Notes under the pieces: model-generated
Told to the model about the DNA's origin: nothing
Seen by the model: only the letters and a program-made list of their open reading frames with translations
Database searches by the model: none
In this document: positions 1 through 43,910 of the stretch, piece after piece
Position numbering within the stretch: the first letter of the stretch is position 1
Layout: every line of letters starts with the position of its first letter
Position numbers and translations under genes: made by a program
Assembly: GCA_944325535.1 (NCBI GenBank)
Contig: CALVAL010000007.1
Location: forward strand, 1 to 43,910
Reading direction: 5' to 3'
Length of the DNA: 43,910 nt
Source of the DNA: Candidatus Gastranaerophilales bacterium
Lineage (GTDB): Bacteria > Cyanobacteriota > Vampirovibrionia > Gastranaerophilales > Gastranaerophilaceae

Positions 1-78
1 CAAATTTGAAACAACCTTAGGGGGCATGATACTAATCAACTTGTCGAGGTCATTTTGAAATTGTAAACTGTTCATCAT
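1..78 (-). CDS. Partial N-terminus, R3H/Ycf45-like nucleotide-binding protein
   Basis: Only the first 26 codons are inside the window; the gene runs off the left edge. It starts with two consecutive ATG codons, and the reading frame upstream is closed by a TAA three codons before them, so the start is well bounded. The visible residues include DLDKLISIMPP, which resembles the N-terminus of cyanobacterial R3H-domain ATPases (Ycf45, SpoIIIAA-like: a short helix followed by an 'LPP' motif). No catalytic region is visible, so the name rests on this short similarity alone. A -10-like TATAAT lies about 70 bases upstream (minus strand, 151-146). AGAAAGG, 12-13 bases before the start, is the only ribosome-binding-site candidate. 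Confidence 0.45.
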   Translation of the reverse strand, partial: MMNSLQFQNDLDKLISIMPPKVVSNL

Positions 79-216
79 TCTTATTTAAATGCCTTTCTGC
101 TCTCGCATTTGGCTACATACGGTTCAAACTTGATCTCCTACTTTTATTATAACATATTTTTTAAACTTCGCTATAAGTACTAACAATTTTTTTATTTTAT
201 AACTAAAAAACAATAA

Positions 217-239
217 AGCGAGATATAAAATATCTCGCT
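217..239 (-). terminator. Rho-independent terminator of the small gene 263-562
   Basis: A perfect 9-bp stem (AGCGAGATA / TATCTCGCT) with a 5-base loop. On the minus strand it is followed by a T-rich tract (TTTATTGTTTTTTAG). It lies 24 bases after the stop codon of the minus-strand gene at 263-562. Confidence 0.8.
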
Positions 240-262
240 GAATACCTTATTCTTTATTTATT

Positions 263-562
263 TTATACTCCGCTCTCATTTTTCTCTTTTACTTTAGCCT
301 GTTCTTCTTTTTCTTTTTCAGCATCAGCAGTAGCTGCATCTTGATCTTTTTGAGTCTGATACATAGTTGCAAATTGCTCATATAAATCACTATCAGAAAT
401 TATTTCATCTAATTCCAAATATGTATTTTCATCCTTATTAGCTTCAACATATTTATCAGCTTCTATTCCATACTTTTGGGCATTTGTCTGTGTTAACTTA
501 TCGCCACCTATTGTTTTTACTATAAAGTTTTTAAGAACATTTGCATTAATTTCTGTTGACAT
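263..562 (-). CDS. Small acidic hypothetical protein
   Basis: A 99-residue protein of unknown function. I chose the ATG at 562 (MSTEIN...) rather than a GTG three codons earlier, because AAGAGGTG sits at the right distance before it. The protein is soluble with no signal peptide or membrane segment. The first two thirds looks helical and is rich in Asp, Glu, Lys and Asn. The C-terminus (about 70-99) is a highly charged, low-complexity Glu/Lys/Ala stretch that probably forms a single helix or coiled coil. The gene stands alone between two minus-strand genes and has its own terminator. Reading frame, ribosome binding site and terminator make it a convincing gene, but no family is recognisable. 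Confidence 0.75.
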   Translation of the reverse strand: MSTEINANVLKNFIVKTIGGDKLTQTNAQKYGIEADKYVEANKDENTYLELDEIISDSDLYEQFATMYQTQKDQDAATADAEKEKEEQAKVKEKNESGV

Positions 563-666
563 TTTTAACACCTCTTACTTTTTATATCTTACATATATAA
601 AAAGTAATTATATTTTTCTTAATTTCAGAAAAATAAAAAATTGTTACAAAACTTAATAACAAAAAA

Positions 667-683
667 GAACCTAAATTAGGTTC
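667..683 (-). terminator. Terminator after rpmB
   Basis: The inverted repeat GAACCTA / TAGGTTC is flanked by A-runs on one side and T-runs on the other, so it can act in either direction. On the minus strand it is followed by CTTTTTTG and lies about 35 bases beyond the rpmB stop. Confidence 0.65.
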
Positions 684-717
684 CTTTTTGTTAATAAAAT
701 CTAATTAAACAACTAAA

Positions 718-909
718 CTATACAGCTTTTTGAACTTTGCCTGCTTTTAGACAAGAAGTACAAACTGTCATTTTCTTAGCTTGACCATTTACATTAACTC
801 TAATTTCTTGTAAATTTGGAGATTGTCTTTTTACAATTTGTTTATGAGAGAATGTTAATTTAGCTGCTTTTAAAGGTGTTTTACCGCATACTTCACATTT
901 TTTTGACAT
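718..909 (-). CDS. rpmB: 50S ribosomal protein L28 (bL28)
   Basis: A 63-residue protein with the L28 pattern: an N-terminal MSKKCEVCGK, a central basic SHKQIVKRQSPNLQ stretch and a C-terminal CTSCLKAGKV. The two CxxC pairs (residues 5-8 and about 50-53) form the zinc knuckle of the cysteine-containing (C+) form of L28. L28 is a structural protein of the large ribosomal subunit near the exit site. The length matches the short bacterial type. It is monocistronic here, with AAGGAA upstream of the start and a terminator downstream. The closest neighbour, the pentapeptide protein, ends 90 bases upstream in the same direction, so read-through is possible. Confidence 0.95.
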   Translation of the reverse strand: MSKKCEVCGKTPLKAAKLTFSHKQIVKRQSPNLQEIRVNVNGQAKKMTVCTSCLKAGKVQKAV

Positions 910-998
910 AATTCTATTTCCTTCTTTCTACCAGTGTAATTCTAGTCTACATTAAAAGGTTTTATTTTACAAGTAGCATTTGTAACTAATTGTTACAA

Positions 999-1526
999 TT
1001 AATAATCAGAATGTTCATAATCTTCGTCATCTTGAAGAGAAGATAAGTCTGAGGAATAAGTAGTATCAAAATCTTCTGGCAAATATTCATTATCAGGCCA
1101 TATAGTTTCTTCATCGAATCTACATGCATTTAAATTTTCAGATGCTGAAAAATCAGAATTTGTTAAATTTGCACCTTGAAAAATAGCACCTGCTAAATCT
1201 GAATCCGAAAAATTCCCATAATCGACAGTAGAATAACTAAAATCCGTACCATTTAATACTGACTCAACAAAACTGCATTCTACCAAATTCGCTCTTGTAA
1301 AATCTACAGATGTTAAATCACATCCTTCGAATTTCACCTCTGTCAAATTAGAATCAGCAAATGTAGAGGAAGTCAAATCCAAATTAAAAAATTCAGCCCC
1401 AGAAAGTGAAAGTCCTGAAAAATCAGTCTCACTAAAATCTACAGCACCCTTTAATGCTTTTACTTCTCTATTAAAAGCATCTACATCAATGATTAATAAA
1501 TCAATCAATTCTTCTTTTGATAACAT
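999..1526 (-). CDS. Pentapeptide-repeat protein
   Basis: A 175-residue protein whose centre (about residues 28-135) is a run of pentapeptide repeats of the A(D/N)LxX type (for example TDFSG, AEFFN, SNLTE, CDLTS, VDFTR, ANLVE, SDLAG, ANLTN, SDFSA). Such repeats fold into a right-handed quadrilateral beta-helix that acts as a protein-interaction surface or, in some families, as a DNA mimic. The N-terminus is a short helix (EELIDLLIIDVDAFNREV) and the C-terminus is very acidic (DDEDYEHSDY). There is no signal peptide. It is the last gene of the minus-strand signalling operon, 14 bases after the second response regulator, so it may be an adaptor or output of that pathway (inference). No specific function can be assigned. 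Confidence 0.88.
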   Translation of the reverse strand: MLSKEELIDLLIIDVDAFNREVKALKGAVDFSETDFSGLSLSGAEFFNLDLTSSTFADSNLTEVKFEGCDLTSVDFTRANLVECSFVESVLNGTDFSYSTVDYGNFSDSDLAGAIFQGANLTNSDFSASENLNACRFDEETIWPDNEYLPEDFDTTYSSDLSSLQDDEDYEHSDY

Positions 1527-1540
1527 TTTTTTGTCCTTAT

Positions 1541-2170
1541 TTAGCTAATTAAATTTGTCTGCATCGCAAGTAACACTGCTTGAGTTCTATTTGTAACCTT
1601 CAATTTTTTAAATATACTATTCAAGTGTGTTTTTACAGTAACATCTCTCACAAATAACTTATCTGCAATCTCTTGATTACTTGCACCTTTAGCCACTAAT
1701 GCTAAGACCTCTTTTTCTTTAGGGGTTAGTGCATCTATATTAGTTTCTTTATTTATCGAAATTTCTTTTTTAGCTTCAGAATTCTCTGCTTGCCACTTAC
1801 AACGTCTCAAAATAGCTTCAATTCTTGCAAGTAAGTTAGGCAATATAAAAGGTTTTACAACATAATCATCTGCACCTATTTTTAGGCCTGAAACAACTTT
1901 TTGTTCTTCACTTACAGCAGTTATCATAATTACTGGAATATATTTTAAATTTTTATTATTTCTTATTGCTTTCAAAGTATCCCATCCATCCATATTTGGC
2001 ATCATTACATCAAGCAATATTAAATCAAAATGTTTATTGTCATTAGACAATAATTTTAAAGCTTCTATTCCATCATTAGCCACAGCAATATCATAACCAT
2101 ACATTGGCAGTGCATCTGCCAAATATTTTGGATTATCATCTACAATTAATATTGAAGCTATTCCGCCCAT
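1541..2170 (-). CDS. Response regulator, REC plus LuxR-type DNA-binding domain (second of two)
   Basis: A 209-residue two-domain transcription factor. The receiver domain (about 5-122) has the acidic pair DD (11-12), the phospho-acceptor D54 in LILLDVMMP, the T in ITAVS, and the lysine in VVKPF. The LuxR/NarL helix-turn-helix (about 145-205) shows LTPKEKEVLALVAKGASNQE and VTVKTHLNSIFKKL. The receiver is closer to the DVMMPxMDG(W) class usual with OmpR or stand-alone receivers than to NarL receivers, so this is not a recent duplicate of the upstream regulator. The start codon directly abuts the stop of that upstream gene (TAA|ATG), implying translational coupling. The kinase that would phosphorylate it is not in the window, and its target genes are unknown. 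Confidence 0.93.
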   Translation of the reverse strand: MGGIASILIVDDNPKYLADALPMYGYDIAVANDGIEALKLLSNDNKHFDLILLDVMMPNMDGWDTLKAIRNNKNLKYIPVIMITAVSEEQKVVSGLKIGADDYVVKPFILPNLLARIEAILRRCKWQAENSEAKKEISINKETNIDALTPKEKEVLALVAKGASNQEIADKLFVRDVTVKTHLNSIFKKLKVTNRTQAVLLAMQTNLIS

Positions 2171-2818
2171 TTATACTAAATTCTCCTTCAAAGCTTTTAA
2201 TGCTGCTTGTAGTCTATCATCTACTTCTAATTTTTGCAAGATACTTGCTACATGAGCTTTTGTTGTATTTATACTTACAAATAGCTCATTAGCTATTTCA
2301 TTATTACTATAACCTTGAGTTATCAATTTTAGAATTTGAGCTTCTCTTGAAGTCAATCCATAATCTTTTTCAGGCTTTTGCTTTTCCTCTTCTTGAATTT
2401 TTGTCGCAGCTTCTAATACAATATGAGAAATAGAAGGATCAAACCAAGCAGCTCCATCTAAGACTGATTGGACAACTTGTGTTAATCTTTTAGGATTAAT
2501 TTCCTTTGAGCAATATGCATTTGCTCCGGCTTTTAAACTATTTAAAACCTCTTGCTCATCATTATGAGAAGTTAATATTACAACTTTTATATCTTTATTC
2601 TGAGCTTTTATTTTTCTAGTAGCCTCAATACCATCCATGCCAGGCAAACCTAAATCCATAACAACAAGATTTACTTCATTAGAATCAATTATTTCTAAAC
2701 ACTTTTCAGCGGACTCAGCCTCATAAATATTCTCAACATAATCACAATTTTCAAAAGCTGTTTTGAGTCCAAATCTTGTCAATTCATGGTCTTCTACAAT
2801 CAAAATACTACTTTTCAT
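2171..2818 (-). CDS. Response regulator, NarL/FixJ family (first of two)
   Basis: A 215-residue NarL-type regulator. I start it at the ATG at 2818 (MKSSILIVEDHELTR), which follows AGGGT; an alternative ATG lies six codons upstream. The receiver (about 4-118) has acidic ED (9-10), phospho-acceptor D55 in VVMDLGLPGMDG, and the conserved T and K positions (ILTSHN, CSKEI). The LuxR helix-turn-helix (about 150-210) shows LTSREAQILKLITQGYSNNE and NTTKAHVASILQKL. The gene overlaps the end of the TPR gene by 11 bases and is followed with no gap by the second regulator. Two phosphorelay regulators of different receiver class in one operon suggest a branched or hierarchical output; this is inference. 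Confidence 0.94.
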   Translation of the reverse strand: MKSSILIVEDHELTRFGLKTAFENCDYVENIYEAESAEKCLEIIDSNEVNLVVMDLGLPGMDGIEATRKIKAQNKDIKVVILTSHNDEQEVLNSLKAGANAYCSKEINPKRLTQVVQSVLDGAAWFDPSISHIVLEAATKIQEEEKQKPEKDYGLTSREAQILKLITQGYSNNEIANELFVSINTTKAHVASILQKLEVDDRLQAALKALKENLV

Positions 2819-4331
2819 AATTTGTATACCCTGCATTCATATCAGTTACGTAATCAGAATTTAATCTAGAACATCTTATTAAAGATTGATTAGCTTGCTC
2901 TATTTCACCCTTAGCTCTTAGAACTAAACTAAGATAATAGTAATATTTAAAATTATTAGAATCAATATAAAAAGCATTATTTAAATATGTAATTGCCATT
3001 GAATAATTCTGATCCCTTATAGCTAAATTAGCTAGACTCAACCAAACATCTATATTTGTTATATCAACTGAAACAACCTTTGGTAAATAATAGTCTGCTT
3101 TTTGAGGCATTATTTGAAGAGATTCAATCAATAAATTCTCATCATATTGATTATTTTTGAGTAATTTATCATATAATTTTTTTGATTTTTTATCTTTTTC
3201 TAATGCATAATATGATTTTGCTATACCAACTAGAGGTTCAATATCTTTTGAATTATTTTTAGCCTTCTTATAATATTTTAAAGCCTTATCATACTTTCTG
3301 TTATCAAAACTCAAATCAGCTAGAGTCAATGCTGCAAGGTAATTGTTATCATCTTCTTTAAAAGCTCTTCCTGCAAATTCTTGAGCTTTTAAAGGTTCAT
3401 CATTTTCATAATAAATCTTTCCTAAAAGTGAAAAAACTAATGGGCTATACTGCTTTGCTTGTAAAATTGCAGATTGCAAGACTTTTGTAGCTAAAAGACT
3501 CTTATTTTGCAAATGATAATAATAAGCTAAATGATAATCCTTTAGAGTTTCATTCTTAGCAGTCTTATATAAAATATATTCATCTAAACTATTTATCTTT
3601 TGTTGAAATTCTACAGTATTAAATTTCTCTTTTTTAATTTTATTTAGCAATTTTAATGCTTGTGAATTTTTTTCAGAATCAGCTAGAATTTTAGTTTTTA
3701 ATACTAAATAATTTATATTTGAATCGTTTTGCGTTATTGCATCATTAATATATTTTAAAGATTTATTTAAGTTATTTGACTTATAATAACCTAAAGCAAT
3801 CAAATAATTTTTATAATCACTATTATCTGCAATGTTAGAATTTAATAGCTCAGAAGTAGTTTCAATCGCCATATTATTGTACATAATATTTGAATATGCA
3901 TCCGCTAGGTAAATTAAGTCCTTATCTTTAACAATTCCAGAAGGATAATAATATTTCTTTATATCCTTTACATACTGAGCTGTAAAATTATTTACATCCA
4001 ATTTATTAATAAGTTTTTCTGACAAATCAAAAAAACCATATTCAGCCATTTTTATTGCATACGATAGAAAAACATAATCATCGTGATTTGCTCTTTCAAT
4101 TATATCATTAAAGTCATCATAAGCAGCTTTAACATTACTTTGTGCGAAACGATTTTCAGCAGATGCAAACTTAGCTTTTATAAAATTATCTTTTACTATC
4201 ATATCTAAATTTGCAGAAGTAGTTTCTGCTTTTATTTTAAGAGGTTTTTGTTCCACTGCTATAGAACTGCATGGCGTCAATGCAATCAATATAAATAGTG
4301 ATATTATAAATTTATCCGTCATTCTACTCAT
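2808..4331 (-). CDS. Exported tetratricopeptide-repeat protein
   Basis: A 507-residue protein with an N-terminal hydrophobic segment (about 9-27, FIISLFILIALTPCSS) that looks like a signal peptide, then a chain of degenerate TPR/Sel1-like helical pairs to the C-terminus. Recognisable TPR blocks include YNNMAIETTSELLNS, YDKALKYYKKAKNN and YSMAITYLNNAFYIDSNNF. TPR arrays are peptide-binding scaffolds. The LTPC near the end of the hydrophobic stretch is not a good lipobox because of the proline before the cysteine. The start overlaps the stop of the HD-GYP gene by 8 bases; a second ATG three codons later (4322) is possible. Position in a signalling operon suggests an envelope-side sensor or scaffold for the downstream regulators (inference). 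Confidence 0.85.
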   Translation of the reverse strand: MSRMTDKFIISLFILIALTPCSSIAVEQKPLKIKAETTSANLDMIVKDNFIKAKFASAENRFAQSNVKAAYDDFNDIIERANHDDYVFLSYAIKMAEYGFFDLSEKLINKLDVNNFTAQYVKDIKKYYYPSGIVKDKDLIYLADAYSNIMYNNMAIETTSELLNSNIADNSDYKNYLIALGYYKSNNLNKSLKYINDAITQNDSNINYLVLKTKILADSEKNSQALKLLNKIKKEKFNTVEFQQKINSLDEYILYKTAKNETLKDYHLAYYYHLQNKSLLATKVLQSAILQAKQYSPLVFSLLGKIYYENDEPLKAQEFAGRAFKEDDNNYLAALTLADLSFDNRKYDKALKYYKKAKNNSKDIEPLVGIAKSYYALEKDKKSKKLYDKLLKNNQYDENLLIESLQIMPQKADYYLPKVVSVDITNIDVWLSLANLAIRDQNYSMAITYLNNAFYIDSNNFKYYYYLSLVLRAKGEIEQANQSLIRCSRLNSDYVTDMNAGYTNYEK

Positions 4332-5994
4332 GTTCTAAATCTACACCTACATAATACTTATTAAAAACTTGAAGCAGCTTATTACTACAATTATTTACTA
4401 TAGAGTAATATAAATCAAGTAGGTTATATTTTTCGAGAGTCTTTTTATCAGTTTTAGTTATTTTCAGATGGTTCTCTGTTACAAACACACCTACTATTTT
4501 ATCCAGTTTTATCTCTAAAAACTTATCTACTACATTTGGATCAAAATGAGATCCAGCACCATTTTTTATAATATCTACAACTTTTTCAATAGGCATCTTA
4601 TCACGATAGTGTCTTTTTGATGTTATCGCATCAAAGACATCAGATACAGCTAGTATCCTGCCCCCAAAAGGAATTTCCTCTCCTTTTAGATGTCTGTAGT
4701 ACCCTGTCCCATCATATTTTTCATGATGAGAGCATGCTATTTCTGTAATTTGTTGAAAATCTTCAGAAGAGTGAATTTTTTCCAGTATATGATGCGTAAT
4801 TTCTACATGTTCTTGAATATGTTTATACTCCTCTGGTGTTAACTTACCTTCTTTTTGTAGTACAGAATCTCTTATACCAATTTTTCCAATATCATGTAAA
4901 GCAGCAGCTTTTTCTAGAATATATAAATCCTTTTTCTCCATACCGAACTCTTGGGCTATAAGAGAAGAAAACATCTTCACTCTAGAAGAATGACCTGAAG
5001 TAATTTTATCCCTTGCATCAATAGAAGTCGCTAGAGTCTCGATAAAACTATCTAATACTATTTTCTGCTCCTCTAGTAGTTTTCTTTGCTTTTCAAATAA
5101 TTGAGCATTCTCCAAAGATATACCTGCACTAGATGCTATCGCCACCAACAAATCTTCATCATCAGGAGTAAAATATTCATCGAATTTATTAAGTACTTGA
5201 AAAACACCAATAATCTCCTGATTATAATTCTTTATCGGCATACAGAGAATTGTTTTTGTTCTATATCCAGTTTTTTTATCTACATCTGGATTAAACCTAT
5301 CATCATTATATGCATCTTTTATATTAATCGTTTCACCGGTTTTAACAACATGACCAGCAAGACCTTTATCTGCCGGAATTCTCAATTCTTTTGTATCAAT
5401 ACCAGTTGCAACTTTTGAATACAACTCATTTTTTTCTTTATCATATAAAAATACAGTGCATCTATCTGCATTCATTGCTGTTTTTGTTTCTTCTGCAATA
5501 GTTTTTATCAACCTATCAATATTTTTTTCTGCGGCAACTGCCTGACCAATATTAACTAATGCAATCAAAGGATCCTTTGTTTGATTTGAATTATTCGTGT
5601 AATGAGTAATAGGAGGGCATTTAAGAAGTTTATTAATTTTTTCAAAAAAATCAGTTTTTTGATTTTTAATTGCAATTTTACGAGCCTTATTATAATTTAT
5701 CGAATACAAAGCTGTATTTTTTTCTGAATAATTTACAAAACCCAATATCATTTCATGTAAAATTTTTGTGGTAACATCGGAATTTTGTTCGACCAAAAAC
5801 GATGTATCATTCATAAATTGATAAAACGAGTTATAATCTTTTTTTAAAAAAGCTCCTAATGCTAAAAGTGTAAGACAAATAGCAGTATCATTAAGGTAGA
5901 TTTCTTTATGCTTTTCTATCCCTGATTTTACTTCTTCATATTTTCCATTTAAAATATCTGAAACTGACTCATAAATAAAATTTTCTAAAGTCAT
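4324..5994 (-). CDS. GAF domain / HD-GYP phosphodiesterase
   Basis: A 556-residue cytosolic signalling protein and first gene of the operon. Residues 1-135 are helical and unassigned. A GAF domain (about 148-300) carries an exact NKFDE motif (269-273) typical of cyclic-nucleotide-type GAF domains. A short coiled-coil linker leads to an HD-GYP domain (about 310-510) with the metal-binding H367-D368 in ALHDIGKIG, H396 and H402 in the following helix, and HHEKYDGTGYY (423-433). HD-GYP proteins hydrolyse cyclic di-GMP. The signature GYP triad reads GYY here, while the other metal ligands look intact, so activity is likely but substrate preference is open. ATG 5994 follows AGGGAGAA. The cluster probably links a ligand sensed by GAF to c-di-GMP turnover and to the two regulators. 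Confidence 0.92.
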   Translation of the reverse strand: MTLENFIYESVSDILNGKYEEVKSGIEKHKEIYLNDTAICLTLLALGAFLKKDYNSFYQFMNDTSFLVEQNSDVTTKILHEMILGFVNYSEKNTALYSINYNKARKIAIKNQKTDFFEKINKLLKCPPITHYTNNSNQTKDPLIALVNIGQAVAAEKNIDRLIKTIAEETKTAMNADRCTVFLYDKEKNELYSKVATGIDTKELRIPADKGLAGHVVKTGETINIKDAYNDDRFNPDVDKKTGYRTKTILCMPIKNYNQEIIGVFQVLNKFDEYFTPDDEDLLVAIASSAGISLENAQLFEKQRKLLEEQKIVLDSFIETLATSIDARDKITSGHSSRVKMFSSLIAQEFGMEKKDLYILEKAAALHDIGKIGIRDSVLQKEGKLTPEEYKHIQEHVEITHHILEKIHSSEDFQQITEIACSHHEKYDGTGYYRHLKGEEIPFGGRILAVSDVFDAITSKRHYRDKMPIEKVVDIIKNGAGSHFDPNVVDKFLEIKLDKIVGVFVTENHLKITKTDKKTLEKYNLLDLYYSIVNNCSNKLLQVFNKYYVGVDLEHE

Positions 5995-6059
5995 TTCTCC
6001 CTCTCTTATTTTATGTATAATGATATAATAAAATTAAGATTTTGGCAAAGGGGAATATT

Positions 6060-6743
6060 TTGAAAAAGATATCTATCTTGGTACCTGTATACAACGAAAA
6101 AGATTCTTTGATTGAAATTTTAAAAAAAATCGAGACTGTAGAATTCGGGTTAGAAAAAGAAATTATAATAATTGATGACTGTTCAACTGATGGAACCAAG
6201 GAGCTTTACAAAAATCTTAAACATAAAGTCTTAATGCACCAAAGAAATTTAGGAAAAGGTGCTGCACTGAGGACAGGACTTAGAGAAGCAAAAGGTGATA
6301 TTATAATTATCCAAGATGCTGATTTAGAATATAATCCTGAAGACTACAAACCGTTAGTTGAAATGATAATAAAAGATATTGCTGATGTCGTATATGGTTC
6401 TCGCCTAGCAGACAATAGAAACCATAAAAACTTTTTGTTCCTTAGTTTTTTAGCGAACATCACACTTTCTTGGCTTACAAGACTACTTTATGGAACCTTT
6501 ATAACAGATATGGAAACTTGTTATAAAGCCTTTAGATCAAGTGTTATAAAAGATATTTCTATAAAATCAAATAGATTTGATTTTGAACCTGAAATAACTG
6601 CAAAAATCCTAAAAAAAGATATCAGATTTATAGAACACCCTATCTCATACAATGCGAGAAAAACTAATGAAGGGAAAAAAATTACTTGGAGAGATGGTAT
6701 CCAAGCAATTTTTACACTTTTTAAATATCGCTTTTTTGATTAG
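6060..6743 (+). CDS. Family 2 glycosyltransferase, DPM1-like
   Basis: A 227-residue GT-A glycosyltransferase of the polyprenyl-phosphate sugar synthase (DPM1/DPG) group. I start it at the TTG at 6060, because AAAGGGG lies 6-7 bases before it and the protein then opens with the canonical ILVPVYNEKDSL. Motifs seen: IIIDDCSTDGT (nucleotide-binding), QDADLEYNPEDY (the DxD metal site), and a C-terminal EPEITAKILKK / RKTNEGKKITWRDG stretch typical of this subfamily. There is no membrane domain, as in bacterial DPM1 relatives that transfer a sugar from a nucleotide to a lipid carrier. It is transcribed divergently from the signalling operon and converges on glmU with only a few bases between stops. 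The sugar is unknown. Confidence 0.9.
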   Translation: MKKISILVPVYNEKDSLIEILKKIETVEFGLEKEIIIIDDCSTDGTKELYKNLKHKVLMHQRNLGKGAALRTGLREAKGDIIIIQDADLEYNPEDYKPLVEMIIKDIADVVYGSRLADNRNHKNFLFLSFLANITLSWLTRLLYGTFITDMETCYKAFRSSVIKDISIKSNRFDFEPEITAKILKKDIRFIEHPISYNARKTNEGKKITWRDGIQAIFTLFKYRFFD

Positions 6744-6748
6744 CTAAA

Positions 6749-8026
6749 TTACTTATTCTTGCTAACCCAGTTTTCTAGTATTCTTAGAGGAGCTCTTGTT
6801 ATTGCTAAAGCCCAAGCAGGGATATTCTTCGTAATAACACCAACAGCACCGATATTTGCACCCTCTTCTATAGTAACAGGAGCCACTAAAACAGAATTTG
6901 AGCCAACTTTGACATTATCTTTTATTATAGTCTTACTTTTTACTTTTGTAAGAGGGTTATAATTAGCAGTAATAGTTCCAGCTCCTATATTAACATTTGC
7001 GCCTATTTCAGAATCGCCAAGATAGGTTAAATGACAAGCATTTGTATTAGATTTTATAGTAGTTTTCTTAACCTCTACAAAATTACCTATTTTTACGTTA
7101 TCTTCTAAAATCACATCCCCTCTTATATGAGCAAAAGGCCCTATTTTACAGTGCTTACCTATTTTATTTTTACCATTTATGTAACAAGAAGGATATATAA
7201 CCGTATCGGCATCTATTTCTGTATCTGGACTAATCCAAGTTGTATTTGGATCGATTATTGTAACACCATTTTCTAAGTGCTTTTTTATTACTCTTGCATT
7301 TAAAATCTTATTTGCTTCTGCAAGATGTAACTTTGAATTAATGCCAAAAATTTCTTCATTATTTTTTAGAGTATAAACATTTACATTTAGCTTTCTTTCA
7401 TTTGCCCATTTTATAATATCTGTTAAGTAATATTCACCTTGAGCATTATTAGTTTTAAGCTCTGAAAAAGCTGATTTAATCTTATCCCAATTAAGACAAT
7501 AAATACCTGCATTAATTTCTTTTATAGCTTTTTCTTCCTGACTTGCATCTTTTTCTTCTACAATAGAATGTAATTTATTCTCAGAATTCCTTTTTATTCT
7601 TCCATAGTTAGTAGGATTTTCAAAAATAGCACTCATAACAGTAAGATCAGAATTTGAATCATTATGAGCATTAATAAATTCTTTTAAAGTTTCACTTGTA
7701 ATTAAAGGAGTATCTCCACATAAAATTATCACATTCCCCTTATAATTTTCTAAATATGGTCTTACCATACTTACAGCATGCCCTGTGCCAAGCTGCGGGG
7801 TTTGTAATACAGTCTTTGCATTTTCATAATTATTCATTACATATTCTGTAACTTTCTCGGCTTGATGCCCGACAATAACAAAATTTTCATCACAAAGTTC
7901 AGTATTTTTAACAGCATCTAATACATAACCTAAAAGAGCTTTGTCAAAAATAGAATGTAACACTTTAGGCATATCAGATTTCATTCTTGTGCCTTTTCCG
8001 GCAGCTAAAATAATTGATTTGATCAT
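6749..8026 (-). CDS. glmU: Bifunctional GlmU (GlcNAc-1-P uridyltransferase / glucosamine-1-P acetyltransferase)
   Basis: A 425-residue enzyme that makes UDP-N-acetylglucosamine for peptidoglycan and surface glycans. The N-terminal uridyltransferase (about 1-225) has the nucleotide-binding AAGKGTRMKSDMPK, QLGTGHAV and GDTPL motifs. The C-terminal acetyltransferase (about 245-420) is a left-handed beta-helix of hexapeptide repeats (for example IGANVNIGAGTITANYNP, with the catalytic-site H in ACHLTYLGDSEIG). It is some 25-30 residues shorter than the E. coli enzyme, mostly at the C-terminus, but no motif is missing. A clear ribosome binding site (AGGAG) precedes the ATG at 8026. Confidence 0.96.
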   Translation of the reverse strand: MIKSIILAAGKGTRMKSDMPKVLHSIFDKALLGYVLDAVKNTELCDENFVIVGHQAEKVTEYVMNNYENAKTVLQTPQLGTGHAVSMVRPYLENYKGNVIILCGDTPLITSETLKEFINAHNDSNSDLTVMSAIFENPTNYGRIKRNSENKLHSIVEEKDASQEEKAIKEINAGIYCLNWDKIKSAFSELKTNNAQGEYYLTDIIKWANERKLNVNVYTLKNNEEIFGINSKLHLAEANKILNARVIKKHLENGVTIIDPNTTWISPDTEIDADTVIYPSCYINGKNKIGKHCKIGPFAHIRGDVILEDNVKIGNFVEVKKTTIKSNTNACHLTYLGDSEIGANVNIGAGTITANYNPLTKVKSKTIIKDNVKVGSNSVLVAPVTIEEGANIGAVGVITKNIPAWALAITRAPLRILENWVSKNK

Positions 8027-8135
8027 ATATATTCTCCTGTTTTTTACTTGATTATAGCAGAAATTAAAAAATCTTCACAAATATTTGCATTTTATTTATT
8101 TTTATTTTAGGATAATCACATACGCCGATTTTTAG

Positions 8136-8158
8136 AAGAATGTGTTTAGCACATTCTT
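8136..8158 (+). other. Stem-loop in the rpmG operon leader
   Basis: A perfect 9-bp stem (AAGAATGTG / CACATTCTT) with loop TTTAG, followed on the plus strand by a short T-run then A's. It lies between the likely promoter region (AT-rich, 8040-8115) and rpmG at 8250. It could be a leader attenuator for the ribosomal/transcription block. The T-run is short and no anti-terminator pairing is obvious. Confidence 0.35.
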
Positions 8159-8249
8159 TTTAAAAAGGTCAGACAAAGGGGCAAATAAAATACACTAGTA
8201 GGCCCTTGAAAGAAGCAAATAGCATAAGTAATAATAAAGGAAATTCAAA

Positions 8250-8417
8250 ATGGGTATCAAAGGTAAAAATGACAGAATGGTAGTTCTAGCTTGTGAAGAT
8301 TGTAAAGAAAGAAATTACACAACTGTAAAAAACAAAAAAAACACAAAGGATAGATTAGAATTAAGCAAATATTGTCCTACTTGTAAAAAACATACAACTC
8401 ACAAGGAAACTAAATAA
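8250..8417 (+). CDS. rpmG: 50S ribosomal protein L33 (bL33)
   Basis: A 55-residue protein starting [19 protein letters not shown], with [10 protein letters not shown], then [16 protein letters not shown] at the end. This is the L33 fold of the large subunit, in the cysteine-containing (C+) form: two CxxC pairs (about 15-18 and 43-46) that bind zinc. AAAGG lies upstream of the ATG. rpmG followed by tRNA-Trp, secE and nusG is a widespread bacterial order, which confirms the call. Confidence 0.95.
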
Positions 8418-8476
8418 TAGTGAATAGTAACTAGTGAATAGTGAATAGGATTCTATTTGCAAATCACTAGTTACTA
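8418..8476 (+). repeat. Heptanucleotide short tandem repeat with inverted partner
   Basis: Immediately after the rpmG stop there are four tandem heptads, TAGTGAA, TAGTAAC, TAGTGAA, TAGTGAA (8418-8445). Twenty bases further on the same heptads appear inverted: AGTAACTAGTG (8426-8436) pairs perfectly with CACTAGTTACT (8465-8475). The transcript can therefore fold into a long hairpin between rpmG and the tRNA. Short tandemly repeated heptamers of this type are a known cyanobacterial genome feature. Confidence 0.7.
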
Positions 8477-8488
8477 ATCAACAGTCAG

Positions 8489-8561
8489 GCGTCCTTAGTT
8501 CAGTTGGTAGAACGTCGGTCTCCAAAACCGGATGTCGAGGGTTCGAGTCCTTCAGGGCGCG
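8489..8561 (+). tRNA. trnW: tRNA-Trp (anticodon CCA)
   Basis: A complete 73-base cloverleaf. The acceptor arm GCGTCCT pairs with AGGGCGC (one G-T wobble). The D arm contains GTTCAGTTGGTAGAAC. The anticodon stem TCGGT/ACCGG encloses loop CTCCAAA with anticodon CCA. The T arm is GAGGG-TTCGAGT-CCTTC. The discriminator is G8561. The 3' CCA is not encoded and must be added by nucleotidyltransferase. A tRNA-Trp directly upstream of secE-nusG is a conserved bacterial arrangement. Confidence 0.97.
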
Positions 8562-8592
8562 ATTTATTAAATAAAAATAGGTAACAATTAAA

Positions 8593-8793
8593 ATGAACAA
8601 TTCTTTAGAAAATGCAAAGAAAAGTATAGTATCATATTTTAAAGGCGTAAGGACTGAGTGGGGGAAGGTAACATGGCCGGAAAAACACCAAGTCATTGTA
8701 GAAACTTTCTTTGTAGTTGCAATTGTTTTTATATTTACAGTCTTCATTTATTTAGTAGATATAATATTCAATGCATTATTGTCTAAGTTTTAA
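8593..8793 (+). CDS. secE: Preprotein translocase subunit SecE
   Basis: A 66-residue single-span SecE of the short type. An N-terminal amphipathic helix (NSLENAKKSIVSYFKGVRTEW) contains the conserved hinge GKVTWPEKHQVIVET, followed by one membrane helix (about 38-60, FFVVAIVFIFTVFIYLVDII). SecE clamps SecY in the Sec channel. It sits between tRNA-Trp and nusG, its usual place. Confidence 0.96.
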   Translation: MNNSLENAKKSIVSYFKGVRTEWGKVTWPEKHQVIVETFFVVAIVFIFTVFIYLVDIIFNALLSKF

Positions 8794-8830
8794 TTGCATA
8801 CGTGACGCATTACAACCATAAAGGGTGAAA

Positions 8831-9448
8831 ATGATGAGTGAAAAAGAAGAAAATTTTGTAAATGAAGAAATAGTGGAAGATACCCAAGAAGTTGAAACTG
8901 CTAAATCGTCTGACAACAAAAAGAATCAAAAACGTTGGTATATAGTTCATACTTACTCAGGTTATGAAAACAAAGTTAAGAGTAACTTGGAAAAACGTAT
9001 TGAATACATGAACATGGCTGATAAAATATTTAGAGTTGAAGTACCTCAAAAGACTGTAACTCAAATAAAAGGCGGCAGAAAGCAAGAAAAAGAAGAAAAA
9101 ATCTTCCCTGGCTATGTTTTAGTAGAAATGATAATGGACGAAGACAGCTGGTATGTAGTTCGTCATACAGCAGGAGTTACAAAATTTGTAGGTTCAGCTA
9201 AAAAACCTATTCCTGCAAAAGAAAGTGAAATTAAAAAGATTATTCATCGTTCAACAGCTCAGACTCAAAAAATTGAGATGGATGTTAAAGTCGGTGAAAA
9301 AGTTAGAATTATATCTGGTCCATTTGCTGAATTTGTTGGTGATATTACAGAAGTATATCCAGACAAAGCTAAACTTAGAGCAATGGTATCAATATTCGGA
9401 CGTGAAACTCCGGTAGAATTGGAATATAAACAAATTCAAAAATTATAA
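8831..9448 (+). CDS. nusG: Transcription termination/antitermination factor NusG
   Basis: About 205 residues. The NGN domain (about 35-150) starts with KRWYIVHTYSGYENKVKSNL and contains FPGYVLVEM and GVTKFVG. The C-terminal KOW domain (about 155-205) has VGEKVRIISGPFAEFVGDI. NusG binds RNA polymerase and couples it to ribosomes or Rho. An acidic extension of about 34 residues precedes the NGN domain. ATGs at 8831 and 8834 are both served by AAAGGG; I report the first. Confidence 0.96.
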   Translation: MMSEKEENFVNEEIVEDTQEVETAKSSDNKKNQKRWYIVHTYSGYENKVKSNLEKRIEYMNMADKIFRVEVPQKTVTQIKGGRKQEKEEKIFPGYVLVEMIMDEDSWYVVRHTAGVTKFVGSAKKPIPAKESEIKKIIHRSTAQTQKIEMDVKVGEKVRIISGPFAEFVGDITEVYPDKAKLRAMVSIFGRETPVELEYKQIQKL

Positions 9449-9489
9449 GGGTAAGTAAAATTTACTCTAAACAATGATAATACAAATAA

Positions 9490-9528
9490 CGTGGAAGGGG
9501 ATGCCCCCCGTTTGTACCACGAAAGGAG
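9490..9528 (+). promoter_or_regulatory. Stem-loop leader of rplK, probable L1 autoregulation site
   Basis: An outer stem CGTGG (9490-9494) / CCACG (9517-9521) encloses an inner hairpin GGGG-AT-GCCCC after two unpaired A's. On the 3' side there is a single-stranded GTTTGTA, and the Shine-Dalgarno AAAGGAG (9522-9528) follows the outer stem directly. The same design recurs before rplA. Ribosomal protein L1 is known to repress the L11-L1 operon by binding a leader that mimics its 23S rRNA site; the identification here is inference from position and shape. Confidence 0.6.
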
Positions 9529-9536
9529 AACACAAA

Positions 9537-9968
9537 ATGGCAAAAAAAGTAGTAGGAAAAATTAAACTGCAAATCCAAGCAGGTAAAGCAAATCCATCAC
9601 CTCCAGTTGGTCCTGCTTTAGGTCAACACGGTGTAAACATTATGGATTTTTGTAAACAGTTCAATGCTAGAACTGAGTCTCAAGCTGGTTACATCATTCC
9701 AGTAGTTATTGATGTTTACGAAGATAGAAGTTTTACTTTCGTAACAAAATCACCTCCAGCACCTGTTTTAATCAAAAAGGCATTAAATATCCCTAAAGGT
9801 TCTGCAGTGCCTAATAAAACTAAAGTTGGTGAAATTACTAGAGCTCAATTAGAAGAAATTGCAAAAATCAAAATGAATGATTTAAATGCAACAACTATGG
9901 AAGCTGCAGTAGAAATGATTAAAGGCTCTTGCAGAGCAATGGGTGTTACTGTTAAAGAAGAGGGGTAA
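9537..9968 (+). CDS. rplK: 50S ribosomal protein L11 (uL11)
   Basis: A 143-residue protein starting [20 protein letters not shown], with the [15 protein letters not shown] segment that contacts the GTPase centre and thiostrepton site, and a C-terminal rRNA-binding domain ([25 protein letters not shown]). The frame is open 21 codons further upstream, but the ATG at 9537 is preceded by AAAGGAG and gives the standard L11 length. It is co-transcribed with nusG and rplA. Confidence 0.97.
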
Positions 9969-10016
9969 ATAAATCTCTTATTTTAATAGACTCCATACGA
10001 TAAATGATACAATATA

Positions 10017-10052
10017 ATGGAAGGACTCTCAGTCCGCTAATACCATGAAAGG
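10017..10052 (+). promoter_or_regulatory. Stem-loop leader of rplA, same design as the rplK leader
   Basis: An outer stem ATGG (10017-10020) / CCAT (10043-10046), two unpaired A's, an inner hairpin GGACT-CTC-AGTCC (10023-10035), then GCTAATA on the 3' side, with GAAAGGA starting right after the outer stem. Spacing, the AA bulge, the GYTWRTA-CCAY segment and the adjacent Shine-Dalgarno all match the element before rplK, while the stem sequences differ compensatorily. Confidence 0.58.
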
Positions 10053-10061
10053 ATAAGAAAA

Positions 10062-10787
10062 ATGTCAAAAATTACTAAAAAACAAAAAAAGCTTCAAGAA
10101 TTGCTAGCTGATTTCCAACAACCTGCTAGTGGTCGTGATGCGTTAATAAAATTACAAGAAATTTCTAAAGAAGTATCAAAGTTCAATGAAACAGTTGAAT
10201 GTCACATGCGTTTGGGTATTGAAGTAAAACATGCTGAACAACAAATCAGATCAACAGTTGTTTTACCTGCTGGTCTTGGTAAAGAAGTTCGAGTATGTGT
10301 TATTGCAAAAGGACCTAAAGTAAATGAAGCTAAAGACGCTGGTGCAGATTTCTATGGTACAGAAGATATCATTGATAAAATCGCTGGTGGCTGGTTTGAA
10401 TTTGATACATTGATTGCTACTCCTGACTGTATGGGTATGTTAGGTAAGTTAGGTAGAGTTTTAGGACCTAAAGGTTTAATGCCTAACCCTAAGACAGGAA
10501 CAGTAACTCTTGATATAGCAAAAGCTGTTAAAGATGCTAAAGCTGGTAAGGTTGAGTTCAGAGCTGATAAACAAGGTATGATTCACTGCCCTATCGGTAA
10601 AGTACAATTCTCTAATGAAGACTTAGTTAAAAACTATGGAACATTAGTAGATGCTGTATTAAGAGCAAAACCTTCTGCAGCAAAAGGTACTTATGTTAAG
10701 TCAATTTATTTGACAACAACTATGGGACCTAGCATTAAGATAGATTCAAAAAATCTACAAGCAGAAGTAAAAGAGATTGTTGGTTGA
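10062..10787 (+). CDS. rplA: 50S ribosomal protein L1 (uL1)
   Basis: A 241-residue protein that forms the L1 stalk and is usually the translational repressor of its own operon. The L1 signature is present: [20 protein letters not shown] in the centre, [20 protein letters not shown] near residue 50 and [13 protein letters not shown] at the end. It is the last gene of the rpmG-rplA block and ends 7 bases before a strong terminator. Confidence 0.97.
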
Positions 10788-10794
10788 TATTTGC

Positions 10795-10822
10795 GGCTAG
10801 CCGAAAGGTTAGCCTTTTTTTT
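10795..10822 (+). terminator. Rho-independent terminator of the ribosomal block
   Basis: An 8-bp stem GGCTAGCC / GGTTAGCC closed by a GAAA tetraloop (10803-10806) and followed by eight T's. Confidence 0.93.
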
Positions 10823-10840
10823 AAATAATAAAAATAAAAT

Positions 10841-10867
10841 ATACCCTAGAGAAATGTTCTAGGGTAT
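10841..10867. terminator. Bidirectional terminator between rplA and 10894
   Basis: A perfect 10-bp stem ATACCCTAGA / TCTAGGGTAT with a 7-base loop, A/T-rich on both flanks. On the minus strand it serves the thioredoxin-like gene that ends 26 bases away; on the plus strand it backs up the rplA terminator. Confidence 0.8.
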
Positions 10868-10893
10868 ATTTTTATTAGTGCCAAATAAATTTA

Positions 10894-11277
10894 CTAATTA
10901 ATAAACATTTTTAGACGCTCAGAAAAACATGCATTATCTAAAATACAATTTTTCTGTAAGTATCTAGAAATTTTACCATGATCTTTAAATAACAATACAT
11001 ATGGTAAATTTGGATAGATATGATATATTTTATTAAAAGCTTTTGCCTCCTTTGATGCTATATCTAAAGGAACAAAATTATACTGTTCACCATACTGCTG
11101 TTTCATGCCATTATAAGCTTGCTGAACAGGAAGTAAATCATCTGCCCATGATGCATAAATCAATAAAGCCATTGGCTTAGGTGAAGAAAGAGCTTCTTCA
11201 TAAGTCATTGCATTAACTGACTTAGTATTAATTAAAATTAACGAAAATAAAACTAAAGAAAATAAAATTTTTTTCAT
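10894..11277 (-). CDS. Exported thioredoxin-fold protein without redox cysteines
   Basis: A 127-residue protein with a clear signal peptide (MKKILFSLVLFSLILINTKSVNA, cleavage after about residue 23). The remainder resembles thioredoxin: a beta strand MALLIYASWADD, a helix, then YNFVPLDIAS, and the cis-proline-like NLPYVLLFKDHG. The position of WCxxC reads WADDL, so the redox cysteines are gone; two other cysteines occur late (NCILDNACF, about 110-116) and may form a disulfide. A non-redox scaffold or chaperone role is possible, but nothing in the neighbourhood says which. It lies alone between terminators, upstream of fabI's terminator. Confidence 0.75.
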   Translation of the reverse strand: MKKILFSLVLFSLILINTKSVNAMTYEEALSSPKPMALLIYASWADDLLPVQQAYNGMKQQYGEQYNFVPLDIASKEAKAFNKIYHIYPNLPYVLLFKDHGKISRYLQKNCILDNACFSERLKMFIN

Positions 11278-11311
11278 AATATAATAATCCTATTTAAATA
11301 AATACAAAAAT

Positions 11312-11341
11312 ACCGGATTTATATTTATATATAAATCCGGT
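11312..11341 (-). terminator. Terminator of fabI
   Basis: A perfect 13-bp inverted repeat ACCGGATTTATAT / ATATAAATCCGGT with a 4-base loop, followed on the minus strand by ATTTTTGTATTT. It lies 10 bases after the fabI stop. Confidence 0.88.
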
Positions 11342-11351
11342 CAAGAACAAA

Positions 11352-12155
11352 TTATTCAGCTTTTGATAATACATCCATTTCTTCAGCTGAAGCATATGCA
11401 GAATGGCAACCACAATCGCAGTATATAACCTCTCCGGTAGTACCACTTGATAAATCTGATGCTAAATATAGACCAGCTTTACCTACGTCATCTAATGAAA
11501 CATTCTTTTTCATAGGCGCTCTCATAACAGCAGCTTTTAACATATTAGAAAAACCACTAATACCCATTGATGCTAATGTTTTTACAGGACCTGATGATAA
11601 GCAATTTACTCTTATACCTTTAGGTCCTAAATCCACTGCTAAAAATCTCATTGCTGATTCTAATGCAGCCTTAGCAACGCCCATAACATTATAACTTGGT
11701 ACTGATAATACAGATCCTAAATAAGTTAAAGCAAAAATAGAACTTCCTTCATTCATAATAGGTTCTGCATGTCTACAAACAGTAACTAAAGAATAAGCAC
11801 TAACACCTAATGCAATATCCCAACCTTCTTTTGAGGTATCAACAAATCTACCCATCAAATCTTCTTTTGGAGCAAAAGCTACAGCATGTACAACAAAGTC
11901 CAATTTTCCATATATTTTTTCACATTCTTTAAATACAGCTTCTACTTCCTCTTCCTTTGTTACGTCACAAGACATAATCAATTTAGCATTCATTTCTTCA
12001 GCAATAGGACGAACTCTTTTTTCCATAGCCTCGCCTGCATAAGTAAATGCAATATCAGCTCCAGCATCATATAATTGTTTTGCAATACCATATGCTATAC
12101 CATGGGTATTTGAAACGCCAAATATGACACCTTTTTTCCCTTTCATTAAATCCAT
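11352..12155 (-). CDS. fabI: Enoyl-[acyl-carrier-protein] reductase, FabI type
   Basis: A 267-residue short-chain dehydrogenase-fold enzyme for the last step of each fatty-acid elongation cycle. It shows the FabI-type NAD-binding start (GVIFGVSNTHGIAYGIAKQL), the HAVAFAPKEDLMGRF region, LTYLGSV, and the Y-x6-K catalytic pair in SYNVMGVAKAALE. Its length is normal. The C-terminus contains an unusual cysteine cluster (YCDCGCHSAYASAEEMDVLS) where FabI usually has a D/Y-G-rich end. AAGAGGAG precedes the ATG. It is monocistronic with its own terminator. Confidence 0.95.
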   Translation of the reverse strand: MDLMKGKKGVIFGVSNTHGIAYGIAKQLYDAGADIAFTYAGEAMEKRVRPIAEEMNAKLIMSCDVTKEEEVEAVFKECEKIYGKLDFVVHAVAFAPKEDLMGRFVDTSKEGWDIALGVSAYSLVTVCRHAEPIMNEGSSIFALTYLGSVLSVPSYNVMGVAKAALESAMRFLAVDLGPKGIRVNCLSSGPVKTLASMGISGFSNMLKAAVMRAPMKKNVSLDDVGKAGLYLASDLSSGTTGEVIYCDCGCHSAYASAEEMDVLSKAE

Positions 12156-12244
12156 ATTAAAACTCCTCTTTTAAATATTTACCTGTATAGAATATCAAAA
12201 AAATAAAACTAAATCAATATTTATAGTATTTTAGACAATAAAAA

Positions 12245-12263
12245 GAGCTTGATAAACAAGCTC
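12245..12263 (-). terminator. Terminator of the flagellin gene
   Basis: The stem GAGCTTG / CAAGCTC with a 5-base loop is followed on the minus strand by TTTTTATTGTC. It is located 40 bases after the flagellin stop. Confidence 0.8.
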
Positions 12264-12303
12264 ATATATAAGTACATATCCCAATCAACAACATTTTAAA
12301 ATT

Positions 12304-13149
12304 TTATACTAAACTTAAAGCAATACTCGGCGTCTGATTAGCAGTAGCTAGGAGTGTAGCAGCTGCCTGCTGAAGTATCTGCGCTTTTATATAACTAGAG
12401 GATTCCTCTGCAATATCAGCATCTCTTATTGTAGATAACGAAGATGTCAAATTTTCAGTCTGAACTTCTAGAGAAGTAGAAGCTGACTCTAATCTATTTT
12501 GAGCAGCACCTAATGCAGTTACTCTATCTGAAATAGAAGTTATAGCTGCATCTATCACTTCTAATTGAGTAGCAGCAGTCTTCGTATCAGTACAAGCTTT
12601 AGAAAAATCTGTCTTACTACTTTTTAGCAATGCTGAAGCATTTGAATCTTGGAATAAATCATCAGATAGTATTATTTGGCTATTTGCATCTCCATAAATA
12701 CCTACCTGCAAAGTTATTGCACCTGTCTTACTAGACATTAAATCAATACCATTAAATTCAGCATTTGCGGATACCCTATCAATTTCCTCTAAACGTGCCA
12801 TTATTTCAGATTGGATAGCCTTCAAAGAATCAGAACCATATGTTCCATTTGCTGCTTGTTCTGTTAAATCTCTTACTCTTTGCAAATGTGAAGTTAAAAG
12901 AGCATAATTCTCTTCAGCAGTTGTCAACAAGTCAATTCCCATTGATGTATTTTGGGTTGCTACGTCTAAAGAACCTAACTGTGTTTCCCAATTTGCAGCA
13001 ATTGAATATCCAGCAGCATCATCTTTAGCATGATTTATTCTATAACCAGTAGTCATTCTTTCAATAGACTGATTGAGCATACTAGTTGCAGCACTCAAAT
13101 TACTTTGTACTATTAAAGACGATAAGTTTGTATTAATCGTAAGAGCCAT
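12304..13149 (-). CDS. fliC: Flagellin
   Basis: A 281-residue flagellin with the conserved terminal helices and a short central domain. The N-terminus has INTNLSSLIVQSNLSAA, the conserved SIERMTTGYRINHAKDDAAG and VATQNTSMGIDLLTTAEE. The C-terminus has ALGAAQNRLESA, AEESSSYIKAQILQQAAATL and ANQTPSIALSLV. At 281 residues the variable D2/D3 domain is almost absent, giving a minimal filament subunit. No other flagellar structural gene is nearby. AAAGG precedes the ATG by 7 bases. Confidence 0.95.
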   Translation of the reverse strand: MALTINTNLSSLIVQSNLSAATSMLNQSIERMTTGYRINHAKDDAAGYSIAANWETQLGSLDVATQNTSMGIDLLTTAEENYALLTSHLQRVRDLTEQAANGTYGSDSLKAIQSEIMARLEEIDRVSANAEFNGIDLMSSKTGAITLQVGIYGDANSQIILSDDLFQDSNASALLKSSKTDFSKACTDTKTAATQLEVIDAAITSISDRVTALGAAQNRLESASTSLEVQTENLTSSLSTIRDADIAEESSSYIKAQILQQAAATLLATANQTPSIALSLV

Positions 13150-13223
13150 ACCCTAACCTTTCAGACCCTATCTAACTTTTTTTATAAATAATCCCTAATC
13201 AGGTAAATGAAAAATCTCTCTCT

Positions 13224-13253
13224 TATATATTTATCACATACCCTTGTATACAA
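13224..13253 (-). promoter_or_regulatory. Possible promoter of the flagellin gene
   Basis: On the minus strand TTGTAT (13253-13248) and TATATA (13229-13224) are 18 bases apart, about 75 bases before the ATG. The rest of the 287-base gap 13150-13436 is AT-rich. It also holds a 14-bp palindrome (13334-13347) and a terminator. No good sigma-28 (TAAA-N15-GCCGATAA) match is visible upstream of this gene. Confidence 0.3.
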
Positions 13254-13372
13254 ATATTATAGATTAACTAAATAAAAAAAGCACTATTATTTTAAATAAA
13301 TTTACAATTATTTACATATACTAAGAGCAGATATTATAAGCTTATAAATTTTAAATTTATTTATATAAAACT

Positions 13373-13402
13373 AAAACTTCTCTTTTTAAAAAGAGAAGTT
13401 TT
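13373..13402. terminator. Bidirectional terminator downstream of rnhA
   Basis: A perfect 30-base hairpin, AAAACTTCTCTTT - TTAA - AAAGAGAAGTTTT. On the minus strand it serves rnhA, which ends at 13437. Confidence 0.85.
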
Positions 13403-13436
13403 TTAATTATTATAAAAATTATACTAATTAAATTAA

Positions 13437-13907
13437 TTAAGAAAGAAGCTTATACGCATTTACTGCTAAAGTATCACAACGTTCATTATATTCGTGACCA
13501 GCATGACCTTTTACCCAAACAAAACTTACATCATGAGGTTCTTTAGCTTTAAGCAAGCGCTGCCACAAATCAACATTCTTAACAGGTGATTTTCCAGCGG
13601 TTTTCCAACCTTTTTTTATCCAATTATCTACCCAATGATTATTAAAAGCATCTACAACATATTTACTATCAGAATATATTACTACATTGCAAGGTTTTTT
13701 CAATGCTTCAAGTCCCACAATAACCGCCATTAATTCCATTTGATTATTAGTTACATTCTCAAAGCCTTCAGATAGTTCTTTTTCATGCTTTTGTCCATTT
13801 GCATCAATATGTACAAGTATAGTACCATAGCCACCTTTTCCGGGATTTCCGCTACAAGCACCATCGGTGTATATATTTACTTCAGCTCTATCTTCTTTAT
13901 TAACCAC
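13437..13907 (-). CDS. rnhA: Ribonuclease HI
   Basis: A 156-residue type 1 RNase H, which cuts RNA in RNA-DNA hybrids. The four metal-binding carboxylates are present: D in [14 protein letters not shown] in [11 protein letters not shown] in [12 protein letters not shown] and D in ERCDTLAVN; the active-site loop histidine is in [11 protein letters not shown]. The start is a GTG at 13907, only two bases after the stop of the upstream small gene and without its own ribosome binding site, so translation is probably coupled. The length is typical of the E. coli type. Confidence 0.95.
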
Positions 13908-13909
13908 AA

Positions 13910-14194
13910 CTATGCTGCAATACCTTTAATTTCTGTAATAAGATACTTTGCAACCCATTCAAAATCTTTATTATCACTTGCAGCTTTTTTTAGATATTCA
14001 ACAGAAGCTTCACCAATTCTAATCAATGTCATAGCTACAACACCACGTTTTACGCCTTTTACAACTTGTAATTGATTAACAAGTTCTGGAACTACTGCAC
14101 TTCCTTTATCAACTAAAATATTTTCGATTTTATTCTTTGTAGTGTTATCAGCTGTTTCTAATTTTCCTAGAATTTCTTCAACTTGTGAATGCAT
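13910..14194 (-). CDS. Small HEAT-repeat-like protein
   Basis: A 94-residue helical protein. Residues about 25-85 look like one and a half HEAT/armadillo repeats: [19 protein letters not shown], then [20 protein letters not shown], then [12 protein letters not shown]. It has no signal peptide or metal site. Strong AAGGAGAA upstream of the ATG supports the start. It forms an operon with rnhA (2-base gap). The function is unknown; HEAT units usually mediate protein binding. Confidence 0.75.
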
Positions 14195-14359
14195 ATCTTC
14201 TTTCTCCTTAATTCTTTAATCTTTGCATTTTTATTATAGACTAAATTTTTATTAAATTAAGATTTCCTTATATAATCTTAATATCCATATTAAAATTTTA
14301 ATATTTCTTTTATTAATTAGGTTTTAGGCAAATCTATATAGTTTCTATGTAACAATTTC

Positions 14360-14387
14360 TTAACAAAAGAATTAAAAAGTGTAAAAT
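14360..14387 (+). promoter_or_regulatory. Probable speD promoter
   Basis: TTAACA (14360-14365) and TAAAAT (14382-14387) are separated by 16 bases, about 100 bases before the speD start. The 291-base gap 14195-14485 otherwise shows only AT-rich sequence. Confidence 0.45.
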
Positions 14388-14485
14388 ATACAAATTTTTT
14401 GTTTTTATAGTATAGTGTTATATAAAAGTTAGTGGAAATTTTTAATTAGTGTAAAAACACACTGGTAGTAAAGGAGGCACATGAA

Positions 14486-14944
14486 TTGACAATTGTATCA
14501 TCATCTCTAGACGAGCTAGAAAAAAATAACTTGGACAAAGTAAACTTAGGACAACATGTCCTTGCTGAATTTTTTGAGTGTGATCCAAACATTCTTAACA
14601 GTAACGATAAAGTAGAAAAGTACATGGTAGACGCGGCTCTGGAGTGTGGTGCCACAATCGTTCAAAAGTGCTTTCATATGTTTAATCCATATGGTGTTAG
14701 TGGTGTTGTTATTATTTCTGAAAGCCACTTAGCAATTCATACTTGGCCTGAATTAGGATACGCAGCTGTAGATTTATTTACTTGCGGTACTAAATGTGAT
14801 CCTAAAGTTGCATATGAATTTTTAAAAGAAAAATTTAACTCTAAAAATGCTTCTTTTACAGAACTTAAAAGAGGTATTATTGATAGAGAAACTCTTAAAT
14901 TATCTGAACAACCTTTTGAAATCGCAGAACAATTTGAGGGATAA
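14486..14944 (+). CDS. speD: S-adenosylmethionine decarboxylase proenzyme
   Basis: A 152-residue proenzyme of the prokaryotic short class (SpeH/SpeD). It self-cleaves at a serine to form a pyruvoyl group and makes decarboxylated SAM, the aminopropyl donor for spermidine. The cleavage motif SESHLAIHTWPE is intact (S80 becomes the pyruvoyl), as is the catalytic-cysteine region DLFTCGTKCDP. The start is TTG at 14486: AAGGAGG lies 8 bases upstream, and the nearer ATG (14481) is followed at once by a stop. The N-terminus is about 15 residues longer than in typical relatives. No spermidine synthase is adjacent; a terminator follows. Confidence 0.95.
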   Translation: MTIVSSSLDELEKNNLDKVNLGQHVLAEFFECDPNILNSNDKVEKYMVDAALECGATIVQKCFHMFNPYGVSGVVIISESHLAIHTWPELGYAAVDLFTCGTKCDPKVAYEFLKEKFNSKNASFTELKRGIIDRETLKLSEQPFEIAEQFEG

Positions 14945-14980
14945 GGGGTAAATAATAAGTTTATTCAAAATTTTAAGAGT

Positions 14981-15012
14981 GAAAAATGACGGCATGTATG
15001 TCGTCATTTTTC
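14981..15012 (+). terminator. Terminator of speD
   Basis: An 11-bp stem GAAAAATGACG / CGTCATTTTTC that can extend by a further wobble pair and CAT/ATG. It is followed by TTAATAAA. It lies 36 bases after the speD stop. Confidence 0.82.
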
Positions 15013-15057
15013 TTAATAAAATAGCAATTTTTAGGAGCTTTTTGTTTTTTATATAAT

Positions 15058-17829
15058 ATGGTAATGAAAGTAGATAGTGTTAGGTCATATTATTATAATA
15101 CAAATTTTAAGCAAGCTAATGAACAAAAACTTGTAAAGAATGAGCTTGAAATAAAAAACTTATCAAATGTAACACCAGATTTTGCAATTAACAAGCCTAT
15201 TAGCTATTCTAATCTTGGAATTGAAACTCTTAATAATGGGCTAAAAGTTCATAGCTATAAATTAGCGAATGGTCATAGAGTAACAATTATTCCTATGGAG
15301 GGTTCTCCTGCAGTTGTTAAAAATTATGTAAATGTTGGCTCTATGAATGAGACTCAAAATATAAAAGGAATCAGTCATTTTTTAGAGCATATGGCTTTTA
15401 ACGGAACAAATGGACAAAATGGCCATATAAAGCTCGAAGTTGGAGATTCTTTCAAAAAAATCGATGAATTAGGTGGTTGGACCAATGCCAGTACAAATTA
15501 TGCAATAACAGACTATGTAAATTCTACACCGCAACTAAAAAGTGGAGATTTAGAAAAGCAAATAAAAGTAATAGCAGCTATGACAGAAGATTTAAAACTA
15601 TCTGATGAAATGATAGAAAAAGAAAAAAAACCTGTTTGTTCTGAAATTAATATGATTTTAGATAATCCTCAAACTATAGCTTTAGACCAGACTGTAAGAG
15701 CCTTATTCAAAATAAAAAACCCTGCTGATGAACTAGTAGGAGGAAGTGTAGCTCATATTCAAAATCTAACAAGAAAAGACGTATTAGATTATTATAATAA
15801 ATACTACACGCCTGATAACATGAATTTAGTAATTACCGGAGATGTTAATCCTGATGAAGTTATAAAATTAGTTGCAAAGAATTTTAATTCTAAGAAAATT
15901 TCGCAAGGTAAAAAATTTGAAGAAAAACTCACACCTATAAATAACACAATAAGAAAGGATTTTACTTCTGATAAAGCAACTTCTACAGAAATAATCCTTG
16001 GATTTTCAGGCCCCAAAAATAATGATGTAAAAGAAAATATAGCTTTCGATATTGCAAGAGCTTATCTCGGCTCATCGTTTTCTAATTTAGGTAAGAATTT
16101 AAAACAGTATAATTCTTATCCTTATATTGCAAGTGAAAAAATTAGCACAAATCCCAATAATCCACAAATGATTTATCTTGCTACAAGCTGCACCGAAAAA
16201 AACAGTGAAAAAGCATTAAAGTCTATCTTCAATTCTATTTCATCACAAAAGCCTATATCTCAACGAGAATTGGATAGCATTAAACAAAATCTTTTAAAAT
16301 CACATAATGATTACTTAGAATATTCTTCGAATGTCAATGATAGCGTTGGGAGAGCTATTCTTGATGGCAATATCGAATATTTTACAAAATATGATGATAT
16401 TGTAAAAAATATGACGGTAGACGATGTAAATAATACTTTTAATAAGTACTTTGATTTAAATAAAACAGCTGTAATATTAGTCCATCCTAAAAACAATAAT
16501 GTTTCTTTTAAAGGTACTAATAAACGTTTACCCATAAACAACGAGAATATTTCTGAATACAAGTTAAATAATAACTTTGATGTAGGTCTATATAAAACAA
16601 AAAATTCTAACATCGACTACAATATTATGTTAAAAGCTGATACCCCTTATAATAAAAAAGCGGGGGTTGTTGAACTATTGAATGAAATTTATTCTATGGG
16701 AACAAAATCATATGATGAAGATGCTTGGAATAAATATATGGAAGAGAATAATTTTAATATTTCAATAGGGTGCTCTAAGTACGGTATAAGTGTAAATTGC
16801 GATTCTATTTTTGATAAAAGAAGTAATGTATATAAATATACAAAAGATTTATTATACTCACCTAATATCACTCAAGAAAATTTAGAAATAGCTAAATCAA
16901 GACTTAAAGATTATCTTTCTCGACAGCAAGATTCAGCAAATAGATTATATAATAATTTTGAAGCATCTAATAATCCATATGAATTTACTGAAGGAGAAAT
17001 TTTAAATTCGATTGATAATATTACACTTGAAGATTTAAAAGAGTGTCATAATTATCTTGTAAACAACTCCAGAGGTATTGTAACTGCTAATTTGCCATAT
17101 GGGAAAGAAAATATAGTAAAAGATGAGATATTAAAAAATGTTTCAGTATTAAATATAGTAAAACCAAATTCTGTAAATTATTCAAAAATATATACAGAAA
17201 ATAAAAAAGCCAAGGTCTTACAAAAAGTAAATAATAATTCACAAGCTGATATAATGCAAGTATATAAATTTCAAACAGGTAATACAATCAAAGAAAATAT
17301 TTTAGCAGAACTTACAAATTCAATACTTACAAATTCAAGCATAGGTCTATTTAATAATTTGCGAGAAAAAGAACATCTAGCTTATTCTGTATATTCTAAT
17401 ATTTCAAGAACCTCTGATAGAGGAGAACTATCTTGTCATATATTAACAACTACTGATAATAAAGAAATTGGTGAATATTCTTATGATAATGTTCAAAAAT
17501 CAATAGATGGATTTAATAGACAAATAAATGAACTAATAAATGGTAATTTTACGGAATTAGATTTTGAAAATGCAAAACTAGCTTTGAAAGCCGATTTATT
17601 AGATAGTGAAGGAACTCCTGCTAAATTAGGACTATTATCTACAGGACTTAATTCAAAATATGGTATTAATTACTTAAATCAGCTTTATGAACAAATTGAT
17701 GGAATAACAAAAGATGATATTATAAGTTTTGCTGACAAAATCTTTTCAAATAAACCAATATATTCGATTACAGCATCTAAAGACACATTAGACTATAATA
17801 AAGAGTATTTAAAAAATTTAGAAAATTAA
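15058..17829 (+). CDS. M16 family zinc metallopeptidase, two-half form
   Basis: A 923-residue pitrilysin/insulinase-family protein. The N-terminal half (about 55-490) carries the inverted zinc motif HFLEH (107-111), with E196 in SEINMILDNP as the probable third ligand, and a typical TPDNMNLVITGDVNPDEV block. The second half (about 500-923) lacks HxxEH but keeps the M16 C-domain LREKEHLAYSVYS pattern, as usual for the inactive clamp half. No signal peptide is seen. The first 55 residues are not part of the family and contain NTNFKQ; a similar VSFKGT lies at the junction of the halves. The start is uncertain (ATG 15058 or 15064), with no close ribosome binding site. The stop overlaps the convergent tyrA stop by 4 bases. 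The substrate is unknown. Confidence 0.9.
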   Translation: MVMKVDSVRSYYYNTNFKQANEQKLVKNELEIKNLSNVTPDFAINKPISYSNLGIETLNNGLKVHSYKLANGHRVTIIPMEGSPAVVKNYVNVGSMNETQNIKGISHFLEHMAFNGTNGQNGHIKLEVGDSFKKIDELGGWTNASTNYAITDYVNSTPQLKSGDLEKQIKVIAAMTEDLKLSDEMIEKEKKPVCSEINMILDNPQTIALDQTVRALFKIKNPADELVGGSVAHIQNLTRKDVLDYYNKYYTPDNMNLVITGDVNPDEVIKLVAKNFNSKKISQGKKFEEKLTPINNTIRKDFTSDKATSTEIILGFSGPKNNDVKENIAFDIARAYLGSSFSNLGKNLKQYNSYPYIASEKISTNPNNPQMIYLATSCTEKNSEKALKSIFNSISSQKPISQRELDSIKQNLLKSHNDYLEYSSNVNDSVGRAILDGNIEYFTKYDDIVKNMTVDDVNNTFNKYFDLNKTAVILVHPKNNNVSFKGTNKRLPINNENISEYKLNNNFDVGLYKTKNSNIDYNIMLKADTPYNKKAGVVELLNEIYSMGTKSYDEDAWNKYMEENNFNISIGCSKYGISVNCDSIFDKRSNVYKYTKDLLYSPNITQENLEIAKSRLKDYLSRQQDSANRLYNNFEASNNPYEFTEGEILNSIDNITLEDLKECHNYLVNNSRGIVTANLPYGKENIVKDEILKNVSVLNIVKPNSVNYSKIYTENKKAKVLQKVNNNSQADIMQVYKFQTGNTIKENILAELTNSILTNSSIGLFNNLREKEHLAYSVYSNISRTSDRGELSCHILTTTDNKEIGEYSYDNVQKSIDGFNRQINELINGNFTELDFENAKLALKADLLDSEGTPAKLGLLSTGLNSKYGINYLNQLYEQIDGITKDDIISFADKIFSNKPIYSITASKDTLDYNKEYLKNLEN

Positions 17830-18593
17830 CAATATAATTTTTCTCTAAAATCTTTTATATTTTGAGCTTCTTTTTTATAATCACAGTCTAATAGTTCATC
17901 TAGGTTTTCATTCAAGAGCTTTATAACTTCTTTTATATTATCGCCGTTCATATTGACCATATCATTTGCCATTTCTATATTAGAAAGAGCTAATCTAGTC
18001 GTATCTCTAAACCCAGATGAAGCTAAGTTTTGTGCAAGCTGATCTCCTTCTATATTTTTACATAGAGCTTGTGCTACAAGCATAGGAGCATGAGAAATTA
18101 AAGCTACAGCTCTATCATGTTCCTTTGGTGTTGTTAAAATAGTTTTTGCACCAAGAGAACTTATTACAGATTTCAATTTCTCAAAATCCTCTAATTTTGT
18201 ATCATCTTTTAAAGTGACAGCCCAGTTTGCATTTTCAAACAGAGCTGGAAAAGAATTTTCCCAACCACTTTTTTCAGTCCCAGCCATCGGATGCGATGGG
18301 ATAAATTTAAAATTATAATTCTTATGAGAAACAAATTCTTTTAGACTGCATACATCAGTTACAATAGTATTTTCATCTAAAAGACTGTTTAGCATATCTA
18401 AAATTGATAAAATCTTATTCATAGGAGTACAAACAAATACAATATCACATCCGATAAGTGCTGAAATATCATTATTTATTTCAGGATCTTTTACTGATCT
18501 TGAAACTCCAACTAAATCAAAATTTCCAAGCTCTTTTAATTTTTTATATATAGAGCCACCGATTAATCCTAATCCCAAAACACCAATTTTCAT
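17826..18593 (-). CDS. tyrA: Prephenate/arogenate dehydrogenase
   Basis: A 255-residue enzyme of tyrosine synthesis, NAD(P)-dependent. The Rossmann start GVLGLGLIGGSIYKKL (3-18) is clear. It is followed by VFVCTPMNKI, VTDVCSLKEF, the substrate-site SHPMAGTEKSGW, and the helical half with HDRAVALISHAPMLVAQAL and SGFRDTTRLALSN. There is no chorismate-mutase or ACT domain. It follows proA with no gap (proA stop and tyrA start abut at 18593/18594 on the minus strand). Prephenate versus arogenate cannot be decided from the sequence. Confidence 0.93.
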   Translation of the reverse strand: MKIGVLGLGLIGGSIYKKLKELGNFDLVGVSRSVKDPEINNDISALIGCDIVFVCTPMNKILSILDMLNSLLDENTIVTDVCSLKEFVSHKNYNFKFIPSHPMAGTEKSGWENSFPALFENANWAVTLKDDTKLEDFEKLKSVISSLGAKTILTTPKEHDRAVALISHAPMLVAQALCKNIEGDQLAQNLASSGFRDTTRLALSNIEMANDMVNMNGDNIKEVIKLLNENLDELLDCDYKKEAQNIKDFREKLYC

Positions 18594-19853
18594 TTATACT
18601 AAATCCTTATGACAAAAACTTTTCTTACCTTCAACATAATCTTTAACGATTTCGCCATTACCTTCAAGATTATATTTATAAATCGTAAGTCCTTCTAGAC
18701 CTACAGGGCCTCTGGCATGAGTCTTATTTGTAGAAATACCTACTTCTGCACCAAATCCATAGCGGAATCCATCTGCAAATCTAGTTGAAACATTATGATA
18801 GACACCTGCTGAATCTATAGAATTCATAAATATTTTAGCATTTTCTTTATTCTCTGTAACAATAGATTCTGTATGTCCTGATGAATATTCATTAATATGT
18901 TCAATTGCTTCATCTAAAGATTCTACAAACTTATAAGCTAAAATTTTATCAGAATACTCTTTATGCCAGCTCTCAGGAGTTGCAATGAGCTCAATATCAG
19001 AATCTTCAAGAGCTTTTAATAATTCAGAAGGATACTTAAAATCTTTATGTATTAGAATTGTCTCGACTGAGTTACAAGCACTTGGGTACTGAGTTTTTGC
19101 ATCAATAATAATTCTTTTTGCTTTTTCTAGGTCAGCACTTTCATCTACAAAAATATGGCAAATCCCATCTGCATGACCTAATACAGGAATCTTAGTATTT
19201 TCTTTTATGAATTTTACTAGACTATTCCCTCCTCTAGGAATAATTAAATCAATGTACTTATCCATTGATAACATATTCTTTACATCATCTCTTGAAAATA
19301 CTTGAGTCAAAACATCATTAGGGAAACCCTCTGTTTTTGCTAATGCTTCTTGAATAGCCTCCATAATTGATTTATTAGTATTTATGGATTCTTTTCCGCC
19401 CTTTAAAATAACAGCATTGGATGATTTAATAGCAAGTGCTGATATTTGAGAAATGACATCCGGTCTAGCTTCGAAAATTATCCCTAAAACTCCTATCGGA
19501 CAAGACACTTTTGATAATACTAAATCCTTATCTAATTCTCGTTTTAGAAGAACTTTGCCGATTGGATCCTCAAGATTTGAAATATCAATAATTCCTTGAA
19601 TCATATCACGCATTTTATTTTCATCTAATTTGAGACGATTATACGTAGATTGGCTCAATTCTTTTTTTTCTACAAGAATTTTTGCTTCATCCAAGTCTTT
19701 TTTATTAGCTTCAAATATTTTATTACTGTTATTTTTGATACTTTCTGCAATATTTAATAAAGCTTTATTTTTAATTTCTGTTGATATTGTAGCTATCTTT
19801 TTTGATGCAGCTTTTGCTTTTTTAGCTAAATCTAAAAAATTATTTTCTTCCAT
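18594..19853 (-). CDS. proA: Gamma-glutamyl phosphate reductase
   Basis: A 419-residue NADPH-dependent enzyme for the second step of proline synthesis. It belongs to the aldehyde-dehydrogenase superfamily, with the catalytic cysteine in YPSACNSVETILIH and the ProA signature VESLDEAIEHINEYSSGHTE. I start it at ATG 19853 (MEENNFLDLAKKAKAAS), served by GAGGT, rather than at a GTG five codons upstream that overlaps that site. The length matches the family. The start lies 14 bases inside the preceding small gene. No proB is adjacent. Confidence 0.95.
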   Translation of the reverse strand: MEENNFLDLAKKAKAASKKIATISTEIKNKALLNIAESIKNNSNKIFEANKKDLDEAKILVEKKELSQSTYNRLKLDENKMRDMIQGIIDISNLEDPIGKVLLKRELDKDLVLSKVSCPIGVLGIIFEARPDVISQISALAIKSSNAVILKGGKESINTNKSIMEAIQEALAKTEGFPNDVLTQVFSRDDVKNMLSMDKYIDLIIPRGGNSLVKFIKENTKIPVLGHADGICHIFVDESADLEKAKRIIIDAKTQYPSACNSVETILIHKDFKYPSELLKALEDSDIELIATPESWHKEYSDKILAYKFVESLDEAIEHINEYSSGHTESIVTENKENAKIFMNSIDSAGVYHNVSTRFADGFRYGFGAEVGISTNKTHARGPVGLEGLTIYKYNLEGNGEIVKDYVEGKKSFCHKDLV

Positions 19854-20061
19854 TTCTATATACCTCACAAAGCTTGCAATATTGTAATCTTCTAAAATTA
19901 ATCATTGTAGAAAATCTTTTTTTGAATAATTGTACTTTTAATGATGTCGCAGGACTTTGTTCAATTGCAAGAGGCTGTTTTACAACAAAACCTGATAAAT
20001 CCATAAAAGGTACTACATTTCTATAATCCATATAAGGATTTCTTTTATATTGCTCGCTCAT
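19840..20061 (-). CDS. Small basic hypothetical protein upstream of proA
   Basis: A 73-residue protein of unknown function. Support for a real gene: AAGGAG-TAGGT lies just before the ATG at 20061, there is a good promoter about 30-60 bases upstream, and the end overlaps the proA start by 14 bases (translational coupling). The sequence is Tyr/Arg-rich at both ends, with a central SGFVVKQPLAIEQSPATSLK and a CKLC pair near the C-terminus. No signal peptide or membrane span is seen. It could be a leader-type regulator of proA or an unrelated small protein. Confidence 0.6.
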   Translation of the reverse strand: MSEQYKRNPYMDYRNVVPFMDLSGFVVKQPLAIEQSPATSLKVQLFKKRFSTMINFRRLQYCKLCEVYRNGRK

Positions 20062-20091
20062 ACCTACTCCTTATTGTGACAGTCTTTTTTT

Positions 20092-20120
20092 ATATTATAT
20101 AAAATTAAAACTAAGTACAA
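20092..20120 (-). promoter_or_regulatory. Promoter of the small gene-proA-tyrA operon
   Basis: On the minus strand TTGTAC (20120-20115) and TAATAT (20097-20092) are 17 bases apart; an overlapping TATAAT gives a 15-base spacer. The expected start site lies about 25 bases before the ATG at 20061. Confidence 0.5.
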
Positions 20121-20147
20121 TAAAAGTTAATGAAAATTTACACATAG

Positions 20148-20299
20148 AGTTTGCGGAAAAATTGACATTTTTCTCGCAAACTGCTGGGAACGGTTTCGCA
20201 TCAGGTTGTGTGCTATCCCGCACACGACCTGATGCTCACACACCTGAGGTCGGATTTGAAAAAATCTCAAAAATTTGTCAATTTTTGGATTTTTCCGCA
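20148..20299. repeat. Inverted-repeat element with a long central hairpin
   Basis: This fills most of the 318-base gap 20062-20379. The ends are inverted: TGCGGAAAAAT (20152-20162) pairs with ATTTTTCCGCA (20289-20299), and AAAAATTGACA (20157-20167) with TGTCAATTTTT (20276-20286). Inside, AGTTTGCG (20148-20155) pairs with CGCAAACT (20175-20182). A 16-bp hairpin, GCATCAGGT-T-GTGTGC (20198-20213) with GCACAC-G-ACCTGATGC (20220-20235), encloses a 6-base loop. The core is clearly GC-richer than its surroundings. It could be a small mobile repeat (MITE or REP type) or a structured RNA; the strand of any transcript is unknown. Confidence 0.6.
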
Positions 20300-20379
20300 T
20301 CCTCCATAAAAAGTTGTTGAAAAAATTTTATATTGTTGATATAGTTGAGAGGTAGGCTAGTTTGCCCTATATAGAATAA

Positions 20380-20453
<74 letters not shown>

Positions 20454-20456
20454 AAT

Positions 20457-20486
20457 AAAAAAGACTCTCATAAGAGAGTCTTTTTT
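20457..20486 (+). terminator. Terminator of tRNA-Arg
   Basis: A 13-bp stem AAAAAAGACTCTC / GAGAGTCTTTTTT with loop ATAA, ending in a T-run. Confidence 0.92.
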
Positions 20487-20534
20487 ATGGCAAAAATATT
20501 TTTTCAGGGTTTAATAAAACTGGAAAGAACTAGT

Positions 20535-21986
20535 ATGCGAATAGCACCAATAAATATAAATAGTCAAAAATATCAGAATAAAAATAATACAATCTCATTT
20601 GAAGCTATGAAAAAAGCTGATTTTAGAGGGATTGATTTTGCTGTTGTAGAAAAATTCAAAGCTCCGATTGAAAAATTTGACGTTCTAGCAGATTTTCAAA
20701 ACTAGGCAGGGAGTATTGTAGAAAAGATCAAAAATACTAATTTCTTAGGTCGCCTAGCTGAGACAGTAGCTCAAAGAAAGGGAATGCTAAAAGATTGGTT
20801 CAATTATGTTATAGAAGAAAATGAAGCTTATACTAAAGCTATCCAGCTTCTTATTCTTTCAGCAATTACTAAAAATCTTGGTGAAAAAGATGATAACTTA
20901 CCTTCGACTTTGAATAAGGGGGTATTAGCAGATTGTGTTAGTAACTTAAATAATGAATTAGAAAAAGATAAAAAAGCTCAATTTGATTTTAATAAAATGT
21001 ACCAAAATAAATTAAGAGCTTTTTATTCTGATGATACAAAAACAGGCGAGAAAGGAACAAAATGGGTAGTAATTCCATCAAAAGAACATGATCCAGAGAA
21101 TTTTGAAGCAAATGTAGATAAATTAAAGACACTCTCGCATAAAAGCTGGTGTACGAAATCATATAATGCAGAGCCATACCTAAGAGAAGGAGATTTTCAT
21201 ATTTATTTAGAAAATGGTGAACCAAAAATAGGAATTAGATTTATATATGATGAAATAGAAGAAATCCAAGGAGAATTGAATAATTCTAAAATTCCTTTTG
21301 GATATTATGATGTTATAGAAGAACATGTAAACAAATATAATCTGAAATTAAATATTTTTACAGAACAAGAACTTGAAGATGCAAAATTAGTCAAACAAAA
21401 ATTTGAAAAAATAAAGCAAGATTTAGCTAACGTAATAAAAACGAATGATGCAACTAAAACATACGAATATTTTGGGATAAAAGTAGAAAAGGTAAGTAAA
21501 ACCAATATACTTGAAAAAATATACAGATTATTTGGGTTGAAAGTAGAAAACAATAAAAAAGATAAGTTAATTCTTTCTGAATATATGCAGCCAGATAAAA
21601 ATTTTACATATAAAGACCTAGGAATAGATGAAAATAAATTATTTAAAAATGTTATAAAAATTAATGGTTATGCAAATTTTAGAAATTCAAATCTTAAGAG
21701 TTTATCAAATTTAGAATCAATTGGAAATGATGCCGACTTTAGAGTTTCTCAAATAACAGACCTAGGACATTTAAAATTAATAGGAGAAAATGCTTATTTG
21801 GGAAATTCTAAATTAACAAATCTTGGAAATTTACAATCTATTGGAAGAGATGCAATTTTTGATAACTCTAATATTACTGATTTAGGAAATTTGCAAAAGA
21901 TAGGAGGTAATGTTTATTTAAATAATTCAAAACTTAAATCTTCTGATTTTAAAAATATAAAAGTCGGAGGTGAAATCATTGAATAA
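20535..21986 (+). pseudogene. Orphan protein gene interrupted by an in-frame amber codon
   Basis: One reading frame runs from ATG 20535 (after GGAAAG) to 21986, broken only by TAG at 20703-20705. Without the stop it would encode about 483 residues. The N-terminal 56 codons (MRIAPININSQ..., NNTISFEAMKKADF) end at the TAG, and 26 further codons precede the next in-frame ATG at 20784. Genes around it use TAG as a normal stop (pth, era, the MarR gene, the glycosyltransferase at 6060), so recoding is unlikely. A nonsense mutation, perhaps recent since the remaining 400 codons are intact, is the simplest reading. Re-initiation downstream would still make the C-terminal part. Confidence 0.6.
20784..21986 (+). 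CDS. Orphan protein with WCT-type central domain and C-terminal repeats (downstream part of the broken gene)
   Basis: 400 residues from the first ATG after the amber codon. Residues about 75-190 form a domain with the pattern KWVVIPSKEHDPENF, SHKSWCTKSYNAEPYLREGD and FHIYLENGEPKIGIRF, a compact beta-rich module (the aromatic-Cys-Thr and ENGEPKI parts look most conserved in character). Residues about 285-395 hold four or five short repeats of about 22 residues (DFRVSQITDLGHLKLIGENA, YLGNSKLTNLGNLQSIGRDA, IFDNSNITDLGNLQKIGGNV), a leucine-rich or parallel-beta solenoid. GGGA lies only one base from the ATG, a poor ribosome site, so expression of this piece is doubtful. No function is recognised. 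Confidence 0.55.
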   Translation: MLKDWFNYVIEENEAYTKAIQLLILSAITKNLGEKDDNLPSTLNKGVLADCVSNLNNELEKDKKAQFDFNKMYQNKLRAFYSDDTKTGEKGTKWVVIPSKEHDPENFEANVDKLKTLSHKSWCTKSYNAEPYLREGDFHIYLENGEPKIGIRFIYDEIEEIQGELNNSKIPFGYYDVIEEHVNKYNLKLNIFTEQELEDAKLVKQKFEKIKQDLANVIKTNDATKTYEYFGIKVEKVSKTNILEKIYRLFGLKVENNKKDKLILSEYMQPDKNFTYKDLGIDENKLFKNVIKINGYANFRNSNLKSLSNLESIGNDADFRVSQITDLGHLKLIGENAYLGNSKLTNLGNLQSIGRDAIFDNSNITDLGNLQKIGGNVYLNNSKLKSSDFKNIKVGGEIIE

Positions 21987-21995
21987 CGTCGATAT

Positions 21996-22547
21996 TTAGT
22001 GATATTTTTTATACAAAAGCTTCATATCTTCATCAGTTAGATATTGCATAGAATCCAAATCATATGGATACATAATACTACCGCTATTTGCAGAATGTCC
22101 TAGACCTATTGCATGACCTGCTTCATGCAGCATCACGCCATAAATATGATCTTTTGAACGAGTAACGATTTTTCTAATATAACGCCCTCCTTCATATTTT
22201 CTGAGATATTCTTTTGTTCCTATTGTCACATATGATTTATAGTACTGTCCACCACGAGTCATCATTTCAGTACAGCCAACAGCTCCTGCATCATTACAAT
22301 TTGCTACAAAATCAACAAATTCAACTTCTATATTTGCATTATTAGGTGATGATGTAAATTTAAACCTAACAAGACCATCTGAGCGTTGTTCCCAAGAGTT
22401 AAAAGCTTGCATCATTAGTTTGCTCATATTTCCATATTCAGGGATATAAACATAAATCGGTAAACTTACCCATCTTGGTTTTTCAAGAGCTAGCACTGAA
22501 ATAGAAAGTACCAACACTGCTAGTAAAGATAATAAAAACTTTTTCAT
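21996..22547 (-). CDS. Secreted matrixin-like zinc metalloprotease
   Basis: A 183-residue protein. I start it at ATG 22547 (MKKFLLSLLAVLVLSISVLA), preceded by GAGGAA, which gives a clean signal peptide cleaved near residue 20. The catalytic zinc motif HEAGHAIGLGHS (HExxHxxGxxH) and the Met-turn SIMYPY define a metzincin of the matrixin/archaemetzincin type. The substrate-cleft half is short (PIYVYIPEYGN, FNSWEQRSDGLVRFKF, ANIEVEF). No propeptide with a cysteine switch is visible. It overlaps the purB end slightly upstream and ends 9 bases from the convergent orphan gene. The likely role is extracellular or periplasmic proteolysis; the target is unknown. Confidence 0.9.
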   Translation of the reverse strand: MKKFLLSLLAVLVLSISVLALEKPRWVSLPIYVYIPEYGNMSKLMMQAFNSWEQRSDGLVRFKFTSSPNNANIEVEFVDFVANCNDAGAVGCTEMMTRGGQYYKSYVTIGTKEYLRKYEGGRYIRKIVTRSKDHIYGVMLHEAGHAIGLGHSANSGSIMYPYDLDSMQYLTDEDMKLLYKKYH

Positions 22548-22548
22548 A

Positions 22549-23841
22549 CTATTCCTCAAATCTTGCAAAAACTTTGTTTATATTTTTCATATAAGCATTT
22601 GTATCAAAGCATTCTTCTAGATCTTGCTCTGTAATCTTCTCAATAACTTTATTATCAGATAACAAACCGGCTTTAAAGTCACCACCATTAAGAGCATTTA
22701 GAGCGTGGGCCTGTACAATTCTATAAGCATCTTCTCTAGAATAGCCTTTTTCCACTAATTTTAATAATACTTTTTGTGAATACACAACTCCACCATATAA
22801 TTGTGTATTTTTTAACATATTATCTTCATGCACTACAAGATTTTGCATAACATTATTGAATCTATGCAACATAAAATCTATTAATATTAATGAATCAGGG
22901 AAAATAATACGCTCAGCAGAACTATGTGAAATATCACGTTCATGCCAAAGATTAATATTTTCAAAAGCTGCAAGCATGTTTGAACGCACTACTCTTGCTA
23001 AACCACATAAATTCTCACATAAAACAGGATTTTTTTTATGAGGCATCGCCGAAGAACCTTTCTGATTTTTTCCAAAACCTTCTTCGACTTCCCTTACTTC
23101 TGTTTTTTGTAAATGCCTTATTTCAGTTGCATACTTTTCTACTAATGATGCTATTAGTGCAAGTTCAGAAAAAAACTTAGCATGTCTGTCTCTTGAAATT
23201 ATTTGAGTAGAAATTTTTGCAGGATTTAGCCCCAATATTTCACATGTAATAGGCTCTATTTCTACAGGTAAATTACTATAAGTCCCAACAGGACCTGAAA
23301 TTTGACCTACTAAAATTTCTTTTAATGAATATTCAAAACTATCTTTTGCTCTATTTAGCTCATCTAACCAGTTAAGAAGCTTAAACCCAAAGGTCGTCAC
23401 TTCAGCATGCACTCCATGAGAGCGTCCCATACATATAGTGTTTTTATACTTAAAAGCTAAATCTTTTATTGTAGCTATTAAATCATTCAAATCACTAAGA
23501 ATTATTTTTGAACTATCTTTAATTTGCAATGCAAATGCAGTATCAATTACATCAGAACTAGTAAGTCCCATATGTATGTATTTAGCATTTTCTTGTCCTA
23601 CTGACTCATTAACAGCAGTTAAAAAAGCTATTACATCATGCCTTACTTCTCGTTCAATTTCATCTATTCTTTCTACAGTAAAAGAAGCATTCGATTTTAT
23701 GTAATCTAGATTAACTTGAGGAACCATACCTAGTCTTGAATAAGCTTCACAAACAGCTAGTTCTACGTCTAAATAATATTTAAACTTATTATTTAATTCC
23801 CAAATCTTTTTTATTTCTTCGCGCGAATATCTATCTATCAT
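22549..23841 (-). CDS. purB: Adenylosuccinate lyase
   Basis: A 430-residue enzyme used twice in purine synthesis (SAICAR to AICAR, adenylosuccinate to AMP). Family signature GSSAMPHKKNP (about 262-272) is present, as is the catalytic histidine region GRSHGVHAEVTTFG and the TSSDVIDTAFALQ motif. Length and N-terminus (MIDRYSREEIKKIWELNNKF) are standard for the B. subtilis-type enzyme. A TATAAT lies only 8 bases upstream of the ATG on the minus strand, so the transcript may be nearly leaderless. The protease gene follows at once and probably shares the transcript. Confidence 0.96.
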   Translation of the reverse strand: MIDRYSREEIKKIWELNNKFKYYLDVELAVCEAYSRLGMVPQVNLDYIKSNASFTVERIDEIEREVRHDVIAFLTAVNESVGQENAKYIHMGLTSSDVIDTAFALQIKDSSKIILSDLNDLIATIKDLAFKYKNTICMGRSHGVHAEVTTFGFKLLNWLDELNRAKDSFEYSLKEILVGQISGPVGTYSNLPVEIEPITCEILGLNPAKISTQIISRDRHAKFFSELALIASLVEKYATEIRHLQKTEVREVEEGFGKNQKGSSAMPHKKNPVLCENLCGLARVVRSNMLAAFENINLWHERDISHSSAERIIFPDSLILIDFMLHRFNNVMQNLVVHEDNMLKNTQLYGGVVYSQKVLLKLVEKGYSREDAYRIVQAHALNALNGGDFKAGLLSDNKVIEKITEQDLEECFDTNAYMKNINKVFARFEE

Positions 23842-23863
23842 AATAATTAATTATATAATAAAT

Positions 23864-23887
23864 AAAGGAGGTTTTAAACCCTCCTTT
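23864..23887 (-). terminator. Terminator of the coiled-coil paralogue pair
   Basis: The stem AAAGGAGG / CCTCCTTT with an 8-base loop; on the minus strand it is followed by ATTTATTATATAA. It separates the paralogue pair from purB. Confidence 0.75.
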
Positions 23888-23893
23888 ACGTTT

Positions 23894-24262
23894 CTATTTT
23901 TTGAATATAGACTTCCAAAAATGAGTTTCAGACTCTATAGCTTTTTTCGTATTATCTCTTCTTTTTTGAGCTTCTTTTTGTCTTTTTTCAGCTTCATGCT
24001 GTCTTTTCTTTATAGCTTTTTGTCTTTCTTTTTGTTGTTTTTTTATTGCTTTTTCACGTTCTTTTTTCTGTTTTTCATATTGAGCTTGTCTAGCTTCACG
24101 TGCCTTACGCTGAGCTTCGGCTTGAGAATTTAATTTCTTTTCCCTTGTTGTAATTGGAGAAATCATCCTATCAACGAAATTCTGAAATCTTGACTCCGCA
24201 GCATTAGCAGCTAGCGATGACGTAAAAATAAGTATCATTAAAGCTGTCAAAAACTTTTTCAT
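23894..24262 (-). CDS. Exported lysine/arginine-rich coiled-coil protein (paralogue 2)
   Basis: A 122-residue protein with a signal peptide (MKKFLTALMILIFTSSLAANA, cut near residue 21). A short conserved segment follows (ESRFQNFVDRMISPITTREKK), then a long, extremely basic Gln/Lys/Arg/Glu helix (about 45-105), ending in THFWKSIFKK. It shares start, ESR(F/L).N(F/Y)V....SPIT..EK block and W.SI(F/L)K(K/R) end with the gene just upstream, so the two are tandem duplicates. The function is unknown; a periplasmic rod or surface-binding role is conceivable. Confidence 0.75.
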   Translation of the reverse strand: MKKFLTALMILIFTSSLAANAAESRFQNFVDRMISPITTREKKLNSQAEAQRKAREARQAQYEKQKKEREKAIKKQQKERQKAIKKRQHEAEKRQKEAQKRRDNTKKAIESETHFWKSIFKK

Positions 24263-24277
24263 TTAATAAATCCTCTC

Positions 24278-24592
24278 CTATCTTTTTAGTATAGAATTCC
24301 AATAATCTTTTTCTGCTTGTACAGCATCTTTTGTAGCTTGTCTTCTTGCTGCAGCCTCTTGCTTTTGTTTTTCTAACGCTGCTTGACGAGCTTCTTGTTG
24401 CTTTTTATACTCTTCTTGTTTAGCTGCATTAGCTTTTTGCTGAGCTTCTACTTTAGCATTAAAATCCTTTTCTTTTTGTGTAATAGGAGATAATTTTTTG
24501 TTTACATAATTTTCCAATCTTGATTCAGCAGCATTAACAACCATAAATGATGATAGTGCTACTAGTGTTAATAATGATAAAAACTTTTTCAT
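24278..24592 (-). CDS. Exported coiled-coil protein (paralogue 1)
   Basis: A 104-residue protein with signal peptide MKKFLSLLTLVALSSFMVVNA, the shared block ESRLENYVNKKLSPITQKEK, a Gln/Ala/Lys/Glu-rich helix (about 45-95), and the shared end DYWNSILKR. It is 15 bases upstream of its paralogue. The helix here is Ala/Gln-rich and near neutral, while in paralogue 2 it is strongly basic, so the pair has diverged mainly in the charge of the rod. AAAGGAG precedes the ATG. No known family was recognised. Confidence 0.77.
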   Translation of the reverse strand: MKKFLSLLTLVALSSFMVVNAAESRLENYVNKKLSPITQKEKDFNAKVEAQQKANAAKQEEYKKQQEARQAALEKQKQEAAARRQATKDAVQAEKDYWNSILKR

Positions 24593-24650
24593 ATAAAACT
24601 CCTTTCTTAATTAACTACACTAGACTGTGTAATATAATTGAGATTTTAAC

Positions 24651-24678
24651 TTACTTTTTTTCGTTTTTCAAGTATAAT
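24651..24678 (+). promoter_or_regulatory. Promoter giving a leaderless transcript
   Basis: TTACTT (24651-24656) and a perfect TATAAT (24673-24678) are 16 bases apart. The expected start site, about 7 bases after the -10, coincides with the ATG at 24685, and there is no Shine-Dalgarno. Confidence 0.6.
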
Positions 24679-24684
24679 GTATTT

Positions 24685-25404
24685 ATGAGTGTAGAATTAT
24701 TAGGATTTAATATTGACGATTTAACTTTTGAAGCGGGTATTGAAAAAGCAAAACAGCTTATAGATAGCCCTAAAGTTTCACAGGTAATTACCATTAACCC
24801 TGAAATGTTTCAGAATGCAGAAAAAGATCCTGCATTTGCTAATATTGTAAATAATGCAGAAATGGTTATTGCTGATGGGATTGGAATTGAGTTAGGACTT
24901 AGACTTACTGGCAAAAGAATTCAAAGAATTCCTGGCATAGATTTTGCAAAAAAACTCCTTAAAGAATCCGCTCAAAATAGTATTCCTGTAGCTATTATTG
25001 GTGCAAAAGAAGAGGTTATTACAAAAGCCGTAGAAAATCTAAAAAAAGAAATTTCAGGTCTAAATATTGTCTATTCACATAATGGATATTTTAACAACGA
25101 TGAAGAAATTTATTGCCAACTAAAAGCTAAATCTCCAAAACTTATTTTAGTAGCATTAGGCTCTCCAAGACAAGAAGAATTCATTTTTAATGCAAAAAAA
25201 GTTTTAAACCCAGCTTTAATGATAGGTATAGGCGGCAGCTTAGATGTTTGGTCAGGATATGTAAAGCGAGCACCTAGAATATTTCAAATACTTGGACTTG
25301 AATGGCTATATAGAACAGTTACTCAGCCATCAAGATTCAAAAGAATATTCCCAACATTACCAATGTTTTTAATAAAAGTTTTAACGTATAAAGATAAAAT
25401 ATAA
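24685..25404 (+). CDS. WecG/TagA/CpsF family glycosyltransferase
   Basis: A 239-residue GT26-family enzyme that adds N-acetylmannosamine(-uronic acid) or a similar sugar to an undecaprenyl-linked acceptor in teichoic acid, enterobacterial common antigen or capsule synthesis. Family marks: [48 protein letters not shown] and the hallmark [13 protein letters not shown]. The frame is open 46 codons further upstream, but that part is hydrophobic non-family sequence; ATG 24685 gives the standard start and fits the promoter. The C-terminus is slightly longer and basic-hydrophobic, as needed for membrane association. It is followed 13 bases later by transketolase. Confidence 0.93.
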
Positions 25405-25417
25405 GAGAGGAGAGGCA

Positions 25418-26251
25418 ATGCTCCAAGAAAATGAAAAAATTGAGCTTAAGAAAAAAGCTTGTAATGTAAGAATAAACATCCTTAAAATGGTAAATAATGC
25501 TAAATCAGGTCATCCTGGAGGTTCTCTATCTGGTGCGGATATTTTAACAGTATTATTTACTAAATCACTTAACATTCCTAAAAAATGGAATCAAGATGAA
25601 AATTTTGAAAATAGAGATAGATTTATTCTATCAAAAGGGCATGCATCGCCACTTTTATACTCTATACTTGCAGAAATTGGTATTATTGAAGAAGAAGAGT
25701 TAATGACTTTCAGAAAGTTTAAATCCAGATTACAAGGTCATCCTGCAAAAAATTATATTGAAGGTGTAGAGACTTCTACAGGATCATTAGGACAAGGACT
25801 TTCAATCGGATGCGGCATTGCATTAGGTCTTAAACTAAAGAATAATCCAGCGAATGTTGTTGTATATACTGGAGATGGTGAACTGCAAGAAGGTTCTTGC
25901 TGGGAAGCATTCATGCAAGCTGCTCATAGAAAACTCGATAATCTAATTGCAATTATTGATAGAAACAGACTTCAAATTGATGGATGCACAGAAAATGTCA
26001 TGGCACTAGACAATCTCAGTGACAAATTAAAAGCTTTTAACTGGGAAGTATTAGAAATTGATGGACATAACTTTGATGAAATATATAATGCAGTAGAACA
26101 AGCTAAAAAATGCAACAAACCTTGCGCAATAATTGCAAACACAACAAAAGGTAAAGGTTGCTCATTTATGGAAAATAAAGCAGAATGGCATGGTAAGGCT
26201 CCTAATAATGAACAATTAGAACAAGCTCTAAATGAACTTGAGGAGGCATAA
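25418..26251 (+). CDS. tktA: Transketolase, N-terminal (TPP-binding) subunit
   Basis: A 277-residue protein equal to the first half of a full transketolase. It has [15 protein letters not shown], the [13 protein letters not shown] histidine region, [14 protein letters not shown], and the thiamine-pyrophosphate motif [13 protein letters not shown] to DRNRLQ. It forms a heterodimer with a separate C-terminal (pyrimidine-binding plus C) subunit, as in many Firmicutes and archaea. Normally both genes are adjacent, but here the next gene is a small cysteine protein and no C-terminal subunit is in the window. AGGAGAGG precedes the ATG. It acts in the non-oxidative pentose phosphate pathway. Confidence 0.93.
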
Positions 26252-26256
26252 AATTT

Positions 26257-26475
26257 ATGGATGGAATTCCAGTAAAAACTTGTCCTTTTTCTGAAAATAA
26301 AGTCTGTAATGATACTTGTCCACTATTTATTTCACCAGAAGAGCTAAATGAATTTGTAGTAGCAAGACTATCTTCAATTGGTGTTATTGATAGAGCTCAA
26401 GGAGAATGTTCATTGAAAATGCTAGCTCTTAGCCAAAGTAGAGTCGTATTTGAAAATACTAATACAAGAGGTTAG
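26257..26475 (+). CDS. Small cysteine-containing hypothetical protein
   Basis: A 72-residue protein with Cys at about positions 9, 17, 21 and 51 (KTCPFSENKVCNDTCPLF and GECSLKML). The C-x7-C-x3-C plus distal C arrangement suggests a small zinc or iron-sulfur site. GAGGAGG in the end of the transketolase gene serves it, and the two genes are 5 bases apart, so they are co-transcribed. The stop overlaps the convergent SpoU gene by 4 bases. The family is not recognised. Confidence 0.75.
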   Translation: MDGIPVKTCPFSENKVCNDTCPLFISPEELNEFVVARLSSIGVIDRAQGECSLKMLALSQSRVVFENTNTRG

Positions 26476-27212
26476 TTTTTAAATAATTTATATAAGACGA
26501 CTCCAACGGAAATACTTAAGTTTAATGATTCAACATTCTCTGACATTTCTATTGTTAAGTTTTGAGTAGCAATTTTTTTCAAATCATCACTTAGCCCATC
26601 TGCTTCTGAGCCAAACATCACAAGAATTTTCTCAGAAATATTTTTATAATCATTCAACCAAATTGATTTATCAGACTTAGGTAGTGTTGCTATTCTTTCA
26701 TATGTTCTAAATTTTGAACTCAACTCTTTAAAATCAGTTATTTCAAATACTGGAATTTTCCATAAATTCCCAACTGAAGATCTTACACACTTTGGATTAT
26801 ATAAATCTACTGTATCTCCATATAAAATTACAGCATCAGCTCCAAATGCAGCAGAGGTTCGTAAAATAGTTCCAAGATTTCCAGCATCTTTTATATTTTC
26901 CAATAAAATAACTTTATTATAATCATCTTTCCATAAATAATTACACTTTCTCGCAACTGCAACTGCTTTTGGAGGAGTCGTAGTTGAAGAAATTTTCGAA
27001 AGAACCGCCTCATTAGTTTCGATTCTTGATTTACAATCAGCAAAAAGTGAAGATTTATCATCTACAAAAATATGCAAAATTTCGATTCCTGCCTCTATAG
27101 CTTCCGCTATAGATTTTTCACCTTCTAGAATAAAAGAATCTATTCTATATTTTTTTTGCAAAAGTTTAGCAGTTTCTTTTACAAGCTCATTATTAACACT
27201 AGTTATTTTCAT
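26472..27212 (-). CDS. SpoU/TrmH family RNA 2'-O-ribose methyltransferase
   Basis: A 246-residue SPOUT methyltransferase. The N-terminal substrate-binding part (about 1-90: ITSVNNELVKETAKLLQKKY, FILEGEKSIAEAI) is like that of RlmB/TsnR-type 23S rRNA enzymes. The three SpoU motifs are intact: ENIKDAGNLGTILRTSAAFG (1), MFGSEADGLS (2) and ESLNLSISVGV (3), which make the knotted SAM site. The exact rRNA or tRNA target cannot be told. It overlaps the aminopeptidase gene upstream by 4 bases, so the two are coupled. Confidence 0.92.
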   Translation of the reverse strand: MKITSVNNELVKETAKLLQKKYRIDSFILEGEKSIAEAIEAGIEILHIFVDDKSSLFADCKSRIETNEAVLSKISSTTTPPKAVAVARKCNYLWKDDYNKVILLENIKDAGNLGTILRTSAAFGADAVILYGDTVDLYNPKCVRSSVGNLWKIPVFEITDFKELSSKFRTYERIATLPKSDKSIWLNDYKNISEKILVMFGSEADGLSDDLKKIATQNLTIEMSENVESLNLSISVGVVLYKLFKN

Positions 27213-28681
27213 AATAGTTCAAATTCCTTAAGCCATATTTTTTCTTGTTCATTAAGCATATCAAAATCTATCAATTTTTTCTCATACCCCATAGATGTAA
27301 AAGAACAAATTTTGTCGTTGCATTTATAACAAGAGTTTTCTAACCTTACCCCAAAAGAATTTGGATTATATAGACCTGGCTCAATAGTAAAAGTCATCCC
27401 ATTTTCGATTTTAGCTTTTGCAATTTCGTTCTGCGATAAATTTGGAGGTGCCTCATGTACATTTATACCTATTCCATGCCCTAGACCGTGTCCAAAGGTA
27501 AATCCATCAATTGCATTATCTAAAATTGAATGTGCTAAAGTATCAATTTCAAAGCCGGTTTCCTTATTGGAATTATAGGAATTTAAGAAAGCTTTTAGTA
27601 CCATAGTATAGACTCTTTTTTGCATTTCACTTGGAGATCCTTTTACAAAAACTCTTGTTATATCAGTTGCAAGTCCACTTTCATAATAGGCTCCACAATC
27701 AATCAACACTAAAGAGCCATCTTTTAAAATTTCATCTTTTGAATTCTTAGAGTAGTGTGCGAGTGCAGAATTTTTATCAATCGCGACTATAGAATTAAAG
27801 CTTAGAGATTTTGCACCATAATTTATAAATTCTTCTCTCAATCTTTCTGAAATATCATATTCTGATAAATTATCATTAGATAAGATATATTCTCTTGTAG
27901 CCTTTAAAGCTAAATCTGTTCGTTTAAAGGCATATTTATAAGCATCTAATTCATCACTAGATTTTATAGACATTATTTTCTTAACCTTTGAAAAATTATG
28001 AACTGGATTTTTTATCAAGCTATATTCATATGCATTTATAGAATTTTTATCAACTACAATCTCGCCTTCATAATTTTTCAAAAAAGCATAACAGTTACTT
28101 TTATCTTTAAATAAAACTTTCTGATCTTTATCAATAAATAATGTTGCCCAAATTTTAGCTGAACAATCCTTAGAAAAGTCTCTAAGTCCAGTAAGATATG
28201 AAACCTCTTCTAAGTTAGAAATATAGGTAGCCTTCTCAAAAATAATATTTTTTTCTACAAAAGCTTTTGAATAATCCTTAGAATGTTCTTCAACAAAATC
28301 ATTTACAGGATCACAATCAAGGAGTCTAATATTATATCCGCTAAACTTCTCCAATCTTGATTGAGAAACTTTTTTAGCTACTATTCCTAATTTTTTATTT
28401 GGATCAATCAATTTTTTGATTTCATCATCCTGATTTTGTCCAATTCTTAGTTTTACAACCTTGACTCCAACTTTCGCTTCATTATCAGCTTGAGTATGAT
28501 ACCTACCATCAACAAAAAGATAAATTCCATCATTAGTAATCAAAGCATCACCCGTAGAACCTGAAAACCCTGTCAAAACATATCTAGCATTTTCAGATAA
28601 CAAAGGATACTCCACAAGATACTCATTAGTGCAGCATATCAAAAGATAATCAAGATTTAAATTTCTTAGAAGCTTGTTCAT
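27209..28681 (-). CDS. M24 family Xaa-Pro aminopeptidase
   Basis: A 490-residue aminopeptidase P-like enzyme. The N-terminal creatinase domain (about 1-230) is longer than usual for bacterial PepP short forms. The catalytic domain has the five metal ligands: D in LVLIDCGAYY, D in ATDITRVF, H in FGHGLGHGIGINVHEAPP (which fits the M24B signature), E in TFTIEPGLY and E in GVRLENSCY. It removes N-terminal residues that precede proline. The C-terminus (GYEKKLIDFDMLNEQEKIWL) matches the usual end of this subfamily. It is the upstream partner of the SpoU gene. Confidence 0.93.
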   Translation of the reverse strand: MNKLLRNLNLDYLLICCTNEYLVEYPLLSENARYVLTGFSGSTGDALITNDGIYLFVDGRYHTQADNEAKVGVKVVKLRIGQNQDDEIKKLIDPNKKLGIVAKKVSQSRLEKFSGYNIRLLDCDPVNDFVEEHSKDYSKAFVEKNIIFEKATYISNLEEVSYLTGLRDFSKDCSAKIWATLFIDKDQKVLFKDKSNCYAFLKNYEGEIVVDKNSINAYEYSLIKNPVHNFSKVKKIMSIKSSDELDAYKYAFKRTDLALKATREYILSNDNLSEYDISERLREEFINYGAKSLSFNSIVAIDKNSALAHYSKNSKDEILKDGSLVLIDCGAYYESGLATDITRVFVKGSPSEMQKRVYTMVLKAFLNSYNSNKETGFEIDTLAHSILDNAIDGFTFGHGLGHGIGINVHEAPPNLSQNEIAKAKIENGMTFTIEPGLYNPNSFGVRLENSCYKCNDKICSFTSMGYEKKLIDFDMLNEQEKIWLKEFELL

Positions 28682-28718
28682 TAAAGAGCCTTCAAAATCA
28701 ACTTACAAATTAATGAAT

Positions 28719-28997
28719 CTATTCATCAATGTCAGTAAGTTTTATTAAATGCCATCCAAATTGAGTTTCTACAGGCTTTGAAATTTCACCTTTTTTTAGA
28801 GCAAAAGCAGCATCTTCAAATGGTTTCACCATCATTCCTTTACCAAACCAGCGTAAATCTCCCCCATCTCTTCCTGATGGACATTTTGAATATTCTTTTG
28901 CTAAATCTTCAAATGATACACCATTTTCTATGTCTAATAAAAGATTTTCTGCTTGTTCTTTTGTATCTACTAAAATATGACTTGCTCTAATTTTCAT
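28719..28997 (-). CDS. Parvulin-type peptidyl-prolyl isomerase
   Basis: A 92-residue stand-alone PpiC domain, E. coli PpiC size. MKIRASHILVDTKEQAENLL, FEDLAKEYSKCPSGRDGGDL, RWFGKGMMVKPFEDAAFAL and VETQFGWHLIKL are the parvulin blocks. It catalyses cis-trans isomerisation at Xaa-Pro bonds in the cytosol (no signal peptide). ATG 28997 was chosen over an in-frame start 15 codons upstream, because AAGGAGT lies 8 bases before it and the family begins there. It lies 37 bases upstream of the aminopeptidase, so it may share its transcript. Confidence 0.95.
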   Translation of the reverse strand: MKIRASHILVDTKEQAENLLLDIENGVSFEDLAKEYSKCPSGRDGGDLRWFGKGMMVKPFEDAAFALKKGEISKPVETQFGWHLIKLTDIDE

Positions 28998-29072
28998 ATA
29001 CAAATACTCCTTATTCAAATTTATACGATTTAATTCTAGCATAAAACATTAAAATATACAGCTTTATTCTTT

Positions 29073-30434
29073 TTATAGATTTTCCACATTTGTATAATCA
29101 ACTCCACCTACTGCATTATATAAAGATATAGTAGATATCACATTGTTAATTGTATAAGTAACATTTCTTTGTTTTACTAAAAGCAGACTTACTTGTGATT
29201 TCAACTCATATAGCTTAGAAGAATCACCTATATTAAACTGTTTTTCAGATAAGGCATGTTTTTCTTTTTCTAACTCTAAATCTTCTTGTGATTTTATAAG
29301 ATTAGCTTTAGCTGTTTTTGTCTCAACTAGAGCATCATTAACTTCTTGAATAGAAGTCAAAACTGTTTTTTTATACTTTTCTGCAGCTTTTTTATATTCA
29401 TATTTGTTTATCCTAAATCTTGCTAGCTTAGCTCCACCGGTAAAAATATCCCAGCTTGGCGCTATTCCTATATTTGACAAAAATGTTTCATTCGCAAACA
29501 TTCTATTCCAACGATAAGCGTTAAATCCAAGATTTCCATATAAAAAGAATTTAGGTAAAAAATCTCTCTTTGCAACTCTTACATCTAACCCTGCCTTTTG
29601 TGCGTATTTTTCTGAGCTTATTAAATCAGGACGATACTTTATTATAGTCATAGCCAAGCTATCTGGAGTATTAGGACAAGAAATAGAATCAAAATTTGAA
29701 TGTTCAATTTCCTTATCAGACTTCAATGCAAGTAAAGTTACTAACTCACTATTAATAACCTTTCTATCCTCTTTTATTTTATTTAAATCTTGTTCAAACT
29801 TTACTAAAATCTGTTTCTCGCTAAGAAGTTCATTTATAGAAGCTAGTCCGGCATTATATTTTTTTTCTGTCATTTTTACTATTTGAGTCTGTAATGAAAT
29901 AATTTCACTCAATATTTTTTCAGTTTCATCAGCTTTTATCAAATTATAATAGTTAGCACAAAAACTAGAAGTCAAATAAATATAAGTTGCGCGCTCTTGC
30001 TCAGAGACTATTTCCTTTTGCTTTTTGGCACTTTTTCTATTTAAATAATTTTGCCCCCAAATATCAATTTCATAAGACGCTCTTAATGGTAAAAACAGCT
30101 CATTTTGAGAATATTCAGGAATTATTACTGATCCGAATTCTGTTTGAGGCCCGCTTAGAACTCTAGAAAGACTCCCATCAAAACCTACTTGAGGAAGTTG
30201 ATTAGAACCTATCAATCTTATATTTTCTTCAGCTTGTTTAGTATTATATTCTGCAATCTTCAAATCATGATTATTATTATATAGAGTCTGCAAATGCCCT
30301 AATAAAATTTCATCATTATAATTTTTCCACCAAGGCATATTTATATAATCAAATTTATTTATTTTTTCAGCAGCCAATATAGGACTTGCAAATAATAATA
30401 AAATTAAAATTGTTAATAAATTTTTAAATGTCAT
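29073..30434 (-). CDS. TolC-family outer-membrane efflux protein
   Basis: A 453-residue outer-membrane factor. I start it at ATG 30434 (MTFKNLLTILILLLFASPILAA, signal peptide cut near residue 22) because the alternative further upstream would extend into the operator. The rest has the two OEP repeats: YNTKQAEENIRLIGSNQLPQ, ASYEIDIWGQNYLNRKSAKKQ, then YRPDLISSEKYAQKAGLDVRVAKRDFLPKFFLYGN and the closing coiled-coil helix. These form the trimeric barrel and tunnel that connect with EmrA-like adaptors. It is transcribed divergently from marR-emrA-emrB, so the locus encodes a complete tripartite pump. Presence of an outer-membrane factor implies a diderm envelope. Confidence 0.93.
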   Translation of the reverse strand: MTFKNLLTILILLLFASPILAAEKINKFDYINMPWWKNYNDEILLGHLQTLYNNNHDLKIAEYNTKQAEENIRLIGSNQLPQVGFDGSLSRVLSGPQTEFGSVIIPEYSQNELFLPLRASYEIDIWGQNYLNRKSAKKQKEIVSEQERATYIYLTSSFCANYYNLIKADETEKILSEIISLQTQIVKMTEKKYNAGLASINELLSEKQILVKFEQDLNKIKEDRKVINSELVTLLALKSDKEIEHSNFDSISCPNTPDSLAMTIIKYRPDLISSEKYAQKAGLDVRVAKRDFLPKFFLYGNLGFNAYRWNRMFANETFLSNIGIAPSWDIFTGGAKLARFRINKYEYKKAAEKYKKTVLTSIQEVNDALVETKTAKANLIKSQEDLELEKEKHALSEKQFNIGDSSKLYELKSQVSLLLVKQRNVTYTINNVISTISLYNAVGGVDYTNVENL

Positions 30435-30450
30435 CTTTACACTTATCCTT

Positions 30451-30474
30451 CTTGTGTTATTATAATAACACAAG
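30451..30474. promoter_or_regulatory. 24-bp palindromic operator over divergent promoters
   Basis: CTTGTGTTATTA is followed immediately by its exact reverse complement TAATAACACAAG. It lies in the 47-base gap between the TolC-like start (minus, 30434) and the MarR start (plus, 30482). The centre contains TATAAT on both strands (plus 30461-30466, minus 30464-30459), so one MarR dimer bound here would block both -10 boxes. MarR proteins typically bind such palindromes of 16-24 bases. Confidence 0.88.
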
Positions 30475-30481
30475 AAAAATT

Positions 30482-30940
30482 ATGGAACAAGAAATTTTAC
30501 TAAAACATAAAATTGGAATGAGAATATCTAGAGCAGGACTCTTATCAAAAGTCTTTGCGATACAGAGTTTTGCTAAAGACGGTTGTGAACTAAGACCTGA
30601 GCAATTCACAGTTTTAAATGCACTAAAAGAAAACGATGGAATGTATTTAAGACAACTTGCAAATATTACATATAAAGATAGATCTAATATAACTAGAATA
30701 GTATCCATTTTGGAAGAAAAAGGTTATTTAAAATCTTCTTTAGAAGCAGAAGGTCGACAGGTAAAAAAATTATATATAACTCAAAAAGGAAAAGATATTT
30801 GTGAAAGCTTACTGCCTACAATTTTAAGGATATGGAACACCTCAGTAGAAGGTCTAAGTATTGAAGAGGTAGAAAATTTTTTAAAAGTATTAGATAAGAT
30901 CGAAGATAATTTAAAAGAAAAAACATTTTTACAAATTTAG
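30482..30940 (+). CDS. MarR-family transcriptional regulator
   Basis: A 152-residue winged-helix regulator. Helices and wing are recognisable: LRPEQFTVLNALKENDGMYL, RQLANITYKDRSNITRIVSI (recognition helix), EEKGYLKSSLEAEGRQVKKL (wing) and YITQKGKDICESLLP. ATG 30482 follows the palindrome directly; an in-frame start 18 codons upstream would run through the operator and is rejected. It is the first gene of an operon with the EmrA- and EmrB-like genes (9 and 45 base gaps) and very probably represses both itself and the divergent TolC-like gene, released by a drug or phenolic ligand. Confidence 0.93.
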   Translation: MEQEILLKHKIGMRISRAGLLSKVFAIQSFAKDGCELRPEQFTVLNALKENDGMYLRQLANITYKDRSNITRIVSILEEKGYLKSSLEAEGRQVKKLYITQKGKDICESLLPTILRIWNTSVEGLSIEEVENFLKVLDKIEDNLKEKTFLQI

Positions 30941-30948
30941 GTGATATT

Positions 30949-32040
30949 ATGGCAAAAAGACATGAAGATAAACATAATGCGGAATTTATAAAAGAAGCAA
31001 AAAGACGATTAAAAAAAAGACGTCCTGAATACAAAAAGAAAAGAGTAATTGTACCTACAATAACAGCGGTATTACTGGTTTTATTAGGAATTTATGCAGC
31101 AATACATTCAACTTATTTTCAATCTACCGATGATGCTTTTGTAGAAGGCCGTTTGGTTTCTGTAGCACCAAGGGTTGCAGCCCCAGTAGTTAATCTTTTA
31201 GTCGATGATAACCAAGATGTAAAAGCTGGAACACTTTTAGTCGAGCTCGACCCTAAAGATTTTGAAGTGGCTCTAGCTCAGGCAGAGGCGAAGTTAGCAG
31301 AAGCTAAAGCAGGGCTAAACATTTCTGAAAAACAAGTAGATGAGAGTGCTTCAAAGGTTAATAAATCATTTGAAGATATTTCATCAGCTTCATCTACTCT
31401 AGAATTTGCCCAAAGAGATTTTGCTAGATACAAAGAACTTTATAAAGATGGTATAGTATCAAAACAAGATTTTGAAAAAAGTAAAACAAATCTAGATGTT
31501 GCACAAGCTAATTACAATGCTGCACAAGAAAGTTCAAGAGCATCGATGCACGCTCTTGATTCAGGAAAAGCAAAGACACAAGCTGATGAAGCATTGATAA
31601 AAAGATTAGAAGCTGAAATAGAAAAAGCAAAACTCGACTTAGCTTATACTAAAATTTATGCACCACAATCAGGAAAAATTTCAGCTAGAAGTGTAGAAAA
31701 AGGGAATTATGTAAAAGTAGGACAACCTCTTATGAGTATTGTTCCAAATCAAGTTTGGGTAGTCGCAAATTTTAAAGAGATTCAACTAACACACATGAAA
31801 GAAGGACAGCCAGTCAAGATAAAAGTTGATACTTATCCCGGAAAACGTTTTAAGGGACATGTGGAAAGCATACAAAGAGCTACCGGTGCCAAATCTAGTC
31901 TTTTTCCTCCAGAAAACGCTGTAGGTAGTTATGTAAAAATTGTACAAAGAGTTCCTGTAAAAATCGTTTTTGATGAAGACATATCAAAATATAATATCGT
32001 TCCTGGTATGTCTGTTGTGCCAAAAGTTAAAATAAAGTAA
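30949..32040 (+). CDS. EmrA/HlyD-type membrane fusion protein
   Basis: A 363-residue periplasmic adaptor. A basic cytosolic tail (about 1-33), one membrane helix (about 36-56, VPTITAVLLVLLGIYAA), a biotinyl-lipoyl-like half (VSVAPRVAAPVVNLLVDDNQ), a coiled-coil hairpin rich in Ala/Lys (about 105-220), the second lipoyl half (YAPQSGKISARSVEKGNYVK) and a beta-barrel (VNPNQVWVVANFKE-like VVANFKEIQLTHMKEGQ). The TDDAFVEG motif after the helix is typical of EmrA. It bridges the EmrB-like pump and the TolC-like channel. Confidence 0.93.
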   Translation: MAKRHEDKHNAEFIKEAKRRLKKRRPEYKKKRVIVPTITAVLLVLLGIYAAIHSTYFQSTDDAFVEGRLVSVAPRVAAPVVNLLVDDNQDVKAGTLLVELDPKDFEVALAQAEAKLAEAKAGLNISEKQVDESASKVNKSFEDISSASSTLEFAQRDFARYKELYKDGIVSKQDFEKSKTNLDVAQANYNAAQESSRASMHALDSGKAKTQADEALIKRLEAEIEKAKLDLAYTKIYAPQSGKISARSVEKGNYVKVGQPLMSIVPNQVWVVANFKEIQLTHMKEGQPVKIKVDTYPGKRFKGHVESIQRATGAKSSLFPPENAVGSYVKIVQRVPVKIVFDEDISKYNIVPGMSVVPKVKIK

Positions 32041-32084
32041 TGTTATGATTTTACACTAGTTAGAAATATTATGGAGAAAAGACA

Positions 32085-33647
32085 ATGGCAGATGATGCTG
32101 CAAATATAACAGAACAGGATACAAAGAAGCTAAATCCATTTATTATTGCACTAGCAGTATTATTACCTTCTTTTTTAGCACTTGCAGCATCATCAGGAAC
32201 AAACGTCAGTCAGCCGCATATTGCAGGATTTTATGGCGCTACTCAGTATGAATCCAATACTGTAATTACTTGTTATATTATTTCAGGTGGTCTAATGCTT
32301 CCTGTCACAGGATATTTGGTAAAACTAATTGGAAAGAAACTATTGTTTATTTATAGTATAGCTGTATTTGCCCTAGGTTGCCTATTGTGTGTTATCGCAC
32401 CCAATTTACAAGCTCTTATTTTAGCAAGACTTGTGCAAGGTATTGGAAGTGGCTGTATACTCCCACTTTGTCAAGCTGTGCTATTAGAAGTATTCCCACC
32501 AGAACAAAGAGGTGTTGCGATGGGACTATTTGGTGTTGCAGCTATGTTTTCCCCTCTTGCAGGCCCATTTATTGGAGGTTATTTAACTGACAATTATTCT
32601 TGGCAATGGATTTTTATCGTTAATATACCTTTATCAATTCTTTCCTTAATAATGGTAAAATTTCTAGTCCCAAATGATGAGCCTGTAAAACTAAAATATA
32701 ACAAAAAATTTGATATAATCGGATACATTTCTATTGTAATTGCAATGGCTTGCATGCAAATCGTCCTAGACAAAGGACAACAACATAACTGGTTTGATGA
32801 GACTTGGATTTGTTGGCTTACAGGTATTTGCATATTTTCTTTTGTATTTTTCTATGTTTGGGAATTGGAATATAAATATCCAGTTATAGACATTAGAGTA
32901 TTTAAAGATAGAAATTTTTTATTTGGAACAATTGCAAGCTCTTTTATAAATATAATGATTTATTCAACCCTACTACTAGTTCCTATGTTTGTTCAAAGTT
33001 TATTAGGATATAGCCCTTCTATGTCAGGTCTAGCAATGTTTCCAAGGGCAATAATATGCTTTATTGGATTATTAGTTGTAGGAGAAATTTCAAAATATGT
33101 AGAAAGTAGAGTTTTAGCAACTATAGGTTTCTTAATTATGGCAATATCAGTACTTATGCTTACACAAATGAACCCTACATCATCTATGGAAAGTATTGTA
33201 CTCCCTAATTTATTATTATGTATTGGAGTCCCAACAGCTTTTGTTCCTATTACAGCTCTTTCTTTTAATACTCTACCTGCATCAAAAAATGCTGATGCTG
33301 CGGCTTTGCACGCTTTATTTAAAAATATAATTACAGCAGTTGCAACATCAATTTCATCAACTTTTATTGCACGAGTTTCTCAAGTAAGACAAAATTATTT
33401 AGTAGAACATTTATCTCCTCATAATCCTATATTTCAGTATAAATTATCGATTTTAGGTGACAAATTTTTGAGATATTACTCTGCTCCTACTGCCGAAAGA
33501 AAAGCCGCAGGAAGTCTGTATAATAGTTTATTGCAACAAGCTAGATTGAGTGCTTTTTTTGATGTTTTTACAGTCCTAGCACTTTGTATGATACTTGTAA
33601 TACCGCTTGTTTTTATACTAAAAAACAAACAAAACAAAAAATCTTAA
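32085..33647 (+). CDS. DHA2-family (EmrB/QacA) multidrug transporter
   Basis: A 520-residue proton antiporter of the 14-helix major facilitator group. Motif A-like GYLVKLIGKKLLF after helix 2, LARLVQGIGSGCILPLCQAV (motif B region) and the antiporter motif C-like MGLFGVAAMFSPLAGPFIGGYL are visible. The loop after helix 6 and the long periplasmic segment before the last helix (about 445-490) are normal for EmrB. GGAG lies 8 bases before the ATG. It is the last gene of the MarR operon. The substrate range cannot be predicted. Confidence 0.94.
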   Translation: MADDAANITEQDTKKLNPFIIALAVLLPSFLALAASSGTNVSQPHIAGFYGATQYESNTVITCYIISGGLMLPVTGYLVKLIGKKLLFIYSIAVFALGCLLCVIAPNLQALILARLVQGIGSGCILPLCQAVLLEVFPPEQRGVAMGLFGVAAMFSPLAGPFIGGYLTDNYSWQWIFIVNIPLSILSLIMVKFLVPNDEPVKLKYNKKFDIIGYISIVIAMACMQIVLDKGQQHNWFDETWICWLTGICIFSFVFFYVWELEYKYPVIDIRVFKDRNFLFGTIASSFINIMIYSTLLLVPMFVQSLLGYSPSMSGLAMFPRAIICFIGLLVVGEISKYVESRVLATIGFLIMAISVLMLTQMNPTSSMESIVLPNLLLCIGVPTAFVPITALSFNTLPASKNADAAALHALFKNIITAVATSISSTFIARVSQVRQNYLVEHLSPHNPIFQYKLSILGDKFLRYYSAPTAERKAAGSLYNSLLQQARLSAFFDVFTVLALCMILVIPLVFILKNKQNKKS

Positions 33648-33687
33648 TAAGATTATATTAAGTTATGTAACGATTTTTCTAATTTGT

Positions 33688-33717
33688 TAAAGTTTTAATC
33701 GAATTATGCCGTAATAA
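33688..33717 (+). promoter_or_regulatory. Sigma-28-like (flagellar) promoter
   Basis: TAAAGTTT (33688-33695), 12 bases, then GCCGTAATAA (33708-33717). The bacterial sigma-28/FliA consensus is TAAAGTTT-N11-GCCGATAA, so the -35 is exact, the spacer is one base long and the -10 is close. It ends 37 bases before the ATG at 33755. Confidence 0.45.
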
Positions 33718-33754
33718 ATAATATAAAAGGGAAACTTATAAAGGAAAGAACTCT

Positions 33755-35179
33755 ATGGGAATGGCAGCATCACAAGTTAGATTGTTACAACTGACTGGCC
33801 GAAAAAATGATATCGGACGTCAGCTTCAACACTTGTCGCTTGAAAAGACTTCCCTTACAAGAGAAATGAAAAATGTTACAAAGGATTATCAAGAAGCTTT
33901 AAATTCTAAAGTCTTAAAATGGACAAATAACTCTGGAGTATCATATGTTGATTTAAGTTATTCTAACTTAATGACACCATCAAGTGTAAATAATAATACA
34001 CCTTATATAATCACAAATGGTAATGGTGCAGTTTTAATCGATAATAAATACAAAAAATATGCAGAAATGATTTCTTCTAGCGGTGCATCAGGTGGAAATT
34101 ATGAAGCAGTCCGCTCTCAAATTCTTGCTAGTCTTTGTACAGGATTAAGCGAAGAAGACATTAATAATGCAGCATCTAGTAATGCTGCACTAAATGCCGC
34201 TGCTGATAAAGTTAACCAACTTATTGAACCTGAAGAACCAGTAAAAACTGCTACAGCAAGTGAATTTATTGAAAAAGCTGGTACTATATCAGGAGTAGAA
34301 GTTGCTGATGGTGGAACACTTAGTTTAGGAACTTCTGCAAATGCAAAAAATAATTTAAAAACATTCTTAGACACACTCGCAAATAATATGGGCAAATATT
34401 TGGGCGATGAGGACAAAGAAGCTTTTGAAGCTGCATGCAATGCATTTTATGATGAACAATCAGTTAATTTAAGTTCAGAAGATGTTTTAAGTAATGAAGC
34501 AAGCCCGCTAAGAAAAGATGGAAATAACTATACACTTGACCTTGATATTGCAATGGAAAATATATTAGGGCGCTATGCTGCTGAAGGCGGAGATGTAGAA
34601 GAAAATTCTTATGGAACAATGGAATATGCCTGGAGAGATAAAGATTCTACCGACTATAAAGATTGGGAAACAAAGCATAGTGATTGGCAAACACAATACG
34701 ACGCAGCAATGGAAGAATACAACAAAGCCCTTGATGCAAACAACCAAGCATTGACCTCTTCAAATGAAACAGAAATAGCATTCTACGATAAATTATTTAC
34801 TGCAATAGCAGAAAAAGGTTGGGAATATAATTCTAAAGTAGAAGATACCGACTATTTAAATCAAATGCTTCAAAACAATCAATACTACATTACTACAATG
34901 TCAAGTGCTACAGATGAGAATGGAAAAAACTATTACGAGTATGATAGCAATATTGCAACAAACTTTGATAATATAGTTCCTGTGAATGATTCTGATGCTG
35001 CTAACGAAGCACTTGCAGATTATGAATATGAAAAAAGTATTATTAATGAAAAAGAAACTCGCGTTGATACAAGAATGAAGGATTTACAAACAGAACAAGC
35101 AGCCATAGATGAAATGATAAAAGGTATTGAATCTGTCAGAAACGATAATACTGAAAGAACATTTAGTATATTCTCATAA
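33755..35179 (+). CDS. Orphan protein with helical ends and a variable centre
   Basis: A 474-residue protein without recognisable domain or signal peptide. The N-terminus (MGMAASQVRLLQLTGRKNDIG, QLQHLSLEKTSLTREMKNV) and C-terminus (DYEYEKSIINEKETRVDTRM, EMIKGIESVRNDNTERTFSIFS) are long amphipathic helices likely to form coiled coils with each other. The centre (about 60-430) is Asn/Asp/Ala-rich and acidic, with a putative helical repeat (YDAAMEEYNKALDANNQALT). Terminal helices plus variable centre is the design of flagellar axial proteins, and a sigma-28-like promoter lies upstream, but there is no direct sequence match. AAAGGAAAG precedes the ATG. It may be a structural filament- or hook-associated protein (inference only). 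Confidence 0.75.
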   Translation: MGMAASQVRLLQLTGRKNDIGRQLQHLSLEKTSLTREMKNVTKDYQEALNSKVLKWTNNSGVSYVDLSYSNLMTPSSVNNNTPYIITNGNGAVLIDNKYKKYAEMISSSGASGGNYEAVRSQILASLCTGLSEEDINNAASSNAALNAAADKVNQLIEPEEPVKTATASEFIEKAGTISGVEVADGGTLSLGTSANAKNNLKTFLDTLANNMGKYLGDEDKEAFEAACNAFYDEQSVNLSSEDVLSNEASPLRKDGNNYTLDLDIAMENILGRYAAEGGDVEENSYGTMEYAWRDKDSTDYKDWETKHSDWQTQYDAAMEEYNKALDANNQALTSSNETEIAFYDKLFTAIAEKGWEYNSKVEDTDYLNQMLQNNQYYITTMSSATDENGKNYYEYDSNIATNFDNIVPVNDSDAANEALADYEYEKSIINEKETRVDTRMKDLQTEQAAIDEMIKGIESVRNDNTERTFSIFS

Positions 35180-35202
35180 TTTCATGTTTATGTTATTCTT
35201 AA

Positions 35203-35223
35203 CCCTGTATCGTATATACAGGG
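35203..35223 (+). promoter_or_regulatory. Hairpin adjoining the ffh ribosome binding site
   Basis: CCCTGTAT / ATACAGGG, an 8-bp stem with a 5-base loop. It ends one base before GAAGGA and 10 bases before the ffh ATG. No T-run follows, so it is not a simple terminator. It may adjust access to the ribosome site or be a weak processing signal. Confidence 0.4.
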
Positions 35224-35232
35224 GAAGGATTA

Positions 35233-36624
35233 ATGTTCGATTCATTATCAGATAGATTACAAGATATTATAGCTAAAACGGCAGGACAAAAAGAACTTAC
35301 GCAAGATAATATGCAAGATGCTCTTAGAGAAATCAGACGAGCTTTATTAGAAGCTGACGTTAACTTGCGAGTAGTAAAAGCATTTATATCTAATATTAAA
35401 GATAAAGCTGAAGGTGAAAATGTTCTACAAGGAATTAATCCTTCACAACAATTAGTAAAAATTGTACATGATGAGCTCGTTGAGTTACTTGGAAAAGAAG
35501 TTAAGCCTCTTGATTTTTCTGGGCATCCTAACCTGATAATGATGTTAGGTCTTCAAGGATGTGGTAAAACAACCTCTTCTGCGAAACTTGCAGTAAAACT
35601 AAAAAAGGAAAAACGCAATCCATTGCTTGTTGCATGTGACGTATACAGACCTGCTGCTATTACACAATTAAAAACCCTTGGAGAACAAATCGATATTCCT
35701 GTGTATTCGGAAGAAAATTCACAGGATGTTCAGTCTATAATCCAAAATGCTATAAATTATGCAAAAGAAAACGGATTTAATACACTAATTCTTGATACAG
35801 CTGGACGTTTGCAAATTGATACAGAAATGATGGCCGAGCTATTACTTATTGATAGGATTTTCCATCCGTCTGAAAAACTTCTTGTAATTGACTCAATGAC
35901 AGGTCAAGAAGCTGTAAATGTAGCAGAAAACTTCAATGCTCAACTGGATATTACAGGCTTAGTACTTACAAAACTTGACGGCGACTCAAGGGGGGGCGCG
36001 GCATTAAGTGTTGTTTACTGCACAGGAAAACCTATAAAACTTACAGGTACCGGTGAAAAATTAAATGCACTTGAAGATTTTTATCCTGAAAGAATGGCTA
36101 CCAGAATCCTAGGAATGGGAGATATTGTATCACTAGTAGAAAGAGCTCAAGAAGTCTTTGATGAAAAAACTGCTAAGGAAATGGAAAAGAAAATGGCTAA
36201 AGCTGAGTTTTCTTTCAATGATTTTCTTAAAATGCAATCTCAAATGAAGATGTTTGGCTCAATGGATCAATTATTAGGCATGATTCCAGGGCTTAAAATT
36301 TCTAAAGATGACAGACAAAAAATTTCTCATGAGGGTGAAAAACAATTCAAAAGAATTGAAGTATTTATCCAAAGTATGACACCTGAAGAAAGAGAGCATC
36401 CTGAATTAATGAATTCATCCCGTAAAAAAAGAATCGCACAAGGTAGCGGAATACCTTTGCATGATGTAAATATGTTCATCAGTCAATTTGAACAGATGAG
36501 ACAAGTTATGAAAGGTTTTTCCGATGTCAAAAAGAACATGGGTAATTTAATGGGTAAAATGGGTTCTGCAGGAGCTAAACTTTCAGCACATCAAATGATG
36601 AAAAACATGAGGCGTTTTAAATAA
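35233..36624 (+). CDS. ffh: Signal recognition particle protein Ffh
   Basis: A 463-residue SRP54 GTPase. N domain (about 1-90: LSDRLQDIIAKTAGQKELT), G domain with P-loop GLQGCGKTTSSAKLA, DVYRPAAITQL, DTAGRLQID, TKLDGDSRGGAAL and GTGEKLNALEDF, and a Met-rich M domain (about 325-463) with the SRP-RNA-binding GSGIPLHDVNMFISQFEQMR. It targets ribosomes making membrane proteins to the translocon. The pth start is one base after its stop. The SRP RNA gene is not in the window. Confidence 0.97.
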   Translation: MFDSLSDRLQDIIAKTAGQKELTQDNMQDALREIRRALLEADVNLRVVKAFISNIKDKAEGENVLQGINPSQQLVKIVHDELVELLGKEVKPLDFSGHPNLIMMLGLQGCGKTTSSAKLAVKLKKEKRNPLLVACDVYRPAAITQLKTLGEQIDIPVYSEENSQDVQSIIQNAINYAKENGFNTLILDTAGRLQIDTEMMAELLLIDRIFHPSEKLLVIDSMTGQEAVNVAENFNAQLDITGLVLTKLDGDSRGGAALSVVYCTGKPIKLTGTGEKLNALEDFYPERMATRILGMGDIVSLVERAQEVFDEKTAKEMEKKMAKAEFSFNDFLKMQSQMKMFGSMDQLLGMIPGLKISKDDRQKISHEGEKQFKRIEVFIQSMTPEEREHPELMNSSRKKRIAQGSGIPLHDVNMFISQFEQMRQVMKGFSDVKKNMGNLMGKMGSAGAKLSAHQMMKNMRRFK

Positions 36625-36625
36625 A

Positions 36626-37183
36626 ATGAAATTAATTGTAGGACTAGGCAATATCGGAGATAAATACATTTTCACAAGACATAACGCAGGGTTTATGGTA
36701 ATAGATAGTTTTGCGCTTAATTCTAATTTGAATTATCGAGAAAATTCAAAATTAAAATGTCTTATGACTAATATAAGAGATGGATATGAAGACTATTTGC
36801 TTATTAAACCTACAACGTTTATGAATCTTTCAGGTGAAGCTGTAAGAGCTGTTATGGACTATTATAAAATCAAAATAGAAGATATTCTAATAATATATGA
36901 TGACCTATCATTAGAATTAGGTAAAATAAGATTTAGGGCAAATGGCTCTGATGGGGGACATAATGGTATAAAATCAGTCATTAAACACTTGGGTACGAAT
37001 AATATTGCCCGCTTAAAAATAGGAATTGGTCCTCAGCCTAATATACCATCAGAAGTATTTGTGTTACAAAATTTTTCAAAAGAAGAGCTTGATATTTTAA
37101 AATCTACAATATCAAAAGCAAAAGATGGTATTGAATGTTATTTTAAAGAAGGTATTGCAATCGCTCAAAATAAATTTAACTAG
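36626..37183 (+). CDS. pth: Peptidyl-tRNA hydrolase
   Basis: A 185-residue enzyme that recycles peptidyl-tRNAs dropped from ribosomes. The family blocks are KLIVGLGNIGDKYIFTRHNAGFM (catalytic H in TRHNAG, N in HNAG), KPTTFMNLSGEAV, IIYDDLSLELGKIRF and GSDGGHNGIKSVIKHLGT (second catalytic region). The length is standard. It begins one base after ffh, so is probably translated by coupling. Confidence 0.96.
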   Translation: MKLIVGLGNIGDKYIFTRHNAGFMVIDSFALNSNLNYRENSKLKCLMTNIRDGYEDYLLIKPTTFMNLSGEAVRAVMDYYKIKIEDILIIYDDLSLELGKIRFRANGSDGGHNGIKSVIKHLGTNNIARLKIGIGPQPNIPSEVFVLQNFSKEELDILKSTISKAKDGIECYFKEGIAIAQNKFN

Positions 37184-37192
37184 GAGACTCAA

Positions 37193-38482
37193 ATGACTTT
37201 AGCAGAACAATTAGAACAAGAAGAGAAATATGAAGAAGCTTATGCTGAATATAAAAAACTATTTGAAAAAAAACAAGACAGCATAGACTTATTAACAAAA
37301 CTTGGACATTTAGCACTTATTCTTGAAAAAACAGAAGATGCTAAAACTTATTATGCAAAAATTTTAGAACTAGATCCTCCTAATATACTTGCACATGAGC
37401 AACTTATTGATATTTTTGCAAATGAAGATAGATTTAAGTACTACCTACTAAGAGGTAATTTACATGCTTTACAACAACAAATGAGTCATGCAAAAAATGA
37501 TTATAAAAAAGCAATAGATCAAGCTAAAGATGCAGAAGAAGCTCTTCCTGCAAGATATCTACTCGCTGGACTATGTGAAGGTCAAGGAAAATTAAATGAA
37601 GCAATTGATGAATATTTAAAAATTTCTGATTATGATGAAAAAAATCCTGTAATTTTCTTAAAACTTGCTGAATTATATGAAAAAACAGAAGGATTAGTAT
37701 CTGCTATTCAAATTCTTGAGAGAGGTAAAAGCGAAAGAAATTCAAACGAATTTGATGAAATTTTAGCTGGATACTATATTAGAAATTCTCAACCTCAAAA
37801 AGCTTATGAAATAACTAAAAATGAATTAACAAAAGCTAGAGCTTTATTTGACATGGATAAAAATGAAGAGGGCTATCAGATTCTAATGGAAATAAAATCA
37901 AATTATAACAAGGATAAAACTTTCCACTCACTTTTAGCTCAATATTATTTCCAAAAAGAAATGTTTGATGAAGCTTTTAAAGAAATTGATGAGTATGCAA
38001 AACTAGACAAAAACTCACCTTTAATATACCAAATGAGAGCCTTAATTTATGAAAAACAAGGAGATTCTTTTAATGAACATGTAAATTGGGGCAAATACAA
38101 TATTTTAAGAGGTGAAAAAGACGTAGCACTAAATGAATATATGACTGCATATAGATTCAATGATACAGATTCCGATTTAATAGAAACTATTGCAGTTTTA
38201 TTAGAAACAGAAGGGGATAAAACGAAAGCTTCTGAGTTTTATGAAAAACTGCTTGATATTGAGCCTAATAATAAAACTGCATTACAAAAATTAGCCGAAT
38301 TTAGAGAATCTATTGGCGATAATAGAGGTGCTTTTGATTATATTGAAAAGCTAAAAACTATTGACCCTAGAAACAGTTTTGTCAAAGACAATTATGAAAG
38401 CTACAAAGAAAAGGCTGAAAATGAAGGTAATTTCTTATCTTTCTTTTCAAAACTTCTAAAATGTGGTAAATGTAATGATTAA
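37193..38482 (+). CDS. Tetratricopeptide-repeat protein (cytosolic)
   Basis: A 429-residue protein made almost wholly of TPRs, starting at residue 1 (LAEQLEQEEKYEEAYAEYKKLF, TKLGHLALILEKTEDAKTYYAKILELDPPN) and running to about 410 (DKTKASEFYEKLLDIEPNNKTALQKLAEF). A final tail has FLSFFSKLLKCGKCN, with two cysteines in CGKC. It has no signal peptide. AGGAG lies 7 bases before the ATG. It is in line with ffh-pth upstream (9-base gap) and overlaps the U32 gene by 8 bases. TPR proteins bind other proteins; partner unknown. Confidence 0.9.
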   Translation: MTLAEQLEQEEKYEEAYAEYKKLFEKKQDSIDLLTKLGHLALILEKTEDAKTYYAKILELDPPNILAHEQLIDIFANEDRFKYYLLRGNLHALQQQMSHAKNDYKKAIDQAKDAEEALPARYLLAGLCEGQGKLNEAIDEYLKISDYDEKNPVIFLKLAELYEKTEGLVSAIQILERGKSERNSNEFDEILAGYYIRNSQPQKAYEITKNELTKARALFDMDKNEEGYQILMEIKSNYNKDKTFHSLLAQYYFQKEMFDEAFKEIDEYAKLDKNSPLIYQMRALIYEKQGDSFNEHVNWGKYNILRGEKDVALNEYMTAYRFNDTDSDLIETIAVLLETEGDKTKASEFYEKLLDIEPNNKTALQKLAEFRESIGDNRGAFDYIEKLKTIDPRNSFVKDNYESYKEKAENEGNFLSFFSKLLKCGKCND

Positions 38483-40232
38483 ATCAGAACTTCTAGCACC
38501 TGCGAAAAATAAAGAAACTGCAATAGCTGCAATTGATGCAGGGGCAGATGCTATATACATTGGTGCAAATTCTTTTGGAGCTAGAAAAAATGCATCTAAC
38601 TCTTTGAATGATATTAAAGAAGTTGTAGATTATGCCCATAAATTTTGGGCTAAAGTTTTTGTTACAGTTAATACAATACTTGATGATAATGAATTAATTG
38701 AAGCTTTTAATTTAATAAAAAATCTTAGTAATATTGGAATTGATGCAATAATAATTCAAGATATGGGACTATTAAAAAAATGTATAGATGAAAAAATAAA
38801 TCTTCCAATACATATGAGCACTCAATGCGACAATCGAGATATTGAGAAATTTGAATTTTTTAGTAGAATTGGAGTTTCAAGAGTTGTTCTTGCAAGAGAA
38901 TTATCTTTAGAAAAAATTAAAGAAATACATAAAAGATGTCCTAATTTAGAACTTGAAGCTTTTGTACATGGAGCTTTATGTGTTTCTTATAGCGGACAAT
39001 GTTATTTAAGCGAATTTATTGGAGGACGCTCAGCTAATAGAGGAGAATGTGCTCAGCCTTGCAGAAAAAAGTATACCGTTGAAACAACATCAGGAAAAAT
39101 CCTAGCTAAAGATATCTATGCACTATCACTTAAAGATTTTAATGCTTCCAAGTATATAAAAACAATGCTTGATAATGGAGTATTTTCTTTCAAAATAGAA
39201 GGTCGATTAAAAGATATAAATTACGTTAAAAATATAGTCGCATTTTATAGAAAAGAACTTGATAAATATTCTCAAAAAATCTCATCAGGTAAATCTACCT
39301 TCCCATTTGAACCTAATCCTGAAAAAAGTTTTAATAGAGGCTTTACTGATTATTTTCTTGAAAAAAGAAAAGAATGCTTTAATTTATCTTCTCCTAAGTC
39401 TCAAGGAGAATATTTAGGAAAAGTAATCGAGGTAAAAAATAACTATATAAGAATAAATACCGATAAAAATATTCATCCTCAAGATGGTCTGGTCTTTGGC
39501 GATAATGGCTTCTTAGTAAATAAAGTAGAAGGAGATAAAATTTATCCAAATAAACAAGTAAAAATCAATATTGGAGATAAAATATTCCGAAACAATGATG
39601 TTGATTTTGAAAAAAAACTAAATTCACCACTAAAAAGACAAGTTGGGATAAATATAATTGTTCAAAATGGAAGCGTAAAAATTATTGATGAAGATAATAT
39701 TTCTATTATAGAAAAATTAGATTCAATAGAAGTTGCAAAAAATCCAGATAAAATGAAAGAAACTTTCATAAAACAATTTTCTAAGACTGGCGATAGCGAC
39801 TTTTTTATAGAAAATATTGAAATAAATTCAGACATTCCATTTATGCCAGTAAGTGAGATAAATAAATTAAGGCGTGAACTATTTGACAAACTAATGCAAA
39901 AAAGAGTTCTTAATTATCCAAAAGAATTTCAAAATGTGATGAAATACACGAATTTTTATAAACAAAAGTTTGATTATAAGGGAAATGTTTATAACCAAGA
40001 AGCTGAAGATTTTTATAACCAATGCAATTGTAAAATTTTAGAGCCAGCTTTTGAAAAAACAAGACCCAATCGACAAGTAGAAATTATGCGAACAAAACAT
40101 TGCATAAAATATGCTCTAGGGATTTGTAAATCCCCTCAAGAAATTGTTTTATTAGATGAAAAAGGGATAAAATTCCCACTTAAATTTGATTGCAAAAATT
40201 GCGAAATGGTAATTTTATCCCCTATTAAATAA
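38475..40232 (+). CDS. rlhA: U32-family protein, RlhA-like (23S rRNA cytidine hydroxylase)
   Basis: A 585-residue member of peptidase family U32. It starts at ATG 38475 (MIKSELLAPAKNKETAIAAI), 8 bases inside the preceding gene. The PROSITE U32 signature EAFVHGALCVSYSGQCYLS is intact, with GECAQPCRKKY after it. A DUF3656-like middle domain follows (about 330-480), and the C-terminal TKHCIKYALGICKSP / FDCKNCEMVIL cysteines match the RlhA (YdcP) type. In E. coli RlhA makes 5-hydroxycytidine at 23S position 2501, and TrhP is its tRNA paralogue. This protein fits RlhA better, but a protease or tRNA role is not excluded. Confidence 0.82.
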   Translation: MIKSELLAPAKNKETAIAAIDAGADAIYIGANSFGARKNASNSLNDIKEVVDYAHKFWAKVFVTVNTILDDNELIEAFNLIKNLSNIGIDAIIIQDMGLLKKCIDEKINLPIHMSTQCDNRDIEKFEFFSRIGVSRVVLARELSLEKIKEIHKRCPNLELEAFVHGALCVSYSGQCYLSEFIGGRSANRGECAQPCRKKYTVETTSGKILAKDIYALSLKDFNASKYIKTMLDNGVFSFKIEGRLKDINYVKNIVAFYRKELDKYSQKISSGKSTFPFEPNPEKSFNRGFTDYFLEKRKECFNLSSPKSQGEYLGKVIEVKNNYIRINTDKNIHPQDGLVFGDNGFLVNKVEGDKIYPNKQVKINIGDKIFRNNDVDFEKKLNSPLKRQVGINIIVQNGSVKIIDEDNISIIEKLDSIEVAKNPDKMKETFIKQFSKTGDSDFFIENIEINSDIPFMPVSEINKLRRELFDKLMQKRVLNYPKEFQNVMKYTNFYKQKFDYKGNVYNQEAEDFYNQCNCKILEPAFEKTRPNRQVEIMRTKHCIKYALGICKSPQEIVLLDEKGIKFPLKFDCKNCEMVILSPIK

Positions 40233-42095
40233 TTATTCTTTAGATTTTTCACTAGAATTAGCTTCTGCATTTTGAGTTTCTTCAGTTTGTCCTTGTTCAT
40301 TTTGTGAAGAAAGTTGAGTAACGATTTGTGCTAATTCGTCTTTTGACTTAGCATTATCAATTGCTTTTTCATATTCTTGATATATTGCTAAATTCTCATC
40401 TATCATTGCTAATTGGTCCTTAGCTTCTTCTTTAGAGAGTTCTTGTCCGAATAAAAATGGAGCTGAATACTGTGGATTAATCATTTGATTTCCATATGCT
40501 ACTGCATATAATTCCGGACGTTTTAGAGTTGCTTTCATAAATCTTATACCATATCCAGGACTATTACCACCTATAGCTATTTGGTAATTATTTTTACGAT
40601 AAGTAGAAGGCTTCCATATTGACCTTGTTTGAGTTGCTGCATTTGGCACATATTCATTTAATGCAGATGCATTCATTGTAGGATCTTTTGCAAGCTTTCT
40701 CATTACAGCAGCTTTTAATTCAACAATATCGTTCATACCCTTTTGATAAGCTTTTTGATTTTTTACCATACCATCCATAAATGATTTATATTCACTTGGA
40801 CTAATGCTTCTTCCATAAATTTCATAATTTCCAGCTGCATCTTGAGTGTATCCTTTCATTCTTTCAATCACTTTTGTTGCAGAATTTTCTGTAAGAAGCT
40901 TGTCAAAATCAGCTTTTGATTTAACATTACCCAAATTTCTTAACTCTAATTTATTTTTATTCAATAAGAATTTTTGTTCCCTTAATAAGGCAATCTTATT
41001 TTGTTCAGAAAGTGGAGTTGCTAATAATTCTGCATCAATAGCATCCATCTCATTTTGAATTTTAGCTTCCATATTCTTAATTTTTTCATCGTATTTATGC
41101 TTATAGTTATTAAAATTCTTAATACCATTACTTACCCTTTGCCACCAAACTTTAGCTGCACCGGAAGCACCACCACCAGCTATATTAACAGCTGCAATAT
41201 CTGTTCTTACAGCATTTGAAGTTGCTCTAAAAGCATTTACTGTTATATCACGTCCAAAGTTTGAAGCAGCTTCAATAGTTTTACCGACTAGACCAGATCT
41301 AGATGTAGCTGCACTAGCTTTTGCCATAGTAACACCTGGTGTAGTTGTAGCAGATGTTGCAGCACCAACTCTCAAGCTTTTACCTAAACCTCTTAGACCA
41401 AACAATGATAATGCTGTAGTCAATGCATTTGTACAAATATCTTGTTGTGCCTTATCTTTTTCAGCATCTGTTTTGGCGTTTTTAAGTTGAGAAACACCTT
41501 TTGCTATACCAATGCCACCTAAAGCAACTCCACCTGCTAGCATTCCATATCCAATAATTGGACCAACTACTGGTATAAAGCTTGCTCCTACTGCTGCAGT
41601 TGTTATTGCAACATTTTTAAGACACTTTTTCCAATTCCAAGAACCATCTTTTTCTATACCTACAAGACCTTTACCAATATTTACAACTGCAGTTCCTGCA
41701 TTAGAAAGCCAACGTCCAGCTTTTGTAAAAAAACTATCTTCCTTTGTTCGTTTTGCAACGATAGAACTTGTGCCTGTTTTTTTATCTGTATTATTTTCTA
41801 TATCCTTTTTTGTAGTCTCTAAATCTTTTATTGTAGTATCTAGTCCTAGAGTTTTTTTGACTTCTTCTTTATCTTTTTCTAACTGAGCTGTATCTAATGT
41901 AGCTTGATGAGCCTTCGCTTTTTCAGCACGTTCTTTTTCTAGACGCTTTTTATAATCTTCATAACTTTCATTTACAGTTGAAGTACTAGAAGAGGATGTT
42001 GAAGAAAATCCTCCCCAAGGATTCCCAAATGTTCCACTAAAGGCTCCAGTTCCAACCATGCCAGCAGGTAGTTGTATGTTCATAAAGTTTGTCAT
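40233..42095 (-). CDS. Large orphan protein with a Gly/Ala-rich hydrophobic segment
   Basis: A 620-residue protein without recognised family. From the N-terminus: a Gly/Ser/Thr-rich flexible part (1-45); a charged coiled coil (46-110); a short hydrophilic part; a Gly/Ala-rich hydrophobic region (about 165-205, with AITTAAVGASFIPVVGPIIGYG) that could insert in a membrane as a hairpin; a further Ala/Gly/Thr-rich part (about 220-310); a long helix (about 335-400); and an acidic Gln/Glu-rich tail. No cleavable signal peptide. The Gly-zipper hydrophobic pair recalls pore-forming or phage/secretion-associated proteins, but nothing confirms that. AAAAAGGGA lies 7 bases before ATG 42095. It converges with the U32 gene with no base between the two stops. 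Confidence 0.75.
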   Translation of the reverse strand: MTNFMNIQLPAGMVGTGAFSGTFGNPWGGFSSTSSSSTSTVNESYEDYKKRLEKERAEKAKAHQATLDTAQLEKDKEEVKKTLGLDTTIKDLETTKKDIENNTDKKTGTSSIVAKRTKEDSFFTKAGRWLSNAGTAVVNIGKGLVGIEKDGSWNWKKCLKNVAITTAAVGASFIPVVGPIIGYGMLAGGVALGGIGIAKGVSQLKNAKTDAEKDKAQQDICTNALTTALSLFGLRGLGKSLRVGAATSATTTPGVTMAKASAATSRSGLVGKTIEAASNFGRDITVNAFRATSNAVRTDIAAVNIAGGGASGAAKVWWQRVSNGIKNFNNYKHKYDEKIKNMEAKIQNEMDAIDAELLATPLSEQNKIALLREQKFLLNKNKLELRNLGNVKSKADFDKLLTENSATKVIERMKGYTQDAAGNYEIYGRSISPSEYKSFMDGMVKNQKAYQKGMNDIVELKAAVMRKLAKDPTMNASALNEYVPNAATQTRSIWKPSTYRKNNYQIAIGGNSPGYGIRFMKATLKRPELYAVAYGNQMINPQYSAPFLFGQELSKEEAKDQLAMIDENLAIYQEYEKAIDNAKSKDELAQIVTQLSSQNEQGQTEETQNAEANSSEKSKE

Positions 42096-42179
42096 AAATA
42101 TCCCTTTTTAATATCCTATATTCATAAAAAGTATTCTTTTTACTAAAAATTGACTTATTATTAAGAAATGTAAAGACTA

Positions 42180-42206
42180 TTTACATAATTTTGTTTTTGA
42201 TATACT
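42180..42206 (+). promoter_or_regulatory. Promoter giving a leaderless era transcript
   Basis: TTTACA (42180-42185) and TATACT (42201-42206), 15 bases apart. The ATG at 42213 is the seventh base after the -10, the expected transcription start, and no ribosome binding site is present. Confidence 0.5.
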
Positions 42207-42212
42207 TAAAAT

Positions 42213-43106
42213 ATGAAGTGTGGATTTGTTACAATATTAGGTCGTCCTAATGTTGGAAAGTCTACTCTTTTGAATCAGATATTGGGTCAAAAGATAGTCA
42301 TTACAACAGATAAGGCACAGACAACGAGAAAAAGAATTAAGGGAATATTAACAGATGAGAATGGACAAATAATTTTTGTCGACACTCCTGGTGTACATCG
42401 TCCACTTAATAAGCTTGGAGAGTTTTTGCTAGATGAAGTAAAGGTAGCTGTTCCAGATGCGGATTTAATACTATTTCTAGTTGATGGAACAGAACCTGCG
42501 GGTAAAGGGGATAAATGGATAGTAGAAAATATTCTAAACAAAACCGATACCCCTGTAATATTAGTAATGAATAAGCTAGATAAAATTAAAAATCCACAAA
42601 AAATTGAAGAAAATTTAATAAGTTATAAAACTCTTTTTGATAAAAATATTCCACTTGTTCGAATTTCAGCAAAAACAGGTAGAAATAAAGATACATTAAT
42701 TTCAAATATTTTGAAAAAATTACCAGATGGAGAAAAATTATATCCTGATGATATTGTAACAGAAGAGAGCATGCGCTCTGTTACAGAAGAAATTATAAGA
42801 GAGAAAATTTTATTAAATACAAAAGATGAAATTCCACATTCTGTTGCCATTAAAATAGATAAGTATGAAGAAGATGAAAATATCGATAGAATATATGCAA
42901 CTATTTATTGTGAACAAAAAAGCCAAAAAGGAATTTTAATAGGGAAAGGAGGTAGCCTTCTTAAATTAATAGGTACTCAAGCGAGGGTTGAATTAGAAGA
43001 AATTACAGAGAAAAAAGTCTTTTTATCGCTTGAGGTCAAAGTAGAAAAAGACTGGAGAAAAAAAGATAATATCCTAAAAAAATTTGGATATAGACAAGAA
43101 GAATAG
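42213..43106 (+). CDS. era: GTPase Era
   Basis: A 297-residue essential GTPase for 30S subunit maturation. G1 GRPNVGKSTLLNQ (9-21), the switch region KAQTTRKRI, G3 VDTPGVHRP, G4 MNKLDKI and G5 ISAKTG are intact. The KH domain (about 210-290) has KGILIGKGGSLLKLIGTQAR, which binds the 3' end of 16S rRNA. The length is standard. It is convergent-free: upstream lies the start of the divergent 620-residue orphan, downstream the GH13 gene on the same strand (45 bases). Confidence 0.97.
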   Translation: MKCGFVTILGRPNVGKSTLLNQILGQKIVITTDKAQTTRKRIKGILTDENGQIIFVDTPGVHRPLNKLGEFLLDEVKVAVPDADLILFLVDGTEPAGKGDKWIVENILNKTDTPVILVMNKLDKIKNPQKIEENLISYKTLFDKNIPLVRISAKTGRNKDTLISNILKKLPDGEKLYPDDIVTEESMRSVTEEIIREKILLNTKDEIPHSVAIKIDKYEEDENIDRIYATIYCEQKSQKGILIGKGGSLLKLIGTQARVELEEITEKKVFLSLEVKVEKDWRKKDNILKKFGYRQEE

Positions 43107-43151
43107 CAAATTTTTTAAATTTAAAAATTAAAAAGAAAGTGTGTGTAAAAA

Positions 43152-43910
43152 ATGAGAATACAAAGAGTAGAGACATTAAATTTAAATAATTCAAAAAAAC
43201 AGAAAACAACAAATCCTAACTTTCAAAGGAATTGGGAAGAACATATAAGCTGGGGAGCAAATTATATAAAAGAGACGGGAAAAACTAATTTCAAACTATT
43301 TTCATTTCCTGATGCAAAAGCTGTATTCGTAGAAGTTGCAGATAAAGCTGCGATTGGTCTTTCAGGAATAAGAGAACGTTTAGTTAGCGTTATTGGCTTA
43401 GCTACAGCAGCGGCTACAGGTAAACAATGGATTTCCTCTATAGATAAAGACTCAAAGATTTACCCTATGGAAAATAAAGGTAATGGTATTTTTGAAGCTA
43501 ATAAAATAGATGCAAAACCTGATGATAAATATAGATTCGTTGTTGTTACAAAAGATAATGACATTAATTTAGTAAAAGATCCTTATGCAAAAAAACAAGA
43601 AAGCATTCAAGGTTGGAGTTCTATTTATGATAAAGATAAATACGAATGGAAAAATACAGATTGGCTAGAAGGAAAAGATCCTAGAAGGATTGTAAGAAAA
43701 CCTAACGAACCATTAAGAGGTCTCGAAAATTTGGTAATAAACGAAGTTAACATACCAACTCTTTCAAAAGAAGGAACATTTGAGGCTGCAAAAGCTCAAA
43801 TAGAAAAAATTGCAAATAATAAAACGGCTACTGCAATTGAAATTATGCCGGTAGAAAATACTTTTTCAAAACAGTGGGGCTATGATGGCGTAGATAAACT
43901 TGCTGTTAAT
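43152..43910 (+). CDS. Glycoside hydrolase family 13-like protein, N-terminal part
   Basis: 253 codons are visible; the frame is still open at the right edge. It starts at ATG 43152. A leader of about 45 residues (NSKKQKTTNPNFQRNWEEHI) precedes a carbohydrate-binding E-set (CBM48-like) domain (about 46-155: TNFKLFSFPDAKAVFVEVAD, YRFVVVTKDNDIN, VKDPYAKKQ). Then begins a (beta/alpha)8 barrel with VINEVNIPTLSKEGTFEAAK and TAIEIMPVEN...QWGYDGV. The last two blocks are the signature of TreZ/GlgB-type GH13 enzymes, which act on glycogen or malto-oligosaccharides. The usual 'YE(L/M)HVGTFT' motif is degenerate here, and the catalytic residues lie outside the window. Ribosome binding site weak. Confidence 0.8.
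   Translation, partial: MRIQRVETLNLNNSKKQKTTNPNFQRNWEEHISWGANYIKETGKTNFKLFSFPDAKAVFVEVADKAAIGLSGIRERLVSVIGLATAAATGKQWISSIDKDSKIYPMENKGNGIFEANKIDAKPDDKYRFVVVTKDNDINLVKDPYAKKQESIQGWSSIYDKDKYEWKNTDWLEGKDPRRIVRKPNEPLRGLENLVINEVNIPTLSKEGTFEAAKAQIEKIANNKTATAIEIMPVENTFSKQWGYDGVDKLAVN

Follow-up and report, generated by a model that had tools for sequence, protein, structure and literature searches.

Bacterial MITEs such as ERIC, the Correia elements and, in cyanobacteria, Nezha (reviewed in PMC10969869) are short, gene-less, strongly structured intergenic repeats with inverted ends and multiple copies, and only a general preference for intergenic regions has been reported for prokaryotic MITEs (PMC10969869). 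Pneumococcal BOX elements are modular repeats made of exchangeable hairpin blocks (PMC10969869). The HLR1 box (G/T)TTACA(T/A)(T/A)NN(G/T)TTACA(T/A)(T/A) is the binding site of the cyanobacterial regulator RpaB and contains a tandem [GT]TTACA repeat with a 10-bp period (PMC11633204; PMC6331805), and Melainabacteria also possess RpaB, with no known role (PMC3787301). The element described below comes from a 43,910-nucleotide stretch of DNA analyzed as a whole (the window). It shares with ERIC, Correia and Nezha the properties listed above as well as, in the window copy, precise insertion with a target duplication, but is set apart by its ends (GAGNNTGCGGAAAAA), its clade, its modules and a strict register to a regulator-like box; a literature search for the exact end sequences GAGNNTGCGGAAAAA found no paper. 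From the BOX elements, which it resembles in its exchangeable hairpin blocks, it differs in sequence, host and clear 4-bp target duplications. The 10-bp-period tandem repeat at its target matches that of HLR1, although here it occurs in non-photosynthetic bacteria.

The host is a gut-dwelling, non-photosynthetic cousin of cyanobacteria. The first-pass annotation had marked positions 20148–20299 of the window as an element with inverted ends, an 8-bp hairpin, a wobble-containing 16-bp central hairpin and a base composition unlike that of the flanks. All of these features were found and the element is discrete, but its limits are slightly wider (20147–20304), with GAG and CTC as the outermost bases and CATA duplications adjoining both ends (Table 1). 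It starts with GAGTTTGCGGAAAAAT and finishes with ATTTTTCCGCATCCTC, the terminal inverted repeats being imperfect; the arms TGCGGAAAAAT and ATTTTTCCGCA lie near the ends, and AAAAATTGACA (20157–20167) is placed opposite TGTCAATTTTT (20277–20287). The left end is closed by an 8-bp hairpin, and the central 16-bp stem pairs 20198–20213 with 20220–20235 through a single T.G wobble. The GC content rises from approximately 25% in the flanks to approximately 50% over the element core, that is, about twofold, and the single-strand fold is far stronger than that of dinucleotide shuffles on both strands (z of −7.5 and −7.2; 0 of 200 shuffles as strong).

Table 1. Positions in the window of the element, its parts and its neighbors.
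Feature	Position	Strand	Basis
MITE, full length, 158 bp	20147..20304	+	Ends common to copies with unrelated flanks; locus precisely empty in three relatives
Left terminal inverted repeat GAGTTTGCGGAAAAAT	20147..20162	+	Conserved end in own-genome and relatives' copies
Right terminal inverted repeat (GAGGATGCGGAAAAAT on minus strand)	20289..20304	-	Conserved end in own-genome and relatives' copies
Target-site duplication CATA, left copy	20143..20146	.	Only one CATA at the uninterrupted locus of three relatives
Target-site duplication CATA, right copy	20305..20308	.	Empty sites; perfect 4-bp duplication in 62/102 insertions
Proximal target half-site TTTACA, HLR1-like, 10 to 5 bp outside left end	20137..20142	+	Strict-register motif; also in empty sites
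Left terminal hairpin P1, AGTTTGCG...CGCAAACT	20148..20182	+	Folding and copy alignment
Central hairpin P2, 16-bp stem, loop TATCCC	20198..20235	+	Two-sided changes at 14/16 pairs; 0/500 shuffles
Right terminal hairpin P4, AT-rich, conserved TGTC loop	20252..20302	+	Folding and copy alignment
Promoter-like TTGAAA-17-TATAGT on tRNA side, outside element, intact	20317..20345	+	Consensus match only
tRNA-Arg(ACG), neighbor, outside element	20380..20453	+	

The copies leave little doubt about mobility. Sequences related to the element occur at approximately 30 places in its own genome (1.99 Mb in 114 contigs), with roughly 78% to 97% identity, and flank-inclusive alignment showed that the copies are alike from GAG to CTC, with nothing alike beyond. 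Of the 102 non-redundant insertions collected from this genome and its relatives, 62 are bordered by 4-bp duplications without a mismatch, and in a further 18 the duplication matches at 3 of 4 bases; in a first set of 84 insertions, 44 duplications were perfect, compared with a mean of 2.1 when the flanks were shuffled. The window locus is empty in three relatives (G037, G347, and G210), where it reads TTTACACATAAAAAGTTG, or, in its uninterrupted context, ...GAAAATTTACACATAAAAAGTTG..., with a single CATA. These loci prove the insertion and indicate that the window copy arrived after the split from the three relatives, the nearest of which shows 96% identity at this locus; the element is also missing from more distant relatives. 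With GAGNNTGCGGAAAAA as terminal inverted repeat at both ends of the copies, a length of 158 bp containing only short and spurious ORFs, and a dispersed, multicopy, intergenic distribution, the element is, close to certainly, a MITE, as one of the two readings initially offered, a non-autonomous mobile repeat, had anticipated. Copies are almost wholly intergenic: only 1 of 97 falls in a long ORF, and this one is probably a spurious pair of ends. Since they occupy many different intergenic places, the tRNA is an incidental neighbor. Orientation bias relative to genes was considered and is weak (29 same versus 20 opposite). In a distant genome from another family of the order (G025), 3 near-identical copies (L085:2010, L089:2087, and L090:2008) are flanked by duplications of apparently 3 bp, not 4.

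The insertions are positioned to the base. Of the 80 insertions whose duplication matches at all 4 bases or at 3 of them, 34 have a half-site [GT]T[TA]AC, oriented towards the element, at exactly 10 bp outside an end, and 19 have one at 20 bp, compared with a mean of 0.92 at the other 26 registers and near-zero counts at the neighboring ones. Two half-sites 10 bp apart and in register (relaxed tandem) accompany 17 of the 80 insertions, and 9 carry the strict HLR1 sequence (G/T)TTACA(T/A)(T/A)NN(G/T)TTACA in register; the binomial P for the target motif is about 1e-45. The oriented logo holds 7.7 bits of information versus 3.2 in jittered controls, and the motif was found again in the loci of an independent scan. 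The two sides of the element carry it about evenly (24 and 28). TTTACA is already present in the empty sites of relatives, and thus the motif is not made by insertion. In the window copy, only the proximal half-site keeps the register, the upstream GTTAAT being degenerate and one base off. In 198 kb of the own genome, the tandem motif occurs 15 times, always in intergenic regions, versus 0.24 times in shuffles. Tandem HLR1-like boxes at window positions 13301 and 981 and at 13 further places in the own genome lie upstream of genes and represent a candidate RpaB regulon.

The tandem target motif equals the HLR1 core, and the genome encodes an RpaB ortholog scoring 346 bits against the curated cut-off of 330 for cyanobacterial RpaB. 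As sequence, the match of the target to a regulator box is strong; RpaB may bind these boxes, and either RpaB or the transposase may direct insertion. Tentatively, RpaB might guide the transposase to promoters, directly or via a transposase domain reading the same 10-bp tandem box, such that the MITE would be placed at a fixed distance with the boxes intact, amounting to transcription-factor-directed transposition. Alternatively, the target could be intrinsically bent A-tract promoter DNA rather than RpaB boxes, given that the motif contains A-runs in 10-bp phase; however, most of the information resides in the T-T-[TA]-A-C positions, and the exact register has near-zero neighbors, which makes bent DNA an unlikely explanation.

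The interior of the element is modular. Element sizes are 30 bp (two ends only, L123), 57, 100, 157, 203, and about 280 to 319 bp, and other copies carry an optional 46-nt hairpin inserted after TTTG, at about 20276, the presence of which varies even between orthologous insertions (present in L276, absent from C22 of the own genome). Nearly all positions of the central 16-bp stem (P2) differ between subfamilies with pairing kept: two-sided changes affect 14 of the 16 pairs (90 cells versus 23 in shuffles, and none of 500 shuffles reached the observed value), while the loop TATCCC and the flanks AACGGTTTC and TCACACACC are nearly constant. Pairwise conservation is 82% to 84% in the P2 flanks and 67% in the stem, and an arm pairs at 92.5% of positions with its own partner versus 75.6% across copies. 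A second hairpin family (AGATTCTTCGGC...CTCAGAATGACG) is found in or next to elements with GAGNNTGCGGAAAAA ends (L111, L112, L113, L114, L116, L117, L118, and L133).

The initial alternative of an undescribed structured RNA had called for a look at compensatory changes, which are indeed present, in P2 only. Together with the variable stem and the invariant loop and flanks, they could mean that a dedicated structured non-coding RNA makes up the element, or part of it, and was spread secondarily by mobile ends. We consider this improbable. Departures from pairing in P2 are symmetric (29 G.U and 33 A.C), unlike what would be expected from selection on one RNA strand, so that neither strand stands out as the transcribed one; the core is missing from many copies that have the same ends (57, 46, and 30 bp); and the element moves as DNA. 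Rfam searches at gathering and relaxed thresholds returned only tRNAs and chance miRNA matches, with no match to the element, and no promoter-like site was found inside it. A candidate pseudoknot, GGGA/TCCC, showed no covariation. Furthermore, the P2 loop is inverted (GGGATA for TATCCC) in L025, L031, L083, L093, and L103, which suggests that template switching inside the hairpin rewrites the arms in DNA, a process itself able to keep them complementary. Template switching does not account for the conserved unpaired blocks, and transposition alone does not account for the strong covariation of the internal hairpin.

In at least 9 genomes of different genera, a short tyrosine integrase gene and hipB-hipA flank a copy at the same site, within DNA that is 81% to 92% identical at the nucleotide level between genomes, raising the question of whether the element is an attC-like recombination site of that integrase rather than a transposase-driven MITE. 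This is highly improbable: the same island exists without the element (L189 and L190, with integrase identities of 97% and 95%), and the own genome and G006 hold many copies but only distant integrase matches (24% to 59% identity, partly fragmentary), indicating that the element is a passenger on the island. Duplications of 4 bp and scattered single insertions are likewise what a transposase leaves, the integrase dependence of an attC site was not seen, and the tyrosine integrase was rejected as mobilizer. The compact integrase-hipBA island (L161:854-3085, with equivalents in L159, L160, L163, L166, L168, L172, and L173) is itself common to several genera and families. Finally, the minus-strand frame of 57 codons noted at the outset exists (20127–20300) and is open across the element, but the indels, optional 46-nt modules and entirely replaced stems of the copies, together with an equally open opposite strand (52 aa), make the chance that it is a gene negligible.

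We therefore place a probability of about 0.93 on a MITE family with 4-bp duplications, a transposase acting in trans, a fixed register to HLR1-like boxes and gene-less, exchangeable hairpins; the family is new and unusual in that its target preference is exact to the base. A DDE-type transposase acting in trans would recognize the ends GAGNNTGCGGAAAAA. The duplications and empty sites show that the element inserts with a 4-bp staggered cut, and the sequences show that it does so at a set distance from a 10-bp repeat [GT]TTACANNNN, present once or twice in tandem and matching the HLR1/RpaB promoter box, which RpaB would bind. The interior consists of exchangeable hairpins without a gene, and the function of the element, if any, may be to maintain a hairpin, either in DNA or in a transcript. 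Carriage on other mobile islands, as observed for the integrase-hipBA island, aids its spread from genus to genus.

No autonomous copy, or transposase with the element's ends, was found in the searched genomes, which is weak evidence of absence because repeats fragment draft assemblies. Of four transposase families, PF07592 and PF13359 did not occur in any of the 28 searched genomes of the genus, nor PF01609 and PF13751 in the own genome; none of the four could be linked to the element ends as mobilizer. The list of ends in the own genome contains no inverted pair 0.8–3 kb apart, and end pairs 0.5–3.5 kb apart in the loci proved to be chance matches around housekeeping genes. IS1182-like (PF13751) relics in G006, from the same genus, have ends GAGGGTGTCCAAAAAGTC / GAGGATGACTAAAAAG and a subterminal hairpin resembling those of the element, but differ in three central end bases, display no visible 4-bp duplication and belong to a family absent from most MITE-rich genomes, and are thus a lead only. 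The relics (L150:1668-2016 and L151) are 348 bp long, retain the C-terminus of an IS1182-like transposase and are themselves MITE-like.

Among 289 genomes of the class, a model of the 85-nt core matched 33, almost all of them from one family. When 84,980 species genomes were scanned with a pattern, 86 stretches were retrieved, most of them labeled Candidatus Gastranaerophilales or gut/rumen MAGs and a few recorded under other labels (uncultured Ruminococcus, uncultured proteobacterium). GenBank phages and PLSDB plasmids yielded no match to the element, whereas one IMG/VR contig contains a copy. This copy (L287:11239-11470) has an extra hairpin module, and its contig carries both phage-like and host-like genes.

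The insertion point of this MITE is locked, to the base, to a global-regulator-like motif. If confirmed, the insertions would already map the RpaB sites of uncultured bacteria for which no role of RpaB is known, and would point to a simple way in which an element can integrate safely into a dense genome. The central hairpin, in turn, offers a clean test case for distinguishing selection on RNA from DNA-level correction of hairpin arms.
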